Assembly: GCF_021049285.1 (NCBI RefSeq)
Contig: NZ_CP088017.1
Location: 992,001 to 1,056,000 of the forward strand
Origin: Ruania halotolerans
Lineage (GTDB): Bacteria > Actinomycetota > Actinomycetes > Actinomycetales > Beutenbergiaceae
Length of the DNA stretch: 64,000 nt
Direction: 5' to 3'
The notes below the pieces were generated by a model. It was not told the origin of the DNA. It did no database searches and worked only from the letters and a program-made list of their open reading frames with translations. Below, in pieces: positions 1 to 64,000 of this stretch. Every line of letters begins with the position of its first letter. Position 1 is the first letter of the stretch. The translations under genes and the position numbers were made by a program.

Positions 1-1580
1 CGGTCGTGTGTGACCAGCAGCACCGTACCCCCGAACGACTCCAGTGCCTGCTCCACCTGTTCGATCGCCGGCAGATCGAGGTGATTCGTCGGCTCGTCCA
101 GCACCAGCAGGTTCACCCCGCGTGCCTGCAACAGCGCCAGCCCGGCGCGGGTGCGTTCACCGGGGGAGAGCGCGCTCGCAGGCCGCGACGCCGCCGCACC
201 ACCGAGGGCGAACTTCGCCAGCAGCGTGCGCACCTCGGCCTCGGGCCAGTCCGGAACTTCGGCTCCGAACGCCGCGCCCAGGGCGGTCTCGCCCTCGAAC
301 AGGGCGCGAGCCTGATCCACCTCGCCGAGCGCCACTGAGGCCCCCAGTGCGGCCCGGCCCTCCTCCGGAGCGATCCGGCCGAGCAGCAGACCCAGCAGGG
401 TGGATTTGCCGGACCCGTTCGCCCCGGTGATCACGATCCGGTCCCCGGCGCTCACCTGCGCGCTGATGGGCCCGAGGGTGAACTCACCGCGACGCACCAC
501 CGCCCGGTCCAGCGTGGCCACGACGGAACCGGACCGCGGCGCCGCGGCAATCGTCATCTGCAGCACCCACTCCTTACGCGGCTCCGGCACCTCCTCCAGT
601 CGTTCCAGCGCCCGCTCGGACTGGCTCACCTTCGACGCCTGCTTCTCGGTCCGGGCGACGGCGCGGGTCACGATGTGCTTGTCACCGTCCCGGGCCTTCT
701 TCCGCGCGTTCCGTACCCCCTTATCGGTCCAGAGTTTCTGCGTCTGGATGCGAGAGTGCAGGCCGGCGGCAGCATCGGCGTAGTCCTCATACGCCTCCCG
801 GGCTCGCTGCCTGGCCAGCTCGCGCTCGGCCAGGTAAGCCTCATAGCCACCGCGATAGACGGTGACCTGTTGCTGGGCACGGTCCAGTTCGACGATGTCG
901 GTGACCGTGCGGGCGAGAAACTCCCGGTCGTGGCTGACCACCACCAGTGCCGATCGGGAGTCCATGACGAACCGCTCGAGGCGGGCCAGACCGTCCAGAT
1001 CCAGGTCGTTGGTGGGTTCGTCCAGGAGCAGCACGTCGTACCGCTGGAGCAGCAACACGGCCAGCCCTGCCCGTGCTGCCTCGCCCCCCGAGAGGGTGGT
1101 CATATCGGCGTCCAGACTTGCCGTCAGGCCCAGGTCCGCGACGACGGCGGGAGTTCGGTCGGCCAAGTCCGCGCCACCGAGCGCCAGCCACCTCTCCAGC
1201 GCGACAGCGTAGGCGTCTGCTGCCGCGCCGTCCTCGGGTTGAGCAGCCATCGCCTCGGCAGCGGCGTCCATGGCCGTCGTGGCCTCCGCCACCCCAGTGC
1301 GCCGATCCAGGAACTCGGCGACGCTCTCACCCGGCACCCGCTCGGTCTCCTGCGCCAGCAGGCCTACGCTCGCATGCGCTGGGGCGAGCCGCACCTCGCC
1401 GGTGACCTCCGCCGTCGTGGGTGTTGCGGACAGTATGGAAAGCAATGTGGACTTTCCGGAGCCGTTGGCACCGACCAGGCCCCAGACATCGCCGGGCGCG
1501 ACGGTGACGGTGAGGTCGTCGAAGAGCTGGCGGGCGCCGAATGCCGCCCCCAGCGTCGAGAGGTGCAGGGTGGCAGGCAT
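1..1580 (-). CDS. ABC-F family ATP-binding protein (3' end outside window)
   Basis: This is a soluble protein with two ABC ATPase domains and no membrane segments, as in the ABC-F family, whose members act at the ribosome (translation factors or antibiotic resistance) rather than in transport. Reading from the ATG at 1580 I see a Walker A GANGSGKST near residue 40, a signature TLSGGE, and a Walker B LLLDEPTNDLD followed by SHDREFL. A charged linker (KKARDGDKHIV region) follows, then a second Walker A GANGSGKST and LDEPTNHLDL near the left edge. About 526 residues are visible, so little is missing. No SD precedes the start. Instead TACGCT lies 7 bases upstream, fitting a leaderless mRNA. Whether it gives drug resistance cannot be decided from sequence. 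Confidence 0.9.
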   Translation of the reverse strand, partial: MPATLHLSTLGAAFGARQLFDDLTVTVAPGDVWGLVGANGSGKSTLLSILSATPTTAEVTGEVRLAPAHASVGLLAQETERVPGESVAEFLDRRTGVAEATTAMDAAAEAMAAQPEDGAAADAYAVALERWLALGGADLADRTPAVVADLGLTASLDADMTTLSGGEAARAGLAVLLLQRYDVLLLDEPTNDLDLDGLARLERFVMDSRSALVVVSHDREFLARTVTDIVELDRAQQQVTVYRGGYEAYLAERELARQRAREAYEDYADAAAGLHSRIQTQKLWTDKGVRNARKKARDGDKHIVTRAVARTEKQASKVSQSERALERLEEVPEPRKEWVLQMTIAAAPRSGSVVATLDRAVVRRGEFTLGPISAQVSAGDRIVITGANGSGKSTLLGLLLGRIAPEEGRAALGASVALGEVDQARALFEGETALGAAFGAEVPDWPEAEVRTLLAKFALGGAAASRPASALSPGERTRAGLALLQARGVNLLVLDEPTNHLDLPAIEQVEQALESFGGTVLLVTHD

Positions 1581-1587
1581 GGGTGTC

Positions 1588-1593
1588 AGCGTA
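1588..1593 (-). promoter_or_regulatory. -10 element of leaderless promoter for the ABC-F gene
   Basis: On the minus strand TACGCT ends 7 bases before the ATG at 1580, matching the actinobacterial -10 form TAnnnT and placing transcription start at or next to the start codon. No convincing -35 is visible. The remaining gap to 1784 shows nothing else I can support. Confidence 0.5.
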
Positions 1594-1784
1594 CGGCGAG
1601 GAGGACGGCTTGCATCAAGCCTTTTCCCTCTGGTTGGGGAGAGCGGGCATCCTCGTCCGCTCAGACGGTGAACGACGGCGTGGCGCAGTGGGCCCGAATG
1701 GTTGCGGTCGCGACACAGGATGTCCGCAGGAGGGGTGAGAGCCTCGATGGCACGTTCGCGGTGCGCGTGCTGATCGGCCTCCCT

Positions 1785-3761
1785 TTATGACGATGTCGCG
1801 CGGCTGCGACGGATCAGTGCTCGTACCGCGAGTACGAGCAACACGAGCACGATGGCGACTCCGGCGATGAACGCAACTCCGAGCCAGGTTGCCCAGGCGG
1901 CCTGCGCCGCGGCGGATTCGGCCAGCAACTGAGCTCGGTCGAGATCCCCGGCTGCGAGTGCCTCGTCCGCGGTTGCCACGGTGCGGTTCGCCTGCAGCAG
2001 CGCCTCGCCGAATTCAGTCACGGGGTCGTTCTCGGCTGCAATGGTGGTGGTGCTCGCGCTGACCTGCTCGATCACGGCTGCGGCCTGGGGGAGCAGGGTC
2101 TCGAGGGTGGCGTAGTCCTCCTCGGATTCGGCGTCTTCATAGGCGGCCCGGATGGGCTCAGGGACGGCGAGGCCAGTGCGCTCGGCTTCCTCGTGGACGC
2201 GGGCTGCACTTTCGGAGACTGGCGCGAGGCGGGTGATCGTATCCTCGCTGGCTGCGAAGTCCCACTCAGTCATCGCAGTGCGGAGCCCGAGCGGGGGCTG
2301 CCATGCCTGGTCGACCGCATCGAGGTCCGCGTAGTGTTCGCGCGCCGTCAGGCGGTCCTCGAGGATGTCGGCGTGCTGCTCCGGGAGGACCCACTCACGG
2401 TAGGCCTCGGTCCCGTCGACGCCGCCGCGCTCGGCAGCCAGATCGAGGAAACGCTGCCAGTCCACGGGCCCACCGTTGTGCGCAGTGCTCCCGGCGTGCT
2501 CGTAGGCCCCTTCTCCGGCGTAGGCGGCCGCGATCACAGCGCCGAAGGTCTCGTCGTCGAGATCGCCGAGTATGGCGTCGATGGCGGTGTAGGAGGCGGG
2601 GTACCCGTAGGTGTCGTGCTCAGTTCGCTGGTCGGTCTCACTCCACTCCGTCAGCGGCAATGCCCCCTCGCCCTCCGGATCGGGGGCGTGCCGTGCGGTG
2701 CTGCCGTCTCCTCCGATGATGGCAATAGCGCGCTGTGCGGTGACCTCGGTGAGGCCCTCGTACAGCCAGCGCCCAGAGAATGCCGGGGGAGCGAACCAGG
2801 CGTGCCCCAGCTCGTGGTAGAGCGTGCTCTCGTCCAGTTCCTCGCCCACGACGATCTCGTTGCCGATGTCGTCGAACCACGCGTACCCGAGGACATGCGG
2901 GGAGACGTCTTCGCGAACATGCCGGATCTCGGCCGGCCATGGTGCGCCGACGAGCTCTTCGAGAACTGGCAACCCGGTCTCGATGCGATCGACGGCGAAC
3001 TCTCGCCAGGCGTCGTCCCCGGGCAGACTCTCCACCGACAATGTCACCACGCCGTCAACAGGGATCTCCACTGCTTCCGACTCATCGGGGTCACGAAGCG
3101 ACACCGCCGACCAGACGCCCCACTCGTCGCTGTATTCCTCACTGCGGTACACCATCTGCTGGCCGTCGCGGTCGGACTCGAATTCCGACGACGCATGGAA
3201 CTCCAGGTCGCGCGGTGCCACGACCTCCACGCTCACGGTGCCGTCGTCGCCTGTGGCCTGCGCGGCGAAGACGGCGTATCCCGGCCCCACTCGGGTCCAC
3301 TCCTCGGAGCGCAGGGGCGCCCCCTCGATCTGATAGGTCCACTCGATGGTGCGGCTCTGTTGATAGCGCAATGGTGCGAATGACGCGAACGCCCAGTGTT
3401 GATCGGGCTCCTGCTCGTCCTCATCGATGGTGACCAGCAGTGAGGAGCCGCCGCTGGTGGCGTGGATGTTAGTGGCGCTGGCTGGAACACCGATCCGGTA
3501 ATCGGTCCAGTAGAAGTACTGGGCGCCCTGATCCGGAGTGACGTTGGTGATGGTGGTCCTCACCTCGGCGGTGACGGTGCCATCTCCGCCGACGACGTAC
3601 CGCGCATGAGTCTCTTCGGTGAGGCCCTCTGCCGCGGAGGCCGGGGGAAGTGCCGGGTCAAACGCAAATGCGGCGAACGCCAGTGCTGCGATGACCAGCG
3701 TGAGGAGTGCAGCGCGCCACCGGCGCGGGTGGTCTCCGGTGGTGAGCTGGGTGCCCGACAC
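1785..3761 (-). CDS. membrane-anchored HExxH metallopeptidase
   Basis: Predicted secreted zinc peptidase held to the membrane by its C-terminus. The chosen GTG start (3761) has GGAG five bases upstream and directly precedes a signal-like N-terminus (RRWRAALL, hydrophobic run, PASAAEG). An upstream ATG at 3932 would run into the neighbouring GST gene and bury the signal peptide. A HELGHAWF zinc motif lies near residue 315, with a downstream WLYEGLTE that could give the third ligand, as in gluzincins (M1/M61-like); the spacing of 14 residues is shorter than in classical M1. A transmembrane helix (VAFIAGVAIVLVLLVLAV) and a basic tail close the protein. About 658 residues. Substrate is unknown. 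Family-level call only. Confidence 0.75.
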   Translation of the reverse strand: MSGTQLTTGDHPRRWRAALLTLVIAALAFAAFAFDPALPPASAAEGLTEETHARYVVGGDGTVTAEVRTTITNVTPDQGAQYFYWTDYRIGVPASATNIHATSGGSSLLVTIDEDEQEPDQHWAFASFAPLRYQQSRTIEWTYQIEGAPLRSEEWTRVGPGYAVFAAQATGDDGTVSVEVVAPRDLEFHASSEFESDRDGQQMVYRSEEYSDEWGVWSAVSLRDPDESEAVEIPVDGVVTLSVESLPGDDAWREFAVDRIETGLPVLEELVGAPWPAEIRHVREDVSPHVLGYAWFDDIGNEIVVGEELDESTLYHELGHAWFAPPAFSGRWLYEGLTEVTAQRAIAIIGGDGSTARHAPDPEGEGALPLTEWSETDQRTEHDTYGYPASYTAIDAILGDLDDETFGAVIAAAYAGEGAYEHAGSTAHNGGPVDWQRFLDLAAERGGVDGTEAYREWVLPEQHADILEDRLTAREHYADLDAVDQAWQPPLGLRTAMTEWDFAASEDTITRLAPVSESAARVHEEAERTGLAVPEPIRAAYEDAESEEDYATLETLLPQAAAVIEQVSASTTTIAAENDPVTEFGEALLQANRTVATADEALAAGDLDRAQLLAESAAAQAAWATWLGVAFIAGVAIVLVLLVLAVRALIRRSRATSS

Positions 3762-3894
3762 GTGTACTCCGTTGTCGTCGAACCGAGGGCCGGCCCGATG
3801 GCCCTGGAGGAATCGTAGCCCCAACCGCACCTCGGCTCCTGCCGATGAGTCAAAGTCCGCAGGGAGCGCGGCACACCGAGGGGGCGCGGTGGTC

Positions 3895-4920
3895 TCAGTG
3901 CAGCGGTGTGGCATGTGCGGGGACCTGCTCACCCTCGCGCACCGGGCCCGGGGCCGTGCCGTCCCCGAACGGCCGCCCGCCCAACTGCTCCCGGTGGTGC
4001 GGAGTGAGCCAGTTCGCCACTGCTGGGCCCTTGGGCACGATGCCGTTCGGGTTCACGTCCGTGTGCACCACGTAGTAGTGCTCCTTGATCTGGGCGAAGT
4101 CGATGGTGTCCCCGAAGCCGGGCGTGGTGAACAGGTCACGGGCGTAGGCCCACAGCACGGGCATCTCACTGAGCTTGGACCGGTTGCACTTGAAGTGCCC
4201 GTGGTAGACCGCATCGAACCGGGCGAGCGTGGTGAACAGGCGCACATCAGCTTCGGTGATGGTGTCACCGACGAGAAAGCGCTGGCTCTCCAGACGATCG
4301 GAGAGCCAGTCAAGCCGGGAGAACAACTGGTCGTACGCCTTCTCATACGCGTCCTGGGAGCCGGCGAACCCGCAGCGATACACCCCGTTGTTCACGTCCT
4401 GATAGACGAGTTCGGCGACTTCGTCGATCTCGTCTCGCAGGTGCTCCGGGTACAGGTCCGGGGCGCCGTCGCGGTGGTATGCAGTCCACTCAGTGCTCAG
4501 GTCCAACGTCATCTGCGGGTAATTGTTGGTGACCACTGCGCCGGTGGGCACGTCCACGATGGCGGGCACGGTAATCCCGCGCGGGTAGTCCGGGGTCCGG
4601 GCGAAGTAGGCCTGCTGCAGCCGCTCGATGCCGAGCACGGGGTCCACACCACCGGGGTCCAGATCGAAGGTCCAGGATCGGGCGTCATGAGTGGGGCCAC
4701 ACATACCCATCGAGATCGCGTCTTCGAGGCCGAGAAGTCGCCGCACGATGATCGCCCGATTCGCCCACGGGCAGGCGCGCGCCACCACGAGCCGATACCG
4801 GCCAGGCTCGACCGGGTAGCCGTCGCGACCATCGGCGGTGATCCGGGTCTCGATGTAGCGGGTGTCGCGGGTGTACTCGCGACCAGGTTCGACGTACGTG
4901 CCCTGCTCGTCTCCAGCCAT
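3895..4920 (-). CDS. xi-class glutathione S-transferase / glutathionyl-hydroquinone reductase-like protein
   Basis: 341-residue cytosolic protein of the YqjG/ECM4 family. Family members reduce S-glutathionyl-hydroquinones through an active cysteine. The thioredoxin-like half carries ARACPWANRA with the active Cys near residue 51. The helical half contains the family block GHFKCN and, further on, HYYVVHTDVNPNGIVPKGP, both close to the E. coli protein. Actinobacteria normally use mycothiol instead of glutathione, so the thiol used here is open. The start ATG has TAGGCT six bases upstream and no SD, which suggests a leaderless transcript. The gene stands alone, back to back with the iron-regulated gene at 5046. 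Confidence 0.88.
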   Translation of the reverse strand: MAGDEQGTYVEPGREYTRDTRYIETRITADGRDGYPVEPGRYRLVVARACPWANRAIIVRRLLGLEDAISMGMCGPTHDARSWTFDLDPGGVDPVLGIERLQQAYFARTPDYPRGITVPAIVDVPTGAVVTNNYPQMTLDLSTEWTAYHRDGAPDLYPEHLRDEIDEVAELVYQDVNNGVYRCGFAGSQDAYEKAYDQLFSRLDWLSDRLESQRFLVGDTITEADVRLFTTLARFDAVYHGHFKCNRSKLSEMPVLWAYARDLFTTPGFGDTIDFAQIKEHYYVVHTDVNPNGIVPKGPAVANWLTPHHREQLGGRPFGDGTAPGPVREGEQVPAHATPLH

Positions 4921-4926
4921 GCGCCC

Positions 4927-4932
4927 AGCCTA
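4927..4932 (-). promoter_or_regulatory. -10 element of leaderless promoter for the xi-class GST
   Basis: Minus-strand TAGGCT ends 6 bases before the ATG at 4920. No ribosome-binding sequence is present between them. Confidence 0.5.
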
Positions 4933-4990
4933 CGTCTGGCTGTAGGGGAGGTGCCTGCGGAAAGGCTCGCACACGCTCGCTCGCCTGAGA

Positions 4991-5009
4991 TATGGTGAGG
5001 CTAACCTAA
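4991..5009. promoter_or_regulatory. DtxR/IdeR iron box
   Basis: The 19 bases read TATGGTGAGGCTAACCTAA and match the DtxR/IdeR consensus TTAGGTTAGGCTAACCTAA at 16 of 19 positions, with the right half-site perfect. It lies 37 bases upstream of the siderophore-interacting protein start and overlaps possible -10 hexamers (TAACCT, TAATGT), so iron-loaded repressor would block transcription. Confidence 0.85.
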
Positions 5010-5045
5010 TGTTCTGGTGACTGTCGTCGTCCGGAACTCCGACTC

Positions 5046-5858
5046 GTGAATGCGACTGCGATGAGCAATATCACCGTCACCCATGCCGATTCCGGCCTCG
5101 TGTCCGTCGAGGTCCTGCGCCGGGAACGGATCACCCCGCACATGACCAGGGTGACCTTCGGCGGGCCGGCGCTGGCGCAGTTCACCTACCGAGGTTTCGA
5201 TCAGTGGTTCCGGCTCGCGATCGCGGTTCACGACGACGACCGCTTCGATAACCTCCCGCGTACGTTCGGAATCGGCGGCTATCTCAAGTACCTCACCCTC
5301 CCGAAAGGCACTCGCCCGGTGATCCGCAGCTACACCGTGCGTGAGTTCCGAGCCGAGACGCTCGAGATGGATGTCGACTTCCTGGTCCATGGTGACAACG
5401 GCATCGCCGGACCGTGGGCCGCGCAGGTGGAGCCCGGTACAACCGCCGCCTTCATCGATCAGGGTTGCGGATGGAAGCCCGTTCCCGCGGAGTGGACGCT
5501 CCTGGTGGCAGACGAGAGCGGGCTGCCCGCCATCGCCGCGATCCTGCGCGATATGCCCCGCGACGCCAGAGGGCACGCTCTGATCGAACTCTACGACTGC
5601 GCCGACCAGCAGGTGCTCGAGGCACCGGACGGCATGCAGGTGCACTGGCTCGAACGGGCCCCGGGGACCGACCCTGGCACGACCTTGCTTCCGGTGCTCG
5701 CCGGCCTCGACTTCCTGCCCGGCGACGTCTACGCATTCGCCGTCGGCGAGTCCGCCGTGGCCACTGGCGCGCGCCGGCATCTCGTCCGCGAGCGCGGGAT
5801 CCCCAAGCAGAACGTCACCTTCGCCGGTTACTGGAAGGTCGGTCGCGCCGCGGGGTGA
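5046..5858 (+). CDS. siderophore-interacting FAD-binding protein (ferric-siderophore reductase type)
   Basis: About 270 residues. Family members (ViuB/SIP) reduce imported ferric siderophores with NAD(P)H and FAD to release iron in the cytosol. Visible features are an N-terminal FAD-binding barrel with RSYTVREF (the RxYTxR flavin motif), the G-rich connector FLVHGDNGIAGPWA typical of SIPs, an NAD(P)-binding C-terminal half (LLVADESGLPAIAAIL), and the family ending VTFAGYWKVGR. The GTG at 5046 is used here; ATG at 5061 is an alternative and neither has a good SD. The iron box upstream agrees with the function: expressed when iron is scarce. Confidence 0.92.
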   Translation: MNATAMSNITVTHADSGLVSVEVLRRERITPHMTRVTFGGPALAQFTYRGFDQWFRLAIAVHDDDRFDNLPRTFGIGGYLKYLTLPKGTRPVIRSYTVREFRAETLEMDVDFLVHGDNGIAGPWAAQVEPGTTAAFIDQGCGWKPVPAEWTLLVADESGLPAIAAILRDMPRDARGHALIELYDCADQQVLEAPDGMQVHWLERAPGTDPGTTLLPVLAGLDFLPGDVYAFAVGESAVATGARRHLVRERGIPKQNVTFAGYWKVGRAAG

Positions 5859-5947
5859 GGGGAGCATAGGCGGTGTGCGATCGATCTCACATGAGCCAGG
5901 TAGCGTATGCGGCGACCTCGTCGTTCAACGTGCATGGGAGCATCCGC

Positions 5948-7372
5948 GTGAGCCTTCCGCTCGTCCCCGTCCCCTCCGAAGCGATGCTGACCGGCGGTGC
6001 CCCCACCGTCCTGAGTAGCGCCACCACTCTGACGGCGCCCCTAGAACTGGGAGCACACGCCACCGCCGTGCTCGGAGTGAGAGCCCAGACAGGAAGGCCG
6101 CAGGCAGAGGCGAGCTCCGCCGTCGTGCTCATCGACGACGAACGCACCGGCGCGGGTTACGCCCTGGAGGCCTCGGACGGGCGCGTGCAGATCACCGGGG
6201 GACGGGACGGGCTGCATCGCGGGCTCGGCACGCTGGCACAACTGCGTGACCTGGAACTGCCTGGTGCGCCCGCCGGCACCGTGCCGGCCGTACGGATCGC
6301 CGACGAACCTCGATTCGCTCATCGCGGGCTCATGGTGGACATCGCCCGGCATTTCTTCGCCCCTCGCACGCTTGAGCGCGTGATCGACCTGATGGCGCTG
6401 TACGGGCTGAACGTGCTGCACCTGCACCTGACCGATGATCAGGGCTGGCGGATCGAGACTCCCAGCCGCCCCGAACTCACCGAGATCTCCGGCCACACCG
6501 AGGCGGGCGGCGGCCCTGGCGGCTTCCTCACCACTGCCGACTACACCCATCTCATCGACTACGCCGCCGACCGCGGCATCGACGTGGTGCCCGAGATCGA
6601 CATGCCGGGGCATTCCAATGCCGCCATGCACGCAGTCGGAGCGCTCACCGAGACCGGGGAGCCCGCCGCGGTGGACACCGGGACCGACGTCGGGTTCTCC
6701 ATGCTGCGCCTGGACAACCCGGCCACGGCGCCCTTCCTCGCCGATGTGTTCGCCGATCTGGCTGCGATCACGCCGGGCCAGTACCTGCACGTGGGCGGGG
6801 ACGAGGTCTGGAAAATGGGCGATGAGGAGTACGCGGGCTTCATCGACCTGCTCACTCGCACGGTCGCCGGGACCGGAAAGTCGCCGATGCTGTGGGGTGA
6901 GGCTGCCGTGGCTGGGCTGCCCGGCGATGCGCTCATCCAGTTGTGGGACTCCACCAAGGACCCGGCGCCGATCGTGGCCGCCGCCGAACAGGGCGCGCGT
7001 GTGGTGCTCAGCCCGGGTAAGCGGGTCTATCTCGATATGCAATACCACGAGGGCTACCGGCTCGGGCAGCACTGGGCCGGATACGTCGAGACCCGCGACT
7101 CCTACGAATGGGATCCGCTGGAGTACGCGCCCGCATTGCCCGCGGAATCGGTGGTGGGCGTGGAAGCGGCGCTCTGGACCGAGACGATCGTGACCGAGGA
7201 CGACCTGTTCACCATGCTGCTACCACGCCTGGCTGCTGTTGCCGAGGTGGCGTGGAGTGCGCAGCAGGATCGGGACTTCGACAACTTCGCGATCCGTCTG
7301 CGCGCACATGCACCACTGTGGGCTGCGCGCGGATACGCCTTCCACCCGAGTCCGCAGGTGTTCGGCGACTGA
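5948..7372 (+). CDS. beta-N-acetylhexosaminidase, GH20
   Basis: 474 residues. Hydrolyses terminal beta-linked GlcNAc/GalNAc from glycans by substrate-assisted catalysis. An N-terminal alpha/beta domain is followed by a TIM barrel beginning at RFAHRGLMVDIARHF. HLHLTDDQGWRIE and the catalytic Asp-Glu pair in HVGGDEVWKMG (near residue 285) identify GH20. The C-terminal part keeps the substrate-binding tryptophans (ALWTET). The GTG at 5948 is chosen because GGGAG sits seven bases upstream; earlier in-frame codons lack an SD. I see no signal peptide, so the enzyme probably acts on imported oligosaccharides or recycled cell-wall sugars. Confidence 0.93.
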   Translation: MSLPLVPVPSEAMLTGGAPTVLSSATTLTAPLELGAHATAVLGVRAQTGRPQAEASSAVVLIDDERTGAGYALEASDGRVQITGGRDGLHRGLGTLAQLRDLELPGAPAGTVPAVRIADEPRFAHRGLMVDIARHFFAPRTLERVIDLMALYGLNVLHLHLTDDQGWRIETPSRPELTEISGHTEAGGGPGGFLTTADYTHLIDYAADRGIDVVPEIDMPGHSNAAMHAVGALTETGEPAAVDTGTDVGFSMLRLDNPATAPFLADVFADLAAITPGQYLHVGGDEVWKMGDEEYAGFIDLLTRTVAGTGKSPMLWGEAAVAGLPGDALIQLWDSTKDPAPIVAAAEQGARVVLSPGKRVYLDMQYHEGYRLGQHWAGYVETRDSYEWDPLEYAPALPAESVVGVEAALWTETIVTEDDLFTMLLPRLAAVAEVAWSAQQDRDFDNFAIRLRAHAPLWAARGYAFHPSPQVFGD

Positions 7373-7396
7373 GGCCGGTTGGCGCCACGACCGGCC
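7373..7396 (+). terminator. possible weak hairpin after GH20
   Basis: GGCCGGT (7373-7379) pairs with ACCGGCC (7390-7396) directly after the GH20 stop. There is no T tract, so only a weak terminator or mRNA end is suggested. Confidence 0.35.
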
Positions 7397-7436
7397 AGTA
7401 GACGAAGCGAGCAAAGCGCCTCTGCGGGTCGGGTTG

Positions 7437-7442
7437 TACGGT
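7437..7442 (+). promoter_or_regulatory. -10 element of leaderless promoter for the aldo/keto reductase
   Basis: TACGGT is followed by six bases and then the GTG at 7449. The same hexamer and spacing occur before the Rpn-type gene (37920) and its remnant (55110). Confidence 0.5.
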
Positions 7443-7448
7443 GGGCAA

Positions 7449-8294
7449 GTGACTCACACCAACACACCCACTCTTTCCCTCAACGATGGCACCACGATCC
7501 CGCAACTCGGTTTCGGCGTGTGGCAGATCCCGGACGACGAGGCACAGGCTGCCACTGAGGAGGCCATCCGCGTCGGCTACCGCCTCATCGACACTGCTGC
7601 CATCTACGGCAACGAGGCCGGTGTTGGCCGTGCCATCGCCGCGTCCGGTGTGAACCGTGACGACCTCTACATCACCACCAAGCTCTGGAACGGCAACCAG
7701 GGGTATGACTCCACGCTGCGTGCCTTCGATGAATCGATGGACAAGCTCGGCCTGGACGTGCTCGACCTGTACCTAATCCACTGGCCGTGCCCGAAGGCCG
7801 ACAAGTTCACCGACACCTGGAAGGCGTTCGTCGAGCTGAAGAAGTCCGGCCGGGTGCGCTCGATCGGTGTCTCGAACTTCCACGCCCCGCACCTGGACAA
7901 GATCATCGACGCCACCGGCGAGGTGCCGGTGCTGAATCAGGTGGAGCTGCACCCCTATCTTCCACAGGGTGAGCTGCGATCAGTGAACTCCTCCCACCAG
8001 ATCGCCACCGAAGCATGGTCGCCGCTGGGCTCTGGCCACGGCCTGCTCGAGAACGAGACCCTCACCTCGATTGCGAGTGCGCACGGGGTGACCCCGGCGC
8101 AGGTGGTGCTCGCCTGGCACCTGCAGCTCGGCAACGTGGTGATCCCCAAGTCCGTGACGCCGTCACGGATCGCGGAGAACTTCGCTGCCTCCACGGTTTC
8201 CCTCTCCGATGAGGACATGACCACGATCGCGACCCTCGACGCCGGCACTCGCTACGGTGGCGACCCGGACACCGCGAACTTCGGCCTGGAGTAA
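7449..8294 (+). CDS. aldo/keto reductase (2,5-diketo-D-gluconate reductase-like)
   Basis: 281-residue NADPH-dependent carbonyl reductase with a TIM-barrel fold. The N-terminal strand IPQLGFGVWQI, the block LIDTAAIYGNEAGVGRAI with catalytic Asp and Tyr (about residues 48 and 53), the Lys in ITTKLWN and the His in YLIHWPCP supply the AKR tetrad. VVIPKSVTPSRIAENF near the end is the cofactor 2'-phosphate-binding segment. The GTG at 7449 gives the normal family N-terminus; reading further upstream adds unrelated sequence. The exact substrate cannot be inferred: this subgroup reduces keto-acids, methylglyoxal and other aldehydes. Confidence 0.92.
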   Translation: MTHTNTPTLSLNDGTTIPQLGFGVWQIPDDEAQAATEEAIRVGYRLIDTAAIYGNEAGVGRAIAASGVNRDDLYITTKLWNGNQGYDSTLRAFDESMDKLGLDVLDLYLIHWPCPKADKFTDTWKAFVELKKSGRVRSIGVSNFHAPHLDKIIDATGEVPVLNQVELHPYLPQGELRSVNSSHQIATEAWSPLGSGHGLLENETLTSIASAHGVTPAQVVLAWHLQLGNVVIPKSVTPSRIAENFAASTVSLSDEDMTTIATLDAGTRYGGDPDTANFGLE

Positions 8295-8323
8295 GAACCC
8301 TCGGCCCCGCCCACCACGTACCC

Positions 8324-8355
8324 GGCGCCGTCGCAGCACACGCTGCGGCGGCGCC
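8324..8355 (+). terminator. hairpin terminator after the aldo/keto reductase
   Basis: Arms 8324-8337 and 8342-8355 form a 14-pair GC-rich stem with one G-T wobble and an ACAC loop, about 30 bases past the stop. GT-rich sequence follows. It fits the U-poor terminators of high-GC actinobacteria. Confidence 0.65.
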
Positions 8356-8439
8356 GTCGTGTGTGGGCGTTGACCGAGTCGGCGCCTGCGCCTCGATGAC
8401 CCGCGCGCTCTGCCGGCGACGAGTCCGCGGGCACCCGGT

Positions 8440-8472
8440 GTGAAGTGAGGGTGAAGTGGGGGTGAAGTTTGC
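8440..8472. repeat. three 11-bp direct repeats upstream of the giant surface protein
   Basis: Three consecutive 11-base units begin GTGAAGT (GTGAAGTGAGG, GTGAAGTGGGG, GTGAAGTTTGC). On the other strand the first two read CTTCACC at each turn, close to the GTTCACC core of the 11-base direct-repeat units bound by PhoP in streptomycetes. They end about 90 bases before the ATG at 8561. Binding of an OmpR-family regulator is inference. Confidence 0.5.
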
Positions 8473-8560
8473 TGAATCGATGGAATCAATGGTTGCGCTC
8501 TGTCAATGTTCCTGGTTGAGGCGTGCTTTGCGCTTTCCGAGAATCCCGGGGGAGTTCCCA

Positions 8561-11500
8561 ATGAATACACCTGTTCCGCTGCGCCGAAATGCGTTCCGCA
8601 CAGTGATGGCCTTTGTGACGGCGGCCCTTGTTGCAATGACCACTCTTGTTGTCGCGTCTCCTGCGATGGCGGCGCCGGTGTACGAGATCACCGCGCGCTG
8701 GGCGCAGGACACGCCGGACACTGTGGCCAGTGGGGACGTGGTCACGGCGGAGTGGCGGGTCAACGTCAACGATGACGCTGCAGCACCCTCGAATGAGCCC
8801 GTCGACAACGTGAACTTCACCCTCACTCTGGAGAACGGCACCTTCGCGTCTCTGCCGGACTCGTGCGTAATGGGCGGCACCCCCGAGTCCTCGATATCTG
8901 ATGACGGACAGACGCTGGTCTGCAACATCGGCACTCAGGACCAAGGGTCCGCCCACGTGGTCCAGACCGCCGTTCTTGTGGACGGCGAGACGGGCTCACA
9001 GGTGAGCGCGTCGGGCACTATCGACGGGCTCACAGCGGATCTCGCGCCGATCGAGATCGAGAACACGTTCGGCCTGGACATGGACTGGGGCACGCCGACC
9101 GGCGACTTCGGGTTCGGTGACACCTACGTCGACGTCGACTACCAGTGGACTCTCTTCCTGGCCAAGGGTTCGGAAGCCGGACCCGACTCGGTCAGCTACA
9201 CCGTGGACGTCACCGCTGACAACGGCTCCGCCGTGAGCCTCACTCCAGGCGCGGAGTGCACACCATTCACCGAGTACGCGGCGCCGGGCCACCCGTGGTC
9301 GGGCGGCGATCAGCCCGCGGAGAACACGGCACCGTTCGTGGGCAGCTGCACCCTCACCCCCACCGGCACCCCCGGACGCTTCACCCTGACCCTGACGGGC
9401 ATCGACTACTCACTGACCGACGTCCCGACCCGGGACTCTGCGAATGCGCCGCTTCCCGTCGATCGCTCGGCGGTCGCCAGCGGGTCGGTGTCCTTCCGCT
9501 TCGACACCACCACGAACACCGGCACGAACCTGTCGACAAACGCTCCGACGTACACCGCTCCCGGAAGTGGCGCCACAGTCGTTGATGATGCCGCGAACAA
9601 CACGGCGAACAAGGCCATCACGTTCCCCGGTGGGGTGAGCGCCTCCTGGAATCGCGACTACACCAACGCCGGTGGCGGCCCGTGGGACGACAGCTACCGG
9701 GTCTCGCGTGGCACCCAGGTCCAGCAGCATATGAGCCACGACACCCGGGGGTTCGCCGATAGCGACCCTGACTCGCTCTTCGGACTCTGCCAGGTCCTCG
9801 ACACGCGCTACGTGGACTACGCGCAGGTGCAGGTCGGTGGAGGGATCGACCTTGGGACCTACCCGGTGCAGTACTACGTGGGCCCCAGCCCGCTGCTCGA
9901 CCCCGACAGCGCCTCCTATGACCCGAACCAGTTCGGCTGTGACACGGGAGGCACCACGGTGGACGGCGGTGGCGGATGGGTGACCACGGCACCGGCAGAC
10001 CTCAGCACAGTGGGTGCGGTGCGGATCGTCTATCCCCAGACCGTCACCCAGGAGCACCCGGCGCGTGAGGCGCTGAGGGTCATGAGCACCATTCAGGACG
10101 ACGTGCCCGTCGGCCAGGACATCTGGATGTGGGGCCTCCAACTTCAGAATGACAATTGGCGCGTCCCAGGGGCTGGCTCCTCGGTGACGGCGACGCCGGA
10201 CGCCCGTTACCCGGCAACGCATGTCACGCGAGACATCCTGCGCGTGGTTTCGGCGACGCCGGCGGTGGAGAAGTCCGTTGATCGTTCCGTGGTCACTCCC
10301 GGCGCCCCTGCCACATACACGCTGACGTACTCGGCGAACGGAGCCGGCGGCGTACCGCCGGCTATCGACGGTTACGAGTTGGTGGACACGCTGCCTGCGG
10401 GCATGACCTACGTGCCTGGTTCGGCCACTCCTGAGCCTACTCTCTCCACGGCAGGTGGTCGGCAGGTGCTGACGTGGGGCCTCGACGACGTCCCGACGAA
10501 CACCGAGCAGGCGCTGACCTATCAGGCGGTAGCGGATGACTCGGTGGAACCGGGTGAGGTGCTGACCAACGAAGTGGAAGCCGCGTATGACGGTCACACC
10601 GCGAGCGATTCGGCTCAGGTGACGGTTTCGACGTCGGGTTTCACCACGATTGGTAAGAGTGCGGATGCGGCGTTCATTCCGAATCTTGATGGTGATGGTG
10701 TGGGTGAGGGTTCGTGGACGGTGACGTTGCGGTCGTTTGATCCGTTGCCGCAGGAGTACACGGACACGATCGACATCCTTCCCTTCAACGGTGATGAGCG
10801 GGGTACCGAGTTCTCGGGTTCGTATGGGTTGACGGGTGTGGATGCGGTCGCGGGTGCGACGGTGTATTACACGACGGCGGACCCGGACTCTCTTTCTGAT
10901 GATCCGGCGGATGGGTCCAATGGTTCTGCGGGGTCGGTTGCGGGTAACACGGTGGGGTGGTCGACCACGTTCACCGCTGATGCGACTGCGGTGCGTGTGA
11001 TTGGTCCGGAGTTGGTTCCGGGTGGGACGCAGCAGTTCACGGTGAATGTGGCCACTGATGGTGTGCTGGGTGGTGATGTGCTGGTCAACCGTGCGCAGGC
11101 CCGGGATGGGCACACGGAGTTGGTGATGCGGACGTCGGCGCCGATCACGATTGCGAATTACTACTCGGCATCGCTGAAGAAGTATGTGCAGGATGCTGAG
11201 GGTGAGTGGCGTGATGCGAACACGGTGGAGGACTATCCGAGTTTCTTCGTTGGTGACACGATCCGTTACCGGATCGTGGTGGAGAACACCGGTCAGGGCA
11301 CGCTCACGGGCGTGACCGTGACCGATGATCAGCAGCCCGATCTGGGTGGGTTCGTCATCGACGAACTCGCGCCGGGGGATACGGAAACGCATGAGTTCGA
11401 GATCATCGCCGATGCCTCCACGGGTGATGGCGTGGTCAACACGGCCTGCGCGACTGCGGATATCCCTGCTGATTCTGAGGTTCCTCCGACGATCAATTGT

Positions 11501-12202
11501 GATCCGGCTGGTGTAGAGGTCGAGGGCGACCCGACGCATACGAAGTCCCTGGTGTCGGCTTCGCCGATTGGCGGCGGTCAGTGGGAGATCGTGTATGCGC
11601 TTGAGGTGTCGAATGCTTCGACGGCGTCGACGTCGTACTCGCTGGTGGATGAGTTGCACTTCACTGACCAGGTGAGCATTGCCTCGGCGGAGGTCACTGA
11701 CGCACCTGAGGGTGTGACGTTGGCTGATCCGGCGTGGGATGGTCAGGGCAACCTGGCGGTGGCCACGGGTGTGCCGCTGCTGGGCAACGATGACGATGGT
11801 TACGCATCGCACATCTACGAGTTGACTGTGGTGGCGGATGTGCCGTTGCAGTTCGACCCGGTGGCGGATACCCAGTGCCTGGGTGGTGACACGGACTCGG
11901 GGTTCAACAACGTTTCCGAGTTGACCAAGTCCGATGGAGAGGTCGAGATCGACGAGGCCTGCGGCCCACCGCCGTCGGTGGATGTCTCCAAGTCGATCGC
12001 GGATGGTCCCACGCCGAACGGTGATGGCACCTGGACCGTGCTCTACGAGGTGGTCGCGACCAACGCTGGTGCAGGCGAGGGTGACTATGACATCTCTGAT
12101 CAGATGAGCGCTTCGGGTGACCTGGAGGTCATCACCAGTTCGATCACCTCGGCTCCTGAGGGTGTGACCCCGTCTGACGCGTGGACGGGCCTCGGGCGAT
12201 GA
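8561..12202 (+). CDS. giant LPXTG surface stalk protein, N-terminal part (frameshifted)
   Basis: First 1,213 residues of a secreted wall-anchored protein. The ATG at 8561 has GGGGGAG six bases upstream and starts a clear signal peptide (basic RRNAFR, hydrophobic stretch, cleavage near SPAMA-AP). A large N-terminal region (to about residue 560) has Tyr/Asp-rich beta-sandwich character with no family I recognise. It is followed by DUF11-type beta domains (GAPATYTLTYSANG; DTIRYRIVVENTGQGTL) and two of the repeat modules described at 11533. The frame closes at TGA 12200-12202 inside a repeat. One extra G in 12194-12196 explains this, because dropping it lets the reading continue into the next entry. 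Likely cell-surface adhesion or scaffolding. From about 10620 to 11860 codons shift from C-ending to G/T-ending, unlike the flanks. Confidence 0.85.
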   Translation: MNTPVPLRRNAFRTVMAFVTAALVAMTTLVVASPAMAAPVYEITARWAQDTPDTVASGDVVTAEWRVNVNDDAAAPSNEPVDNVNFTLTLENGTFASLPDSCVMGGTPESSISDDGQTLVCNIGTQDQGSAHVVQTAVLVDGETGSQVSASGTIDGLTADLAPIEIENTFGLDMDWGTPTGDFGFGDTYVDVDYQWTLFLAKGSEAGPDSVSYTVDVTADNGSAVSLTPGAECTPFTEYAAPGHPWSGGDQPAENTAPFVGSCTLTPTGTPGRFTLTLTGIDYSLTDVPTRDSANAPLPVDRSAVASGSVSFRFDTTTNTGTNLSTNAPTYTAPGSGATVVDDAANNTANKAITFPGGVSASWNRDYTNAGGGPWDDSYRVSRGTQVQQHMSHDTRGFADSDPDSLFGLCQVLDTRYVDYAQVQVGGGIDLGTYPVQYYVGPSPLLDPDSASYDPNQFGCDTGGTTVDGGGGWVTTAPADLSTVGAVRIVYPQTVTQEHPAREALRVMSTIQDDVPVGQDIWMWGLQLQNDNWRVPGAGSSVTATPDARYPATHVTRDILRVVSATPAVEKSVDRSVVTPGAPATYTLTYSANGAGGVPPAIDGYELVDTLPAGMTYVPGSATPEPTLSTAGGRQVLTWGLDDVPTNTEQALTYQAVADDSVEPGEVLTNEVEAAYDGHTASDSAQVTVSTSGFTTIGKSADAAFIPNLDGDGVGEGSWTVTLRSFDPLPQEYTDTIDILPFNGDERGTEFSGSYGLTGVDAVAGATVYYTTADPDSLSDDPADGSNGSAGSVAGNTVGWSTTFTADATAVRVIGPELVPGGTQQFTVNVATDGVLGGDVLVNRAQARDGHTELVMRTSAPITIANYYSASLKKYVQDAEGEWRDANTVEDYPSFFVGDTIRYRIVVENTGQGTLTGVTVTDDQQPDLGGFVIDELAPGDTETHEFEIIADASTGDGVVNTACATADIPADSEVPPTINCDPAGVEVEGDPTHTKSLVSASPIGGGQWEIVYALEVSNASTASTSYSLVDELHFTDQVSIASAEVTDAPEGVTLADPAWDGQGNLAVATGVPLLGNDDDGYASHIYELTVVADVPLQFDPVADTQCLGGDTDSGFNNVSELTKSDGEVEIDEACGPPPSVDVSKSIADGPTPNGDGTWTVLYEVVATNAGAGEGDYDISDQMSASGDLEVITSSITSAPEGVTPSDAWTGLGR

Positions 12203-14730
12203 CGGCGCAGCGGAGAACGTCATCGCTACGGATGTGCTGATCGCCGCTGGCGCCACGCACACCTACGAGGTCGAGGTGGTCATCGGGCTCGCGGAAGGTA
12301 CTGAAGGTGCCCCCGTCATCACGGACTGCCAGGCCATTCCCACCGAGGGCGATGGGCTGACGAACACGGCCGAGATCGAGCACAACGACCTCACCGCAGA
12401 CGACTCTGTCTGCGTCACTCCCGGTGTCGTCTCGGTCGAGAAGACTGTCTCCTCTGGGCCCACGCCCAACGGTGATGGCACGTGGACCGTCGTGTACGAC
12501 ATCGTCGCAACCCATCTCGGTGGTGCCGCTGCGGACTACGACGTGACCGACCGTCTCCACTACGGCGCAGACATCGAGATCGTCGACAAGGGAATCGTCA
12601 CTGCACCTGATGGTGTGCAGATCAACGGCTCCTGGACCGGTCTGGGCGCGGAGGACTCCGACCCGGAGAACTTGGTCGCCAGTGGTGTCACGCTGGATGT
12701 GGGTGGCATGCACACCTACCAGGTGGAGGTCACCGTCCAGATGGAGGAGGCCACCATTGATCTGGTCAACCTGGAGTGCGCTGCGGCGGGCTCGGGCGAA
12801 GCGGGCGGCCTGGCGAACTCGACCACGCTGACCAGCAACGGCATCGTGAGCGAGGACGAGGTGTGCCCCACCGTCACGGTCATCGAGCTGGACAAGGAGC
12901 TCGTTGAGGGCAGCCCTGTGGAGAATGGTGACGGGACGTGGACCATCGAGTACGACGTCACGGCCACCAACGCCGGCCCGGTGGCTGGCGACTACGACCT
13001 GAGTGACCGCCTGCGCTACGGCGCGGGGATCGAGGTCGAGTCCGCCTCGATCGTCAGCGGTCCCGAGGGTGTGGAGCCGAACGCGGGCTGGAGTGGTCAA
13101 GGCGCTGAAGGTGCGGCGGAGAACGTGATCGTGGCCGGGCAGTCGCTCGAGATCGACGAGCAGCACGTCTTCCGCGTGCGGGTCGTCGCCTCGATGGATC
13201 GCGATGTTGTCACCCCGGGTGATCTGGAATGCCCGGAGCCGGGATCGAACGAGCCGGGTGGTTTCGCCAACACTGCTGAGTTGACTCATAACGGTGAGGA
13301 CCAGAGTGATGTCGCATGTGAGGAGCCGCCGCTGATCGATATTGCGAAGTCGCTCTCGGGTGCGGTGACACCTGTTGATGGGGAGCCCGGCGTGTACGAC
13401 GCCATCTACGAGCTCACCGTCACCAACACCGGTGCCGGCGCGGGCGTGTATGACCTGGATGATGAGTTGGCACCGGGTGCTGGTGTGAGCGTGGTGGGCA
13501 TCCAGGACGTCACGAGTGACGCCCCGGACGCCGTCGCCATCAACGACGCCTTCGACGGCGTGGACCAGACGCGGATCGTGACGGACCAGCCCATCGCTGG
13601 TGCGACGGATGACGTGCCTGTGGTGCACACCTACATGGTGACCGTGCGCTACGCCGCGGACCTGACCACGGTCGACGTGCCCGCCGGTAGGGCCTGCACC
13701 ACCGCCGGTGGGGAGCCGGAGCCGGGCACGCTGGGCAATACCGCGACCGTGGACTGGAATGGTCTCCAGGACAGCGCTGTGGAGTGCTTGGTGCCCGGCG
13801 ACCCGACTCTCGATAAGGAGCTCGTCTCCGCGACGCCCATCGGGAACGGCCAGTGGGAGGTCGTCTACGACCTCACCGTGGCCAACACCGGCAACGAGGC
13901 GACCACCTACGATCTCGAGGACGAGTTGTTGTTCGCGCCGCAGATCACGGTGGACACCGTCTCGGTGACCGGGCCTGAGGGCATCACGGTCAATGACGGT
14001 TTCGATGGTGCTGGTGACCAGGTCATCGCGACCGGTATCGAGATCATCGGCCTGGATGAGGACGGCTACGCCCCGCATGTCTATACCGTGACCGTGGTGG
14101 CGAACGTGCCGCTGTCCTTCGAGGAGGCTGATGTCGCCGCAGATGGCACCGGTTCACCCGCGTGCACCACACCAGCGGGTGGGAACTTCACCGAGCAGGG
14201 GCTGAACAACGCAGCCACGCTGACCAATGAGTCTGGCGGCACGATCGTGGATACCGATTGCGGATACGTGCCCTCCACGACGATCACCAAGACCATGGAC
14301 GGTGACCCTGTCGCAGGCGCGGATGGCCAGTGGACGGTGAACTACCTCATCACGGTCGTCAATGACGGTGCAGCGAATGGTTCGTACACGTTGACCGATC
14401 AGCTCCGCTACGGCGCCGGGATCGACGTGCTCGATGCGACCATCACCGACGCCCCCGAAGGTGTCACCCCCGCGCAGACGTGGACCGGAACAGGGGGCAC
14501 CGGTGCGGTGGAGAACACCATCGCGGCCGATGTGGACCTGGCCGTGGGACAAACCCACACCTACCGGGTCAGCATCGATGCCCACCTGGACACCGATGCA
14601 GCGGATGAGTCCACGCTGGAATGCCCCGCTCCCGGCTCAACCGAGCGTGGCGGATTCAGCAACACCGCCGGCCTGGATCACAACGATCTCAGTGCCGAGG
14701 CATCAACCTGCGCAGTGCCGGAATGGCCAG
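11533..14730 (+). repeat. seven ~150-residue repeat modules in the surface protein
   Basis: Modules start near 11533, 11977, 12427, 12880, 13331, 13802 and 14276, so the period is 444-471 bases. Each opens with a K-containing strand plus a G-x-W-x-V/I-x-Y motif (e.g. GDGTWTVVYD), passes through a DY-L/D-D-x-L block and an APEGV/GPEGV turn, and ends with a pair of cysteines about 27-33 residues apart (LECPAPGS ... STCAVP). The cysteine pair suggests one disulfide per module. DNA identity between copies is moderate, so they are ancient rather than freshly amplified. Confidence 0.85.
12194..12197 (+). other. frameshift site splitting the surface protein gene
   Basis: The sequence CTCGGGCGATGAC reads L-G-R-stop. 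With one G fewer it reads L-G-D-D and continues GAAENVIATDV, exactly the pattern found after WTGLG or WSGQG in sibling modules. No alternative start with an SD lies just downstream. A sequencing error, a real inactivating indel or programmed slippage are all possible; three Gs are too few for classical phase variation. Confidence 0.88.
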
Positions 14731-14858
14731 AAGAGGTGCCCCCGCCGCTGCCGCAGACCGGTACACCGATCACCCAGACCGCACTGGCCGCGGCCCTGCT
14801 GCTCCTGATCGCCGGTGGCATCCTGATGCACCACCGCCGCCGCACCACAGCGGCGTAA
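12234..14858 (+). CDS. giant LPXTG surface stalk protein, C-terminal part (frameshifted)
   Basis: Continuation of the preceding gene. The open frame resumes at about 12195, and the GTG at 12234 is only the first start-like codon, without an SD. It encodes the rest of repeat module 2 and modules 3 to 7. Module openings are recognisable as VSVEKTVSSGPTP, IELDKELVEGSPV, IDIAKSLSGAVTP, PTLDKELVSATPI and TTITKTMDGDPVA. The protein ends with a sortase signal: LPQTG, a hydrophobic helix (TALAAALLLLIAGGILM) and a positive tail HHRRRTT. Sortase would link it to the peptidoglycan; no sortase gene is in the window. Joined, the two parts give about 2,100 residues. As it stands, this half lacks a signal peptide and would not be exported. 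Confidence 0.85.
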   Translation: MLIAAGATHTYEVEVVIGLAEGTEGAPVITDCQAIPTEGDGLTNTAEIEHNDLTADDSVCVTPGVVSVEKTVSSGPTPNGDGTWTVVYDIVATHLGGAAADYDVTDRLHYGADIEIVDKGIVTAPDGVQINGSWTGLGAEDSDPENLVASGVTLDVGGMHTYQVEVTVQMEEATIDLVNLECAAAGSGEAGGLANSTTLTSNGIVSEDEVCPTVTVIELDKELVEGSPVENGDGTWTIEYDVTATNAGPVAGDYDLSDRLRYGAGIEVESASIVSGPEGVEPNAGWSGQGAEGAAENVIVAGQSLEIDEQHVFRVRVVASMDRDVVTPGDLECPEPGSNEPGGFANTAELTHNGEDQSDVACEEPPLIDIAKSLSGAVTPVDGEPGVYDAIYELTVTNTGAGAGVYDLDDELAPGAGVSVVGIQDVTSDAPDAVAINDAFDGVDQTRIVTDQPIAGATDDVPVVHTYMVTVRYAADLTTVDVPAGRACTTAGGEPEPGTLGNTATVDWNGLQDSAVECLVPGDPTLDKELVSATPIGNGQWEVVYDLTVANTGNEATTYDLEDELLFAPQITVDTVSVTGPEGITVNDGFDGAGDQVIATGIEIIGLDEDGYAPHVYTVTVVANVPLSFEEADVAADGTGSPACTTPAGGNFTEQGLNNAATLTNESGGTIVDTDCGYVPSTTITKTMDGDPVAGADGQWTVNYLITVVNDGAANGSYTLTDQLRYGAGIDVLDATITDAPEGVTPAQTWTGTGGTGAVENTIAADVDLAVGQTHTYRVSIDAHLDTDAADESTLECPAPGSTERGGFSNTAGLDHNDLSAEASTCAVPEWPEEVPPPLPQTGTPITQTALAAALLLLIAGGILMHHRRRTTAA

Positions 14859-14864
14859 CCCCCA

Positions 14865-14914
14865 CACGTCCTGCTTGCCTCGCCACACCCCCCGGGCCAG
14901 GCAAGCAGGACGTG
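14865..14914 (+). terminator. strong hairpin terminator after the surface protein
   Basis: Arms 14865-14880 and 14899-14914 are a perfect 16-base inverted repeat beginning CACGTCCTGC, with an 18-base loop, six bases after the stop codon. GGCGTTTGG follows. It separates the gene from the LuxR-type promoter that starts six bases further on. Confidence 0.85.
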
Positions 14915-14919
14915 GGCGT

Positions 14920-14948
14920 TTGGCAGGGCGATTGGCCGGTCGTATTAT
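14920..14948 (+). promoter_or_regulatory. sigma70-type promoter of the LuxR-type gene
   Basis: TTGGCA (14920-14925), a 17-base spacer, and TATTAT (14943-14948): each hexamer matches the consensus at five of six positions. The GTG start lies six bases after the -10, so the mRNA should be leaderless. This is the best vegetative promoter in the window. Confidence 0.8.
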
Positions 14949-14954
14949 CGGCCC

Positions 14955-16571
14955 GTGGGAGACGATGGCTTCGCTACTGGACCGTCGGGTGATCACGATC
15001 CAGCGTCGGCGGTCGCCGCGGACGCAGGTGCGATCGTCGACGCGGCCCGGGCGGCGTGGTCCGCCGGGGACACGGAGCGGACTGTCGCCCTCATCGACGA
15101 GCATTGGTCGATCCTGTTCGAGCAAGGCCGCCACGAGCTGGACGCATTGTTCCGTCTGATTCCGCTCAGCGCATTCAAGGCCCACCCCCGTGCTGCTGCT
15201 GTGCGTGACATCCGGCTGCACACCGATGCAGATGCCGTGGCGAGGATGCTCGGTCCGAGAATCGCTATGCCGCAAGCCGACGACCTTTCGACCATCGATG
15301 CCCTCGCGCGCTCGGAGGACGCTCTCACCATCCTCGGAGTGACCAGCGCCCGGATGATCGCCTACCGAGTGCGCGGCCACTACACGCGCGCACACGAGTT
15401 GGCAGCCGTCGTGGAAAGGCTGGCGCGGATCGCCGGCGTCCACCAGCCGGCACTCGTGCATGCTCGGGTCCCGAACGCCCTCCTTCAGGGTGGCGTTTCT
15501 CGCGGGCTCGCCGGCGACTTCGACGGGGCGCTCGGAACGTTGCGTGAGGCATATGACCGAGGGCCAGAAGCTCGCTCGCCGCACGTCGCCCGGGACGCGG
15601 CAGGCAAGGCTGCCTTGTTCTCGGCGCTGGCAGGAGACATCGATCAAGCTCGGCGGTGGCTGCGTCGATATGAGACTGCGGCCGAGGTCGACGGCTGGCT
15701 GCGTTCCCGGCTGGACCTCTCGGCCGACCTCGCCCAGAGCTTGGTCGCGATCGAGTCACTAGATCGGGTCACAGCCGATGCCACGCTCGCCCGATTGGAG
15801 CTGCCAGCAGACGCCGAGCAAGGGTGGGGACCGGCGATCACGTATGTCACCGCCCGGCACGCCTTGATCTGGGGTGACAAGCTCCGTGCCGTTGAGCAGG
15901 TACGGCGCGATCGCGTGCAATTCGCCGAATGGCTCGGTGTCGGCTCAGGGCTGAGGCACTTCCTCAACCACGCCGAGAGTGACCTTCATCTGGCACTGCG
16001 ACAAGGTCATCGTGCGCGCGCCCTCCATGCACAACGCGCGACCCATTCGCTCGCTCGCTCGGCCCGAGCCCGACTGGCGTTGCTGACCGGTGATGTCGAT
16101 GCGGCTGCCCGGCTCGCGGCTCAAGGGGTGCGCGAGGCAGCGGATTCGCGCTCACGCATCGACGCCCTCACGACCCAGACCGCTGCGCACGTGCGGCGCG
16201 GGGACATGCTCGCGGCTCGGAACGCGTACGACCTGTTGACGGCCTCGGTCGCCTCTACCGGGGCTCGTTCGTTCATGCGCTATCTCTCGCACGAGGAGCA
16301 CAGGGCACTCGGCCGCGACCGAACTCGATCGGAGCTCCTCTCGCCTGACCGGCCGGTATTTCCCGCCCTCGCCGAAGGAGTCAAGCTCACCCGGCAGCAG
16401 CGGCTCGTGCTCGACGGGATGGCCGCGGGCCTGCCCATCCGGGAGATCGGAAAGCGCCAGCACTTGTCCTACAACACGATCAAGACCCACCTCCGCGCGC
16501 TCTACACCAGATTGGGCGCATCCTCACGCGATCAGGCGATCGCGCGTGCGCACGAGGAGGGCCTGCTGTGA
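14955..16571 (+). CDS. LuxR-family transcriptional regulator with helical N-terminal region
   Basis: 538-residue DNA-binding protein. The last 65 residues are a LuxR/GerE helix-turn-helix: LTRQQRLVLDGMAAGLPI, then EIGKRQHLSYNTIKTHLRAL and LYTRLGASSRDQAI. The preceding 470 residues are Ala/Arg/Leu-rich helices without a Walker A, so this is not a full MalT/LAL ATPase; they look like TPR-type repeats and may sense a partner or ligand. The GTG start is set by the promoter just upstream. It lies between the surface-protein gene and the convergent exporter gene. A role in controlling the neighbouring surface protein is possible but unproved. Confidence 0.82.
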   Translation: MGDDGFATGPSGDHDPASAVAADAGAIVDAARAAWSAGDTERTVALIDEHWSILFEQGRHELDALFRLIPLSAFKAHPRAAAVRDIRLHTDADAVARMLGPRIAMPQADDLSTIDALARSEDALTILGVTSARMIAYRVRGHYTRAHELAAVVERLARIAGVHQPALVHARVPNALLQGGVSRGLAGDFDGALGTLREAYDRGPEARSPHVARDAAGKAALFSALAGDIDQARRWLRRYETAAEVDGWLRSRLDLSADLAQSLVAIESLDRVTADATLARLELPADAEQGWGPAITYVTARHALIWGDKLRAVEQVRRDRVQFAEWLGVGSGLRHFLNHAESDLHLALRQGHRARALHAQRATHSLARSARARLALLTGDVDAAARLAAQGVREAADSRSRIDALTTQTAAHVRRGDMLAARNAYDLLTASVASTGARSFMRYLSHEEHRALGRDRTRSELLSPDRPVFPALAEGVKLTRQQRLVLDGMAAGLPIREIGKRQHLSYNTIKTHLRALYTRLGASSRDQAIARAHEEGLL

Positions 16572-16638
16572 TGGTCGATCGTTGTCACCGCTCGCTTCTT
16601 GCACTCGAACGGCGGGTGTAGCGCGCCATGCGGGCGGC

Positions 16639-17955
16639 TCAGGGCGAGCGCTCGCCTCGTTCGGGCACGCCGGTGAGCAGCACACCGAGAATGGTCATGA
16701 TCGTCAGCGCACCGCCCACGATGATCACCGGTGCCTGCCACCCACCGGTGAGGGTGTGCACCCCGCCGACGACGGTCGGGGCCACCGCGGCGAGCGAGTA
16801 ACCCACCGACTGGACTGCGGCCGAGGCCTTCCGCGCCCGATGTACCTCGGAGAAGCGCCGCGCGATGAGGGTGAACACGAGGACGAAGTTCGCTCCCTGC
16901 GCAGCCCCGGCCAGGCTCACCCCCACCATCCACAGCTGCGGGGCCACCAGCAAGGCGAGCGGCAGGCACAACCAGCCGCATGCGATCGCGATGAAGCTGG
17001 GTCGCAGACCCGCGTACCGGATTCCGACCGACGCACCCAGGCTGCCGATCACCGCGAACCCCTGGAACAGTGATGCCGCCGCACCGGAGGCGCTGACCTG
17101 CACCCCCACCAGGTCCGCGAGGATCAGTGGTAGCCACGCGGTGAGGCCGTAGTAACTCGACGCCTGCATCCCGAACATCAGGCACAGCGCCCAGGTGTAC
17201 TTCTCCCGCAGCACACTGCGTCCACGATTGCCGACGGCGTCCCTCGCCTCGGCTGTATCCCGTCGCCCGGGCGTCCCAGTCAAGCCAGCACCGCTGGCGT
17301 TGCCGCGATCCGTCGTCGCTGGGCTCGGTGTGTCGACAGAATGCGGCAACGCAGCGGGCTCCCGGCCGGCGGTTGGCACCGCCAGCCACCACCACGCCAC
17401 GGCCAGCACACCCAGCACCGCCCAGGAGGCCAATGCCCACCGCCACCCGATGGCAGAAGCGAGGGACGCCGTCAGGGCGGTGGAGACCACGGTGCCCACA
17501 TTGATGGTGGCTGTGTAGATCCCGGTGACAGTGCTCACCCGGCCAGGGAAGGTGCGCTGGGTGATCATCGGAACAGCCACATTCGCGGTGGTGATCCCCA
17601 GGCCGATCAGCACAGTGCCGGCGAACGCCCCCGCGACTGCGAGTTCCCCCAGGTCGACCGAGCGCAGCCCCGTGCCGGTGAGCACCAGGAGCAGCGCCAG
17701 CAGCACGCCTGTGCGCAACGAGACTCTGCCGAGCAGGCCGGCCGCCGCCGGCGTGGTGAGGGCGAAACACAAGACGGGGATTCCGGTGAGCAGGCCCGCG
17801 GTCGCGGCGGTCAGTTGCAGGTCGGCCGACACATCGGAGACCACCGGAGGCAACGCCGTCAGCGGGGTTCGCAGGTTCAACGCGGCAACCAGGATCGCTA
17901 CGAGCAGCACCCCATTGCCACCGAGTGCAGCGGTGAGCCGGGCAGTCGGACGCAT
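16639..17955 (-). CDS. MFS transporter, CynX/NimT (cyanate permease-like) type
   Basis: 438-residue inner-membrane transporter with about 12 hydrophobic helices. The N-terminal helix region NLRTPLTALPPVVSDVS is characteristic of the CynX/NimT subgroup of the major facilitator superfamily, whose members move cyanate, 2-nitroimidazole or related small solutes. The central loop (about residues 205-250) is long and polar. The ATG at 17955 overlaps the stop of the mannosyltransferase gene by one base (TGATG), so the two are translationally coupled. Reading the frame further upstream only enters that gene out of frame. Substrate unknown. Confidence 0.85.
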   Translation of the reverse strand: MRPTARLTAALGGNGVLLVAILVAALNLRTPLTALPPVVSDVSADLQLTAATAGLLTGIPVLCFALTTPAAAGLLGRVSLRTGVLLALLLVLTGTGLRSVDLGELAVAGAFAGTVLIGLGITTANVAVPMITQRTFPGRVSTVTGIYTATINVGTVVSTALTASLASAIGWRWALASWAVLGVLAVAWWWLAVPTAGREPAALPHSVDTPSPATTDRGNASGAGLTGTPGRRDTAEARDAVGNRGRSVLREKYTWALCLMFGMQASSYYGLTAWLPLILADLVGVQVSASGAAASLFQGFAVIGSLGASVGIRYAGLRPSFIAIACGWLCLPLALLVAPQLWMVGVSLAGAAQGANFVLVFTLIARRFSEVHRARKASAAVQSVGYSLAAVAPTVVGGVHTLTGGWQAPVIIVGGALTIMTILGVLLTGVPERGERSP

Positions 17956-19688
17956 CAGACCCAGCTCGGCATGAGGATGTGCAACCGCCAGAACCAGTAC
18001 GGCACCCACTGGTTGGACCATACGGGCCAGTAGAACGCGCCCACCAGCACGGCCAGGATCACCAGCGCGGCCGCCGTCCAGATCCCGGGTCGACGCTCTT
18101 GCAGACTCAGCTCTCTGGGCCCGAGCAGTGTGCCGATCGCGAACGTGAGGCACAGCGCCACGAACGGGGCCAGCGCCACTGTGTAGAAGGTGAAGATCGT
18201 GCGGTGGGTGTAGGCGAACCACGGCAAATAGGTGGCCGCATATCCGGCCAGGATCGCCCAGGCGCGCCAGTCTCCGCGGCGCAGCGCTGCCCATAGCACC
18301 AGCAGCAGCGCCAGGGCTGCGCCCCACCACAGCACCGGGTTGCCCACGGAGGTGATCGCTCCCACGCAGCGGTCAGCCCCGCACAGGTCCATCGACGTGG
18401 CGTCCTCCACGTCGCGCCACGCGAAGGATGTGGGCCGGTACTGAATCAGCCACCCGGCCGGGTGTGACATGTACGTGTGCTCAGAGGCGAGACCGTTGTG
18501 AAAGTCCCACATCTTCAGGTGGTACTCCCACCAGGAGTTCAGCCAGTCCGGCATCCAGGTGCGCACGGGTATGTCGGCGGCGGCGTTCGCCTCAGCCGCC
18601 CACTGCCTGTTGTACGCACTCGGGTTCAGCCACCACGGCAACCAGGTGAGCACGTACACCGCGGCCGCGGTGGGCACCAGGGTGACGAAGGACCGGGCGC
18701 CGTCACGCACAGCGCCGCCACCCACCCACAGCGGTACGCCCACGCTGCGCCGTGCGGTCGCTGACCAGGCGACCGCGAGGATCCCGAGTACCGCCACCGG
18801 GTAGATCCCGGACCATTTCACGCCGCACGCCAGGCCGAGGCAGACGGCAGCCACCAGCAGCCACCAGCGCATCCCCACCCGCGGACCCCACGGGTCCCGG
18901 TACCGCCCGTGTGTGGCCAACTCGGCGGAGCAGCGTGCGGCGAGTCTTCGCCGGTACTGGTCACGATCCAGGAGCACGGCACCGAATGCGGCGAGCACCC
19001 AGAACTGCAAGAAGATGTCCAGGATGGAGACCCTCGACATGGTGATGTGCACCCCGTCGACCGCCAGCAGTAGCGCCGCCGTGCAGCCGAGCAGGGTCGA
19101 AGAGAACAGGCGGCGGGCGATCCGGGCCAGCAGCAAAACGGAGAGGGTGCCGATCACGGCGGCGCTGATCCGCCAGCCCCACGGGGTCTCGGGTCCGAGC
19201 AGACGCATCCCGACGGCGATCATCCACTTGCCGACGCCGGGATGCACCACGTAGTCGGCATTGGTTTGCAGGTCGGAGAAGTCTCCGGCGGCGAAGTTCT
19301 CGTTCGGCTCCTCGTTCCAGTCGCCCTCGTAGCCGAGGGTGAGCAGCGAGTAGGCCTGCTTGACGTAGTAGGTCTCGTCGAAGACCAGCCGGGCGGGGCG
19401 ATCCAGGTGCACCAGGCGCAGCACCCCGGCGACGGCGGTGACCAGGAGCGCGCCGAGCCAGCCCCACAGACGGGAACTGCGGCCGGCGCGGGGGATCGTG
19501 GTCAGGAGCCGGTCCGTGAGGGATCGCTCCAGCTCGCCCGCCGTGCGGCCGGCTACCTCAACCTCCCGGGCGTGCCACCAGCGGCGGCGGAGCCGACGGT
19601 CCGGGGGTGGGTCGGGTTCCAGGGCGGTGGGGGTTTCGACCAGATCGCCTGGGTCCGCGGGGTCGCCCGGGTCAGCGGTCTGGCTCAC
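17955..19688 (-). CDS. pmt: dolichyl-phosphate-mannose--protein mannosyltransferase (PMT, GT39)
   Basis: About 577 residues. Transfers mannose from polyprenyl-phosphate-mannose to Ser/Thr of proteins as they cross the membrane. A cytosolic Pro-rich N-terminus precedes the first helix. The first extracytoplasmic loop has the catalytic Asp-Glu in RLVFDETYYVKQAYS, followed by HPGVGKWMIAVG, a GT39 hallmark. Many transmembrane helices and WLIQYRPTSFAW follow. The GTG at 19688 is chosen because TAGACT lies seven bases upstream (leaderless) and it gives a normal family length. The gene is back to back with rsmI, as in mycobacteria and corynebacteria. The LPXTG proteins and lipoproteins nearby would be natural acceptors. 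Confidence 0.93.
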   Translation of the reverse strand: MSQTADPGDPADPGDLVETPTALEPDPPPDRRLRRRWWHAREVEVAGRTAGELERSLTDRLLTTIPRAGRSSRLWGWLGALLVTAVAGVLRLVHLDRPARLVFDETYYVKQAYSLLTLGYEGDWNEEPNENFAAGDFSDLQTNADYVVHPGVGKWMIAVGMRLLGPETPWGWRISAAVIGTLSVLLLARIARRLFSSTLLGCTAALLLAVDGVHITMSRVSILDIFLQFWVLAAFGAVLLDRDQYRRRLAARCSAELATHGRYRDPWGPRVGMRWWLLVAAVCLGLACGVKWSGIYPVAVLGILAVAWSATARRSVGVPLWVGGGAVRDGARSFVTLVPTAAAVYVLTWLPWWLNPSAYNRQWAAEANAAADIPVRTWMPDWLNSWWEYHLKMWDFHNGLASEHTYMSHPAGWLIQYRPTSFAWRDVEDATSMDLCGADRCVGAITSVGNPVLWWGAALALLLVLWAALRRGDWRAWAILAGYAATYLPWFAYTHRTIFTFYTVALAPFVALCLTFAIGTLLGPRELSLQERRPGIWTAAALVILAVLVGAFYWPVWSNQWVPYWFWRLHILMPSWV

Positions 19689-19695
19689 CCGCCCG

Positions 19696-19701
19696 AGTCT
19701 A
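19696..19701 (-). promoter_or_regulatory. -10 element of leaderless promoter for pmt
   Basis: Minus-strand TAGACT ends seven bases before the GTG at 19688. It supports that start over the ATG at 19835. Confidence 0.5.
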
Positions 19702-19914
19702 GGGCGCCGCACTGAGCGCCACCCCCCATGGCGCGGGTGCGCAGCGATCCGGCCAACTCCGACTTTCGGTGGACGACCTTCCCCCAGTTCGGCGGATGTG
19801 CCCCGCCCGGTACTGCCTGAGACGCCGGTGCCCACGTGGTGTCAGTGGTGAGGGCCACCCACGACGATTCCAGCGGGGCCTGTGCCTCGCACCGCTCGAC
19901 CTCACCACCGCCCC

Positions 19915-19948
19915 GCCGTGCCCTCCCTCAATGACCGGAGGGCACGGC
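19915..19948. other. 12-bp perfect hairpin between pmt and rsmI
   Basis: GCCGTGCCCTCC (19915-19926) pairs with GGAGGGCACGGC (19937-19948) around a 10-base loop. It lies in the 308-base gap between divergent genes, 49 bases before rsmI, where no terminator is needed. It may be an RNA leader structure of rsmI or a protein site. The rest of the gap shows nothing I can name. Confidence 0.6.
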
Positions 19949-19996
19949 TGAGTTTCACAGCTCCGGCGCCTCGGTGGATGGGGCACACTGGCGGAT

Positions 19997-20839
19997 GTGC
20001 CGACCGACATCCGCCCCGGAACGATCGTGCTCGCCGCCACCCCGATCGGCGACCCCGATGACGCCTCCCCCCGGCTACGGACCCTGCTTGCTCGCGCCGA
20101 TCTGATCGCCGCTGAGGACACCCGGCGGCTGCGGGCGCTCGCGGCTCGGCTCGAGGTGAGCATCGGCGGCCGGGTGGTCAGCTACCACGAGCACAACGAG
20201 GCCGGACGCGGCGATGAGCTGGTCACGGCTGCCCAGGAGGGTCAGATCGTGCTGGTGGTGACCGATGCCGGAATGCCGGCTGTCTCCGACCCCGGGTACC
20301 GCGTGGTGCGGGCCGCCGCAGAGGCCGGCGTCCCGGTGACGGCGGCCCCCGGCCCCAGCGCCGTGCTCACCGCGATCGCTCTCTCCGGGCTGCCCAGCGA
20401 CCGGTTCTGCTTCGAGGGTTTCCTGCCACGGAAGGCAGGGGACCGGGAGCGGGCCCTCACGGCGTTGGCGAACGAGCAGCGCACGATGGTCTTCTTCGAG
20501 TCCCCCCACCGCATCGAGGCGACCCTGACGGCGATGGCCGGAGTGTTCGGGCACGCTCGCCAGGGCGCCGCCTGCCGCGAGTTGACCAAAACCTATGAAG
20601 AGGTACGGCGCGGCCCGCTGGGGGAGTTAGTCGAGTGGGCGGGCGGTGAGATGCGCGGGGAGCTCACCGTCGTGGTGGCGGGAGCCGAACCCGAGGCGAG
20701 CCGGCCGGAGGACTACGTGAACGCCGTCCTGGAACGGGTGGCGAGTGGAGAACGACTCAAGGATGCTGCGGCGGCCGTGGCGACCGCCGTCGGAGTGAGT
20801 AAGCGAGAGCTGTACGAGGCGGCGCTTCGCGCGCGGTGA
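19997..20839 (+). CDS. rsmI: 16S rRNA (cytidine1402-2'-O)-methyltransferase RsmI
   Basis: 280 residues, the usual length. It 2'-O-methylates C1402 in the decoding centre of 16S rRNA using SAM. The tetrapyrrole-methylase fold is recognisable from [19 protein letters not shown] at the N-terminus, [36 protein letters not shown], and [28 protein letters not shown] and [15 protein letters not shown] are further RsmI motifs. The GTG at 19997 gives the canonical N-terminus; no SD is apparent. Its pairing with the divergent pmt gene is widespread in actinobacteria. Confidence 0.96.
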
Positions 20840-20857
20840 GCGCGCCGGACGGGAACG

Positions 20858-20898
20858 ACATCGCGGAGGGAGACGCCGTGCGCTTCCCTCCGCGATGT
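20858..20898. terminator. bidirectional hairpin terminator between rsmI and the NAGPA-type gene
   Basis: ACATCGCGGAGGGA (20858-20871) is perfectly complementary to 20885-20898, with a 13-base loop, in the gap of two converging genes. Either RNA strand would form the 14-pair stem. Confidence 0.8.
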
Positions 20899-20909
20899 GC
20901 CCAGTGTGA

Positions 20910-23900
20910 CTACAGGCGGTCCACGGTGAACCTGCGACGAACGAGAAGCCCGCCGAGGAGTAGTGCCAGGGCCAGGCCGCTCATCCCAACGAGCCCGATC
21001 GAGCCAGTGGTGGGCAGCTCTCCCTCTTGATCGCCGCCGGGAGCGTCCTGGTCATCTCCCGGCGAGTCCTGATCGTCGCCCGGGGACTCCTCACCTGGGG
21101 TCTCCTGATCGCCCCCGGGGGGCTCCTCTCCTCCCGGTGTCTCGTCTCCATCGGCAGGTGCCAGGATCGTCAGTGCGGCCGATGCCTCGACCATGAGCGC
21201 CGGATCAGCGATGCGGATGGTGGCGAGTCCGACCGTGGCCGATTCGGGAATCGTGATCGTGGTGCTGAAAGCCCCTTCGGCATCGGCCACCACGTCGGCG
21301 ATGGTGATGTTACCGGGCTCCAGACGAATCTCGAGCTCGGCCAGTGCGGAGAAGTTCCGACCGGTGATTTCGAGATCCTCTCCGGCACGCACCTCGGCGG
21401 CGGAGAGGTCCAGCGACGGAGGCTCGACGTCGGCGGGTGCCACCGCTGCGCTTGGTGCGCTGGTCAGCGTGAGTGAGGGGAAGTCCGGATGAGTTCCAGT
21501 GACCTCCACCCGCAGAGTCCGCCCCACCTGATCCTCACCGGGGGTGAAGGAACTGTCCGTGGCGCCCTCGATCAGCAAGGTGTCGGCATACCACTGGTAG
21601 TTCAACGCGACCCCTTCGGGGCCCCATTCACCGGCCTGGGCCGTGACTGCTGCCGCCACCTGCGGGGTGCCCTGGATTGTGGGCGTTTCACCGGTGATGC
21701 CAGCGACCGTGAATGACACCGAGTCCGTGCCGTTGTGCACGGCGAGCGTCACGGTGGCCTCACCGGCCCGCAGTGCGTGCACCTCGTTGGTCGCCGGGTC
21801 CAGAGCCACCACAGCGTGTGCCGGTGCGTCGTCCGGACTGCCGACCCAGACGCCATCCGATCCGGTCCAGGTGTGGCTCATCGGCCACGCCACCGGGACG
21901 ACCCGGGTGTCGTCCTGCAGGATCGTCGGCTGCAAGGCGAGTGTGGTGCCGGCCACGAGGTCGGTGGTCTCGGCCCCCATCTCGACCTCCTGGACGCGCG
22001 TCATCACCTCGGCCTCAATCCACCGGCCCCATGGGCTCGTCTGAGCAGCTTCCCGCTCGATTCCGAGCATCGTCCATCCTGTGAAGGAGCCAAAGGAGCT
22101 GGTGGTGGGGTTCTTGCCGGAGTTCCCGTTGATGATCATCGGGATCCCGTCCTCGGTCTTTGCGTGGAAGATGCCGACGTGGGCGCCGACGAGCGCCACC
22201 GGCTTGCCGGAGTTCTCGGCGAACTCCTGGAGCCAGCGCCGCTGGTCCTCGGCGTCCAGCCGGTTACTCATCTGGCTGGCACGCTCGGGCAATGGATCGT
22301 CGATCGGCATGTGCTGGGCGACGACGACCGCGTCGATCTCCGGGTTCGTGGCCGCGTCGTCGAGCTGGCTTTGGAGCATGTGCAGCTGATCCACGTTGTG
22401 GGAGAACTGCGAGGGGGAGTTGTCGAGAGTGATGAAGCGGACGCCGTCGATGTCGAACGTGCCGAACGTGTCCCCGAATTCGGCGGCGAAGTTATCGATC
22501 GGTGCGCCGGCGATCTCGTGGTTCCCGGGCACGTAGTACCACGGGAAGTCGACCCCATCGAGTTCCTCGTCCAGGACTCGGCGGGCGAGGTCGAAGTCCT
22601 CGGTCGCGGCCTCGTCGACGAGATCTCCGTTGATGATGAGCAGATCCGGCTCAGCAGCGACGATCTCCCGGAAGGTCTCCCGGGCGGCCTGCACGATGCC
22701 GCTGTCGGGGTTGCGTCCCACGAACTGGGCATCCGACATGACGGCCACGCGTAGGGGAGCGTCCGCTGTGACGCCGGTCTCGGCGATCACATCGTCGGTC
22801 ACCAGATCTTCGCTGGGCAGGTCAACCGCCGGAGGGACCTGAGCGGTGAGGTCGTCGAACCACATCGTGCCGGTGTACGACTGTGCGCCGGACGTCTCGT
22901 AGGCACTGACCATCTGAATCCGGACGGGGTATGGCGTGCCTTCAGGGAGCGGGTAGCTGATCTGCTGCCACTCGTCGCCCTGCGGAGCCGGCCCATAGAT
23001 GTACTTCCAGGCACCGTCGGCGTCGGAGTAGCCCACATAGGTCTCCGCGTTCTCCCCGGTGGAGGATTCGCCCCGAACCCAGAGCGTGATCTCACTGGGC
23101 TGGCCAGGAACCTCATACCCGGGGTGACCGGCCTCCGGTCGCGCGTTCGCGGTCCGGGTGCCGGTCGACTGGGAGAAGTCGTAGGTCAGGGCCACGGCGC
23201 CGTTTCCGTCGTGGCCGGCGTCCGGCGCTGGATCCGCCGAGGACGTCGACCGTGCGCCTGTGGTGCGCCAGGTGTCGACTTCCTCGAAATCGAGAACCAT
23301 CTGCTCCTCGAACCCGACGGTGAATGCCACATCGACGCTGACGCCTGCCGCGGTGAACGTCATGCGTGCCGAGGTCGTCTCCGCATCGGAGGTCACCGTG
23401 TAGGTGCTGTGCTCACCGGGTTCAAAGGTGAATACGCCCTCCTCATTCCCTTCAATCGTGAGGTCATCGGACTCAATCGGCGCCCGGAACCCGCGCTCGT
23501 CAAAGCCGTAGATCGTCAGCTCGTGAACGCTTCCCTGGTCCGGCAACTGCACGGCTGACTCGGAGGCACGCAGACGCTCGAGCTCGCCGAGGACGGTGAT
23601 GTCAACGGTGCCGGTGGCTCCGGCGCTCGCAGCGGAGACCTGGGTCTCGCCCGGCTCCTCGCCGGTGACCGTCGCGGTGCTCTCGGTGCCTGGCTCGATG
23701 GTCACCGGTCCGGAAGCGGACCATTCCGGTTCGGTGCCCGAGATGTAGGCGCCTTTCTCGTCCACACCGTGCGCCACGAGCGTGCGGCGAAGGCCGGGGA
23801 ACACCCGCGCGGTCTCCGGCGCGTCCAGCTCGGTGCGGATCACACACTGGTCGACGGTGCCGCTTCCCGCCTCGACGAACAGACCGATGCTGTTGGGGAC

Positions 23901-25103
23901 CGGGCGCTCGAACCCGTCCGAGGGAGTGTTCGGCACGCTGGGTTCGAGGCTGAAGGTGCTGACCGTGGGTTCGCGCACCGTCATCGTGCTGGAGCCGCCG
24001 CCGTCGAGGTTGACGGCGTCGTTGGCACCGAGCTGGTCGAAGAGCGTGCCGAACTGCGTCAGACTCAACCCACGGCTGGTCTGCATGCGACCGTCGACGG
24101 TCACCAGCAGCAGCGTGTTGCCGTCGTCCGCGAATCCGATACCGGTGCGCGGATGCAGATTCTGGTCAGTGTGCGATTGCACGGTGCCGTTCTCCATCAG
24201 CAGATGGTTGGCCCCGATCGCACTGGCGATCTCACCGGCCGGGGAGGAGACATCCTGCGTGATCTCCACCGTGTCGCCGGCACGCAGTTCGCGCATGACG
24301 TCCGCCACGTCTCCTTGCCGGGCGGCGAGATAGACGACGCCGGAGGGCACGGCGCCAGTGCCGGCGCCTTCGGAGACCTGCACCACGGTGTCGGTCTCCG
24401 TGTCGATCGCCACCTCGACCGCTCCCGCACCCGCGGCACGCGCGCGGGTGTAGTCGCCCCACCGGCTGTCGAAGAGGGCGACGTTCCCAGGCTGGAGCGT
24501 GGGGGTGTTCACCCCGGAGATCTCGATCTCCACGTCGTCGTTGAACACGGCCAGACCGTTGTACTCGACCGGGGCGATGGTGCCGCGGCCGTCCGTGGTG
24601 AACACGACCGGACGGTCACCGGCACCGTCCGGCACAGTGACGATGCCAGCGGTGGAGGAGATACCGATCCCATACGGGGCATTGGAGTTGTTGATGTCGA
24701 AGAAACTGCCGTTCACTGCCGCGATGGCGCCGTTCTCCTCCAGCATCTGCGAGACCGGCACCGCATCCGAGACCACGCCAGGAAACATGTAGTCGGCACG
24801 TACCTGCCCGGAACCGATGTCGGCCACGAGGATGTCCATGTCCAGGCGACCCTCGTCTTCGACGCGGCTGACGCTCACCAGATCGACGCCCGGCGCGATC
24901 GAACGGTGGTCCTGCTGGGTGATCACCGCATTGCCGGAGTCATCGAGATCCATGGACTCGATGAACTCGTCGTTCGATGCATGAGCCGGCGTGCTCAGGG
25001 CAACTGTGACCAGCGGGACGGCGACGACAGCGCCCATCAGGGCGGCCAGGCCCCGTCGTTGGCGCGGCGACGAACGCCTCGATGGCGTCAGCAGTATGGA
25101 CAA
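20910..25103 (-). CDS. LPXTG-anchored phosphodiester glycosidase/metallophosphatase multidomain protein
   Basis: 1,397 residues. The TTG start is supported by AGGAG six bases upstream and is followed by a signal peptide ending THAAHA-like at TPAHA-SND. Residues about 50-400 resemble the NAGPA phosphodiester glycosidase family (AAVNGSFFDINN, DAVNLDGGGSSTMTV), which removes sugars from phosphodiesters. Ig-like domains follow, then a beta-sandwich that looks carbohydrate-binding. From about residue 785 comes a calcineurin-type phosphatase (VAVMSDAQF, NGDLVDEA, VPGNHEIAG, VVAQHMP, GAHVGIFH), in which the first His is Gln, as in a known subset. A Pro/Gly/Asp repeat spacer leads to LPTTG, a membrane helix and RRR. 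It likely attacks sugar-phosphate polymers (for example teichoic acids) at the cell surface; that is inference. Confidence 0.87.
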   Translation of the reverse strand: MSILLTPSRRSSPRQRRGLAALMGAVVAVPLVTVALSTPAHASNDEFIESMDLDDSGNAVITQQDHRSIAPGVDLVSVSRVEDEGRLDMDILVADIGSGQVRADYMFPGVVSDAVPVSQMLEENGAIAAVNGSFFDINNSNAPYGIGISSTAGIVTVPDGAGDRPVVFTTDGRGTIAPVEYNGLAVFNDDVEIEISGVNTPTLQPGNVALFDSRWGDYTRARAAGAGAVEVAIDTETDTVVQVSEGAGTGAVPSGVVYLAARQGDVADVMRELRAGDTVEITQDVSSPAGEIASAIGANHLLMENGTVQSHTDQNLHPRTGIGFADDGNTLLLVTVDGRMQTSRGLSLTQFGTLFDQLGANDAVNLDGGGSSTMTVREPTVSTFSLEPSVPNTPSDGFERPVPNSIGLFVEAGSGTVDQCVIRTELDAPETARVFPGLRRTLVAHGVDEKGAYISGTEPEWSASGPVTIEPGTESTATVTGEEPGETQVSAASAGATGTVDITVLGELERLRASESAVQLPDQGSVHELTIYGFDERGFRAPIESDDLTIEGNEEGVFTFEPGEHSTYTVTSDAETTSARMTFTAAGVSVDVAFTVGFEEQMVLDFEEVDTWRTTGARSTSSADPAPDAGHDGNGAVALTYDFSQSTGTRTANARPEAGHPGYEVPGQPSEITLWVRGESSTGENAETYVGYSDADGAWKYIYGPAPQGDEWQQISYPLPEGTPYPVRIQMVSAYETSGAQSYTGTMWFDDLTAQVPPAVDLPSEDLVTDDVIAETGVTADAPLRVAVMSDAQFVGRNPDSGIVQAARETFREIVAAEPDLLIINGDLVDEAATEDFDLARRVLDEELDGVDFPWYYVPGNHEIAGAPIDNFAAEFGDTFGTFDIDGVRFITLDNSPSQFSHNVDQLHMLQSQLDDAATNPEIDAVVVAQHMPIDDPLPERASQMSNRLDAEDQRRWLQEFAENSGKPVALVGAHVGIFHAKTEDGIPMIINGNSGKNPTTSSFGSFTGWTMLGIEREAAQTSPWGRWIEAEVMTRVQEVEMGAETTDLVAGTTLALQPTILQDDTRVVPVAWPMSHTWTGSDGVWVGSPDDAPAHAVVALDPATNEVHALRAGEATVTLAVHNGTDSVSFTVAGITGETPTIQGTPQVAAAVTAQAGEWGPEGVALNYQWYADTLLIEGATDSSFTPGEDQVGRTLRVEVTGTHPDFPSLTLTSAPSAAVAPADVEPPSLDLSAAEVRAGEDLEITGRNFSALAELEIRLEPGNITIADVVADAEGAFSTTITIPESATVGLATIRIADPALMVEASAALTILAPADGDETPGGEEPPGGDQETPGEESPGDDQDSPGDDQDAPGGDQEGELPTTGSIGLVGMSGLALALLLGGLLVRRRFTVDRL

Positions 25104-25347
25104 GACAAGCTCCTCTGGATGAATCCGGTGGTGGCGCGTGCGGGGGGCCAGCTCGCGCAGTCGCCTACGTTAGGAAGCCGCCATGTCCGCTCGATGGCGC
25201 ATAGGTGGCGAGACGGTGTACACCAGCGATCGACATACCGTCATGGGCGAACTGGGTGGGCAGGGCGAGATGGCGACAGGGTCGCGCCGCAGCACACGCC
25301 CGCACGCGATGGGTGCAATCGGCGGTGAATGATGCAAAGATGATTCG
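25104..25347. other. intergenic region between NAGPA-type gene and thuA
   Basis: This 244-base gap between divergent genes must hold both promoters. I see a 10-base palindrome GGTGTACACC at 25215-25224, but no clear -35/-10 pair on either strand. AAAGAT six bases before the thuA GTG is a poor match to the leaderless pattern found elsewhere. Confidence 0.3.
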
Positions 25348-26163
25348 GTGATCAAATCAACTCAGAGAAGTCCGCTGACCGTCACCGTCTGGGGCGAAAA
25401 CCTTCACGAGTCCCACGACGCCGAGCACATGGCCGCGCTGTATCCGCAGGGGATGCACACCACGATCGCCGAGGGGATTGGTTCACTGCTGGGTGAGCAG
25501 GTCAACGTAGGCACAGCCACGCTGGACCAGCCTGAGCACGGGCTCACCGACGAGGTGCTCGCCGGCACCGATGTGCTCACCTGGTGGGGGCACATGGGCC
25601 ACGACCAGGTCGATGATGCGGTGGTGCGCAAGGTGCACGACCGCGTGCTCGCCGGGATGGGGCTGCTGGTTCTCCACTCGGCGCACTTCTCCAAGATCTT
25701 CAAGTCGCTCATGGGCACCACCTGCTCGCTCCAGTGGCGTGACAGCAACGACACTGAGCTGGTCTGGACCGTGAAGCCGGATCACCCGATCGCCGACGGC
25801 GTCCCGCACCCGATCCGGATCGAGGGCCAGGAGATGTACGGCGAGCTGTTCGATATCCCCGAGCCGGATGAGCTGGTCTTCATCTCCTCCTTCACCGGGG
25901 GCGAGGTCTTCCGGTCTGGCTGCACCTGGCGGCGCGGCAAGGGCAAGGTCTTCTACTTCTCCCCGGGCGACCAGGGGTATCCCGTCTACCACCACCCCGA
26001 CGTGCAACGGGTGATCGCCAACGGAGTCATGTGGGCGGCGCCGTCGCCGCGCGCCACCTTCGAGCGGCCCGATGTGGTGAATCAACCAGCACCGCGGTTC
26101 AGCGTGGACGACTTCGCGCGCGTCGCTCCGGGCATGCAGGCAGGGCAGGAGGGGCTGCGATGA
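25348..26163 (+). CDS. thuA: ThuA-family sugar-utilisation protein
   Basis: 271 residues, close to the usual ThuA length. It has the glutamine-amidotransferase-like fold of the family: VTVWGENLHE at the start, DVLTWWGHMGHDQVDD, LLVLHSAHFSKIF, and FYFSPGDQGYPVYHHPDVQR near the end. In Sinorhizobium ThuA works with the Gfo/Idh-type dehydrogenase ThuB in trehalose/disaccharide catabolism via 3-keto sugars. The next gene here is of that dehydrogenase family and overlaps by four bases (ATGA). The GTG start has no good SD. The true substrate in this organism is unknown; a disaccharide or glycoside is likely. Confidence 0.85.
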   Translation: MIKSTQRSPLTVTVWGENLHESHDAEHMAALYPQGMHTTIAEGIGSLLGEQVNVGTATLDQPEHGLTDEVLAGTDVLTWWGHMGHDQVDDAVVRKVHDRVLAGMGLLVLHSAHFSKIFKSLMGTTCSLQWRDSNDTELVWTVKPDHPIADGVPHPIRIEGQEMYGELFDIPEPDELVFISSFTGGEVFRSGCTWRRGKGKVFYFSPGDQGYPVYHHPDVQRVIANGVMWAAPSPRATFERPDVVNQPAPRFSVDDFARVAPGMQAGQEGLR

Positions 26164-27245
26164 GTAAGGTGACGACGAGCGCTCCAGTGCGCGCCGGCGT
26201 GGTCGGCCTCGGCTGGGCCGGGCAGCAACACATGGCCGGATACCACGACCTACCCGGCGTCGAACTGGTGGCGCTCGCCGGGATGGAGGAGCACCTCCTC
26301 ACTGAACTCGGTGACCGCTACTCCGTCCCGGGCCGGTATTCGACTCTCGAGGCGATGCTCGCCGAGGCGGATCTCGACGTGCTCAGCATCGCCACACCGA
26401 CCGCCCTGCATGCGCCCATGGCGATCGCCGCACTCGGCGCCGGGGTGCATGTCTTGTGCGAGAAGCCGATGGCGCCCACGGCTGCCGATGCCGAACGGAT
26501 GGCGGAGGCGGCGCAGGCGGCCGATCGCGTGCTGGAGATCACCTTCAACAAGCGCCACCGTGCACCCGCGCGGACGCTGCGCAGGCTGGTGGCCGACGGC
26601 GTGCTCGGCCGGGTGTACTACGCCAAGGCGGGCTGGGTCCGGCGCAAGGGCATCCCCGGCCTGGGTACCTGGTTCACCCGCAAGGAGTCCGCCGGCGGCG
26701 GGCCCATGATGGACATCGGCATCCACGCTCTTGACCTCGCCCTGCACGTACTCGGCGAACCGGGAGTGCGGACCGTCTCAGCCTCTACCTATGCGGAGTT
26801 CGGTCCCCGGGGACTGGGCGGTGGCACGTACGGCGCGGGCGCCCTCGCCGGCGAGGAGAGCCCGGTGTACGAGGTGGAGGACCTCGGTGCGGCCATGCTG
26901 CGGCTGGATGACGATGCCACCCTGATGCTTGAGGCCAGCTGGGCACAGTTCGTTGACCACGACCGCCTGTACCTGGAGCTCTACGGCACCCACGGTGGCG
27001 CGGTGATCGAGGTAGAAGGGCCGCTTGCGCCGCGCATCCACGTGACCACGGACGTGGACGGCATTCCCGCGAACCTGACCCCGGACATGCTCCCTGACGC
27101 GGGGCACGAGGCCAATGTGGCCGATTTCGTCGCGTTAGTGCGTGATGGTTCGGCTGACGCTCGTGGCCAGATGGGCCTGTTGCGTACCCATGTGATCGAT
27201 GCGTGTTATTCCTCCGCCGAGCAGGGGAGCGAGGTCACCCTGTAG
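26160..27245 (+). CDS. Gfo/Idh/MocA-family sugar oxidoreductase (ThuB-like)
   Basis: 361 residues. NAD(P)-dependent sugar dehydrogenase. The Rossmann N-terminus AGVVGLGWAGQQHMAGY carries GxGxxG, VLCEKPMAPTAADAE contains the EKP motif with the substrate-contacting Lys, and GGGPMMDIGIHALDLALHV gives the conserved D/H of the catalytic half. The ATG at 26160 overlaps the thuA stop, so the two proteins are coupled and probably work in sequence on one sugar. It is followed by 125 bases and then the LacI-type regulator, so the pair may or may not share control with the galactoside operon. Confidence 0.9.
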   Translation: MSKVTTSAPVRAGVVGLGWAGQQHMAGYHDLPGVELVALAGMEEHLLTELGDRYSVPGRYSTLEAMLAEADLDVLSIATPTALHAPMAIAALGAGVHVLCEKPMAPTAADAERMAEAAQAADRVLEITFNKRHRAPARTLRRLVADGVLGRVYYAKAGWVRRKGIPGLGTWFTRKESAGGGPMMDIGIHALDLALHVLGEPGVRTVSASTYAEFGPRGLGGGTYGAGALAGEESPVYEVEDLGAAMLRLDDDATLMLEASWAQFVDHDRLYLELYGTHGGAVIEVEGPLAPRIHVTTDVDGIPANLTPDMLPDAGHEANVADFVALVRDGSADARGQMGLLRTHVIDACYSSAEQGSEVTL

Positions 27246-27357
27246 CGGCACGCCAGCCCAGGACCGTCGCCCAGTACTTGCTCTCGGTGAGGGGCCAGTG
27301 GCCAGCCAGATCGACGTGTGATTTCGGGAGGGGTTGACGGACCTCCGCAAGCGGTGT

Positions 27358-27371
27358 TGACTACGTAGTCA
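27358..27371. promoter_or_regulatory. LacI-type operator, copy 1
   Basis: TGACTACGTAGTCA is a perfect 14-base palindrome with the central CG typical of LacI/GalR operators. Its last base is the A of the regulator's ATG. TTGACG at 27334-27339 is a plausible -35, and a weak -10 (TTGACT, 27357-27362) lies under the palindrome, so bound repressor would cover the promoter. Confidence 0.8.
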
Positions 27372-28519
27372 TGACCAGGGTGACTGCGCAGTCAGCCGAT
27401 GGTGAGGACGCCGTCGGGGACCCGCTCCAGGATTCCGTCCGAGATTCTGCTCGCGTGGTCTCTGCCTCCGGCCTGGGCGCCCCGACCGGCTCAGGCGCGC
27501 GCCCTGTCATGACCGACGTCGCTCAGCACGCCGGGGTCTCCCAGAAGACCGTCTCCCGGGTGGTGCGCGGCGAGGCGAACGTGAGCCACGCCGTCCGGGA
27601 GCGGGTGAACGCTGCTATCGCCGAGCTGGGCTTCCGGCCGAACGCTGCGGCACGGGCACTGGTCAGCAAGCGCAGCAACGCCGTCGGGATCCTCACCCCG
27701 GCCACGGCGCTGTACGGCCCCTCGGCCGAGTTGCTGGGCCTGGAGCGCGCCGCCGGCCGCGCCGGTCTGGCCGTGCTGATCGCCTCCGCCGAAGGTGGGG
27801 ACGCTCAGACGGTCACTGCCGCGATCCGCCGGCTCGTCGACAGCGGTGTGGACGGCCTGCTCATGGGCAGCCTGCTCACGTCCGAGGGAGTGGACGAGAC
27901 CGAGCTGCACGGCAAGCCGGCGGTCGTCGTCGGCGATCCGCCCGACGGCATGCATCTTCCCGCGGCTGTGACCGATCAGGAAGCGGGAGCGCGTGCGGCG
28001 ATCGAGCATCTGCTCGCACTCGGCCACCGGACCGTGCACCATCTCGCCGGCCCGGCCGCCTGGCACTCCGCCGCCGCCCGCACCAAAGCCTGGCAGCAGG
28101 CGCTCCGGGCGGCGGGCCGTCCGCTCACGACGCCGGCGATGGGCGACTGGACTTCCCGCTCCGGCTACGAGCTCGGCCGCCAGCTCGCCGCCGATCCTGA
28201 CGTCACCGCCGTGTTCGTGGGCAACGACCAGATGGCGATCGGACTGCTGCGCGCGCTGACCGAAGCGGGCCGCCGGGTACCCGAGGACGTCTCGGTCGTC
28301 GGTTTCGATGACATCCCCGACGCCGAGTACCTCCCCGTGCCGCTGACCACCGTGAAGCAGGACTTCCAGGAGCTGGCCGACCGTGCCGTCGAGATGTTCA
28401 CCTCCCTGGTGGACGAGGGCGCGACCAAGCACGCCGACCACCATGACGATCGCCTGATCGTCACCCCCGAGCTCGTCGTCCGGCGGAGCACCGCCCCGCC
28501 GCCGGCGCCCGGTCGCTGA
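27371..28519 (+). CDS. LacI-family transcriptional regulator
   Basis: 382 residues from the ATG at 27371. The helix-turn-helix is VMTDVAQHAGVSQKTVSRVV with the hinge ARALVSKRSNAVGIL, followed by a periplasmic-binding-like sugar-sensing domain (GLLMGSLL, FVGNDQMAIGLLRAL, VSVVGFDDIPDAEY, LTTVKQDFQELADRAV). The HTH begins only at about residue 45; an ATG at 27509 would give the normal LacI start but has no SD. The upstream ATG fits a leaderless mRNA overlapped by the twin operators. It heads a tandem set with a sugar transporter and GH42 beta-galactosidase, so it probably represses them until a galactoside binds. Confidence 0.9.
   Translation: MTRVTAQSADGEDAVGDPLQDSVRDSARVVSASGLGAPTGSGARPVMTDVAQHAGVSQKTVSRVVRGEANVSHAVRERVNAAIAELGFRPNAAARALVSKRSNAVGILTPATALYGPSAELLGLERAAGRAGLAVLIASAEGGDAQTVTAAIRRLVDSGVDGLLMGSLLTSEGVDETELHGKPAVVVGDPPDGMHLPAAVTDQEAGARAAIEHLLALGHRTVHHLAGPAAWHSAAARTKAWQQALRAAGRPLTTPAMGDWTSRSGYELGRQLAADPDVTAVFVGNDQMAIGLLRALTEAGRRVPEDVSVVGFDDIPDAEYLPVPLTTVKQDFQELADRAVEMFTSLVDEGATKHADHHDDRLIVTPELVVRRSTAPPPAPGR
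27381..27394. promoter_or_regulatory. LacI-type operator, copy 2
   Basis: TGACTGCGCAGTCA is a second perfect 14-base palindrome of the form TGACTrCGyAGTCA. It lies inside the first codons of the regulator, with centres 23 bases (about two helical turns) apart. I did not find the motif elsewhere in the window. Confidence 0.8.
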
Positions 28520-28579
28520 GGCGACCACCCAGGCCCACCCGGGCCGACCACCCCTGATGTCTACGAGGAAGTAGCACTC

Positions 28580-29953
28580 ATGAAACCGCAACCCTTCCGC
28601 CGAACTGCAGCCCCGGTGGTGGCTTCCCTGAGCGCCCTGGCGCTCGTGGCCTGCACTGGCGGGTCCGAGGACGGCTCCGACTCCGGTAACGGTGGCGGCG
28701 AGACCGACGCGATCACCGCCGAAGAGTTCGAGGAGGCGATGAGCACTCCCACCGAGCTCACCTTCTGGTCCTGGGTGCCCGACATCCAGAACCAGGTGGA
28801 CATGTTCGAAGAGGCCTACCCCGAGATCGATGTGGAGTACGTCAACGTCGGTCAGGGCGCCGAGCACTACCAACAGATGCGCACGGCCATCCAGGCAGGG
28901 TCCGGCGCCCCAGACGTCGCCCAGGTGGAGTATCAGCATCTCGCCTCCTTCCGGCTCGGCGACAACCTGCTCGACCTCACGCCCTACCTGCAGGAGGACC
29001 TCTCCGGTCAGTACCCGGACTGGGTGTGGAGCCAGGTGACCGCCGACGACGGCCTGTGGGGCATCCCGCAGGACACCGGTCCGCTCGGCAACCTCTACCG
29101 CACCGACCTTTTCGAGGAAGCAGGAATCGAGGTGCCCACCACCTGGGACGAGTTCGCCCAGGCCGCCGCTGACTACCGGGATGCGATGCCGGACAGTTAC
29201 CTCACGAACATGCCCGGCAACGACCCGGGCCAGTTCGTCGGCCTGCTCTGGCAGGCCGGTGCACGTCCGTTTGCCTACGACGGCGCAGAGACCGTGACCA
29301 TCGATCTCGACTCTCCCGAGGTGCTCCAGGTAGTCGAATATTGGCAGGGCCTCATCGCCGACGACCTGGTCTCGGTGGACCCGGACTTCAACGACCAGTG
29401 GTACCAGGCACTCGCGAACGGCAAGTATGCCAGCTGGCAGGTGGCTGCTTGGGGGCCGGTGTTCCTGCAGGGCACGGCCGGTGACACCAGCGGTCTGTGG
29501 GCCGCGTCCACGCTGCCGCAGTGGGAGGAAGGCCAGAACGTCTCCGGTAACTGGGGTGGCTCCACCGATGCGGTCCTCTCCTCCACCGACAACCCGATCG
29601 CGGCGACTGAGCTCGCCCGGTGGATCAACGTCGAAGAAGAGCCCGCCACGCGGTTCGTGCAGGAGCAGTTCCTGTTCCCGCCCTCGCTCAGCATCCTCGA
29701 GTCCGAGGACTTCCTCGCCGAGGAGTCCGAGTTCTACGGAGGGCAGCAGGTGAACGCCACGTTCGCGGAGATCTCCGAGACGGTGCCCACCGATGACTTC
29801 GGATGGTTGCCGTTCATGGACTACGCCTACTCCTCCTACAACGAGACACTCGGCAGCGCCATCGCCGATCGCGCAGACATGGTCGCCGGCCTGGAAGCCT
29901 GGGAAGCCGATCTGATCGAGTACGCCGAGTCTCAGGGCTTCACCGTCCAGTGA
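28580..29953 (+). CDS. sugar ABC transporter substrate-binding lipoprotein (family 1)
   Basis: 457 residues. An N-terminal signal with lipobox LALVAC (Cys 25) makes it a membrane-anchored lipoprotein on the outer face. The mature part starts with an Asp/Gly/Ser linker, then ELTFWSWVPDIQNQVDMF and MRTAIQAGSGAPDVAQVEY, the standard pattern of carbohydrate-binding family 1 proteins. GAGGAA precedes the ATG. The two permease genes follow after a strong hairpin. No ATPase is encoded here, so an MsiK-like shared ATPase elsewhere probably powers uptake. The neighbouring GH42 enzyme suggests a galactoside ligand. Confidence 0.93.
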   Translation: MKPQPFRRTAAPVVASLSALALVACTGGSEDGSDSGNGGGETDAITAEEFEEAMSTPTELTFWSWVPDIQNQVDMFEEAYPEIDVEYVNVGQGAEHYQQMRTAIQAGSGAPDVAQVEYQHLASFRLGDNLLDLTPYLQEDLSGQYPDWVWSQVTADDGLWGIPQDTGPLGNLYRTDLFEEAGIEVPTTWDEFAQAAADYRDAMPDSYLTNMPGNDPGQFVGLLWQAGARPFAYDGAETVTIDLDSPEVLQVVEYWQGLIADDLVSVDPDFNDQWYQALANGKYASWQVAAWGPVFLQGTAGDTSGLWAASTLPQWEEGQNVSGNWGGSTDAVLSSTDNPIAATELARWINVEEEPATRFVQEQFLFPPSLSILESEDFLAEESEFYGGQQVNATFAEISETVPTDDFGWLPFMDYAYSSYNETLGSAIADRADMVAGLEAWEADLIEYAESQGFTVQ

Positions 29954-29969
29954 CCCTACGTCCGCTCCT

Positions 29970-29997
29970 GGTGGGTGGGCCCGCGGGCCCACCCACC
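29970..29997 (+). other. 28-bp perfect palindrome (intercistronic hairpin) after the binding-protein gene
   Basis: The arms GGTGGGTGGGCCCG and CGGGCCCACCCACC form an uninterrupted 28-base palindrome 17 bases after the stop. As RNA it folds into a 12-pair GC stem with a 4-base loop. It should protect the upstream mRNA or partly terminate, giving more binding protein than permease. The permease SD (AAGGAGGG) begins within about 10 bases of its end. Confidence 0.8.
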
Positions 29998-30017
29998 CCG
30001 GCTCAGAAGGAGGGACG

Positions 30018-30935
30018 ATGACGTCCACCACCACGCTCCGACCGCCCCGCAACTCGCAAAGCCTGCTCCGGCGCCGTGAGGCCCGCGCCGGCTACCTGTT
30101 CGTGCTGCCGTTCATGGTCGTCTTCATCGCCATGCTGGTGGTTCCGCTCGCCTATTCCGGGTACTTGTCGATGTTCCGGAACCAGCTCGTCGGCGGAGTC
30201 TCGTTCGTGGGCCTGGACAACTACGTCCGTGCCTTAGGTGATGCCACCTTCACCGATGGTGTGGCGCGGATGGCCGTCTTCCTCGTCATCCAGGTACCGA
30301 TCATGCTCGGCCTGGCGCTGCTGTTCGCGCTGGTGCTGGACAGCGGGCGGTTGCGGATGAAGCGGTTCGTCCGGCTGAGCATCTTCATCCCCTATGCGGT
30401 CCCGGGTGTGATCTCGGCGCTGATGTGGGGCTATCTGTACGGCCCAGACTTCGGACCGTTCGCCCAGATGGGGCGCGCCATCGGTCTGGGCACGCCGCAG
30501 TTCCTCTCCGCTGAGTTCATGCTCTTCTCGATCATGAACATCGTCACCTGGGGGTTCATCGGCTACAACATGATCATCCTGTACTCGGCGCTGCGTTCGA
30601 TCCCCACCGAGATCTACGAGGCTGCCCGGGTGGACGGTGCCAGCGAGGTGCGTATCGCCACCGCCATCAAGATCCCGGCCTTGCGTCCGGCGCTGGTTCT
30701 GACCTCGATCTTCTCGGTGATCGGCACCTTCCAGCTCTTCAACGAGCCGAACATTCTCGCCACCATCGCCCCGAACGTCATCGGTAGCGGCTATACCCCG
30801 AACCTGTATGCGTACAACCTGGCCTTCGTGGGCCAGGAGGTGAACTACGCCGCGGCGATCGCGTTCCTGCTCGGATTCGTGATCATGGTGGTCTCCTACG
30901 TCTTCCAGCTCAGCACCAGGAAGGGAGACGCCTGA
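30018..30935 (+). CDS. sugar ABC transporter permease (MalF-like)
   Basis: 305-residue inner-membrane protein with six predicted helices, the first at VLPFMVVFIAMLVVPLAY. The EAA loop EIYEAARVDGASEVRI contacts the ATPase. AAGGAGGG upstream is a strong SD for the ATG. The stop overlaps the start of the next permease by one base. It forms the translocation channel with that protein, served by the lipoprotein upstream. Confidence 0.94.
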   Translation: MTSTTTLRPPRNSQSLLRRREARAGYLFVLPFMVVFIAMLVVPLAYSGYLSMFRNQLVGGVSFVGLDNYVRALGDATFTDGVARMAVFLVIQVPIMLGLALLFALVLDSGRLRMKRFVRLSIFIPYAVPGVISALMWGYLYGPDFGPFAQMGRAIGLGTPQFLSAEFMLFSIMNIVTWGFIGYNMIILYSALRSIPTEIYEAARVDGASEVRIATAIKIPALRPALVLTSIFSVIGTFQLFNEPNILATIAPNVIGSGYTPNLYAYNLAFVGQEVNYAAAIAFLLGFVIMVVSYVFQLSTRKGDA

Positions 30936-31840
30936 TGAGCACCATCTCCACCTCGGCCCGTCCTCTCACCGGCCGGAAGGCCCCCACGAGCCCCACCGCA
31001 CGCAAGTCCACCGTGCTGACCGTGGCGATGGTCGCCGTCGGGGCCTACTTCCTGCTGCCGCTGTGGTGGCTCCTGGTGGCGTCCTCCAAGTCCAACGCTG
31101 ACCTCTTCTCCTCGTTCGGGCTGTGGTTTGCCGACTCGATCAGCATCCTCGGCAACCTCGGTGACGTGTTCACCTTCCAGAACGGGATCTTCCTCGTGTG
31201 GGCCCGGAATACAGCTGTCTACGCGGGGGTGAGTGCCATCGGTGCCGCTGTGCTCGCCACCGCCGCCGGGTACGCCTTCGCCACGTTGCGATTCAAGGGC
31301 AGCACGGCCCTGTTCGCGATCATCCTCGGCGCCATCATGGTGCCCCTGACGGCGCTCGCGATCCCCACCTACCTGCTGTTCGCCCAGGTGGGGCTCACCG
31401 ATACCCCATGGGCGGTGATCCTTCCCTCGCTCGTCAGCCCGTTCGGGGTGTACCTGATGCGGGTGTATGCCGCCGGTGCTGTTCCGCCCTCCCTGCAGGA
31501 GGCGGCCAGGGTCGACGGCGCAGGTGAGCTGCGCATCTTCGTCACCATCGTCTCCCGGTTGCTGGCCCCGGGCTTTGTGACGGTGCTGCTGTTCGCGCTG
31601 GTGAGCACCTGGAACAACTACTTCCTGCCACTGATCATGCTGAACAGCCCCGAGTGGTACCCGTTGACGGTGGGCCTGGCGCAGTGGCAGTCCACCTCCC
31701 AGGCAGGGTCGGGCTCGCAGGCGCTGTTCTCCATGGTGATCACCGGTTCGCTGGTCTCGATCATCCCGCTGGTGATCGCCTTCCTGTTCCTGCAGCGTTA
31801 CTGGCAGACCGGTCTGGCGACCGGTGGGGTGAAGCAGTAG
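30935..31840 (+). CDS. sugar ABC transporter permease (MalG-like)
   Basis: 301-residue inner-membrane protein with six helices. The EAA loop SLQEAARVDGAGELRIF is followed by the long conserved segment typical of MalG types. The ATG is read by coupling from the preceding permease (TGATG junction). GH42 follows 59 bases later behind its own SD, in the same transcription unit. Confidence 0.94.
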   Translation: MSTISTSARPLTGRKAPTSPTARKSTVLTVAMVAVGAYFLLPLWWLLVASSKSNADLFSSFGLWFADSISILGNLGDVFTFQNGIFLVWARNTAVYAGVSAIGAAVLATAAGYAFATLRFKGSTALFAIILGAIMVPLTALAIPTYLLFAQVGLTDTPWAVILPSLVSPFGVYLMRVYAAGAVPPSLQEAARVDGAGELRIFVTIVSRLLAPGFVTVLLFALVSTWNNYFLPLIMLNSPEWYPLTVGLAQWQSTSQAGSGSQALFSMVITGSLVSIIPLVIAFLFLQRYWQTGLATGGVKQ

Positions 31841-31899
31841 TGATCCCCACTCATGCCCACATCAACTGATCTCTCGCCGACCTCCACGAAGGAGCATCC

Positions 31900-34020
31900 T
31901 TGTCTGACCTGCCCACCACCGTCAACGACCGCGTGCGTTTCGGCGCCGCCTACTACGTCGAGTACCACCCCACCGATGCCGACCGCGACCTAGAGCGCGA
32001 CCTCGATCTCATGGCCGAGGCCAGCTTCAGCGTGATCCGGGTGGGGGAGTCCACCTGGTCCACGTGGGAACCGGAGGATGGTGTGTTCGAGCTGGACTGG
32101 CTCCAGCCCGTACTGGACGGTGCCCACTCCCGGGGCATCGACGTCATCCTCGGCACGCCCACCTACGCGGTGCCACCGTGGTTGGCCCGGAAGTACCCGG
32201 AGATCGCGGGCGAGCGGCGCACGGGGGTGCGCAACGCCTGGGGTGCCCGGCAGGAGATGGACCTGACCCACCCCGCGTATCGGTTCTATTGCGAGCGGGT
32301 GATCCGGGCCGTCGTCGGGCGCTATGCCGACCACCCGGCCGTCATCGGCTTCCAGGTGGACAACGAGCCCGGCCTGCACCTGCTGCACAACGAGGGTGTG
32401 TTCCAGTCCTTCGTGGACCACCTGCGCCACACCTACGGGGATGTGGAGACGCTGAACCGAGAGTGGGGGCTGGTGTACTGGTCGCACCGGCTGAGCACGT
32501 GGGCCGACCTGTGGCGACCGGATGGGAATGCGCAACCCCAGTACGACCTCGCCTGGCGCCGGTTCCAGGCGAGGCTGGTCAGCGAGTTCATCGAGTGGCA
32601 GGCCTCGATCGTGCGGGAGATCGCGGCGCCCGAGAAGTTCGTGACCACCTGCATCGCCTACGCCCGGCCGGGCATCGACGATCCCGATCTCACCGGCCCG
32701 CTCGACGTGACGGCCGGCAACCCGTATTACACGATGCAGGACGGCCTCGCGTTGCCCTCACCCGAGAACGTGCCGCAAAGCTGGACCACCACCGGCACCT
32801 GGACCATCTTTCACAGCGCCGACCGGATGTACTCGTCCAAGCAGGCGCCGTTCCTGGTCACCGAGACCAATGCGGGCGCGATCGGGGGATCGGCCACGAA
32901 CGTGCCCGCCTTCGACGGGCAGTGGCGCCAGGTGGCCTGGGCGATGATCGCCCGAGGGGCCAGGATGATCGAGTACTGGCACTGGCACACACTGCACTAC
33001 GGCACCGAGACCTACTGGATCGGGATTCTCCCGCACGATCAGCAGCCGGGCCGGGTGTATGAGCAACTCGCGGCCCTCGGTGCGGAGATCAAGACGGCGG
33101 AGGACCACCTGGAGGGTCTCGTCCCTGAGGCGGCGGTGGGCCTGCTCTGGTCGAACGCCTCGAAGTGGGGGTTGGCCGGACAGCCGGCGCTCGCTCGACC
33201 GGACGGCACGGGCGATCCGGACAGCTACGAGCGGATCGCGCACGCCTTCTACCGCGGCGCGTTTGAGGCGGGGGCGCCGGTGCGGATCATCCACGACCAG
33301 CAGCTCGTCGGTGAGGTGACTCGCGATCCGGCGGAGGTGGCGAGCGAACTGCCCGTGCTGCTCGTGCCTGCCCTGTACATCGCCTCCGATGAACTCCTCA
33401 ACTGGCTGCGCGCCTACGCGGAGGCGGGTGGGCACCTGGTGCTCGGACCGCGTACAGGGTACGCCGACACCGAGGCCCGGGCCCGGCTGGAGGCCAAGCC
33501 GGGCCGGCTCGCTGAGGCAGCCGGCGTGAACTACCAGGAGTTCTCCAACCTGTCCGCACCAGTGCCCGTAGGTGGCAGCGGGATCGACGTCCCCGCGGGA
33601 GCAACCGCGACGGCGTGGGCCGACTACCTGCGCGTGTCCGGATCTGCAGAGGTGCTCGTTGAGTACGATCACCCGGCGCTGGGCGCCTACCCGGCGGTGA
33701 CGACCGCTTCCGCGGGAGCGGGCCGGGTGACCACGGTGGGGACCGTGCCTGACCCGGCGCTCGCAGCCGCCGTGCTGCGGCGGGTGGCGCCAGGTGAGGG
33801 CGACGCCTGGCGGGCGCTCGCGGGTGGCTCAGTCACGGTGACCTCGGCGATCAATGGCGAGGGACGCCGTCTGCGGGTGCTGCACAACTGGTCGTGGGAG
33901 CAGGCGACGGTCACGCTGCCGGCTGCGGTGACGGACGTACTCGGTGATGGCGCCAGTCTCGCCGCGGGGGAGAGGCTCGAGCTGGGTGCCTGGGACGTGC
34001 GGGTGGTGCTGGAGGACTGA
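31900..34020 (+). CDS. beta-galactosidase, GH42
   Basis: 706 residues. Cytosolic retaining beta-galactosidase, no signal peptide. The start is TTG, set by AAGGAG six bases upstream. The catalytic barrel opens with RFGAAYYVEYHPTD. The acid/base Glu is in FQVDNEPGLH (about residue 157) and the nucleophile Glu in FLVTETNAGAIGG (about 322). ARMIEYWHWHTLHYG is another GH42 hallmark. A trimerisation domain (residues about 395-610, LLWSNASKWGL, LVPALYIASDELLNWL) and a small C-terminal beta domain follow. As the last gene of the operon it would hydrolyse the imported galactoside. Confidence 0.95.
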   Translation: MSDLPTTVNDRVRFGAAYYVEYHPTDADRDLERDLDLMAEASFSVIRVGESTWSTWEPEDGVFELDWLQPVLDGAHSRGIDVILGTPTYAVPPWLARKYPEIAGERRTGVRNAWGARQEMDLTHPAYRFYCERVIRAVVGRYADHPAVIGFQVDNEPGLHLLHNEGVFQSFVDHLRHTYGDVETLNREWGLVYWSHRLSTWADLWRPDGNAQPQYDLAWRRFQARLVSEFIEWQASIVREIAAPEKFVTTCIAYARPGIDDPDLTGPLDVTAGNPYYTMQDGLALPSPENVPQSWTTTGTWTIFHSADRMYSSKQAPFLVTETNAGAIGGSATNVPAFDGQWRQVAWAMIARGARMIEYWHWHTLHYGTETYWIGILPHDQQPGRVYEQLAALGAEIKTAEDHLEGLVPEAAVGLLWSNASKWGLAGQPALARPDGTGDPDSYERIAHAFYRGAFEAGAPVRIIHDQQLVGEVTRDPAEVASELPVLLVPALYIASDELLNWLRAYAEAGGHLVLGPRTGYADTEARARLEAKPGRLAEAAGVNYQEFSNLSAPVPVGGSGIDVPAGATATAWADYLRVSGSAEVLVEYDHPALGAYPAVTTASAGAGRVTTVGTVPDPALAAAVLRRVAPGEGDAWRALAGGSVTVTSAINGEGRRLRVLHNWSWEQATVTLPAAVTDVLGDGASLAAGERLELGAWDVRVVLED

Positions 34021-34408
34021 GCAGGGAATCTGTGAATGGGGTGGGACCGGCCTGTGTCCGCGTCATACGGATCCGTTCTTCAGTACCCGGTTGGCGATGC
34101 TCCGGTATGCGCCTCGTCAGAAGGGCCGCGCTCGGTGCCCACGTGAGAGATTCCTGGCAGCGGTCGCCACCCTTCTGATCCACAGCGATCGCGAGAATCG
34201 CTCAGGCCTTTGATGGCGTGAACCGCAGTAGCAGAGCAGTGCTGTGCAGATTATCGAATCTACCCCGACGCGATCGGAATCCAGCGATTACGACAAAGGA
34301 TCGCCGCGGGGGCCATTGATACTTGGGGCCCATTCCAGTGCACTGGAGTGAAGGCGTGCTTCCGCTTGGTGTGCGTCGATCTGTCGTCGATCATGGATCG
34401 GGGTATCA
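34021..34408. other. intergenic region with a GTGCAC-centred palindrome
   Basis: The 388-base gap is noticeably lower in GC than its surroundings, especially 34200-34400. At 34331-34350 lies a 20-base palindrome with one mismatched pair and a perfect 14-base core TCCAGTGCACTGGA, 58 bases before the next gene. It is a candidate operator. No gene of convincing quality lies in the gap. Confidence 0.55.
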
Positions 34409-37400
34409 ATGATGATGTCCATGCGCTCTCGGAGGAGCAGTACTCGTCAGGAAGGTGGTGAGCGAGGCATCCCCGACGGGCCGTTCGGTGCGCGACGTGC
34501 GATCAGGCGACTGGTCGTTGCCGCAATGGCGTCCGCGTTGGCCGTGCCCGCCGTTGTCGCTGGAGCGACAAGCGCAACAGGCGATGAGGCATTGGCAACT
34601 GTCGGAGTCATCGAGATCATCCGTGACGATGTCGTAGTGGCAAGCTATCCGACGATTCAAGATGCCGTCGACGCAGCCCAAGCCGGTGATGTCGTTCAAC
34701 TCTCCGCAGGCACCTACTTCGAGAATGTGGTGATCGATGAGGTTCACGGCACAGCCAACGACCCGATCGTGATCCAGGCAGCACCAGGCGAGGAGGTCAT
34801 CGTCAACGGAGCCGACCCGCGGCTGCTCGAACCGAATGACCTCTGGGAACACCATGGCGACGGTGTCTACTCGGTCGACGTTCCGTGGATGGGCGATGCC
34901 GACAAGAGTCTGGTCAGCTGGGTGACCCGCGACTCCGACACGCTGCTTGCTGCGCACTACGACATGGATATCTTCGACGAGGGGCCGCGAGGGGAAGACA
35001 AGAGCCATCGAGACGGCTCGACCCTATGGGTCTCCTTGGACGGAGGACAGGACCCAGGGGACATACCGATCAGCGTGGGAACTTCCGACGGGGTGTTCCG
35101 GGTGGAGAACAGCACCCACATCGCGATCAGTGGACTGACGGTCCGTGGCGGTGGCTTCGCCGGCATCTACCTCAAGGGCGACGGGTACCAGCACGTCACC
35201 ATCGACGACATCGACGTCAGGAATGTCTTCCGGGGAGTCAGCACCGACGACGAGCAGGACGCCGGCACCCATGTGGAGGTTCGAGACAGTTCCATCACCA
35301 ACGCCTGGCCCTCCGACTGGCTCTGGGACGGCTACTACGACTCCGGCTCATCCTCCGACGAACTGCTCGCCCCCATGCGCGCCCACGCGATCGTGATGAA
35401 GGCCTCCGACTCCTCGGTCCACGGCAACATCCTCGACGGTGGTTGGGATGGGATGCAGGTGCAGGGCCACGACATCCAGGTCTACGGCAACTCGGTCAGC
35501 AACATGAAGGACGACGGCATCGAACTCGAGAGCAACAACTCGGCCCGAATCGAAGTCTTCGAGAACACGTTCTGGGACACCTACGTCGGGTTCAGCATCG
35601 TCTCAGACTCACCCGGCCCCATCTACATCTACCGCAATACGTTCTCCACCAACAAACTTAGCTACTTCAAGCCCCGTGAAGGTCAGGACTGGCGCTACGG
35701 CTACTCGATCAAGAACGGTCGCGACTGGGGTGCAGGTGCCGAGAATGTCCGCGTCTACCAGAATTCCTTCTTCGATATGCGGATGTCGCTCTTCGATACG
35801 CAACGAGCCTACGAGTGGTCGAACTTCGAGTATTACAACAACATCTTCTACACGGTTGGTGAGCGTGATGAGGTCGGGACGCGGGAACGTGCGCAGTTCA
35901 CCAACACCGAACTGGCTGCTGACGGGAACAACTGGAACGGCAACCTGTACTACAGCGAGCGGTCTCCGATGCTCTTCAACGATTGGGATGGGGAAGGGTC
36001 CTGCTCGACGATCCACGAATGTCGCCAGCTGAGCCCAGTATTTGAATCGCTAGGAATCCAGGCCGACCCGATGTTCGAGGACCTCGACACCACTCCGGGT
36101 GCCTACAACGAGCTCCGGACCATGCCCGGCAGTCCGGTTCGCGATGCGGGCACTACGACCCCGCAGGACAATGGCTGGCCCGACACGGTGACCGTGGCGG
36201 ACGGCTCACCCGACATCGGGCGGTACGAACTCGCGAGCCCGCCGCCGACCGGCGCCGCGCCTCCTGCGCCGGATGGGCTGGAGGTCGATGAGGTCACTCC
36301 CTACCGCGTCACGCTCGATTGGGAAGGGGCCCCAGGGGAGGACATCCGCGGCTACAACGTGTACCGATCGACCGATGCCTCGTTCACCCCCGCTGCCGGG
36401 AACAGGATCGCGACCTGGGTGCCGGAGTCGACGTACACCGACCGTGACGGTCTCGTTGCTGAATCCACCTACACCTATGTGGTCTCGGCCGTCAGTGACG
36501 AGGGCATGGAGAGCGACTCGAGCCCTGTTTCGGCCCAGGTCCCGGAGGACGTCGTCCCACCTGCGACGCCGGGCGCACTGCTCGGGGCGTGGCAACCAGA
36601 TGGCAGCATCGTTCTCGACTGGGCTGACAGCCCGGAGGAGGATTTCGCCGAGTACCGGATCTACCGGTCATCCTCGGCGGAGTTCACCGGGGCGGGCACT
36701 GAGCAGATCGCCACCGTGGATGCCGTCAGCCACTTCACTGACGATCAGCCATTGAGCTCGTCGGTGCACACGTACTGGGTCACGGCGGCCGACCAGGTTG
36801 GACTCGAGTCCGACCCGGTCCGGCTCCGGCTCGGCACCTCGCCCAGCGAGTACTCAGAGGTACTGCTGCTCGTGCAGAACACGACGCTCTCGGCAGCAGA
36901 CGCCGAGCATACCGCCAGGTTGCGAGCCCTGGGCGCAGAGGTGACGATCCTCGACCACAATGGCCTGACAGGCGACGAGGCTGATGGCTACGACCTGCTG
37001 GTGATATCTCCGACGGTCTACGTCAGCAGGATCACCGATCGGTTCAACGATGCCGACGTTCCCGTGGTGCTCTCTGACTACGGCCTGCTGGACGAGATGG
37101 CATTCACCACAACAAGCGGTGTCAATCAGGAGCAAGGGACCTCGATGACAGTCGACTCGCAGGCCGGGGATCTCGCTGCCGGGTTGGCGGGCTCAGTCGA
37201 CGTGACTGTGCGGCCCACGTCGCTTGGCAGCGGAGGGCCGCTGCCAGGGGCGCAGGTGGCAGCCACGTTCGCCGATGGGACATCTGGACAGTTCGCATAC
37301 GAGACGGGCGTTCCACTCGCGGACGGGGTGCCTGCGCCGGAGCGACGAGCGTTCACATTCCTCATGGATCGTACGGCGCAGGTAGTGACCTCCGATGGGT

Positions 37401-37780
37401 GGGCACTCTTCGACGCAGCAGTCCGGTGGGCAGGTGAGCTACCCGTGGCGCCGGAGCCGCCTGTGGAACCCGCCGGCCCGGCGACGGACGTGCCGCGCGA
37501 GGGGCGTCTGTTCGCCAATCCCGCCGACGCCCGGGACGGTGACTTCACACTGACGATGTCGATCCCACACGGGCAGAACGCCCACACGGTGCGGCTCTTC
37601 GAGAACGGTGAACCGATCGCCGGTCGAGACCTTGTGGATGACACCCCGTGGTCGCAGCGGGCCTCGTTCCCGGTGACTGGCCGCGAGAACGGGCGCTACA
37701 CCTACACCTGCGAGTTGGAGAACCAGCACGGCGTGAGCGAGTGCCGTGACTGGGACGCGCGCGTCACGTCCGCCGGGTAG
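34409..37780 (+). CDS. secreted parallel beta-helix protein with two FnIII domains
   Basis: 1,123 residues. The N-terminus has arginines and a hydrophobic stretch (LVVAAMASALAVPAVVAGA), a signal peptide. Residues about 65-600 form a right-handed beta-helix of the pectate-lyase/PbH1 type (YPTIQDAVDAAQAGDVVQL, IVIQAAPGEEVIVNG, SSVHGNILDGGWDGMQVQG). This architecture is common in polysaccharide lyases and carbohydrate esterases. Two fibronectin-III domains follow (about 615-800), each with RGYNVYRSTD or AEYRIYRSSS signatures, then an unrecognised alpha/beta domain and an Ig-like tail. No anchor is present, so it is released. GGGG precedes the triple ATG start. It probably degrades a plant or algal polysaccharide outside the cell; the substrate is not inferable. 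Confidence 0.8.
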   Translation: MMMSMRSRRSSTRQEGGERGIPDGPFGARRAIRRLVVAAMASALAVPAVVAGATSATGDEALATVGVIEIIRDDVVVASYPTIQDAVDAAQAGDVVQLSAGTYFENVVIDEVHGTANDPIVIQAAPGEEVIVNGADPRLLEPNDLWEHHGDGVYSVDVPWMGDADKSLVSWVTRDSDTLLAAHYDMDIFDEGPRGEDKSHRDGSTLWVSLDGGQDPGDIPISVGTSDGVFRVENSTHIAISGLTVRGGGFAGIYLKGDGYQHVTIDDIDVRNVFRGVSTDDEQDAGTHVEVRDSSITNAWPSDWLWDGYYDSGSSSDELLAPMRAHAIVMKASDSSVHGNILDGGWDGMQVQGHDIQVYGNSVSNMKDDGIELESNNSARIEVFENTFWDTYVGFSIVSDSPGPIYIYRNTFSTNKLSYFKPREGQDWRYGYSIKNGRDWGAGAENVRVYQNSFFDMRMSLFDTQRAYEWSNFEYYNNIFYTVGERDEVGTRERAQFTNTELAADGNNWNGNLYYSERSPMLFNDWDGEGSCSTIHECRQLSPVFESLGIQADPMFEDLDTTPGAYNELRTMPGSPVRDAGTTTPQDNGWPDTVTVADGSPDIGRYELASPPPTGAAPPAPDGLEVDEVTPYRVTLDWEGAPGEDIRGYNVYRSTDASFTPAAGNRIATWVPESTYTDRDGLVAESTYTYVVSAVSDEGMESDSSPVSAQVPEDVVPPATPGALLGAWQPDGSIVLDWADSPEEDFAEYRIYRSSSAEFTGAGTEQIATVDAVSHFTDDQPLSSSVHTYWVTAADQVGLESDPVRLRLGTSPSEYSEVLLLVQNTTLSAADAEHTARLRALGAEVTILDHNGLTGDEADGYDLLVISPTVYVSRITDRFNDADVPVVLSDYGLLDEMAFTTTSGVNQEQGTSMTVDSQAGDLAAGLAGSVDVTVRPTSLGSGGPLPGAQVAATFADGTSGQFAYETGVPLADGVPAPERRAFTFLMDRTAQVVTSDGWALFDAAVRWAGELPVAPEPPVEPAGPATDVPREGRLFANPADARDGDFTLTMSIPHGQNAHTVRLFENGEPIAGRDLVDDTPWSQRASFPVTGRENGRYTYTCELENQHGVSECRDWDARVTSAG

Positions 37781-37919
37781 GTGGTCGGCATGGACGGCCG
37801 CTGACGGGGGACTCGGGTGGAGTCCGGCAGTGCGATGCCTATGCAGGGGTCCTGGGATGAGACCCGTCCCGATGTCGGTGCTCCCTCGGGTGGTCCGGCA
37901 GGGTGGGGGTGGCAAGTTC

Positions 37920-37925
37920 TACGGT
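37920..37925 (+). promoter_or_regulatory. -10 element of leaderless promoter for the Rpn-type gene
   Basis: TACGGT followed by six bases and the ATG at 37932. The surrounding bases (TCTACGGTGC) are nearly the same as in front of the Rpn remnant at 55110. Confidence 0.5.
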
Positions 37926-37931
37926 GCACGA

Positions 37932-38687
37932 ATGGCGAACAGAAGTGAGCATCCCAACCCGCATGATGCGATGTTCCGGGCAGTCGTGCAGGAGCCGGTG
38001 CATGCAGCCTCGGTACTGGCTGCGGCCCTGCCTGAGCAGGTCACCGGTCGGTTGGACCTGGACGAGTTGCGGCTGGAACTGGGCAGCTTCGTGGACGAGG
38101 ACATGCGTGAACGGCACACCGACTTGTTGTTCAGCACCCGCCTCAACGGCAACCCCGCACTGGTGTATGTCCTGGTCGAACATCAGTCCAGTCCGGACCA
38201 GTGGATGGCGTTCGGATGCTGGACTACGTCACCCGCATCTGGCGGCGCCACCTCGACCAGAGATCCGACTCAGGTCGTGGCCGGGAACCACACGACCAGC
38301 CCGACCGGCAACACCAGCACGATCAGCAGCCTCGGTGGGGACGAGTCACGGCTAAGCGGGTCCCTGGCGATGTTGCCACCGGTGTTGCCGGTGGTGATCT
38401 ACCGGGGCACGCGGCGGTGGAATGCACCGACCAGCCTGGACGGGCTGTATGAACCCGTCCTCGAGGAAGCGTTGGGTGATCTGTTGCCGCGGCTTCAGTA
38501 TGTGTTGCACGACCTGACCGGGGTGGACGTGCAGGAGTTGCTGGCGGCGCCATTGACCCCGGCGGCCCGGGTGGCGTTCGCGATGCTGAGCTACGCCCCG
38601 CGTCAGCAGCGCCTGGACCGGGTGCTGGCGGACTTCACCCCGGATGTGCTGGAGCTGATATCAACCCGGGCGGATCGGACGTCATGA
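37932..38687 (+). pseudogene. Rpn-family (PD-(D/E)XK, transposase_31-like) nuclease gene with compensating frameshifts
   Basis: 251-codon frame. The start MANRSEHPNPHDAMFRAVV, the core RHTDLLFSTR and VYVLVEHQSSPDQWMAF, and the later LPPVLPVVIYRG identify the Rpn family of recombination-promoting nucleases. Between 38213 and about 38365 the frame encodes unrelated Ser/Thr-rich sequence, while another frame at 38213-38260 reads RMLDYVTRIWRRHLDQ, the expected family continuation. One base is missing near 38213 (TTCGG for TTCCGG), and a second indel restores the frame before LPPVLP. The protein may still be made, with a scrambled middle. The catalytic segment upstream looks intact. Probably inactive. 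Confidence 0.75.
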
Positions 38688-38721
38688 GCGTTAGCATCGC
38701 GTGCGGCGTGATGCTGACGCT
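38687..38721. terminator. bidirectional hairpin terminator between the Rpn-type gene and kduD
   Basis: AGCGTTAGCATC (38687-38698) pairs with GATGCTGACGCT (38710-38721) with one G-T wobble and an 11-base loop, between two converging genes. Confidence 0.7.
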
Positions 38722-38737
38722 GTTGCTCGCACCGTCT

Positions 38738-39502
38738 TCAGCGCCCTAGCCAGCCGCCATCGACCGGCAGCACCGTGCCATGCACGTAGTCGGAGGCGGC
38801 GGAGGCGAGGAACATTGCGGCTCCGCCGATGTCGCCGCCCTGACCCCAGCGTCCCGCCGGGATCCGATCCAGGATCGCGCTGCTCCGGTCGGGGTCGTCC
38901 TGTAGCGGTTGAGTGTTGTCCGTGGCGATATAGCCGGGTGCGATCGCATTCACGTTCACCCTATGTGGCGCCCACTCGTTCGCCAGCGCCTTGGTCAGAC
39001 CGGCAAGCCCGGACTTGGACGCGGTATAGCTCGGCACGTTCAACCCGCCCTGGAAGCTGAGCAGGGAGGCGGTGAAGATGATCTTCCCTCGCCCCGCATC
39101 GACCATCTGGGCACCGAACGCCTGGGCCAGGTGGAACTGGCTGGTGAGGTTGACCTCGAGCACCTCGTCCCACATCTGCACGCTGTGCTCGAGGCTGGGC
39201 GCCCGGCCGATCATTCCGGCGTTGTTCACCAGGATGTCCACTGGGCCGTCGCCCTGGACCCGCTCGACGAAGGCACCGACCGAGGCCCGGTCGGCGAGAT
39301 CCACCTGGACGGCGGTGAAGCTCCGCCCGAGCGAGCGGACAGACGCACCGACCGCTCCGCCGTCGGTCTCCATCTGGGCAGAAGCCCCGACAATGTCGGC
39401 CCCCGCCCCGGCCAGGGCCTCGACGATCGCGCTGCCGATGCCGCGGCGTGCCCCGGTGACGACCGCCCGCTTGCCGGTCAGGTCGAACAGGTTCGTACTC
39501 AT
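38738..39502 (-). CDS. kduD: 2-dehydro-3-deoxy-D-gluconate 5-dehydrogenase-like SDR (KduD)
   Basis: 254 residues. Short-chain dehydrogenase: TGARRGIG cofactor site, NNAG, catalytic Tyr-Lys in SYTASKSG. The C-terminal half NAIAPGYIATDNTQPL, RIPAGRWGQ and DYVHGTVLPVDGGWL follows E. coli and Dickeya KduD closely. KduD reduces 2,5-diketo-3-deoxygluconate to KDG in breakdown of unsaturated uronates. Its ATG overlaps the preceding dehydrogenase stop by four bases. It is the last gene of the long minus-strand operon. Neither kduI nor kdgK/kdgA is in the window, so other genes must supply those steps. Confidence 0.86.
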   Translation of the reverse strand: MSTNLFDLTGKRAVVTGARRGIGSAIVEALAGAGADIVGASAQMETDGGAVGASVRSLGRSFTAVQVDLADRASVGAFVERVQGDGPVDILVNNAGMIGRAPSLEHSVQMWDEVLEVNLTSQFHLAQAFGAQMVDAGRGKIIFTASLLSFQGGLNVPSYTASKSGLAGLTKALANEWAPHRVNVNAIAPGYIATDNTQPLQDDPDRSSAILDRIPAGRWGQGGDIGGAAMFLASAASDYVHGTVLPVDGGWLGR

Positions 39503-40527
39503 CCCTCTCCTCGGCAGTCCACCAGGACCTTCATCGCTCCGCCGGCAGCCAGCGCCTCGAACGCCTGTGGCGCACGCGTCAGCGGGATCACCTGACTGAT
39601 CAACGGACGCACCGGGACCGAGCCGTCGGCGATCAGCGCGATCGCCTCCGCCATGTCTTCGCGGCGGTACAACCGTGCGCCGACCAGGGTCAACTCGCGC
39701 CAGAAGAACCGGTGCAGGTTCACTGGCTTCGGCTGCGGATGGATGGCCACGAGGCCCAGTCGCCCGCGCACGGCGAGCACGTCCACAGCGGTGTTGATGC
39801 CGGCGTCAGCACCGGAGACCTCGAAAGCCACGGCCGCTCCCGCACCTGCGGTCGCGGCTTCCACCCGGCTCACCACGTCCTCCGCTGTGGGGTCGATGAC
39901 GTTGAGGGCAAGGCTCTCTGCGACTGCCCGGCGACCGTCGTCGATCTCCACCACCAGCACCCGCGCGCCTCGGGCGCGGGCGACCATGGCGATGAGTAGC
40001 CCGACAGGGCCGCCGCCCACGACGACCACGAACTCACCGGCCGCCACCTCTGCCCGCGTGACGTCGTGCACGGCGACCGCGGTCGGCTCCACCAGGGCGG
40101 CGGCATCGAGCGGCAGATCGTCGGGGAGCGGCACGAGGAGTTCCGCGGGCACGATCCAACTCGACTGCATGGCGCCCTCGGCGTCCACACCGAGGAAGTT
40201 CATCCGGTGGCACACATGATCGTGCCCGGCGGTGCAGGCAGGACAGGTGCCGCACCGGTCCGTGGGCATCACGGTGGCCGCTCGGCCCACGTCCCATCCG
40301 GTGACTCCGGCGCCCACTGCACCGATCCGCCCGGCAGTCTCATGACCGATCACGGCGGGCGGGTCCACGCGGGCATCCATCGACCCGTGCACTACGTGGA
40401 GATCGGTGCCGCAGATGCCGGTGTAGGCGATGTCGAGACGTACCTGTCCCGGTCCGGGAACTGGGGGAGTGCGCGGAGCCGTGGACACCACGCCGTCACC
40501 TTCGTACACGGCGGCCAGCGCGCTCAC
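39499..40527 (-). CDS. zinc-dependent medium-chain dehydrogenase
   Basis: 342 residues. NAD(P)-dependent alcohol/sugar dehydrogenase of the sorbitol/threonine dehydrogenase type. The catalytic zinc site is in YTGICGTDLHVVHG and GHETAGRIG. Four cysteines in CGTCPACTAGHDHVC bind the structural zinc. VVVGGGPVGLLIAMVARARG is the nucleotide site. The GTG start overlaps the GH105 stop by four bases (GTGA) and the gene's own stop overlaps kduD, so it is made with the uronate enzymes. The substrate is probably a sugar acid or an open-chain intermediate; this is inferred from context only. Confidence 0.9.
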   Translation of the reverse strand: MSALAAVYEGDGVVSTAPRTPPVPGPGQVRLDIAYTGICGTDLHVVHGSMDARVDPPAVIGHETAGRIGAVGAGVTGWDVGRAATVMPTDRCGTCPACTAGHDHVCHRMNFLGVDAEGAMQSSWIVPAELLVPLPDDLPLDAAALVEPTAVAVHDVTRAEVAAGEFVVVVGGGPVGLLIAMVARARGARVLVVEIDDGRRAVAESLALNVIDPTAEDVVSRVEAATAGAGAAVAFEVSGADAGINTAVDVLAVRGRLGLVAIHPQPKPVNLHRFFWRELTLVGARLYRREDMAEAIALIADGSVPVRPLISQVIPLTRAPQAFEALAAGGAMKVLVDCRGEG

Positions 40528-41639
40528 AGTTCTCCCATCTCCGTGCTCGGGTGCACGGCAGTCACGCCACGCCGGTGAGCCTCGGCCAGCGCGAGGATCA
40601 ATGGGCCGAAGCTGTGCGGTTCATCGGTGTGCGGGCGCTTGAGCCGGACGTAGGCCGCGGGTGTGCCTTTCTCCTCACCTTCGCCTGGGCACAGGCACCC
40701 GGGGCAGGAACCTTCCGTTGAGGAGTCCGGGTTCACTCCGTACCGCACCACACCGTGCAAGCCGCGCTCGAACGGCTCCGCGAAGGTGGCCTCGTCGAGG
40801 ATCCCCAATCGCATCCCGACTCCCACGCCGTAGACGAAGAGCGCCGAGCCGGACGTTTCCTCGTAGGCCGTCGGATCGGGGATCTCCTGACGCCACAGCC
40901 CGCGTTCGGACTGGTGCGGCAGCAAGGCATGGGAGAGAGCGACGAACCGGTCCACCAGTCCCTCATGGTGCTCACTGCGCGTGGGGTGGAACTCGAGCAA
41001 CTCGGTCAAAGCCACGTACCCCCACCCGTTGCCCCGGCTCCAGTGATCGGTGGAGCGCACGCCAGGTCCCACGAAGTTCTTGCACTGGTGCAGCAGCCCG
41101 TTCGACGCGTCGAGGAACTCGTCGTACTGCGCGATGGTCTGGTGCACCGCCTCGTCGAGGTAGCGCTGCTCGCCGAGCGCCCGACCGGTGTGGACGAGGA
41201 ACATCGACGTCGCCATCGCGGCATCGATCCAGATCCGTTGCCGTGCGGGTTCGCGCGGCATCACCACGATGCCCTGATCGTCACGCGGAGCGCACATCAT
41301 CTCCTCGGCGTACTCGCGCACCAACTCGCGCCGGTCCGCCATCCGCCCCGTCGCCACGAGGTACGCCTGCGGGATCCCGCCGATCCGGTACGAGGGAAAG
41401 TTGTAACGGGGATGGTCGACCTCGTCCGGGAAGCGGCGCAGGATCGTTTCCACCCGCTCCCAGAGTGCGGCGTCGTCGGTGGCATCGGCCACGCGGGCGA
41501 GCCCGTGTATCGCGAGCAGTCCGTAGTAGTGCTTCACCTCGGCGATCGACTCGTAGTGGTGGTACAGGCCGACGGCGAGCTCGGCCGGGGCGCGGGCGGT
41601 CACCAGGTCTGTGGTCGAGGTGGGGTTCGGGGCTGTCAC
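40524..41639 (-). CDS. GH105-family unsaturated glycuronyl hydrolase
   Basis: 371 residues. An alpha6/alpha6-barrel enzyme that removes the delta-4,5-unsaturated uronic acid left by polysaccharide lyases. The general-acid/base Asp is probably in RIWIDAAMATSMFL (near residue 138). DHWSRGNGWGYVALTELLEF is a clear GH105 block, and SFGPLILALAE ends the barrel. An unusual Cys cluster CPGCLCPGEGEE lies near the C-terminus. The GTG at 41639 is chosen for GAGG seven bases upstream. It starts nine bases past the end of the SDR gene. No signal peptide, so it acts on imported oligosaccharides. Substrate specificity (rhamnogalacturonan or other) is undetermined. Confidence 0.88.
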   Translation of the reverse strand: MTAPNPTSTTDLVTARAPAELAVGLYHHYESIAEVKHYYGLLAIHGLARVADATDDAALWERVETILRRFPDEVDHPRYNFPSYRIGGIPQAYLVATGRMADRRELVREYAEEMMCAPRDDQGIVVMPREPARQRIWIDAAMATSMFLVHTGRALGEQRYLDEAVHQTIAQYDEFLDASNGLLHQCKNFVGPGVRSTDHWSRGNGWGYVALTELLEFHPTRSEHHEGLVDRFVALSHALLPHQSERGLWRQEIPDPTAYEETSGSALFVYGVGVGMRLGILDEATFAEPFERGLHGVVRYGVNPDSSTEGSCPGCLCPGEGEEKGTPAAYVRLKRPHTDEPHSFGPLILALAEAHRRGVTAVHPSTEMGEL

Positions 41640-41647
41640 AGTGCGCC

Positions 41648-42346
41648 TCACGGGTAGAAGGGGGCGAGCTCGATCGAGCCGACCTGCACGCCGGGGCCGG
41701 CGCTGAGCACGAACATCAGGGCGTCGGTCACCTCCTCGGCGGACAGGAGCTTCGAGCGGTCGATGGGGCGGTCGCCCCAGAAGCCGGTGTCCGTGCCGCC
41801 CGGGGAGATGGCGCTGACACGGATCCGCTGTTCCTTGGCCTGCATCGCGAAGGCGCGTGTGAACATCTCCAGTGCCGCCTTGGCCGTGCAGTAGAGCGGA
41901 GCCACCGGATTCGGGTTCAGGCCTGCCACCGAACTCACGTTCACGATCTGCGGCGCCTCGCCGGCGGTGAGCAACGGGACGGCGTGCTTGGAGCACAGGA
42001 ACGCCGTCGTGACGTTGGCGTTCCACACCGACTGATAGTCCTCCAGCGACGTCTCGGCGACCGGCCCGGGGATGGAGAGCCCGGCCACGTTGACCAGGGC
42101 ATCCACCCGTCCGAACCGTTCCCCGACGGCGGAGAACAGGTCCCGTACCTGGTCCTCATCCGTGAGGTCGGCGGCCCGGGCGAGAACCCGGTCCTGGTCG
42201 AGCAGGGCGGCCGCAGCGTCCAACTTCGCCTGAGACCGGGAGGTGAGCGCCAACTGCGCTCCCTGGCCGGCCAACCGGGTCGCAAGAGCGGCACCGATCC
42301 CACCACCGGCGCCGGTGACGACGACGACACGTTCGTTCATGTCCAT
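41648..42346 (-). CDS. SDR-family oxidoreductase
   Basis: 232 residues. The N-terminus ERVVVVTGAGGGIGAAL binds NAD(P). NVAGLSIPG replaces the usual NNAG segment, and catalytic Tyr-Lys are in LYCTAKAALEMF. SPGGTDTGFW follows. ATG at 42346 with GGGAA upstream; a second ATG two codons in is also possible. It lies between the RraA-type and GH105 genes in the uronate operon. It may handle a keto-deoxy-uronate step, but no specific activity can be assigned. Confidence 0.87.
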   Translation of the reverse strand: MDMNERVVVVTGAGGGIGAALATRLAGQGAQLALTSRSQAKLDAAAALLDQDRVLARAADLTDEDQVRDLFSAVGERFGRVDALVNVAGLSIPGPVAETSLEDYQSVWNANVTTAFLCSKHAVPLLTAGEAPQIVNVSSVAGLNPNPVAPLYCTAKAALEMFTRAFAMQAKEQRIRVSAISPGGTDTGFWGDRPIDRSKLLSAEEVTDALMFVLSAGPGVQVGSIELAPFYP

Positions 42347-42360
42347 CAACTCTTCCCTTC

Positions 42361-43071
42361 TCAGAAGTAGCCGCCGCGCGCGACGACCTCCCCGGGGGAT
42401 GCGCCCCCGGAGACCATGTCCTTGATCTCGACCTCGCTCCGGGCGATCTGCTCCGCCTCGACCAGAACGTCCTGGGCGAGGTCGCCGGGCACGACGATCA
42501 CGCCGTCGACATCCGCGAAGATCAGATCGCCGGGCCGCACATGCACGCCGCCGATCTCGATCGGCTCTTGCCACCCCGTGATGGCGAACCGACCCATCAT
42601 CCCGTTCGAGGTGCGGTAGCGGCCGAACACCGGGAAGTCCTGCGCGAGAACCTTGTCCGTATCGCGGATCCCGCCGTCGATGACGGCGCCCCGGCACCCC
42701 TGCCGGATCGCCGCCATCGTCATCACCTCGCCCCACTGCGCCGACTCGTCGTCGCCGTCGGTTGCCCACACACAGACTGTTCCGGGTGTGATCGCTTCCA
42801 GCATGGCGGCGCGTTCGGGCATGTCGTTGTGACCGTCGCGGTTCGGGCGACCGGCGATGGTGAACGCGAATCCGGCCACACGCATGCACTCCCGCAGCGG
42901 GACGATCGTGTGGGGGAGGGTCTGATCGATGAGCCCCTTCGATCTGAGCACATCATTGACCATCGCCGTGGTCACCTGCTCGTACCGTGTGCAGAGCTCG
43001 GTCGCGGTGTCCGCGGTCGCTGTCACGTGACTCTCCTGTCGTGATGGCACTGGTGCCGGTGTGGCCTTCAT
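42361..43071 (-). CDS. RraA/HMG-aldolase family protein
   Basis: 236 residues from the ATG at 43071, which has AGGAGG seven bases upstream. A GTG at 43026, also with AGGAG and nearer to the family start, is an alternative. GAVIDGGIRDTDKV carries the Arg-Asp pair used by class II pyruvate aldolases such as 4-hydroxy-4-methyl-2-oxoglutarate aldolase; WGEVMTMAAIRQGCRG precedes it, and DGVIVVPGDLAQDVL follows. RraA itself (RNase E inhibitor) shares the fold, but an operon of uronate enzymes favours a metabolic role. It might cleave a keto-deoxy acid to pyruvate plus an aldehyde, since no kdgA is present. That is inference. Confidence 0.82.
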   Translation of the reverse strand: MKATPAPVPSRQESHVTATADTATELCTRYEQVTTAMVNDVLRSKGLIDQTLPHTIVPLRECMRVAGFAFTIAGRPNRDGHNDMPERAAMLEAITPGTVCVWATDGDDESAQWGEVMTMAAIRQGCRGAVIDGGIRDTDKVLAQDFPVFGRYRTSNGMMGRFAITGWQEPIEIGGVHVRPGDLIFADVDGVIVVPGDLAQDVLVEAEQIARSEVEIKDMVSGGASPGEVVARGGYF

Positions 43072-43117
43072 GCTTCCCCCTCCTGGGTCTGCCGGACCAT
43101 GACCGGCCTCTCGATCT

Positions 43118-43132
43118 TTTGCACGGATCGCT
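43118..43132. promoter_or_regulatory. 15-base motif shared with the binding-protein promoter region, copy 1
   Basis: TTTGCACGGATCGCT lies in the 61-base gap between the AraC-type gene and the RraA-type gene, 46 bases before the latter's start. It matches TTTGCACAAATCGCT at 50642 in 13 of 15 positions and in the same orientation, and may be a regulator site with an internal promoter. Confidence 0.45.
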
Positions 43133-43978
43133 TCATCGCTTCGTGTACTCGGATGGATTCGTACCGGTGACCTTCTTGAAGAGCCGGCTGAAGTAGTAGA
43201 TGTCCGAGAAGCCCGTGCGCATGGCGGCCTCGGTGACGTTGCATTCCCCGCTGAGCAGCAGTTCCTTGGCACGGCTGATCTTGATCTTGTGGTGGTACTC
43301 CTTGACCGTCAGCCCGGTGAACTCTTTGAACAGAGCCCGGAAGTGGGACGGACTGAGCCCCGCTTGATCAGCGAGGGCGCCCACCGAGTAGGTCTGGTCG
43401 AAGTGCCGGCGCATCATCGCGATGATGCGCACGATCTTCTGCGAGTGCGGGCTGTACAGGTGAGGCTGTGTCTGTTCCCGGATCAGCGCATACAGGGCTG
43501 ACATCACCAGCGCGCGGCAACGCACCCGGTAGCCGGGCTTCTGGTCGGCCCAAGCGACGTGCAGTTCCGGAAAGATCGCTGCGATCGAGTCGGTGAAGGC
43601 ACCTCGCCAGTGATGGTTCATCGCGGCGATCTGGGCATCGATGTCACCGTGCAGGGCCACAGCATCGAAGCCGATGCCGATGAAGCTCCACGGGTCCTCG
43701 GGCACGCTGGCGCCGGTATGTGCGAGCCCCTTCGGGAAGAGCATGATGTCGCCCTGGCGTACCCGGTAGCGGCGACCGTCGAATTCGTAGTCGGCGGAGC
43801 CCTCCAGGGCGTAGACGAGAATGTGCGAAATCGGGTCCACATAGTTCCGGGCGGGCGTGTGCCAGCTCGGGATCCGGTCCCTCCGGGTCACGAAGTGGAT
43901 GTCGGAGACGACGAAGTCGTAGAAGTCGGAGTAGATGTCGTCGGTGACCCGCCGGGGATCCGGTGCGAGCATCGTCAT
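43133..43978 (-). CDS. AraC-family transcriptional regulator
   Basis: 281 residues. The N-terminal half is a cupin sugar sensor (HILVYALEGSADYEFDGRR, GDIMLFPKGLAHTG). The C-terminal 100 residues carry two HTHs: YSVGALADQAGLSPSHFRAL and VTEAAMRTGFSDIYYFSRLF, ending TGTNPSEYTKR. ATG at 43978 follows AGGAGG by seven bases and overlaps the ABC ATPase stop by four bases. Sitting between the transporter genes and the catabolic genes of one transcription unit, it is the likely activator of the locus, responding to an imported uronide. Confidence 0.93.
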   Translation of the reverse strand: MTMLAPDPRRVTDDIYSDFYDFVVSDIHFVTRRDRIPSWHTPARNYVDPISHILVYALEGSADYEFDGRRYRVRQGDIMLFPKGLAHTGASVPEDPWSFIGIGFDAVALHGDIDAQIAAMNHHWRGAFTDSIAAIFPELHVAWADQKPGYRVRCRALVMSALYALIREQTQPHLYSPHSQKIVRIIAMMRRHFDQTYSVGALADQAGLSPSHFRALFKEFTGLTVKEYHHKIKISRAKELLLSGECNVTEAAMRTGFSDIYYFSRLFKKVTGTNPSEYTKR

Positions 43979-46203
43979 CGGTCTGCCTCCTGAGTTCCGG
44001 CGATCCCGGTCAGCTCGAGTTCGGAGTGCCGCAGGCACGCGGTCCGGTGCCTGCCGAAGTCGTCCTGGCCGTCGACCACGTCGGCCGTCGGCACCAGCGC
44101 AGGTGCCGCCCCGTCACACAGGCCGGCGACGGCGTGGCGACAGCGGGTGTGGAAGAAGCACCCGGCCGGGCGGTCGATCGGGTCGGGGAGATCGTCGGAG
44201 AGCCGGATGCGGCGGCCCTCGCCGCGGCGCGCAGGATCGGCGATCGGGACGGCGGAGAGCAGGGCCTCGGTGTAGGGGTGCTGTGGGTCGTCGAAGACCT
44301 GCCGGGTGTCGGCGACCTCCACCACCTTCCCGAGGTACATGACGGCAACCCGGTCGCAGACAGACTGCACGACCGACAGGTCGTGGGAGATGAAGAGATA
44401 GGTGAGGTCCAGCTCGTCCTGCAGGTCCTGCAGCAGGTTGAGGATTTGCGCCCGGACGGAGACGTCGAGCGCGGAGACTGCTTCGTCGGCGACGACGAGC
44501 TTCGGCTCGAGGATCAGCGCGCGTGCGATGTTCACCCGCTGGCGCTGACCTCCGGAGAAGGCGTGCGGGTAGCGGTCCATGTAGTCCGGTGACAACCCCA
44601 CACGCCGCAGCATCTGAGCGACGCGGTCCTGCAGTTCCGAGCCGGTGGCCACGCGATGGGTGACGAGTGGCTCACCGATGATCTGCCCCAGCGTCATCCG
44701 GGGATTGAGCGAGGAGAACGGGTCCTGGAAGATCATCCGCACCTCACGCTGGTGAGATCGCAGGTCCCCGCCGTGCAGTCCAGCCAGGTCGACGACACCG
44801 TCGGAGTTGCGGTAGAGGATCTGCCCCTCGGTGGGGTCCTCGGCCCGCACGATGCACCGCCCGAGCGTCGTCTTCCCGCAACCGGACTCGCCGACTAGGC
44901 CGAGCGTCTCGCCAGGGCGGATGCTCAGGGACACGCCGTCGAGGGCATGCACATCGGCGCGGTGGCGGTTGAGGAACCCCGAACGCACGGGGAATCGCAT
45001 GGAGACCTCGCGCACCTCCAGTAGCGGCGCAGACTCCGTCAAGTCTTTCCCCGCGGCACTGGTGACGTTCTCCGCGTTGGCGCGCTCCGCCGTCGTGGGG
45101 GTGGCTTCCTGGCGGAGGGTGGGAAGCCCCAGCTCGACCTCGGACCCGAGCGCCTCGGGGTCCCACCGGTGACACTCGATCAGGCGGGCGCCATCGTCAA
45201 GGGTGCGTGGCGCCGCCACCTCGCACAGGCCAGCCACTGCGACATCGCACCGTGGGTGGAAGCTGCAGCCGGTCGGCCGGTGGGCGCCGTGAGGGACGGT
45301 GCCGCGGATCGTGGTCAGGCGTCCGGCGCTGCGCCGAGTGTGTCCCAGGGTCGGGATGGACCCCATCAACGCACGCGTGTAAGGGTGGCGCGGATTCTCG
45401 AAGATCTCCTCCACGGTCCCCTGCTCGACCACCCGGCCCAGGTACATCACGGCCACCTCGTCGGCGATCTCCGCCACGACGCCCAGGTCGTGGGTGATGA
45501 ACAGCACCGACATCCCAGTCTCGTCCTGGAGTTCGCGGAACAGGTCGAGGATGCGGGCCTGGATGGTGACGTCCAGTGCGGTGGTCGGCTCGTCGGCGAT
45601 GAGCAGGGTCGGATCGCCGGCGAGCGCCATCGCGATCATCACTCTCTGGCACATGCCGCCCGACATCTGCCACGGGTAGGCATCGACCCGTGTGTGCGGT
45701 TTCGGGATGCCGACTCGGGTCAGCAGCTCGACCGCGCGCTCGCGAGCCTGCTGCTTGCTCATGCCCTGGTGCAGGCGCAGCATCTCCCCGAGTTGGGCTC
45801 CGACGGTGTACATCGGGGAGAGTGAGGCGATCGGTTCCTGGAACACCATTCCGATCTCCTGTGCACGCACGTGCCGGATGTCGGCGCCCTTGGGGTCCAT
45901 GGCGGCCAGGTCCACGTGCCCCAGAGTGGGGCTGTTCCACCAGACGTGGCCGGCGTTGACGTGCCCGGGATGGTCCACCAGGCCGAGTACGGACCGGGCG
46001 GTGACGGACTTGCCGCAGCCGGACTCGCCGACGATGCATACGGTCTTGCCGGCCGGGACGGTCAGATCGACGCCGTGCACGGCCTGCACCATGCCGTCCC
46101 GGGTGGCGAACTGCGTGTGTAGCCCGCTGAGCTCGAGCAGTGGGTGCCCGGGGTGATGTCCGACGGCGTCCGTCGCCATGGTCGTGGCACTTTCAGTGGT
46201 CAT
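43975..46203 (-). CDS. fused double ATPase of a Dpp/Opp-type ABC importer
   Basis: 742 residues, i.e. DppD-like and DppF-like subunits in one chain. The first ATPase has [13 protein letters not shown], signature MSGGMCQRV and [14 protein letters not shown]. The second (from about residue 420) has [22 protein letters not shown] and [14 protein letters not shown]. Each ends with the oligopeptide-transporter C-terminal domain and its Cys-rich block ([32 protein letters not shown]), as in subunits that bind an iron-sulphur or metal site. The ATG lies four bases after the permease stop. In this locus the ligand is more likely an oligosaccharide than a peptide, as known for several bacterial Opp-class systems. 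Confidence 0.93.
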
Positions 46204-46207
46204 GGGG

Positions 46208-47380
46208 TCAGCTCCGGTAGGGGTCGGCGGCGTCGCGCAGACCGTCGCCGACGAAGTTGAGGGACAGGACGGCGAGGACCACGGCCAGGCCGGGCAGGAG
46301 CAGCCAGGGAGCGTCCTGCAGCACGCGGAAGTTCTGTGCCTGTTCCAGCAGCACACCCCAGGAGATGGTCGGGGCCCGCAGCCCGAGCCCGAGGAAGGAC
46401 AGCGAGGTCTCGGCAAGGATCATCGCGGGGATGGACAGGGTGAGTGAGGCGATCAGGTGGCTGGAGAAGGAGGGCAGCATGTGCCGGAAGATCACTCGCC
46501 TGCCACGTGCGCCGTCGAGCCGGGCCGAGACCACGAACTCCTCGGTGCGTAGCGAGAGGAACCGGCCGCGGACGACCCGGGCGAGGTCGGTCCAGGCCAC
46601 CAGCGCCAGGATGATCGTGATCGCGAAGTAGCGCTGTGTCGTTCCCCAGTCGCGGGGGAGCGCGGCTGCCAGGCCGAGCCAGAGCGGGAGGGTCGGCAGG
46701 GACATGAAGAATTCCACCGCCCGCTGGATCAGGGTATCGGTGCGGCCTCCGACATAGCCGGAGATTCCTCCGAGCGTCACGCCCAGGCCGAACGCGAGAG
46801 CGACGCCCACAAGGCCGATCGTCATCGAGATCCTTGTGCCGTGGATGATCATCGAGAATAGGTCGCGGCCGAGCCGGTCAGCACCGAGCAGGTAGACCGC
46901 GTCCTCCGCATCGGTGGGGCCGATGAGGTGGCGGTCCCAGGTGACCGGCCCGATCACCGTGTACGGATCCCCCTCGACGAAGAAGCCCAGGTCGATGCGA
47001 TCGTCCGGGTTCTCTGTATGGGTCAGGGCGAAGGTGTCGGGATCCTGCTCGAGCTCGTAGCCGTAGACGTGCAGGCCCCAGTCGCCGTCACTGACCAGGT
47101 GGAGCTGCTGCGGTGGTGCGTAGATGTAATCCGAGTCGAACGTGCTGGAGGAGTAGGGCGCCAGGAACGGTGCGAACAGGGCGACCGAGTAGAAGATGAT
47201 CAGACCCGCCAGGCCGATCATGGCGAGCCGGTGGGAGCGGAACCGCCACCACACCAGTTGCCATTGGCTGGCGCGATCCTTGTCCCGCGCCTGCGGCGGT
47301 TCGGTGTCCTCGTGCGGCGTGAGCGCTCCGGGTGTGGCGGTGGCGGGGTTGTCGACGTCGGGGATCGTGGGGTGTGTCAT
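46208..47380 (-). CDS. Dpp/Opp-type ABC transporter permease (DppC-like)
   Basis: 390-residue membrane protein. A Pro/Thr-rich cytosolic N-terminus precedes the first helix (LAMIGLAGLIIFYSVALF). An extended external loop (about residues 85-165) carries the family motif YLLGADRLGRDLFSMIIHGT. The EAA-type loop is SARLDGARGRRVIFRHMLP. It ends LNFVGDGLRDAADPYR, the DppC signature. The ATG at 47380 overlaps the DppB stop by four bases. The loop is longer than in most DppC proteins. Confidence 0.93.
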   Translation of the reverse strand: MTHPTIPDVDNPATATPGALTPHEDTEPPQARDKDRASQWQLVWWRFRSHRLAMIGLAGLIIFYSVALFAPFLAPYSSSTFDSDYIYAPPQQLHLVSDGDWGLHVYGYELEQDPDTFALTHTENPDDRIDLGFFVEGDPYTVIGPVTWDRHLIGPTDAEDAVYLLGADRLGRDLFSMIIHGTRISMTIGLVGVALAFGLGVTLGGISGYVGGRTDTLIQRAVEFFMSLPTLPLWLGLAAALPRDWGTTQRYFAITIILALVAWTDLARVVRGRFLSLRTEEFVVSARLDGARGRRVIFRHMLPSFSSHLIASLTLSIPAMILAETSLSFLGLGLRAPTISWGVLLEQAQNFRVLQDAPWLLLPGLAVVLAVLSLNFVGDGLRDAADPYRS

Positions 47381-48369
47381 CGGGCACCGAGCCTCACTCG
47401 CGGGTCGAGCCGCGCCAGAAGGATGTCGGACAGGAGGGTGCCGACCACGGTCAGCACGCTGACGATGAGGATGATCGCGCCGGCGAGGTACATGTCCTGG
47501 CTGCGCAGGGCGCGCAGTAGCAGCGGCCCGGTGGTGGGCAGGGACAGCACCTGGGAGACGATGATCTCTCCGGAGACGAGGGCGGGCAGGACCCAGCCGA
47601 TCGTGGACAGGAACGGGTTGACCGCGACACGGAGCGGGTACTTGAGCAGGATCCGCCGTTCGGTCAGGCCATGGGCACGGGCGGCGACCACATACGGCTT
47701 GCGCAGCTCGTCCAGGAGGTTGGCCCGCAGGACTCGGACGAGACCGGCCGTCCCAGCCGTGCCGAGCACCACCATCGGTATCCATAGGTGGCCCAGCAGG
47801 TCGAGGAACTTCCCGAAGCTCCAGGGAGCAGAGGCGTACTCGTCCGAGAACAGGCCACCTACCGGCTGCCCGAACACCGTCAGCGCGATGTACATCAGCG
47901 CCAGCGCGAGCAGGAAGTTCGGAATCGCGACGCCGAGGAAGGCGATCGTGGTGGCCACGTAGTCGCCGATGGAGTACTGCTTGACGGCGGAGAAGATGCC
48001 GATCGGGAAAGCGATCGCCCAGGTGAACAGCAGGGTGGAGAACGTCAGCAGCATGGTGAACGGGAGCGTGCTGCCGAGCAGATAACCGACCGGCCGGTTC
48101 CACTGGAAAGAGTGACCGAAGTCGCCGTGGAAGACGATGTTGGAGATCCAGGTCCAGTACTGCACGTAGAAGGGCTGGTCCAGACCGTAGCGGTCCCGGA
48201 GCGCTTCGATCGTGGCGGCGTCCATGGACTGACCGTCCGCCTCCATCTGGGCGATCATCGTGGTGATGTAGTCGCCTGGCGGAAGCTGGATGATCGCGAA
48301 CGCGACGATTGAGATCAAGATCAGCGTCGGCACCATGTACAGGAGCCTGCGGCCGATGAAGGTCAGCAT
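47377..48369 (-). CDS. Dpp/Opp-type ABC transporter permease (DppB-like)
   Basis: 330-residue membrane protein starting MLTFIGRRLLYMVPTLILI, typical of DppB/OppB. LRDRYGLDQPFYVQYWTW and DFGHSFQWNRPV are family blocks. The EAA loop is KPYVVAARAHGLTERRIL. It pairs with the DppC-like subunit through a 4-base gene overlap. Upstream, a hairpin separates it from the binding-protein gene. Confidence 0.94.
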   Translation of the reverse strand: MLTFIGRRLLYMVPTLILISIVAFAIIQLPPGDYITTMIAQMEADGQSMDAATIEALRDRYGLDQPFYVQYWTWISNIVFHGDFGHSFQWNRPVGYLLGSTLPFTMLLTFSTLLFTWAIAFPIGIFSAVKQYSIGDYVATTIAFLGVAIPNFLLALALMYIALTVFGQPVGGLFSDEYASAPWSFGKFLDLLGHLWIPMVVLGTAGTAGLVRVLRANLLDELRKPYVVAARAHGLTERRILLKYPLRVAVNPFLSTIGWVLPALVSGEIIVSQVLSLPTTGPLLLRALRSQDMYLAGAIILIVSVLTVVGTLLSDILLARLDPRVRLGAR

Positions 48370-48417
48370 CGAGAGGACCTCTTTCGTATGGCCTGGTCGT
48401 CTGTCAGGGACGGCCAG

Positions 48418-48454
48418 CCGGTCGGACGCCGCGCTGCGAGCGACGTCCGACCGG
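48418..48454 (-). other. intercistronic hairpin after the second binding-protein gene
   Basis: Arms CCGGTCGGACG (48418-48428) and CGTCCGACCGG (48444-48454) form a perfect 11-pair stem with a 15-base loop, nine bases past the binding-protein stop on the minus strand. It lies in the same relative position as the palindrome at 29970 in the galactoside operon. Confidence 0.75.
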
Positions 48455-48462
48455 GTCGGGTG

Positions 48463-50475
48463 CTACTGAGCGAGGTAGTACTGCTCAGGGTTGGACAACG
48501 CTGGTGTCTTGACGCGGTAGCTGTCCGGGATGGTGGACGGCACGTTGTGGAAGTCATTGCTGACGATCCCGTAGCCGGCCCCGGGACGGACCGTCCCAAT
48601 GTGGTAGAACTCCTCGGCCGTGATCTGCAGGAGCTGCTCCATCAGGTTCTGCTGCCCATCGGCGTCGGCGGTGCGGAGCAGCTCGTCATACAGTTCGAAC
48701 TGTTCCTGCGTGGCCGCCGGAGGCTCTGCACCGTCTTCTCCGCCGGTGGTGTACCACTGCGCCCAGAGAGAGGCGAAGTCCGAACGGTCGGAGAGTGGTG
48801 CGTACCAGTACGGGTTCTGCGTCACGTCAGTACCGCCACCGGCCAGCCAGACCACGGCGTCGAAGTTGTTGCTGCGACGACGCTCCTCGAAGAGCGAACG
48901 GTCCATGGGATCGGGTGTCATCGTGATGCCGACATCGGCCCAGTCGTCCGAGATCAGTGCTAGGGCGTCCTCGAAACCGGGTAGGCCCGCGTGCTCGACC
49001 GAGAACGCGATCGGTTCCCCATCGGGGCCCAGCCGCCGTCCCTCGGAGTCACGCTCGGCGTAGCCGGCGTCGTCGAGGTATTGGTTCGCCAAGTCGACGT
49101 CGAATTCGGTGTATTGGGTGGCCATCTCCTCGTCGTAGAAGGGTGAGGTCGGCTGCGGGGACACCTGCGACGGCGTTCCCTGCCGTTGGTACACCGTGTT
49201 GACCAGTTCGTCGCGGTCGATAGCGTGGGAGAGACCGACGCGGAAATCGCGATTCGTGAAGATCTCGCGCATCTGGTCGTCTTCGTGGGTGAGGTTGAAC
49301 ATCACGACGAGCTCGTTGGCTAGCCCAGGAGCCAGCTCGAAAAAGTCGTAGTTGCCCTCGGGGCGTGCCTCGGCCAGTACTGGCTTATTCGCCGGCTCGT
49401 TGAAGTGCCGTGAGTGCATATCGATGTCACCCTGCATCGCAGCGGCGAGCATGACCTCGGGCTCGTTCATCACGGTGTAGCGCACCGCGTCGAGGTAGGG
49501 CAGCTGGTTTCCCGCAGTGTCGATCTTGAAGTAGTACGGGTTGCGCTCGGCTTCCACGCGGGACCCCGTACCGAGCGGCTCGGTGATCACCCACGGATTC
49601 ATCACCGGAAAGTCGGTGTTCGTGTTGTAGTCGAACTTGGCGGCGAGCAGATCCTGCCAGCTGTCGTAGCCCTCGGACTGGACGAGGTCATCGAGATCGT
49701 CGTTGTACTGCGGGAGGTACTCCTCGAGGTAGTGACGCGGCGCGATCAGGGTGTTTGCCCCGGCGCCACCGCTCGCCATCGAGGAAAGGAACATCCCGTT
49801 GGGCTGGGCGAAGGCGATGGTGAAGGTGTAGTCGTCCTCGACCTGCAGAGTGGCGAGCTCGCCGTCATGCATCAGAGGTCCGGCGCCCAGGCCGCGGATC
49901 GAGGCCAGGTCCTCATCCGTCCACAGGTCGTTGAAGGCGAACTCGATGTCTGCCGTGGTGAACGGCTCACCGTCGGACCAGCGCATGCCCTCGCGCAGGG
50001 TGAAGGTGAACTCCTGGCCGTCCTCGCTCACCTCGTATCCAGCGGCGATGTTGGGGATCACTTCCGCGTCGCCGGGCGCCCCGGTCCAGTCCGAGGCCCA
50101 GCGGACCAGGCCCTCGTAGCCGATCGTCAGGTCCAGCCACACCTCGTCGCCGGGACCAGTCGTGGCGGTGCGCCACGTGCCCCCGTACTGGCCGATCTGT
50201 TCCGTGGGCTCGACGACCAGAGGATCCGCAGGGAGTCGTTCCTCCACTGGTGGGAGTTCGCCCGATTCCACGAGTTCCGTAAGCATCGGGGCCTCGCCAC
50301 TGCTGGCTGGTTCGCCAGCTGAGCTCTCGCGTGGATCGTCCACAGGTTCACCGGTGCAGGCAGCGAGCAGCGCTGCAGTCGCGGTCAGTGCGGTGGCTGC
50401 AACAACGCGCCGGCGGCCCACGAGACCACGGGGGCGTGCGGCCGGTTGGCCGCCAGATGGTCGAAGTCGTGTCAT
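48463..50475 (-). CDS. ABC transporter substrate-binding lipoprotein, family 5
   Basis: 670 residues. The signal has an Arg cluster (GRRRVVAAT) and lipobox LLAAC (Cys 40), so it is a lipoprotein. The mature protein is a large Opp/Dpp-type binder: WLDLTIGYEGLVRW, EDGQEFTFTLREGMRWSDGEP, and FRVGLSHAIDRDELVNTVYQ. The length is at the upper end of the family, matching oligosaccharide-binding members. First gene of the minus-strand transporter/catabolism operon. ATG with GAGAGG upstream. Confidence 0.93.
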   Translation of the reverse strand: MTRLRPSGGQPAARPRGLVGRRRVVAATALTATAALLAACTGEPVDDPRESSAGEPASSGEAPMLTELVESGELPPVEERLPADPLVVEPTEQIGQYGGTWRTATTGPGDEVWLDLTIGYEGLVRWASDWTGAPGDAEVIPNIAAGYEVSEDGQEFTFTLREGMRWSDGEPFTTADIEFAFNDLWTDEDLASIRGLGAGPLMHDGELATLQVEDDYTFTIAFAQPNGMFLSSMASGGAGANTLIAPRHYLEEYLPQYNDDLDDLVQSEGYDSWQDLLAAKFDYNTNTDFPVMNPWVITEPLGTGSRVEAERNPYYFKIDTAGNQLPYLDAVRYTVMNEPEVMLAAAMQGDIDMHSRHFNEPANKPVLAEARPEGNYDFFELAPGLANELVVMFNLTHEDDQMREIFTNRDFRVGLSHAIDRDELVNTVYQRQGTPSQVSPQPTSPFYDEEMATQYTEFDVDLANQYLDDAGYAERDSEGRRLGPDGEPIAFSVEHAGLPGFEDALALISDDWADVGITMTPDPMDRSLFEERRRSNNFDAVVWLAGGGTDVTQNPYWYAPLSDRSDFASLWAQWYTTGGEDGAEPPAATQEQFELYDELLRTADADGQQNLMEQLLQITAEEFYHIGTVRPGAGYGIVSNDFHNVPSTIPDSYRVKTPALSNPEQYYLAQ

Positions 50476-50641
50476 GTCGGGCCTCTCTCCTCGTCGAGTT
50501 CGGGTCGAACAGCCGCCGCCGGAATCGCTGACCGATCGTCGCGATCGTCGTCATCGCTGGACGCGGTTGGGCACGGCGGCCTTGGTGACCTTCACTATGC
50601 CGAGCGCATTCGGCGTGACTCCATAGACCCGTTACCGCCTA

Positions 50642-50656
50642 TTTGCACAAATCGCT
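50642..50656. promoter_or_regulatory. 15-base motif shared with 43118, copy 2
   Basis: TTTGCACAAATCGCT lies in the 234-base gap upstream of the family 5 binding-protein gene, 166 bases before its ATG. The match to the copy at 43118 (TTTGCACnnATCGCT) suggests a binding site of the locus regulator. An additional weak inverted repeat GCCGA-N6-TCGGC is at 50599-50614. Confidence 0.45.
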
Positions 50657-50709
50657 GACGACGTTCGGCCATCGAAGCAGGGTGTTGTCCCCGGTGCAAG
50701 CTCTGGATG

Positions 50710-51291
50710 TCAGCGGGAACGGATGACGCGAGCCGGTACCCCGACGGCGAGACTGTTCGGCGGAATGTCCGAAGTCACCACCGCTCCCGCTCCGATGACG
50801 CTGCCGTGACCTATGCGGACGCCAGCCATCACGCTGACGCGCCCAGCCAGCCAGACATCGTCCTCGATCGTGATCGGGGCCGGTTCGACACCCTGGGTAT
50901 GGATCGGGGCACCGGGCGCGAAGCGATGGTTCGCCGCGATGAGCATCACGTGCGGGGCGATCCGGACGCCGTCGCCGATCCAGATCTGCCCGCTTGGGTC
51001 TGCCCGGGTGCCGTAGCCCACGAGCACGGCATAGGCCTGCACGGAGCAGTCCTCACCCAGCCGGACGTTGCCTTGCACGACGGCGCCGGGTGCCACCGCG
51101 GCCCGCTCGCCCAGCACGATCTCGCCCCCTCGCGGGTGGATCCGCGCCTCGGGGTGGATCCGTACTGAGCCAGGTGCCGTGACGTGCTTGTGCCGGCGCA
51201 TGCCTTGTCGACCGAGCCAGAGGAGGGCGCTCTGCCGCAGGCCGCGCGGTGGCAGCGAACTGTGTCCGCCGTCCAGGAGTCTCCAGCTCAT
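50710..51291 (-). CDS. hexapeptide-repeat acyltransferase
   Basis: 193 residues. The left-handed beta-helix repeats run from about residue 45 ([20 protein letters not shown]) to [13 protein letters not shown]-like [13 protein letters not shown] at the end, as in WcaF/maltose acetyltransferase relatives. The catalytic His is probably in IAANHRF. These enzymes O-acetylate sugars from acetyl-CoA. The ATG overlaps the PD40 gene stop by four bases. In a polysaccharide-degradation locus it may modify a sugar intermediate, or be unrelated cell-surface machinery. Confidence 0.88.
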
Positions 51292-52526
51292 TGCGGAACC
51301 GCGATCTCGATCAGTGCTGCGTCGCGTCCGGGCAGGCGGTTGCATAGGACTGCGCCCCCGCTGGGGTGGAACACCGGGTGCGCGTCGATCCGATGGGGCG
51401 ATCGGCCTGGCGGATAGTCGCTGCCGCTGCTGAGCGGGAGGGGTGTGGTGGCGAGCACCTGCCCGTTCTCGCGGGAGATGAAGCAGACGCGGCCGTCGGG
51501 TGGGTAGTGGTCGGTGACGATCAGGTCGGGGTCGGTGGGGCTCACGCTCGGGTGGCCGCCTGAGCTGTGCGAGCTGATTCGCCGGTACCCACTGCCGTCG
51601 TAGCGCACCTCGGCCAGGCACATTGCATCGGGATCGTCCGGGTCTGGGCCGTATCCGATGAGGCGCTCGTTGTCGGGCTGCCAGGACCAGTGCACCCCAC
51701 GCCGTCCGTGGGACAGGCTGACGGGCACATGTAGGTCGGTCAGGTCGCTTCGCAGCGTGACGACGTCCTTGATGCGTGGCTCGCCGCGGTCAGCGGGAAC
51801 GCCGTTGTTGCCGTAGAAGAACAGCAGCCGCGAGCCGTCCGGGCTCCACCGAACACAGAAGACGAGCAGGGTGAGTCCGTCGTCGGCGCCCAAGCGGGCA
51901 CGTGCTTCTTCGTCGGCAATGCGGATCCGGTCGCGGTCCGGGTGCTGCGCGAGTACCTCTGCCGCGTTCAGACGCAGCCGGGCGGATGGTGGGTCGAGGC
52001 TGTACTCGAACAGCCCGTGGGCGTCACGCTCCTGGATCGGGACCGGCGAGAGGTCCGGGCGGTAGGAGCCGTGGTGATCGGTGGCCTGGAGCATCCCGAG
52101 CAGTCCTGAGAGCAGCGGACCGTCGTTCGGGGTGCCGCCATCCATCGACCCCTCGACCACGTCCTCGGCGCCGGTCTGCAGGTCGCGGCGGAAGAATCGC
52201 GGTGAGTCCGGCGTGGCCGAGCCGTAGAAGACTGCTGAGCCGTCTGCGCTCCATGTCTGCCACCGCCCGGTGTGGAAGAAGGAGTTGTCTGTCGGGCCGG
52301 TCCCGAACCGGTCCACCTCGTGGCCGTCGGAGTCCAGCACCACGACATGGCTTTCTCCGCGCTCCAGGTCCGCGCCGGCTGCCAGGATCATTCCGCTGCC
52401 GTCCGGGCGGTACGGGCTCACGGTGTAGTAAGCGTGGACCAGCCACAGCCCCGGAACGGAGATCCGGCGTATGATGTCCGCGGGCGGGGCGTTGTGCAGA
52501 TCGGCTGTGTTCACCTCAGTGATCAT
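51288..52526 (-). CDS. PD40/TolB-like beta-propeller protein, possible PL22-type oligouronide lyase
   Basis: 412 residues, no signal peptide. WD40-like blades are visible as [67 protein letters not shown] and [13 protein letters not shown]. The overall architecture and [12 protein letters not shown] near the end recall oligogalacturonate lyase (PL22), whose active site uses His residues and a metal on a seven-bladed propeller. I cannot confirm the metal ligands. The ATG at 52526 has AGGA five bases upstream. Context (lyase, GH105, KduD) supports cleavage of short uronides in the cytosol. Confidence 0.68.
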
Positions 52527-52815
52527 GCGTTCCTGGCTGTGCGATGTCCATGGACGGATCCCGGAGCGTTTGCCGCTTCTGCTGCTGGTGTGAGCACCGG
52601 GTACGTCCTGTCCTTTCGGCAGCGATTCATGCAAACCGTCCGGAGCTGCTCAGTGATCAGCATCCATGCTGGCCGGCGGGCGTAGGCCGCAGCGGCCGTG
52701 CGAGACAGCGAACCGGGCTGTCCGAGTAGTTGTCCCAATCGATGACGACGTCCACTCACCGGGGCGTTGCACTCACACCTGGCTGGCATTCGCGCTTGGT
52801 GATATGCGGCCGACG

Positions 52816-54873
52816 TCAGTACGACCTGATCCTTCCCGAGCTGACGTCCGTGAGCGTCGGTGCACCGTCGTCAGTCAGTTGGAGGCGCCACAGCGGCGAG
52901 CCGCCGTTGCTGATCTCGATGCCATCGCCGAATGAGCCGGTCGCATGCCACGCCCGGATGGCGCTCTCCTCGTCCATCAAGACGGAGTACACCGCCAGAT
53001 GGGACGTCGTCGGTCGGGCGGTCGTCAGCGTGTAGCGAGATCCTGCGCCTTCCCGGGACTGCCCGCGCTGATTCGGCTCCGGGTGGTAGACGTCGTGCAT
53101 GTAGGTCCAGCCTCGTTGCAGATCGCCGACGTTCGGGCCTTCTGGCGACTGTGAGGCGACCTGAAGGAGCTTCAAGGCTGCGTCCCTTCGCCGGAAGACC
53201 AGGCGGGTGTGCGAAGCGACGTTTGTCTGTAGCGCGTTGTCCCGGTTGTTCGCGATGAAGTGAGAGCGCACGTGAACCGGTTCGCTCGCCTCGATCCGGT
53301 CGATGATCAGCACGATGTTTGGGAGGATCGCCAGCCAGGTGCGCTCGGCACGAGTGATCGGCTCACCGTATGCCGACGCGGCGTCGGCACGTACCGCTGT
53401 CACCTGACCGTCGTCGGTGAGTAGTGTTCGCCTGTTCGAGGGGCTGTTCGCCGTGGTCGGCTTCGTCTGCTCGAGAGGGTGACCGTCCGCCGTCGTGAAC
53501 GTCCACGTGCTGTGCGAATCGGTGGCAGCGGACGCGCGATCGGCCTGGAGCCGGTACGTGCAGTGGCCCGGGTCGGCCAGTATCCGCTCGCCGCGATAGA
53601 TCACCATGAAGCTGTTCTCGTCGCAATGGCGATGCGAGGCCGTGCGGAGCTGCTTGTGACCGGCTTGCATACCGAGCACGGTGGCGTCGTCACGCCAGTC
53701 GTCACGGGTGATGACCGGTCCGGCGGCGAACCCGCGAGTGCGCGACAGGCCTGCATCCTCCGGTCCTATCGCCTCGGCGGCCTCGCTCAGCAGTACGAGG
53801 CTGCGCCACCGATAGTTGTTGAAGAAGCCGAAGGTGTCGCCGCCGACCGAGGCCAGCGCGGGATCGGCATAGGTCGTGTCGAAGAGCCACCGGGCGAGGC
53901 CCGCCTCGGTCGGGTGTGAAGCTCGCGATCGTGAGGCGACGTGCAGCAGGAGGTCACCGGACGGGCGGAACAGGGCGGCTGAGTCACCGAAGTTGAGCGC
54001 CCTCGGGTAAGCGCCCGGACCCCAGCCGGGCGTCGGTTTCATGGCGAGGTGGGAGTGGACAGCCCAGGGAACGACTCGCGTGTACGCGGCGACGTCGAGC
54101 CGATCGGCCAGGCGCGGATCATGAGCGAGGAGAACATCGCGCGTGTGGGCCAGGTGCACGCTGGCGTAGTTCCAGTACTGCAGCGATTCGTCATAGGAGT
54201 CCGCCTGGTACAAAGAGTGGGCATTCTGGTAGTGCTCGACTGACGCTTCGATGGCCTCGGTGTCATCCAGCAGGACCGCCGTGGTCGCAAACCCGGCGAG
54301 CAGCACCATGAACCAGTTGTTCCCGGATCGATGCGGCAGGGCCGTGCGGCATGGTTCGTGGCAGTGGGATCGCAACGCCACGCGGATCCGCTCCTGCTCG
54401 GTCCGGTCGAAGAGGTCGGGGCAGAGCCACAGCGCTGTGGCGAGGGCGACACCGATGTGTGCCGTTTCCAGCATGCCTTGGGGAGGGTTCTCACGGCGCC
54501 GGAAGAACGGGCCGATCCAGTCGTCCGTCGGGCGATCGCAGATCGCGAGGACTTCGTTGCGGAGCCACTCGCCCCGCTCGGCCGAGGGGTCCATCCGCTG
54601 GATGAATGCGACGTCGGTGAGTCGTTCCCACACCACATGACGCCAGTCCATCGCGCCGCCGTCATCGGCCGGAGTGGCGACTCCCTGTGCCGCCGACCAC
54701 CGGTCTGCTCGCCTCTGGAGGTGGTCGTACAGGTCGGCGGGCTGCCCTGGTGTGGCGATGGCACGGCGTACGCGCGCCTCGTCCTCGGTTGAGAGCATCA
54801 TCGGCTCGAGGGCACCCTTCAATCGATGTGCGTGTCGTAGCCAAGTATCTGTACGGCCAGCGGCAACCGCCAT
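52816..54873 (-). CDS. heparinase II/III-family polysaccharide lyase
   Basis: 685 residues. An alpha/alpha toroid N-terminal half (NNWFMVLLAGFATTAVLL, SLQYWNYASVHLAHTRDVL) is joined to a beta-sandwich beginning near SHRHCDENSFMVIYRG. This has the H-x-D-x-x-S/F arrangement of the heparinase II/III domain, followed by RILADPGHCTYRLQ. Such enzymes beta-eliminate uronic-acid polysaccharides (heparan, alginate and others). The ATG at 54873 with GAGGG is chosen; ATGs at 54801/54798 are alternatives with poorer SDs. No signal peptide is seen, so either it works inside on oligomers or export is unusual. It is the upstream gene of the uronide locus. The 289-base gap downstream shows no clear promoter. 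Confidence 0.8.
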   Translation of the reverse strand: MAVAAGRTDTWLRHAHRLKGALEPMMLSTEDEARVRRAIATPGQPADLYDHLQRRADRWSAAQGVATPADDGGAMDWRHVVWERLTDVAFIQRMDPSAERGEWLRNEVLAICDRPTDDWIGPFFRRRENPPQGMLETAHIGVALATALWLCPDLFDRTEQERIRVALRSHCHEPCRTALPHRSGNNWFMVLLAGFATTAVLLDDTEAIEASVEHYQNAHSLYQADSYDESLQYWNYASVHLAHTRDVLLAHDPRLADRLDVAAYTRVVPWAVHSHLAMKPTPGWGPGAYPRALNFGDSAALFRPSGDLLLHVASRSRASHPTEAGLARWLFDTTYADPALASVGGDTFGFFNNYRWRSLVLLSEAAEAIGPEDAGLSRTRGFAAGPVITRDDWRDDATVLGMQAGHKQLRTASHRHCDENSFMVIYRGERILADPGHCTYRLQADRASAATDSHSTWTFTTADGHPLEQTKPTTANSPSNRRTLLTDDGQVTAVRADAASAYGEPITRAERTWLAILPNIVLIIDRIEASEPVHVRSHFIANNRDNALQTNVASHTRLVFRRRDAALKLLQVASQSPEGPNVGDLQRGWTYMHDVYHPEPNQRGQSREGAGSRYTLTTARPTTSHLAVYSVLMDEESAIRAWHATGSFGDGIEISNGGSPLWRLQLTDDGAPTLTDVSSGRIRSY

Positions 54874-54893
54874 TGACCCTCTGACGCTTCTTT

Positions 54894-54905
54894 GTCTGAT
54901 CAGAC
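54894..54905. promoter_or_regulatory. 12-bp palindrome upstream of the heparinase-type gene
   Basis: GTCTGATCAGAC is perfectly palindromic and ends 20 bases before the ATG at 54873, where a repressor would block transcription or initiation. GntR/FadR-type or other dimeric regulators bind sites of this size. No such regulator gene is adjacent. Confidence 0.45.
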
Positions 54906-55109
54906 GACGTGGATGGCCCGTCCTGCGCGGCCACAGTCGCGCGCGATGGCATCTCGGCCCGTGCTCCATGGACGAACCAAGGACGTGGTCCAGGCCCCGA
55001 ACGTCGGCGGCGGGCTGACAGCCTTGGGCGCGGGCTGAGAGGTCATCGCGGTGACGAACTATCCACAAACCCCCTGGGAGCACTCGGGCGCGCTGAGAGT
55101 GCTGGGTCC

Positions 55110-55175
55110 TACGGTGCCCAGATGGTGAACCGGGGAGAGCGGCATAGCCCACATGATGCAAGGTTCCGCACCTGA
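55110..55175 (+). pseudogene. remnant of a second Rpn-family gene (promoter and first 17 codons)
   Basis: TACGGT, six bases and ATG (55122) are followed by codons for MVNRGERHSPHDARFRT and a stop. Ten of 17 residues equal the start of the Rpn-type gene at 37932 (MANRSEHPNPHDAMFRA), and the leaderless promoter is conserved too. Nothing Rpn-like follows. The remaining gap to 55354 holds no recognisable gene. Confidence 0.7.
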
Positions 55176-55354
55176 GTGCTGTCCAGGCCAAACTCGGAGC
55201 GCGCAACCGGGTGGATGTGGCCGTGCTGGCCGAGCGGGCGGGCCCTCTCGCAGGATTACACCAGGCGCCACGACGATCGCCTGACATACCCTAGGCAGGC
55301 TGACTCACCGCGACCGGTCGGTCACACTGCTACACCTGTGTCAAACCGCGGACG

Positions 55355-55930
55355 TCAGCCGCCCGACGCCTCGAGCACGACTCCCGCAGCGGCCATCGCC
55401 TCCCGCGCTGCCTCACCGAGTTCCTCGCTGACGGGCGCCGTCAGGTCGGTCAGCACCCGGGTGGCGAGGTGATGCTTGACGGCATCCAGCGCCGTTTCCT
55501 TCACGCAGTGCGACTCGGCCAGCCCGACCACATCGACCTCGGTGATCTCCGCCTCGGCGAGGATCGTGGCGAGCGGATGGCCTTCGGCATCGGTGCCCTC
55601 GAAGCCTGAGTAGGCGGCGGCGTAGGCGCCCTTCTTCACCGATGCATCCGGGGCCAGGTCAGCCAGGGCCGGGTGCAGCTCGGCCTCGGCGGTGCCGGCC
55701 ACGCCGTGCGGTGGCCAGGTGTCGACGAAGTCCGGAGTGTCCGAGAAGTGCTCGCCCGGGTCGAGGTGCCAGTCCTGTGTAGTCGCCACGAGGTCGTAGT
55801 CGTCCCGGTGGGCCGCCGCATAGGCCGCGACACGCTCGGCGACGGCATTGCCACCCTGGACGGCCAGCGCGCCACCTTCGCAGAAGGTTGGCTGCACGTC
55901 GACAACCAGGAGCGCGCGATGCGTGGTCAT
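55355..55930 (-). CDS. pncA: nicotinamidase (isochorismatase family)
   Basis: 191 residues. Deamidates nicotinamide to nicotinate for NAD salvage. The catalytic triad is visible: Asp 11 in LLVVDVQPTF, Lys in ASVKKGAY, Cys (about 141) in AESHCVKETALDA. The metal site residues are in TQDWHLDPGEHFSD. The ATG at 55930 has AGGAG five bases upstream, so it is preferred over the GTG two codons earlier. It stands alone between the Rpn remnant and the DUF1023-type gene. Confidence 0.93.
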   Translation of the reverse strand: MTTHRALLVVDVQPTFCEGGALAVQGGNAVAERVAAYAAAHRDDYDLVATTQDWHLDPGEHFSDTPDFVDTWPPHGVAGTAEAELHPALADLAPDASVKKGAYAAAYSGFEGTDAEGHPLATILAEAEITEVDVVGLAESHCVKETALDAVKHHLATRVLTDLTAPVSEELGEAAREAMAAAGVVLEASGG

Positions 55931-55985
55931 GGTCACTCCTTTCGTCCGTGGGAAGTGGTCCTCCTACTGTGCACCCGCAGCGCCG

Positions 55986-57743
55986 TCATCGGCCACCGAA
56001 GGTGCCGTGCGTATCCGAGCGCCCCGGCACATCGCTGGTCGGATCGCGGCCGAACTCCGGGTCCGTGGCAGGGCCCCACCACCGGTCGTAGCTGTGGTCG
56101 GCCTCGACGATGCTGTCGCTGTGGCCGTCGACGATCCGGCCCAGGTTGTACAGCGACTCGGAGTCATGGTCGTAGTAGTTGCTGTGCTCACCGAAGTCGT
56201 ACGTGGAGCCGCGGCCCTCGGACTCGGCCTCGAACCTCGTGGCCCCGAAATCCGCCGACGATGGGTCGACGCCGAGCCCACCCGGGTTGTGCCACGCGCC
56301 TTCGTCGCCGAACAGCGCCACCGGGTCGCGGCTGTTGCGTCCCACGAAAACGTGATCCGCGCCGACGCTGAAGTCGTCGGCGGTCTCGGCCGGGCCCGCA
56401 CCTGGGCTGCCGATCAGCGCCACGTTGTCGGCATCGAGGTCATGTTCGGTCGCGGCATAGGAGGTGGTGGTGGAGCCGTAACTGTGGCCGATCACCGTCA
56501 GGTGCGCCGTATCTGCCCGGGAGGCGCGGAGGGCGTCGATGGCATCGGCGAGCCGACCCCCGCCGTCTTCGGCCCGTCCGGTGGTGAGGGTGTCCACGTC
56601 CACAGCGCTCTCGGGGGTGTCGTAGCCCAACCAGAACATGCTCGCGACCGACGAGCCGTCCCCGCCGTACCTCGCTGACTCGTACAGGTTGCTCGCCTTC
56701 GTGGCGTACCCGGGGGCATCAGTCATCTCCGTGGTGATCCCCGGTACCTGCACGGCCACATCGGTTGCGGTGTCCAGATCACCGACCGCGACGGCGATCC
56801 GTCCGTCGCCGTTGAAGGCGCGGGGGTCGTAGAGCCACAGTGTTCCGCCCGCCTTCTGTCCGGAGATGGGATCGGTGAAGTCGTCGAGCTGCTTGAGCGC
56901 CTCCTGCGTGGCGCGAGCATTGGTGAGCGTTTTCTGCCCCGTCTCGGTGATCGTGCCATCGCGCTCTTTCGCCGACAGCGTGGTGAGGTCTCGCTCGAGC
57001 AGGATGCGGTTGGCGGCGTCGCGTGCCGATGCCGGGAGCCCGTCCCCCGAGCCGATCAGCTCCGGGAGGGCCTCGATCGCTGCCTCCCGCTCTTGTGTCG
57101 TGAGATTCGCCCACCACGAGGCGCGATCTGCCGCCGAGACGGTGCCCGGCCAGAGCTGAACCACGGCGAGGACACGTTCGACGAGGTTCAGTTCGAGGTC
57201 ACCGTCAAGCGGGGCCGAGGCGAGGATGGCGGCGAGCGCCTCCTCGCTTTCGGTGATCTCGCTGACCAAACTCTGCTGCTGCGCCGCGATCTCGGCGTAT
57301 TGCGTAGCGAGAAGCTGTGCTCGGTCACGAAGATCGTCGGCGGCAGCGTCCGTCGGATCTTCGATGGCCGAGAGCGCATCCAGCAGTGCGAAGCGTTCAG
57401 CGTCAGCAGTAGCGCCGAGTTCGGTTAGCTTCTGCCGTTCGGCGAGATGGGCACGGCGTCTGCCTGCGAAGGCGTCGACGCCGTCCGCCGCCCCCCGTAG
57501 CGCCGCGGCGGCGTCGGCATGGGCGCGGCCGGCAGTGGTGATGCGGCGCTGATAGGCCAGGAAGGCGATCCCGATCCAGGAGTCGCCCAGTTCGGAGAGC
57601 CGGGCAGCAGTGTCCGCGGCACCCTCGCACCGGTCGGCGAGCGAGGACAGATCGGCCGCGACCTGCTCGCACTGACCGGGGTTCCCCTCGAGCTCGGGCA
57701 GCATGGGGACCGCGTCGGGGACCTGGATACCGAGTGCGCTCAT
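55986..57743 (-). CDS. DUF1023-type alpha/beta hydrolase with helical N-terminal domain
   Basis: 585 residues. The C-terminal half is a serine alpha/beta hydrolase: the nucleophile elbow TVIGHSYGSTT (Ser about residue 421) follows ADAIDALRASR. The conserved SPGAGPAETADDF and WHNPGGLGVDPSS blocks are typical of the DUF1023 family. The N-terminal 100 residues (ADLSSLADRCEGAADTAARL ... GDSWIGIAF) form a WXG100-like helical hairpin, and a coiled-coil-rich middle follows. Proteins of this design in actinobacteria are often linked to secretion or toxin loci, but no type VII core gene is here. The ATG overlaps the upstream gene's stop by four bases. Confidence 0.82.
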   Translation of the reverse strand: MSALGIQVPDAVPMLPELEGNPGQCEQVAADLSSLADRCEGAADTAARLSELGDSWIGIAFLAYQRRITTAGRAHADAAAALRGAADGVDAFAGRRRAHLAERQKLTELGATADAERFALLDALSAIEDPTDAAADDLRDRAQLLATQYAEIAAQQQSLVSEITESEEALAAILASAPLDGDLELNLVERVLAVVQLWPGTVSAADRASWWANLTTQEREAAIEALPELIGSGDGLPASARDAANRILLERDLTTLSAKERDGTITETGQKTLTNARATQEALKQLDDFTDPISGQKAGGTLWLYDPRAFNGDGRIAVAVGDLDTATDVAVQVPGITTEMTDAPGYATKASNLYESARYGGDGSSVASMFWLGYDTPESAVDVDTLTTGRAEDGGGRLADAIDALRASRADTAHLTVIGHSYGSTTTSYAATEHDLDADNVALIGSPGAGPAETADDFSVGADHVFVGRNSRDPVALFGDEGAWHNPGGLGVDPSSADFGATRFEAESEGRGSTYDFGEHSNYYDHDSESLYNLGRIVDGHSDSIVEADHSYDRWWGPATDPEFGRDPTSDVPGRSDTHGTFGGR

Positions 57744-58243
57744 GGCGCACCTGCCGGTGTCCGGACGCGGAGCACGGTGCGCAGCGACTTCGGTACATGA
57801 ACGAGCGCGAGCGTCGTGCCGGCGCGATCGGCGAGAACTCTCGGGTAGCCGGTCGCTGGTACGAGAACTCTCCACCGCCGGTCGCGCAGGTCATCGGCGG
57901 CGGCCCGGAGCGTGGTGGACTCGATGGCCGTACCGGCGAGGGTGAGGGTGCTCTCCCGGTGCCGTTCGTGAGGCGTGCCGACCCAGCGGTGCTCAGCCTC
58001 CGGTGCGGTTCCGGGCACCAGGGCCGACCACAGATCAACCACCACTCGGTCGAACTCTTCCTCCGAGGTTTCCCTGCGGGGCGGTGCCACCTCTGCTGCC
58101 GCGTCCGAGGATCCGGCGCCCACACCCAAGGATCCGCGGTCCTCGACGAGCACGAGATCGATATCCGGGTGCCGGGCACGGACGGTGCTCCAGAATGGGT
58201 CGTCAGCAACCAGTCTCGCGGCCTCAGGTCCCCTGTTGCGCAT
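57740..58243 (-). CDS. hypothetical protein coupled to the DUF1023-type hydrolase
   Basis: 167 residues, no family recognised. The N-terminus PDIDLVLVEDRG leads into an Ala/Pro-rich linker, a helix EEEFDRVVVDLWSALVP, and a C-terminal beta-rich part (RWRVLVPATGYPRVLADRAG, TTLALVHVP). No signal peptide or membrane helix. The start ATG at 58243 has AAAGAGA before it. Its stop overlaps the hydrolase start (ATGA), so the two are made together; it may be a chaperone, immunity or accessory protein of the hydrolase. Function unknown. Confidence 0.7.
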   Translation of the reverse strand: MRNRGPEAARLVADDPFWSTVRARHPDIDLVLVEDRGSLGVGAGSSDAAAEVAPPRRETSEEEFDRVVVDLWSALVPGTAPEAEHRWVGTPHERHRESTLTLAGTAIESTTLRAAADDLRDRRWRVLVPATGYPRVLADRAGTTLALVHVPKSLRTVLRVRTPAGAP

Positions 58244-58417
58244 GCCATCTCTTTCGAGTCGGTGCCGAGTGTCTCCCAGCCTGCCGGGCCGGGGCATGGC
58301 CCGGTAGGGCTGAACTCCCCATTGCCGGATCAGGCGGGATGCCGCCATGGTTCGCGCCGTTGGTGGAAGCCACGAACTGCCCGCACGCTCACCCCACTCT
58401 CTTCACACCTCGGGCAG

Positions 58418-58423
58418 TAGCGT
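58418..58423 (+). promoter_or_regulatory. -10 element of leaderless promoter for the aminotransferase
   Basis: TAGCGT followed by six bases and the ATG at 58430; no SD is present. Confidence 0.5.
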
Positions 58424-58429
58424 TGACCT

Positions 58430-59620
58430 ATGGACTTCCGCCGCATCGAGGGGCTGCCCCCGTACGTCTTCACGATCATCGACTCCCTCAAGCTCGAGGC
58501 GCGGCGAGCTGGGCGCGACGTGGTGGATCTCGGCTTCGGGAACCCGGACCTCCCCAGCCCGGAGATCGCCGTCGAGAAGCTCGCCGAGGCGGCCCGCAAC
58601 ACCCGCAACCACCGCTACTCCTCCTCCCGCGGCATCCCGAACCTGCGCCTGGCGGTGGCGAATCACTACAACCGCCGGTTCGGGGTGACGCTCGATCCGG
58701 AGCGTGAGGTGCTGACGACGATCGGCGCCAAAGAAGGTTTCAGCCACCTCATGTGGGTGCTGCTGCAGGCCGGAGATGCCGCGATCGTGCCCGCCCCGAG
58801 TTACCCGATCCACATCTGGGGACCGTACTTCGCCGGAGCGGACGCCCGGCAGGTGCCCATCGGTGATGGCACCGACGGCGCCGGGTACATCGACCGGGTG
58901 ATGGAAGCCTGGGAGCTGGGCTGGCCCAAGCCCCGCGTGATCGTGCTCTCCTTCCCGCACAACCCCACCACGTCCACGGTGGAGCTGGAGGACCTGCAAC
59001 GCCTGGTGGACTGGGCCCGGGAACGGGACGTGGTGCTCGTACACGACCTCGCCTATGCCGATATGTGCTTCGACGGGTGGGAGCCTCCCTCGCTGATGCA
59101 GTGTGAGGGCGGTAAGGAGGTTGGTGTCGAGCTGTATTCGATGACCAAGTCGTACTCGATGGCCGGGTGGCGGGTGGCCTTCCTCGTCGGCCGCCAAGAC
59201 GTGATCAAGGCACTGATCCAGCTCAAGAGCTACCTCGACTACGGCACGTTCCAGCCGATCCAGATCGCCGCGACCGTCACCCTGAACGAGGCCACCGAGT
59301 ACCCGGCCGAGCTCAGCGGGATCTACCAGTCCCGGCGCGATGCCCTCTATGACGGCTTGCACCGGGTGGGCTGGGACATCCTGAAACCGAAGGGCACCAT
59401 GTTCGCCTGGGCTCGAATCCCCGAGCCGTACCGAGAGATGGACTCCATCGAGTTCGCCCGGCACCTGGTCACCGAATGTGATGTAGCGGTCTCCCCAGGC
59501 GTGGGCTTCGGACCGGGCGGTGAGGGATACGTGCGGTTCGCTCTCATCGAGAACGAGCAGCGCATCTCCCAGGCGGTGCGCAACATCCGGCGCGGGCTGA
59601 CTCGCCTGGTCACCGGCTGA
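58430..59620 (+). CDS. class I aminotransferase, AlaC-like
   Basis: 396 residues. PLP enzyme of fold type I. The N-terminus PPYVFTIIDSLKLEARRAG and DLGFGNPDLPSP are typical of the AlaC (glutamate-pyruvate) and LL-diaminopimelate aminotransferase subgroup. Visible residues are VLSFPHNPTT (substrate/PLP-binding Asn), the Asp-x-x-Tyr in VHDLAYADMCF, and the Schiff-base Lys (about 240) in YSMTKSYSMAGWRVAFLVG. A C-terminal Arg in EGYVRFALIENEQRI binds the carboxylate. Alanine formation is the best guess. It is leaderless and monocistronic, with the SDR gene 20 bases downstream having its own promoter signature. Confidence 0.92.
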   Translation: MDFRRIEGLPPYVFTIIDSLKLEARRAGRDVVDLGFGNPDLPSPEIAVEKLAEAARNTRNHRYSSSRGIPNLRLAVANHYNRRFGVTLDPEREVLTTIGAKEGFSHLMWVLLQAGDAAIVPAPSYPIHIWGPYFAGADARQVPIGDGTDGAGYIDRVMEAWELGWPKPRVIVLSFPHNPTTSTVELEDLQRLVDWARERDVVLVHDLAYADMCFDGWEPPSLMQCEGGKEVGVELYSMTKSYSMAGWRVAFLVGRQDVIKALIQLKSYLDYGTFQPIQIAATVTLNEATEYPAELSGIYQSRRDALYDGLHRVGWDILKPKGTMFAWARIPEPYREMDSIEFARHLVTECDVAVSPGVGFGPGGEGYVRFALIENEQRISQAVRNIRRGLTRLVTG

Positions 59621-59627
59621 ACACCCG

Positions 59628-59633
59628 TAGGCT
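59628..59633 (+). promoter_or_regulatory. -10 element of leaderless promoter for the SDR-folP operon
   Basis: TAGGCT followed by six bases and the ATG at 59640, just after the aminotransferase stop. Confidence 0.5.
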
Positions 59634-59639
59634 CGCACC

Positions 59640-60410
59640 ATGCCCACTGCGCTCGTCACCGGAGCCTCCTCCGGGATCGGACTGACCTTCGCCCGGCACC
59701 TCGCTCAGCGCGGACAGCACCTGGTGCTCGTGGCGCGCAGTACCGACAGGCTTGAACTCGTGGCCGCCGAGTGCCGGGCGCTCGGTGCGCCCGACGTGGA
59801 GGTCCTTCCGGCTGACCTCGGCACCGAAGGAGGGATCTCGGCGGTGGCCGAGCGGCTGCGCGGTGAGGACATCCACACACTGGTGAACAATGCCGGCCTC
59901 TCCCTCGGCACACCGTTCGCCAAGGCGACCGAGGAGGCGCTGGCGCACCAGCTCACCGTCAATGTCGAGGCCGTGCTGCGGCTGACCCGCGCCGCCGTCC
60001 CCGGGATGACCACACGCGGCAGCGGCGCGATCATCAACGTCGCCTCCGTCGCCGCGTTGTTGCCCGGCCGGGGCAGCACCTATTCGGCGTCGAAGGCCTG
60101 GGTGCTGCAATTCACCGAAGGTCTGGCGATGAACCTCGCCGGCACCGGGGTGCGGGTACAGGCACTGTGCCCGGGTTTCGTGCGCACCGAATTCCACGAC
60201 GCCGCCGGCATCGACATGAGCCGCACCCCCGACTGGATGTACATCGACGCCGACCACCTGGTGGCGATCTCTCTACGCGACCTCAGCCGCGGCAAGGTCG
60301 TCAGCGTGCCCGGCGCGCTCTACACGGGCATCGTGGTGGTGGCCAAGCTGGCGCCACGCGGCCTGATCCGCCGGCTCGCCGCCGGGATCAAATCCCGGGG
60401 GAGGGACTGA
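59640..60410 (+). CDS. SDR-family oxidoreductase (DltE/YqjQ-like)
   Basis: 256 residues. ALVTGASSGIGLTFARHL is the NADP site, LVNNAGLSLG the structural motif, and STYSASKAWVLQFTEGL the catalytic Tyr-Lys. VRVQALCPGFVRTEF and a C-terminal amphipathic segment (LYTGIVVVAKLAPRGLIRRL) resemble membrane-associated SDRs acting on lipids or retinol-like alcohols. Its stop overlaps the folP2-like start by one base, so it heads a three-gene coupled operon. Substrate unknown. Confidence 0.9.
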   Translation: MPTALVTGASSGIGLTFARHLAQRGQHLVLVARSTDRLELVAAECRALGAPDVEVLPADLGTEGGISAVAERLRGEDIHTLVNNAGLSLGTPFAKATEEALAHQLTVNVEAVLRLTRAAVPGMTTRGSGAIINVASVAALLPGRGSTYSASKAWVLQFTEGLAMNLAGTGVRVQALCPGFVRTEFHDAAGIDMSRTPDWMYIDADHLVAISLRDLSRGKVVSVPGALYTGIVVVAKLAPRGLIRRLAAGIKSRGRD

Positions 60411-61369
60411 TGGCCGGCGGCGTCCCTGCCGCGGATGCACCCCTCGCCTCCGGGGCCACGCATCGCCCGTTCGCGTCCCCGTTGACCCCGCCCGAGGTCG
60501 CTGCCCTGGCTCCGCGGCGGATCGGCGCCCGCGAGTTCGACTTCGCGAACCGGGTGGCAGTGATGGCGATCGTGAACCGCACGCCGGACTCGTTCTACGA
60601 CGCCGGGCGCACCTACGCCCTGGAACGGGCAGTCGAAGCGGCACTCCAGGCCGTTGACGCCGGAGCGGACTGGGTGGACATCGGGGGGATGGCGTTCTCA
60701 CCGGACGCCGAGGAAGTCGGCGCCGCCGAGGAGCTGGACCGTGTGCTCGGTGTGATCGAGGCGGTGCGCGCCGTCAGCGATGTGGTGATCTCCGTGGACA
60801 CGCAACGCCCGGAGGTCGCGCGGGCCTGCGTGCAGGCCGGGGCCGACGTCGTCAATGACACCACCGGACTGCGTGTGGAAAGGATGGCCGAAACGGTCGC
60901 CGAAACAGGTGCGAGCGTGGTGATCGCCCACTCGATCGCCCAGCCGCACCGGCACCACCGGCGGCCCCAGTACACGGACGTAATGGCCGAGGTGGGGGCG
61001 TTCCTGGCCGCGCAGACTCAGGTGGCGCTCGCCGCCGGGGTGCCCCCGGAGCAGATCATCATCGACCCGGGGCACGACCTGAACAAGAACACCCGGCACT
61101 CCCTCGAACTCGTGCGCCGCCTCGAGGAGATCACCGCACTCGGGTATCCGACGCTGGTAGCGCTGTCGAACAAGGACTTCGTCGGTGAGACCCTCGATCG
61201 AGACCGCCCCGACCGGTTGTGGGGCACGCTCGCGGCCACGGTGATGTGCATCGAACGCGGGGCGCGGATCGTGCGGGCCCATGAGGTGGCGGCCACTGTG
61301 GACGCCGTACGGATGGCTGAGGCGGTGCTGGGTCTGCGGGAGCCGGCCCAGATGGTGCACAACGTATGA
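60410..61369 (+). CDS. FolP2-like dihydropteroate synthase homologue
   Basis: 319 residues. It has the DHPS barrel, but it shares the features of mycobacterial FolP2 rather than FolP1: VAVMAIVNRTPDSFYDAG (NRTPDSF in place of NVTPDSF), IIIDPGHDLNKNTRHSLEL, and LVALSNKDFVGETL. In mycobacteria FolP2 lacks DHPS activity, so a role in folate synthesis should not be assumed. AHSIAQPHRHHRRPQY is an unusual His-rich loop. GGGAGGG precedes the ATG; the stop overlaps the next gene by four bases. Confidence 0.86.
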   Translation: MAGGVPAADAPLASGATHRPFASPLTPPEVAALAPRRIGAREFDFANRVAVMAIVNRTPDSFYDAGRTYALERAVEAALQAVDAGADWVDIGGMAFSPDAEEVGAAEELDRVLGVIEAVRAVSDVVISVDTQRPEVARACVQAGADVVNDTTGLRVERMAETVAETGASVVIAHSIAQPHRHHRRPQYTDVMAEVGAFLAAQTQVALAAGVPPEQIIIDPGHDLNKNTRHSLELVRRLEEITALGYPTLVALSNKDFVGETLDRDRPDRLWGTLAATVMCIERGARIVRAHEVAATVDAVRMAEAVLGLREPAQMVHNV

Positions 61370-62076
61370 GCACGGCGTTCGCCGAGACCGAGCTGCTCGA
61401 CGCCTACACCGTGGCCGACCGCTCAGAGCCGCACCTACGCGCCAACATGATCGCCAGCATCGACGGCGCCGCCACCCACCAGGGCCTCTCCGGCGGGTTG
61501 AACGGTCCCGCCGATAAGCAGGTCTTCGACGTGCTACGCCGACTGGCTGACGTGGTGCTCGTCGGTGCGGGCACACTCCGCGCGGAGGGGTACGGCGGGC
61601 TTCGGCTGGGGCAGGCTGATGTCACCTGGCGGAGGGAGCATGGTCTCGCGGACCATCCGGTGCTCGCGGTCGTTTCCTCCAGGCTTGCGCTGGAACCGTC
61701 CTCGCCACTGTTCACCCAGGCGCCGCGTCGTCCGCTGCTGATCACGCACGAGCAGAGCCCATCCCAGCAACGCGCCCTGCTGCAGGAGGTGGCTGATGTG
61801 CTGGTGTGCGGGCGCGAGGCGGTGGATCCGGTTCGTCTCCGTGAGGAGTTGGTGGCCCGCGGGATGCCCCAGATTCTCTGCGAAGGGGGGCCGCACCTGC
61901 TGGGGACCCTCGCTGGCGCCGACGTGCTGGACGAGCTGTGCCTCACGGTGAGTCCGCTGATTGAGGGTGGGGAGGCGATCCGGATCACCAGGGATGCGCC
62001 GGTGGCGCACCTGCCGGTGCGCCTGGCGGGGGTTCTGCGTGCCGAGGACATGCTGTTCCTGCGCTACCTGCGGTGA
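61366..62076 (+). CDS. RibD C-terminal/DHFR-like reductase (pyrimidine reductase family)
   Basis: 236 residues. NADPH reductase fold: LRANMIASIDGAATHQGLSG at the substrate strand, DVVLVGAGTLRAEGYG at the cofactor loop, and QILCEGGPHLLGTLAGAD near the C-terminus. Only the reductase half of RibD is present, no deaminase. A mycobacterial homologue (Rv2671) can replace dihydrofolate reductase. Its coupling here to a DHPS homologue suggests a pterin substrate. ATG overlaps the upstream stop (ATGA). Confidence 0.88.
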   Translation: MSTAFAETELLDAYTVADRSEPHLRANMIASIDGAATHQGLSGGLNGPADKQVFDVLRRLADVVLVGAGTLRAEGYGGLRLGQADVTWRREHGLADHPVLAVVSSRLALEPSSPLFTQAPRRPLLITHEQSPSQQRALLQEVADVLVCGREAVDPVRLREELVARGMPQILCEGGPHLLGTLAGADVLDELCLTVSPLIEGGEAIRITRDAPVAHLPVRLAGVLRAEDMLFLRYLR

Positions 62077-62100
62077 TTTGAGGCAGTCAGCAACGCACTG

Positions 62101-63072
62101 TCAGGCGAGCGGGAGGCCGCGATGTGCCTGGGATCGATCGTCGTGCAGATCGACGATCTGCCGCTGCGCTGGAGGTGCCTGGGGTCCGGTGCTGGAGATG
62201 AACGCACAGGTGGCGTAGCCCTCGCTCGCGGTGGCGTACTTCTGCAACCACGGCGTCACGATGTGCCCGAACCGCTCATACGGATAGGGAACGGGCAGCG
62301 CTCGATGCCCCACCCGCCACGGCTTCGGGGTGAGCCGGGCCCGATAGGTCTCATGGGTGGCGCACAGGGTCACGTATAACGGGTCGGAGTCCAAGGCCTG
62401 CAGCAGGTGCTCGGCCTCCGGAGTGCCCGGCAACAGGTCAGTGCCGGTCACAATCACCCGCAAACCCGCGGCCGTGCGATACGTGCGGAACCCCCACTGC
62501 GGATTGCGGGTGGCGACGTCCTGGATCCGCGCCAGCGCTGCGGCTGCGGCCGGGTCCGGTTCTTGTGCTGGCGGAGCTGGCGTCGAGTCCGTCGGCGCCG
62601 AAGGATGCCCTGGTGTCGCGATCAGGTCGTCGGTCGAACGTCGCCCGAACAGGCGCGCGAAGAACCCACCGCGTTGATGGCCGGTGCCCTCGGGGCGTCG
62701 CGGTGCTCGCTGCCGCCTTGATGCTCGCGAGGGCTCGGGAAGGTCGACATCGGCGATCAGGACCGCGTCGGTGTTCAGCACCTCAGCGCCATACCGGTTC
62801 CGGGTGATCGCCGCCGCGAGTTCACCATCCTGTCCGGGGAACTCGGCCAGGACCTCCTCCCGCAACGGGGTGCGCGGGTAGTAACCGCCGCGCTGCAGCT
62901 CGCGGCCGGCCCGTACGGCAGCAGCGGCCTGCTCGAGCCGCCGCCGCGCCACCTCGGCCGCCTCGGCAAGTGAGGACGAAGACCAGCCGTACAGGGTGAG
63001 GGAGAACTCCTTGCCGTGCGGGGAGTGCACGTCTCCCGTGGCATTCGTCCAGTAGCGCGGCAGGGGTTTCAT
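62101..63072 (-). CDS. conserved hypothetical protein
   Basis: 323 residues. I do not recognise a named family with certainty. Visible: N-terminal [18 protein letters not shown] and [19 protein letters not shown], a basic Pro-rich linker (about 125-185), then a C-terminal domain with [40 protein letters not shown] and PKPWRVG. The latter pattern (R-x-x-x-T-x-x-G-x-R, then Y-x-x-L-C and KPWR) resembles a widespread uncharacterised domain. No signal or membrane helix. The ATG at 63072 is preceded by TACAGT seven bases upstream (leaderless) in a 63-base gap shared with metG. Confidence 0.72.
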
Positions 63073-63079
63073 GGCTGGC

Positions 63080-63085
63080 ACTGTA
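63080..63085 (-). promoter_or_regulatory. -10 element of leaderless promoter for the hypothetical gene
   Basis: Minus-strand TACAGT ends seven bases before the ATG at 63072. Confidence 0.5.
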
Positions 63086-63122
63086 GCCCTGGACGCCCGC
63101 ACGGGGCCGAGTCTTCACGCCC

Positions 63123-63128
63123 TAGGAT
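63123..63128 (+). promoter_or_regulatory. -10 element of leaderless promoter for metG
   Basis: TAGGAT followed by seven bases and the ATG at 63136. It is divergent from the element at 63080, with the two -10s about 40 bases apart. Confidence 0.55.
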
Positions 63129-63135
63129 TGCCCGC

Positions 63136-64000
63136 ATGACCCACATCCTCTCGGCCGTGGCGTGGCCCTACGCCAACGGCCCACGGCACATCGGCCACGT
63201 GGCCGGCTTCGGCGTTCCCTCCGACGTCTTCAGCCGGCATATGCGGATGGCGGGTCACGACGTGCTGATGATCTCCGGCACGGATGAGCACGGCACCCCG
63301 ATCCTGGTGCAAGCGGAGCAGGAGGGCGTCTCCCCGCAGGAGCTCGCCGACCGGTACAACCGGGTGATCGTGAACGATCTCGTGAACCTCGGCCTGAGCT
63401 ACGACCTGTTCACCCGCACCACCACACGCAACCACTACGCCGTCGTGCAGGAGATGTTCCGCACGGTGCACAAGAACGGCTACATGGTGGAGAAGACCAC
63501 CATGGGCGCCATCTCCCCGTCCACGGGGCGCACCCTGCCGGACCGATTCATCGAGGGCACCTGCCCGATCTGCGGCTACGACGGCGCCCGCGGTGACCAG
63601 TGCGATAACTGCGGCAACCAGCTCGACCCGATCGACCTCAAGAACCCGCGCAGCCGCATCAACGGCGAGACGCCGAAGTTCGTCGAGTCCAACCACTTCT
63701 TCCTCGACCTGCCCGCCTTCGTAGACGCCCTCGCTGCATGGCTCGAGACCCGCAACGGGTGGCGGCCGAACGTGCTGAACTTCAGCCGCAACCTGCTCGA
63801 GGAGGTGCGCCCGCGCGCCATGACCCGGGACATCGACTGGGGCATCCCGGTGCCGCTGGAAGGCTGGGAGAACAACCCGAGCAAGCGGCTCTACGTCTGG
63901 TTCGACGCCGTGATCGGCTACCTCTCCTCCTCCATCGAGTGGGCCCGGCGTCAGGGAACGCCGGAGGCGTGGCGGGACTGGTGGACCAATCCGGACGCCC
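63136..64000 (+). CDS. metG: methionyl-tRNA synthetase (3' end outside window)
   Basis: The first 288 residues of about 600 are visible. Charges tRNA-Met with methionine. The N-terminus [18 protein letters not shown] holds the class I HIGH motif, and SGTDEHGTP the family Asp-Glu block. The zinc knuckle [18 protein letters not shown] is complete. [10 protein letters not shown] and [17 protein letters not shown] follow. Leaderless ATG start. In mycobacteria metG lies a few genes from rsmI and pmt; here it is 42 kb away. Confidence 0.97.

Follow-up and report, generated by a model that had tools for sequence, protein, structure and literature searches.

A predicted wall protein in two frames

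The locus described here raises the question of whether two adjoining reading frames in Ruania halotolerans are separate genes or the halves of one gene, and, if the latter, whether the break exists in the organism or only in the deposited sequence. The window, meaning the whole stretch of DNA that was analysed, comprises 64,000 nucleotides (assembly GCF_021049285.1, contig NZ_CP088017.1, positions 992,001 to 1,056,000) of a genome that is one contig of 4,270,413 bases. The whole split gene extends from 8561 to 14858 on the + strand and corresponds to a wall-anchored protein of ~2,100 residues. Its parts and its downstream neighbour are the following.

8561..12202, + strand: first reading frame (ORF A), with signal peptide, head and first stalk modules (translation; DUF11, DUF7507 and B_ant_repeat matches)
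8561..8668, + strand: signal peptide region, ending at AMA (translation; cleavage site by eye)
8669..10600, + strand: head (comparison with the genome's own paralogue, trees, predicted beta-sandwich chain)
10613..14855, + strand: stalk and anchor in common with the whole paralogue (DNA alignment of both copies)
12168..14858, + strand: second reading frame (ORF B), with the remaining stalk modules and the sorting signal (translation, homologues)
12177..12196, + strand: short altered stretch, comprising a three-base substitution patch (12177-12179) and a one-base length difference (alignment)
14750..14855, start approximate, + strand: LPQTG sorting signal, hydrophobic stretch and basic tail (translation; NF058582 and TIGR01167 above cut-offs)
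14955..16571, + strand: LuxR-type regulator gene, which adjoins the wall gene and has a homologue adjoining the syntenic gene of a congener (G001)

The family consists of giant sortase-anchored surface proteins of Actinomycetota. In these, a secretion signal and a variable head are followed by a stalk built from Ig-like modules, which leads to an anchor of the LPxTG or LAxTG type. ORF A begins at an ATG (8561) preceded by a GGGGGAG motif and encodes 1,213 amino acids before the TGA at 12200-12202. An earlier sequence-only reading had assigned a signal peptide to this frame. The start is signal-like, with a hydrophobic stretch followed by AxA, as judged by eye (in homologues, by a crude pattern). 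The frame also holds DUF11 and B_ant_repeat modules above cut-off: PF01345 is matched at 36.6 bits (cut-off 24.6), TIGR01451 at 50.6 bits (cut-off 24), and PF24346 also exceeds its cut-off.

ORF B ends in an LPxTG-type motif (LPQTG) followed by a hydrophobic stretch and a basic tail (RRR). The assignment of an anchor to this frame is borne out by NF058582, among the LAVTG / LPXTG-type anchor models (32.7 bits, cut-off 27), and by TIGR01167 (18.9 bits, cut-off 15.9); a Pfam scan at E 0.001 gave no anchor match for it. TIGR01451 reaches 17.2 bits in ORF B, below its cut-off of 24, and the isopeptide-type domain model TIGR04226 is above cut-off in the whole paralogue and below it in both halves in the window. 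No signal peptide is visible in the translation of ORF B, and the earliest start codon available to it, GTG 12234, corresponds to a valine codon within the paralogue.

The two frames abut with an overlap of 35 nucleotides. Third codon positions are 70-83% G+C in frame A up to the break and 77-82% G+C in frame B beyond it, so that the third-position peak passes from one frame to the other at the break, and no further stop occurs across 874 codons downstream. The site itself is a run of three, with no long homopolymer. It lies after residue 81 of a modelled 161-residue slice, between two strands of a stalk module, in agreement with the original placement of the break within a repeat.

A whole paralogue and other relatives

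Whether the locus is one gene or two can be judged by comparison with other members of the family. A paralogue in the same genome (L021; G000:C1:412941-419351) is a single open frame of 2,136 codons, close to the length of ~2,100 residues estimated for the joined halves. Over 10613-14855, the window copy differs from it by 97 substitutions and one length change in 4,243 nucleotides, and this sole length change falls inside the interval 12190-12240 in which the break had been placed. Signal and sorting signal share one frame in the paralogue and, as originally observed, do not in the window copy. Three further paralogues in the genome (L022, L023 and L024) are single frames with an anchor motif.

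Twenty of 22 distinct homologues are single frames, and none of the 22 is broken where the window gene is (L045 and L028 represent a single gene and enter the count only once). The frame is continuous across this point in 18 of 18 aligned homologues, a set picked from single-frame genes, so that this figure is partly by choice and 20 of 22 is the fair count. Four genes outside the alignment (L026, L031, L032 and L033) have frames that span the point. Relatives carrying two distinct genes here, the case that would have spoken against a single gene, were not found among the 22. The two broken homologues are L026 of G003, whose split lies in the same module but ~60 residues before that of the window gene, and L033 of G004 (~40% identity), which loses its frame near 7470, in the membrane part of the sorting signal near the C-terminus, with the tail in another frame. 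A near-identical twin of L026 was not found among the G003 matches listed. Within the genus of the window, 3 of 11 family genes (the window gene, L026 and L033) are thus broken, each at its own site, and L021 to L025, L027, L031 and L032 are unbroken. Given the whole paralogue, the 20 single-frame genes among 22 homologues and the lack of any homologue broken at this point, sequence comparison indicates that the window locus is one damaged gene, not two, as the proposal of a one-base frameshift had it.

A LuxR-type regulator, or its DNA-binding part, is found near the wall gene in at least 7 of 21 homologous genes besides that in the window (L024, L025, L028, L031, L032, L042 and L050); this count is a lower bound, with short flanks in several loci and L033 excluded. 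Sorting motifs vary in the loci L042-L050, in which 8 of 10 genes have LAxTG, L044 has LERTG and L045 has LPRTG; these genes may be served by a different sortase class. Family members also occur in tandem, in Cellulosimicrobium cellulans JZ5 (L046, 137-6637 and 6782-13498), where the second head is far diverged and longer.

The window contains a second wall-anchor candidate at 20910-25103 on the minus strand, a protein of 1,397 amino acids with a phosphodiester glycosidase (NAGPA) domain and a calcineurin-like phosphoesterase domain. Its Pfam anchor scores 17.3 bits against a cut-off of 20 in the protein scan and is above cut-off in the genome search. No match to this protein was found in the 80 kb of G001 compared.

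Origin of the break

For the second question, we lean slightly to mutation over artefact. With a probability of roughly 0.55, a very recent one-base change inside the stalk of a wall-anchored family member put the anchor half out of frame. The alternative of an assembly or polishing error, by which the gene is whole in the organism and the deposited sequence is wrong at one base, perhaps along with the three-base patch, is a substantial possibility that we place below even odds.

Codon changes, polarised by three outgroup genes, bear on the age of the break. Downstream of it, the broken and whole copies have 9 versus 8 nonsynonymous and 15 versus 14 synonymous changes, with 12 unresolved; upstream, the corresponding counts are 4 versus 3 and 5 versus 3, with 7 unresolved. 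Relaxed selection on the second half was sought in these changes and not seen, which would suit an error. Because the downstream changes are even and no further stop has arisen, the substitution record indicates that the break is either very recent or an artefact that is not in the organism.

The setting of the break also favors an error. The window copy lies in the 4,243-nucleotide repeat, whose two copies share identical runs of up to 551 nucleotides. A passage of the Polypolish paper (PMC8812927) describes how short reads from a repeat with an error in one copy are placed on the correct copy, so that the error is left standing. Moreover, the three-base patch that marks the window copy is 15 bases upstream of the length change, so that the break lies within 18 bases of it, as might be seen with a local consensus error, and the residue pair at 12177-12179 occurs in none of 18 homologues. 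Against an error, the site is a run of only three, and six runs of five within 10613-14855 have the same lengths in the window copy and the paralogue. Neither gene is broken in the other similar pair of the genome, L022 and L023, although these are less alike (86% DNA identity) than the window gene and L021.

All three broken family members come from genomes of one or two contigs, which are perhaps long-read assemblies, and this too would fit an error. Counter-examples are the member in G001 (one contig) and the four other members in the window's genome, all of which are whole. A control for break frequency compared stretches of the window's genome with congeners and covered 51 conserved genes with 23,494 aligned residues, or ~144 kb of 4.27 Mb. 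The break studied here is the only one among 24 conserved genes in the window (10,154 aligned residues), and a second stretch has none in 27 conserved genes (13,340 residues). The lack of any other break in these 51 genes argues against an error, but the control misses shifts near gene ends, given that it reported no breaks in G004 despite the broken L033. In G003 it flagged three breaks; one is L026, and the others, which may be in non-coding sequence, fall within 62 residues of the beginning of stop-to-stop frames.

The control also flagged an apparent break at 59.1-60.4 kb of the window. It was rejected, as both genes at that site stay in frame throughout in G001, with 96% and 86% identity. 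The draft genome G006 (~40 contigs) has five apparent breaks in conserved frames relative to G003 (L063-L066, G006:C22:120001-200000), some of which may be non-coding ends. Some of them may be real, which weakens the link between breaks and long-read assemblies.

Searches for a donor of the altered stretch covered the window (with 23 bases, allowing 3 mismatches), 52 loci (20 bases, exact matches only) and the window together with four paralogues from the same genome. Besides the site and the paralogue's own version, they gave only matches of 12-17 bases. The plasmid collection gave no match in near mode.

Programmed recoding, in which ribosomes would shift frame at the break and so translate both halves as one protein, is very improbable. 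The frames do abut with a short overlap, and the base after the TGA stop is C, a context shared with the prfB recoding site. However, recoding is unneeded at this point in the paralogue, which is 98% identical, and in other homologues, and no slippery site was recognized by eye. The predicted folding of 101 nucleotides around the site is like that of shuffled sequence (z -0.03). A programmed frameshift gene would be expected to keep its break in relatives; of the 22, none breaks here and two break elsewhere. Least probable of all is that the halves work as separate genes, one for a secreted head protein and the other for an independent protein downstream. Both frames are long and without further stops, but in none of the 22 homologues do two genes meet at this point, and ORF B has no visible signal peptide and a first start codon that is internal in the whole paralogue.

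Apparent head exchange on shared stalks

Comparison revealed features that were not apparent from the window by itself: the near-identical whole paralogue, the other broken members and an apparent exchange of heads. The window gene and L021 are 98% identical in the stalk and 62% in the head. Their DNA is 90-98% identical up to ~8900, and then ~48-81% per 100 bases up to 10600. In protein, numbered by the stop-to-stop frame of L021, identity is 88-96% per 50 residues over the first 150, 35-80% over residues 200-749 and 92-100% from residue 750 to the break. Substitutions between the two stalks are clumped, and none of 5,000 uniform shuffles matched either the clumping or the longest identical run, which is 551 nucleotides. 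Recombination between the copies is the natural reading of this pattern.

Trees of the parts disagree. In both stalk trees, the window gene and L021 are sisters (100/100). In the head tree, L021 and L025, the latter from the congener G001, form a pair (support 100/99), and the window gene is placed beside L042 and L047 in a fork without resolution; the four-member set that includes L046b, which has a long branch, has support 96/99. The heads most like that of the window gene are from Microbacterium halotolerans (69%) and C. cellulans MP1 (65%). The window locus is nevertheless syntenic with L025, with GH20, aldo-keto reductase, wall, LuxR, MFS and glycosyltransferase-like genes in the same order (the last label was assigned by reading, without a family search), and the five flanking genes are 71-87% identical between G001 and the window. 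Thus, the gene at the syntenic place in G001 carries the head type of L021. Because the window locus, and not L021, is syntenic with L025, a head was probably replaced at one of these loci.

Other pairs show related patterns. L022 and L023, from one genome, are stalk sisters, and the head of L023 groups with L027 of G006. The pattern is partial for L047 and L048 of C. cellulans MP1, in which the lower stalks are sisters and the upper stalks are not; the head of L048 groups with a Microbacterium MAG (100/100). It is less clear for the tandem pair L046a/b. Across the family, heads appear to have been exchanged between loci and species while stalks were homogenized within a genome. A more speculative and rather improbable extension is that such genes form a reservoir of heads on a common, homogenized stalk, with frame breaks as reversible silent states; a broken copy would shed its head, recombination with a whole sister would restore it, and the cell could switch the heads that it displays.

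Predicted product and relation to known systems

As sequenced, the cell would make a precursor of 1,213 residues that would be exported with the head and part of the stalk. The exported product would be released instead of bound to the wall, and would end in half a domain. The second half, which has neither a signal peptide nor an evident start, would probably not be made or not be exported. The whole paralogue, with its near-identical stalk and different head, would remain. As recombination seems to maintain the similarity of the two stalks, the break would be either young or likely to be overwritten in time.

A model of the head based on ten sequences predicts beta-sandwich-like domains arranged in a chain (mean pLDDT 83.8, pTM 0.48). 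For the broken module, modelled from nine relatives, nine strands are predicted, and the break separates the fourth from the fifth; of the five models, the best has a mean pLDDT of 82.6 and the lowest 33.2. The best structure matches, which are the Ig-like domains of PrgB for the head (TM-score 0.21) and a match with E 6.3e-4 for the module, are generic for beta-rich proteins. A sequence search of solved structures gave one weak match for the head (E 0.025) and none for the module. Neither the models nor the structure matches pointed to a function for the heads.

A lone frameshift is an ordinary event, or an error, in one copy of a family. It matters as a warning sign, in that annotation would give two proteins for what is one in relatives, and it lies in a near-identical 4-kb repeat, in which finished genomes can hide errors. 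If true, the exchange of heads on alike stalks would be a testable case of modular exchange in large actinobacterial surface proteins, and it is the part that deserves specialist attention; it fits ideas already known for segmentally variable genes (PMC387263). A literature search of titles and abstract openings, with limited coverage, found no paper on this wall-protein family or its head exchange.

The window protein resembles the DUF11 / B_ant_repeat wall-anchored proteins in its matches to PF01345, PF24346 and TIGR01451 in ORF A, and to NF058582 and TIGR01167 in ORF B. However, Pfam and NCBIfam models cover only a few parts of the stalk and little of the head at the limits used, and the full architecture is without a name in either collection.

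The premature-stop alleles of Listeria monocytogenes inlA (PMC6162745) are similar in that the exported section of an LPXTG protein is parted from its anchor by a frameshift or a stop. In contrast to the window protein, which is known from one assembly and without a phenotype, inlA encodes an unrelated protein of another organism, and many of its alleles are known from populations, with a phenotype.

Segmentally variable genes, as a passage of Zheng, Roberts and Kasif 2004 (PMC387263) describes them, have a highly variable segment of >70 residues between conserved segments that is proposed to serve in binding. The window family has the same layout of variable between conserved parts. Unlike genes in which a segment varies by rate alone, it includes copies within one genome that have near-identical stalks and heads that group with other species, which is suggestive of exchange and homogenization.
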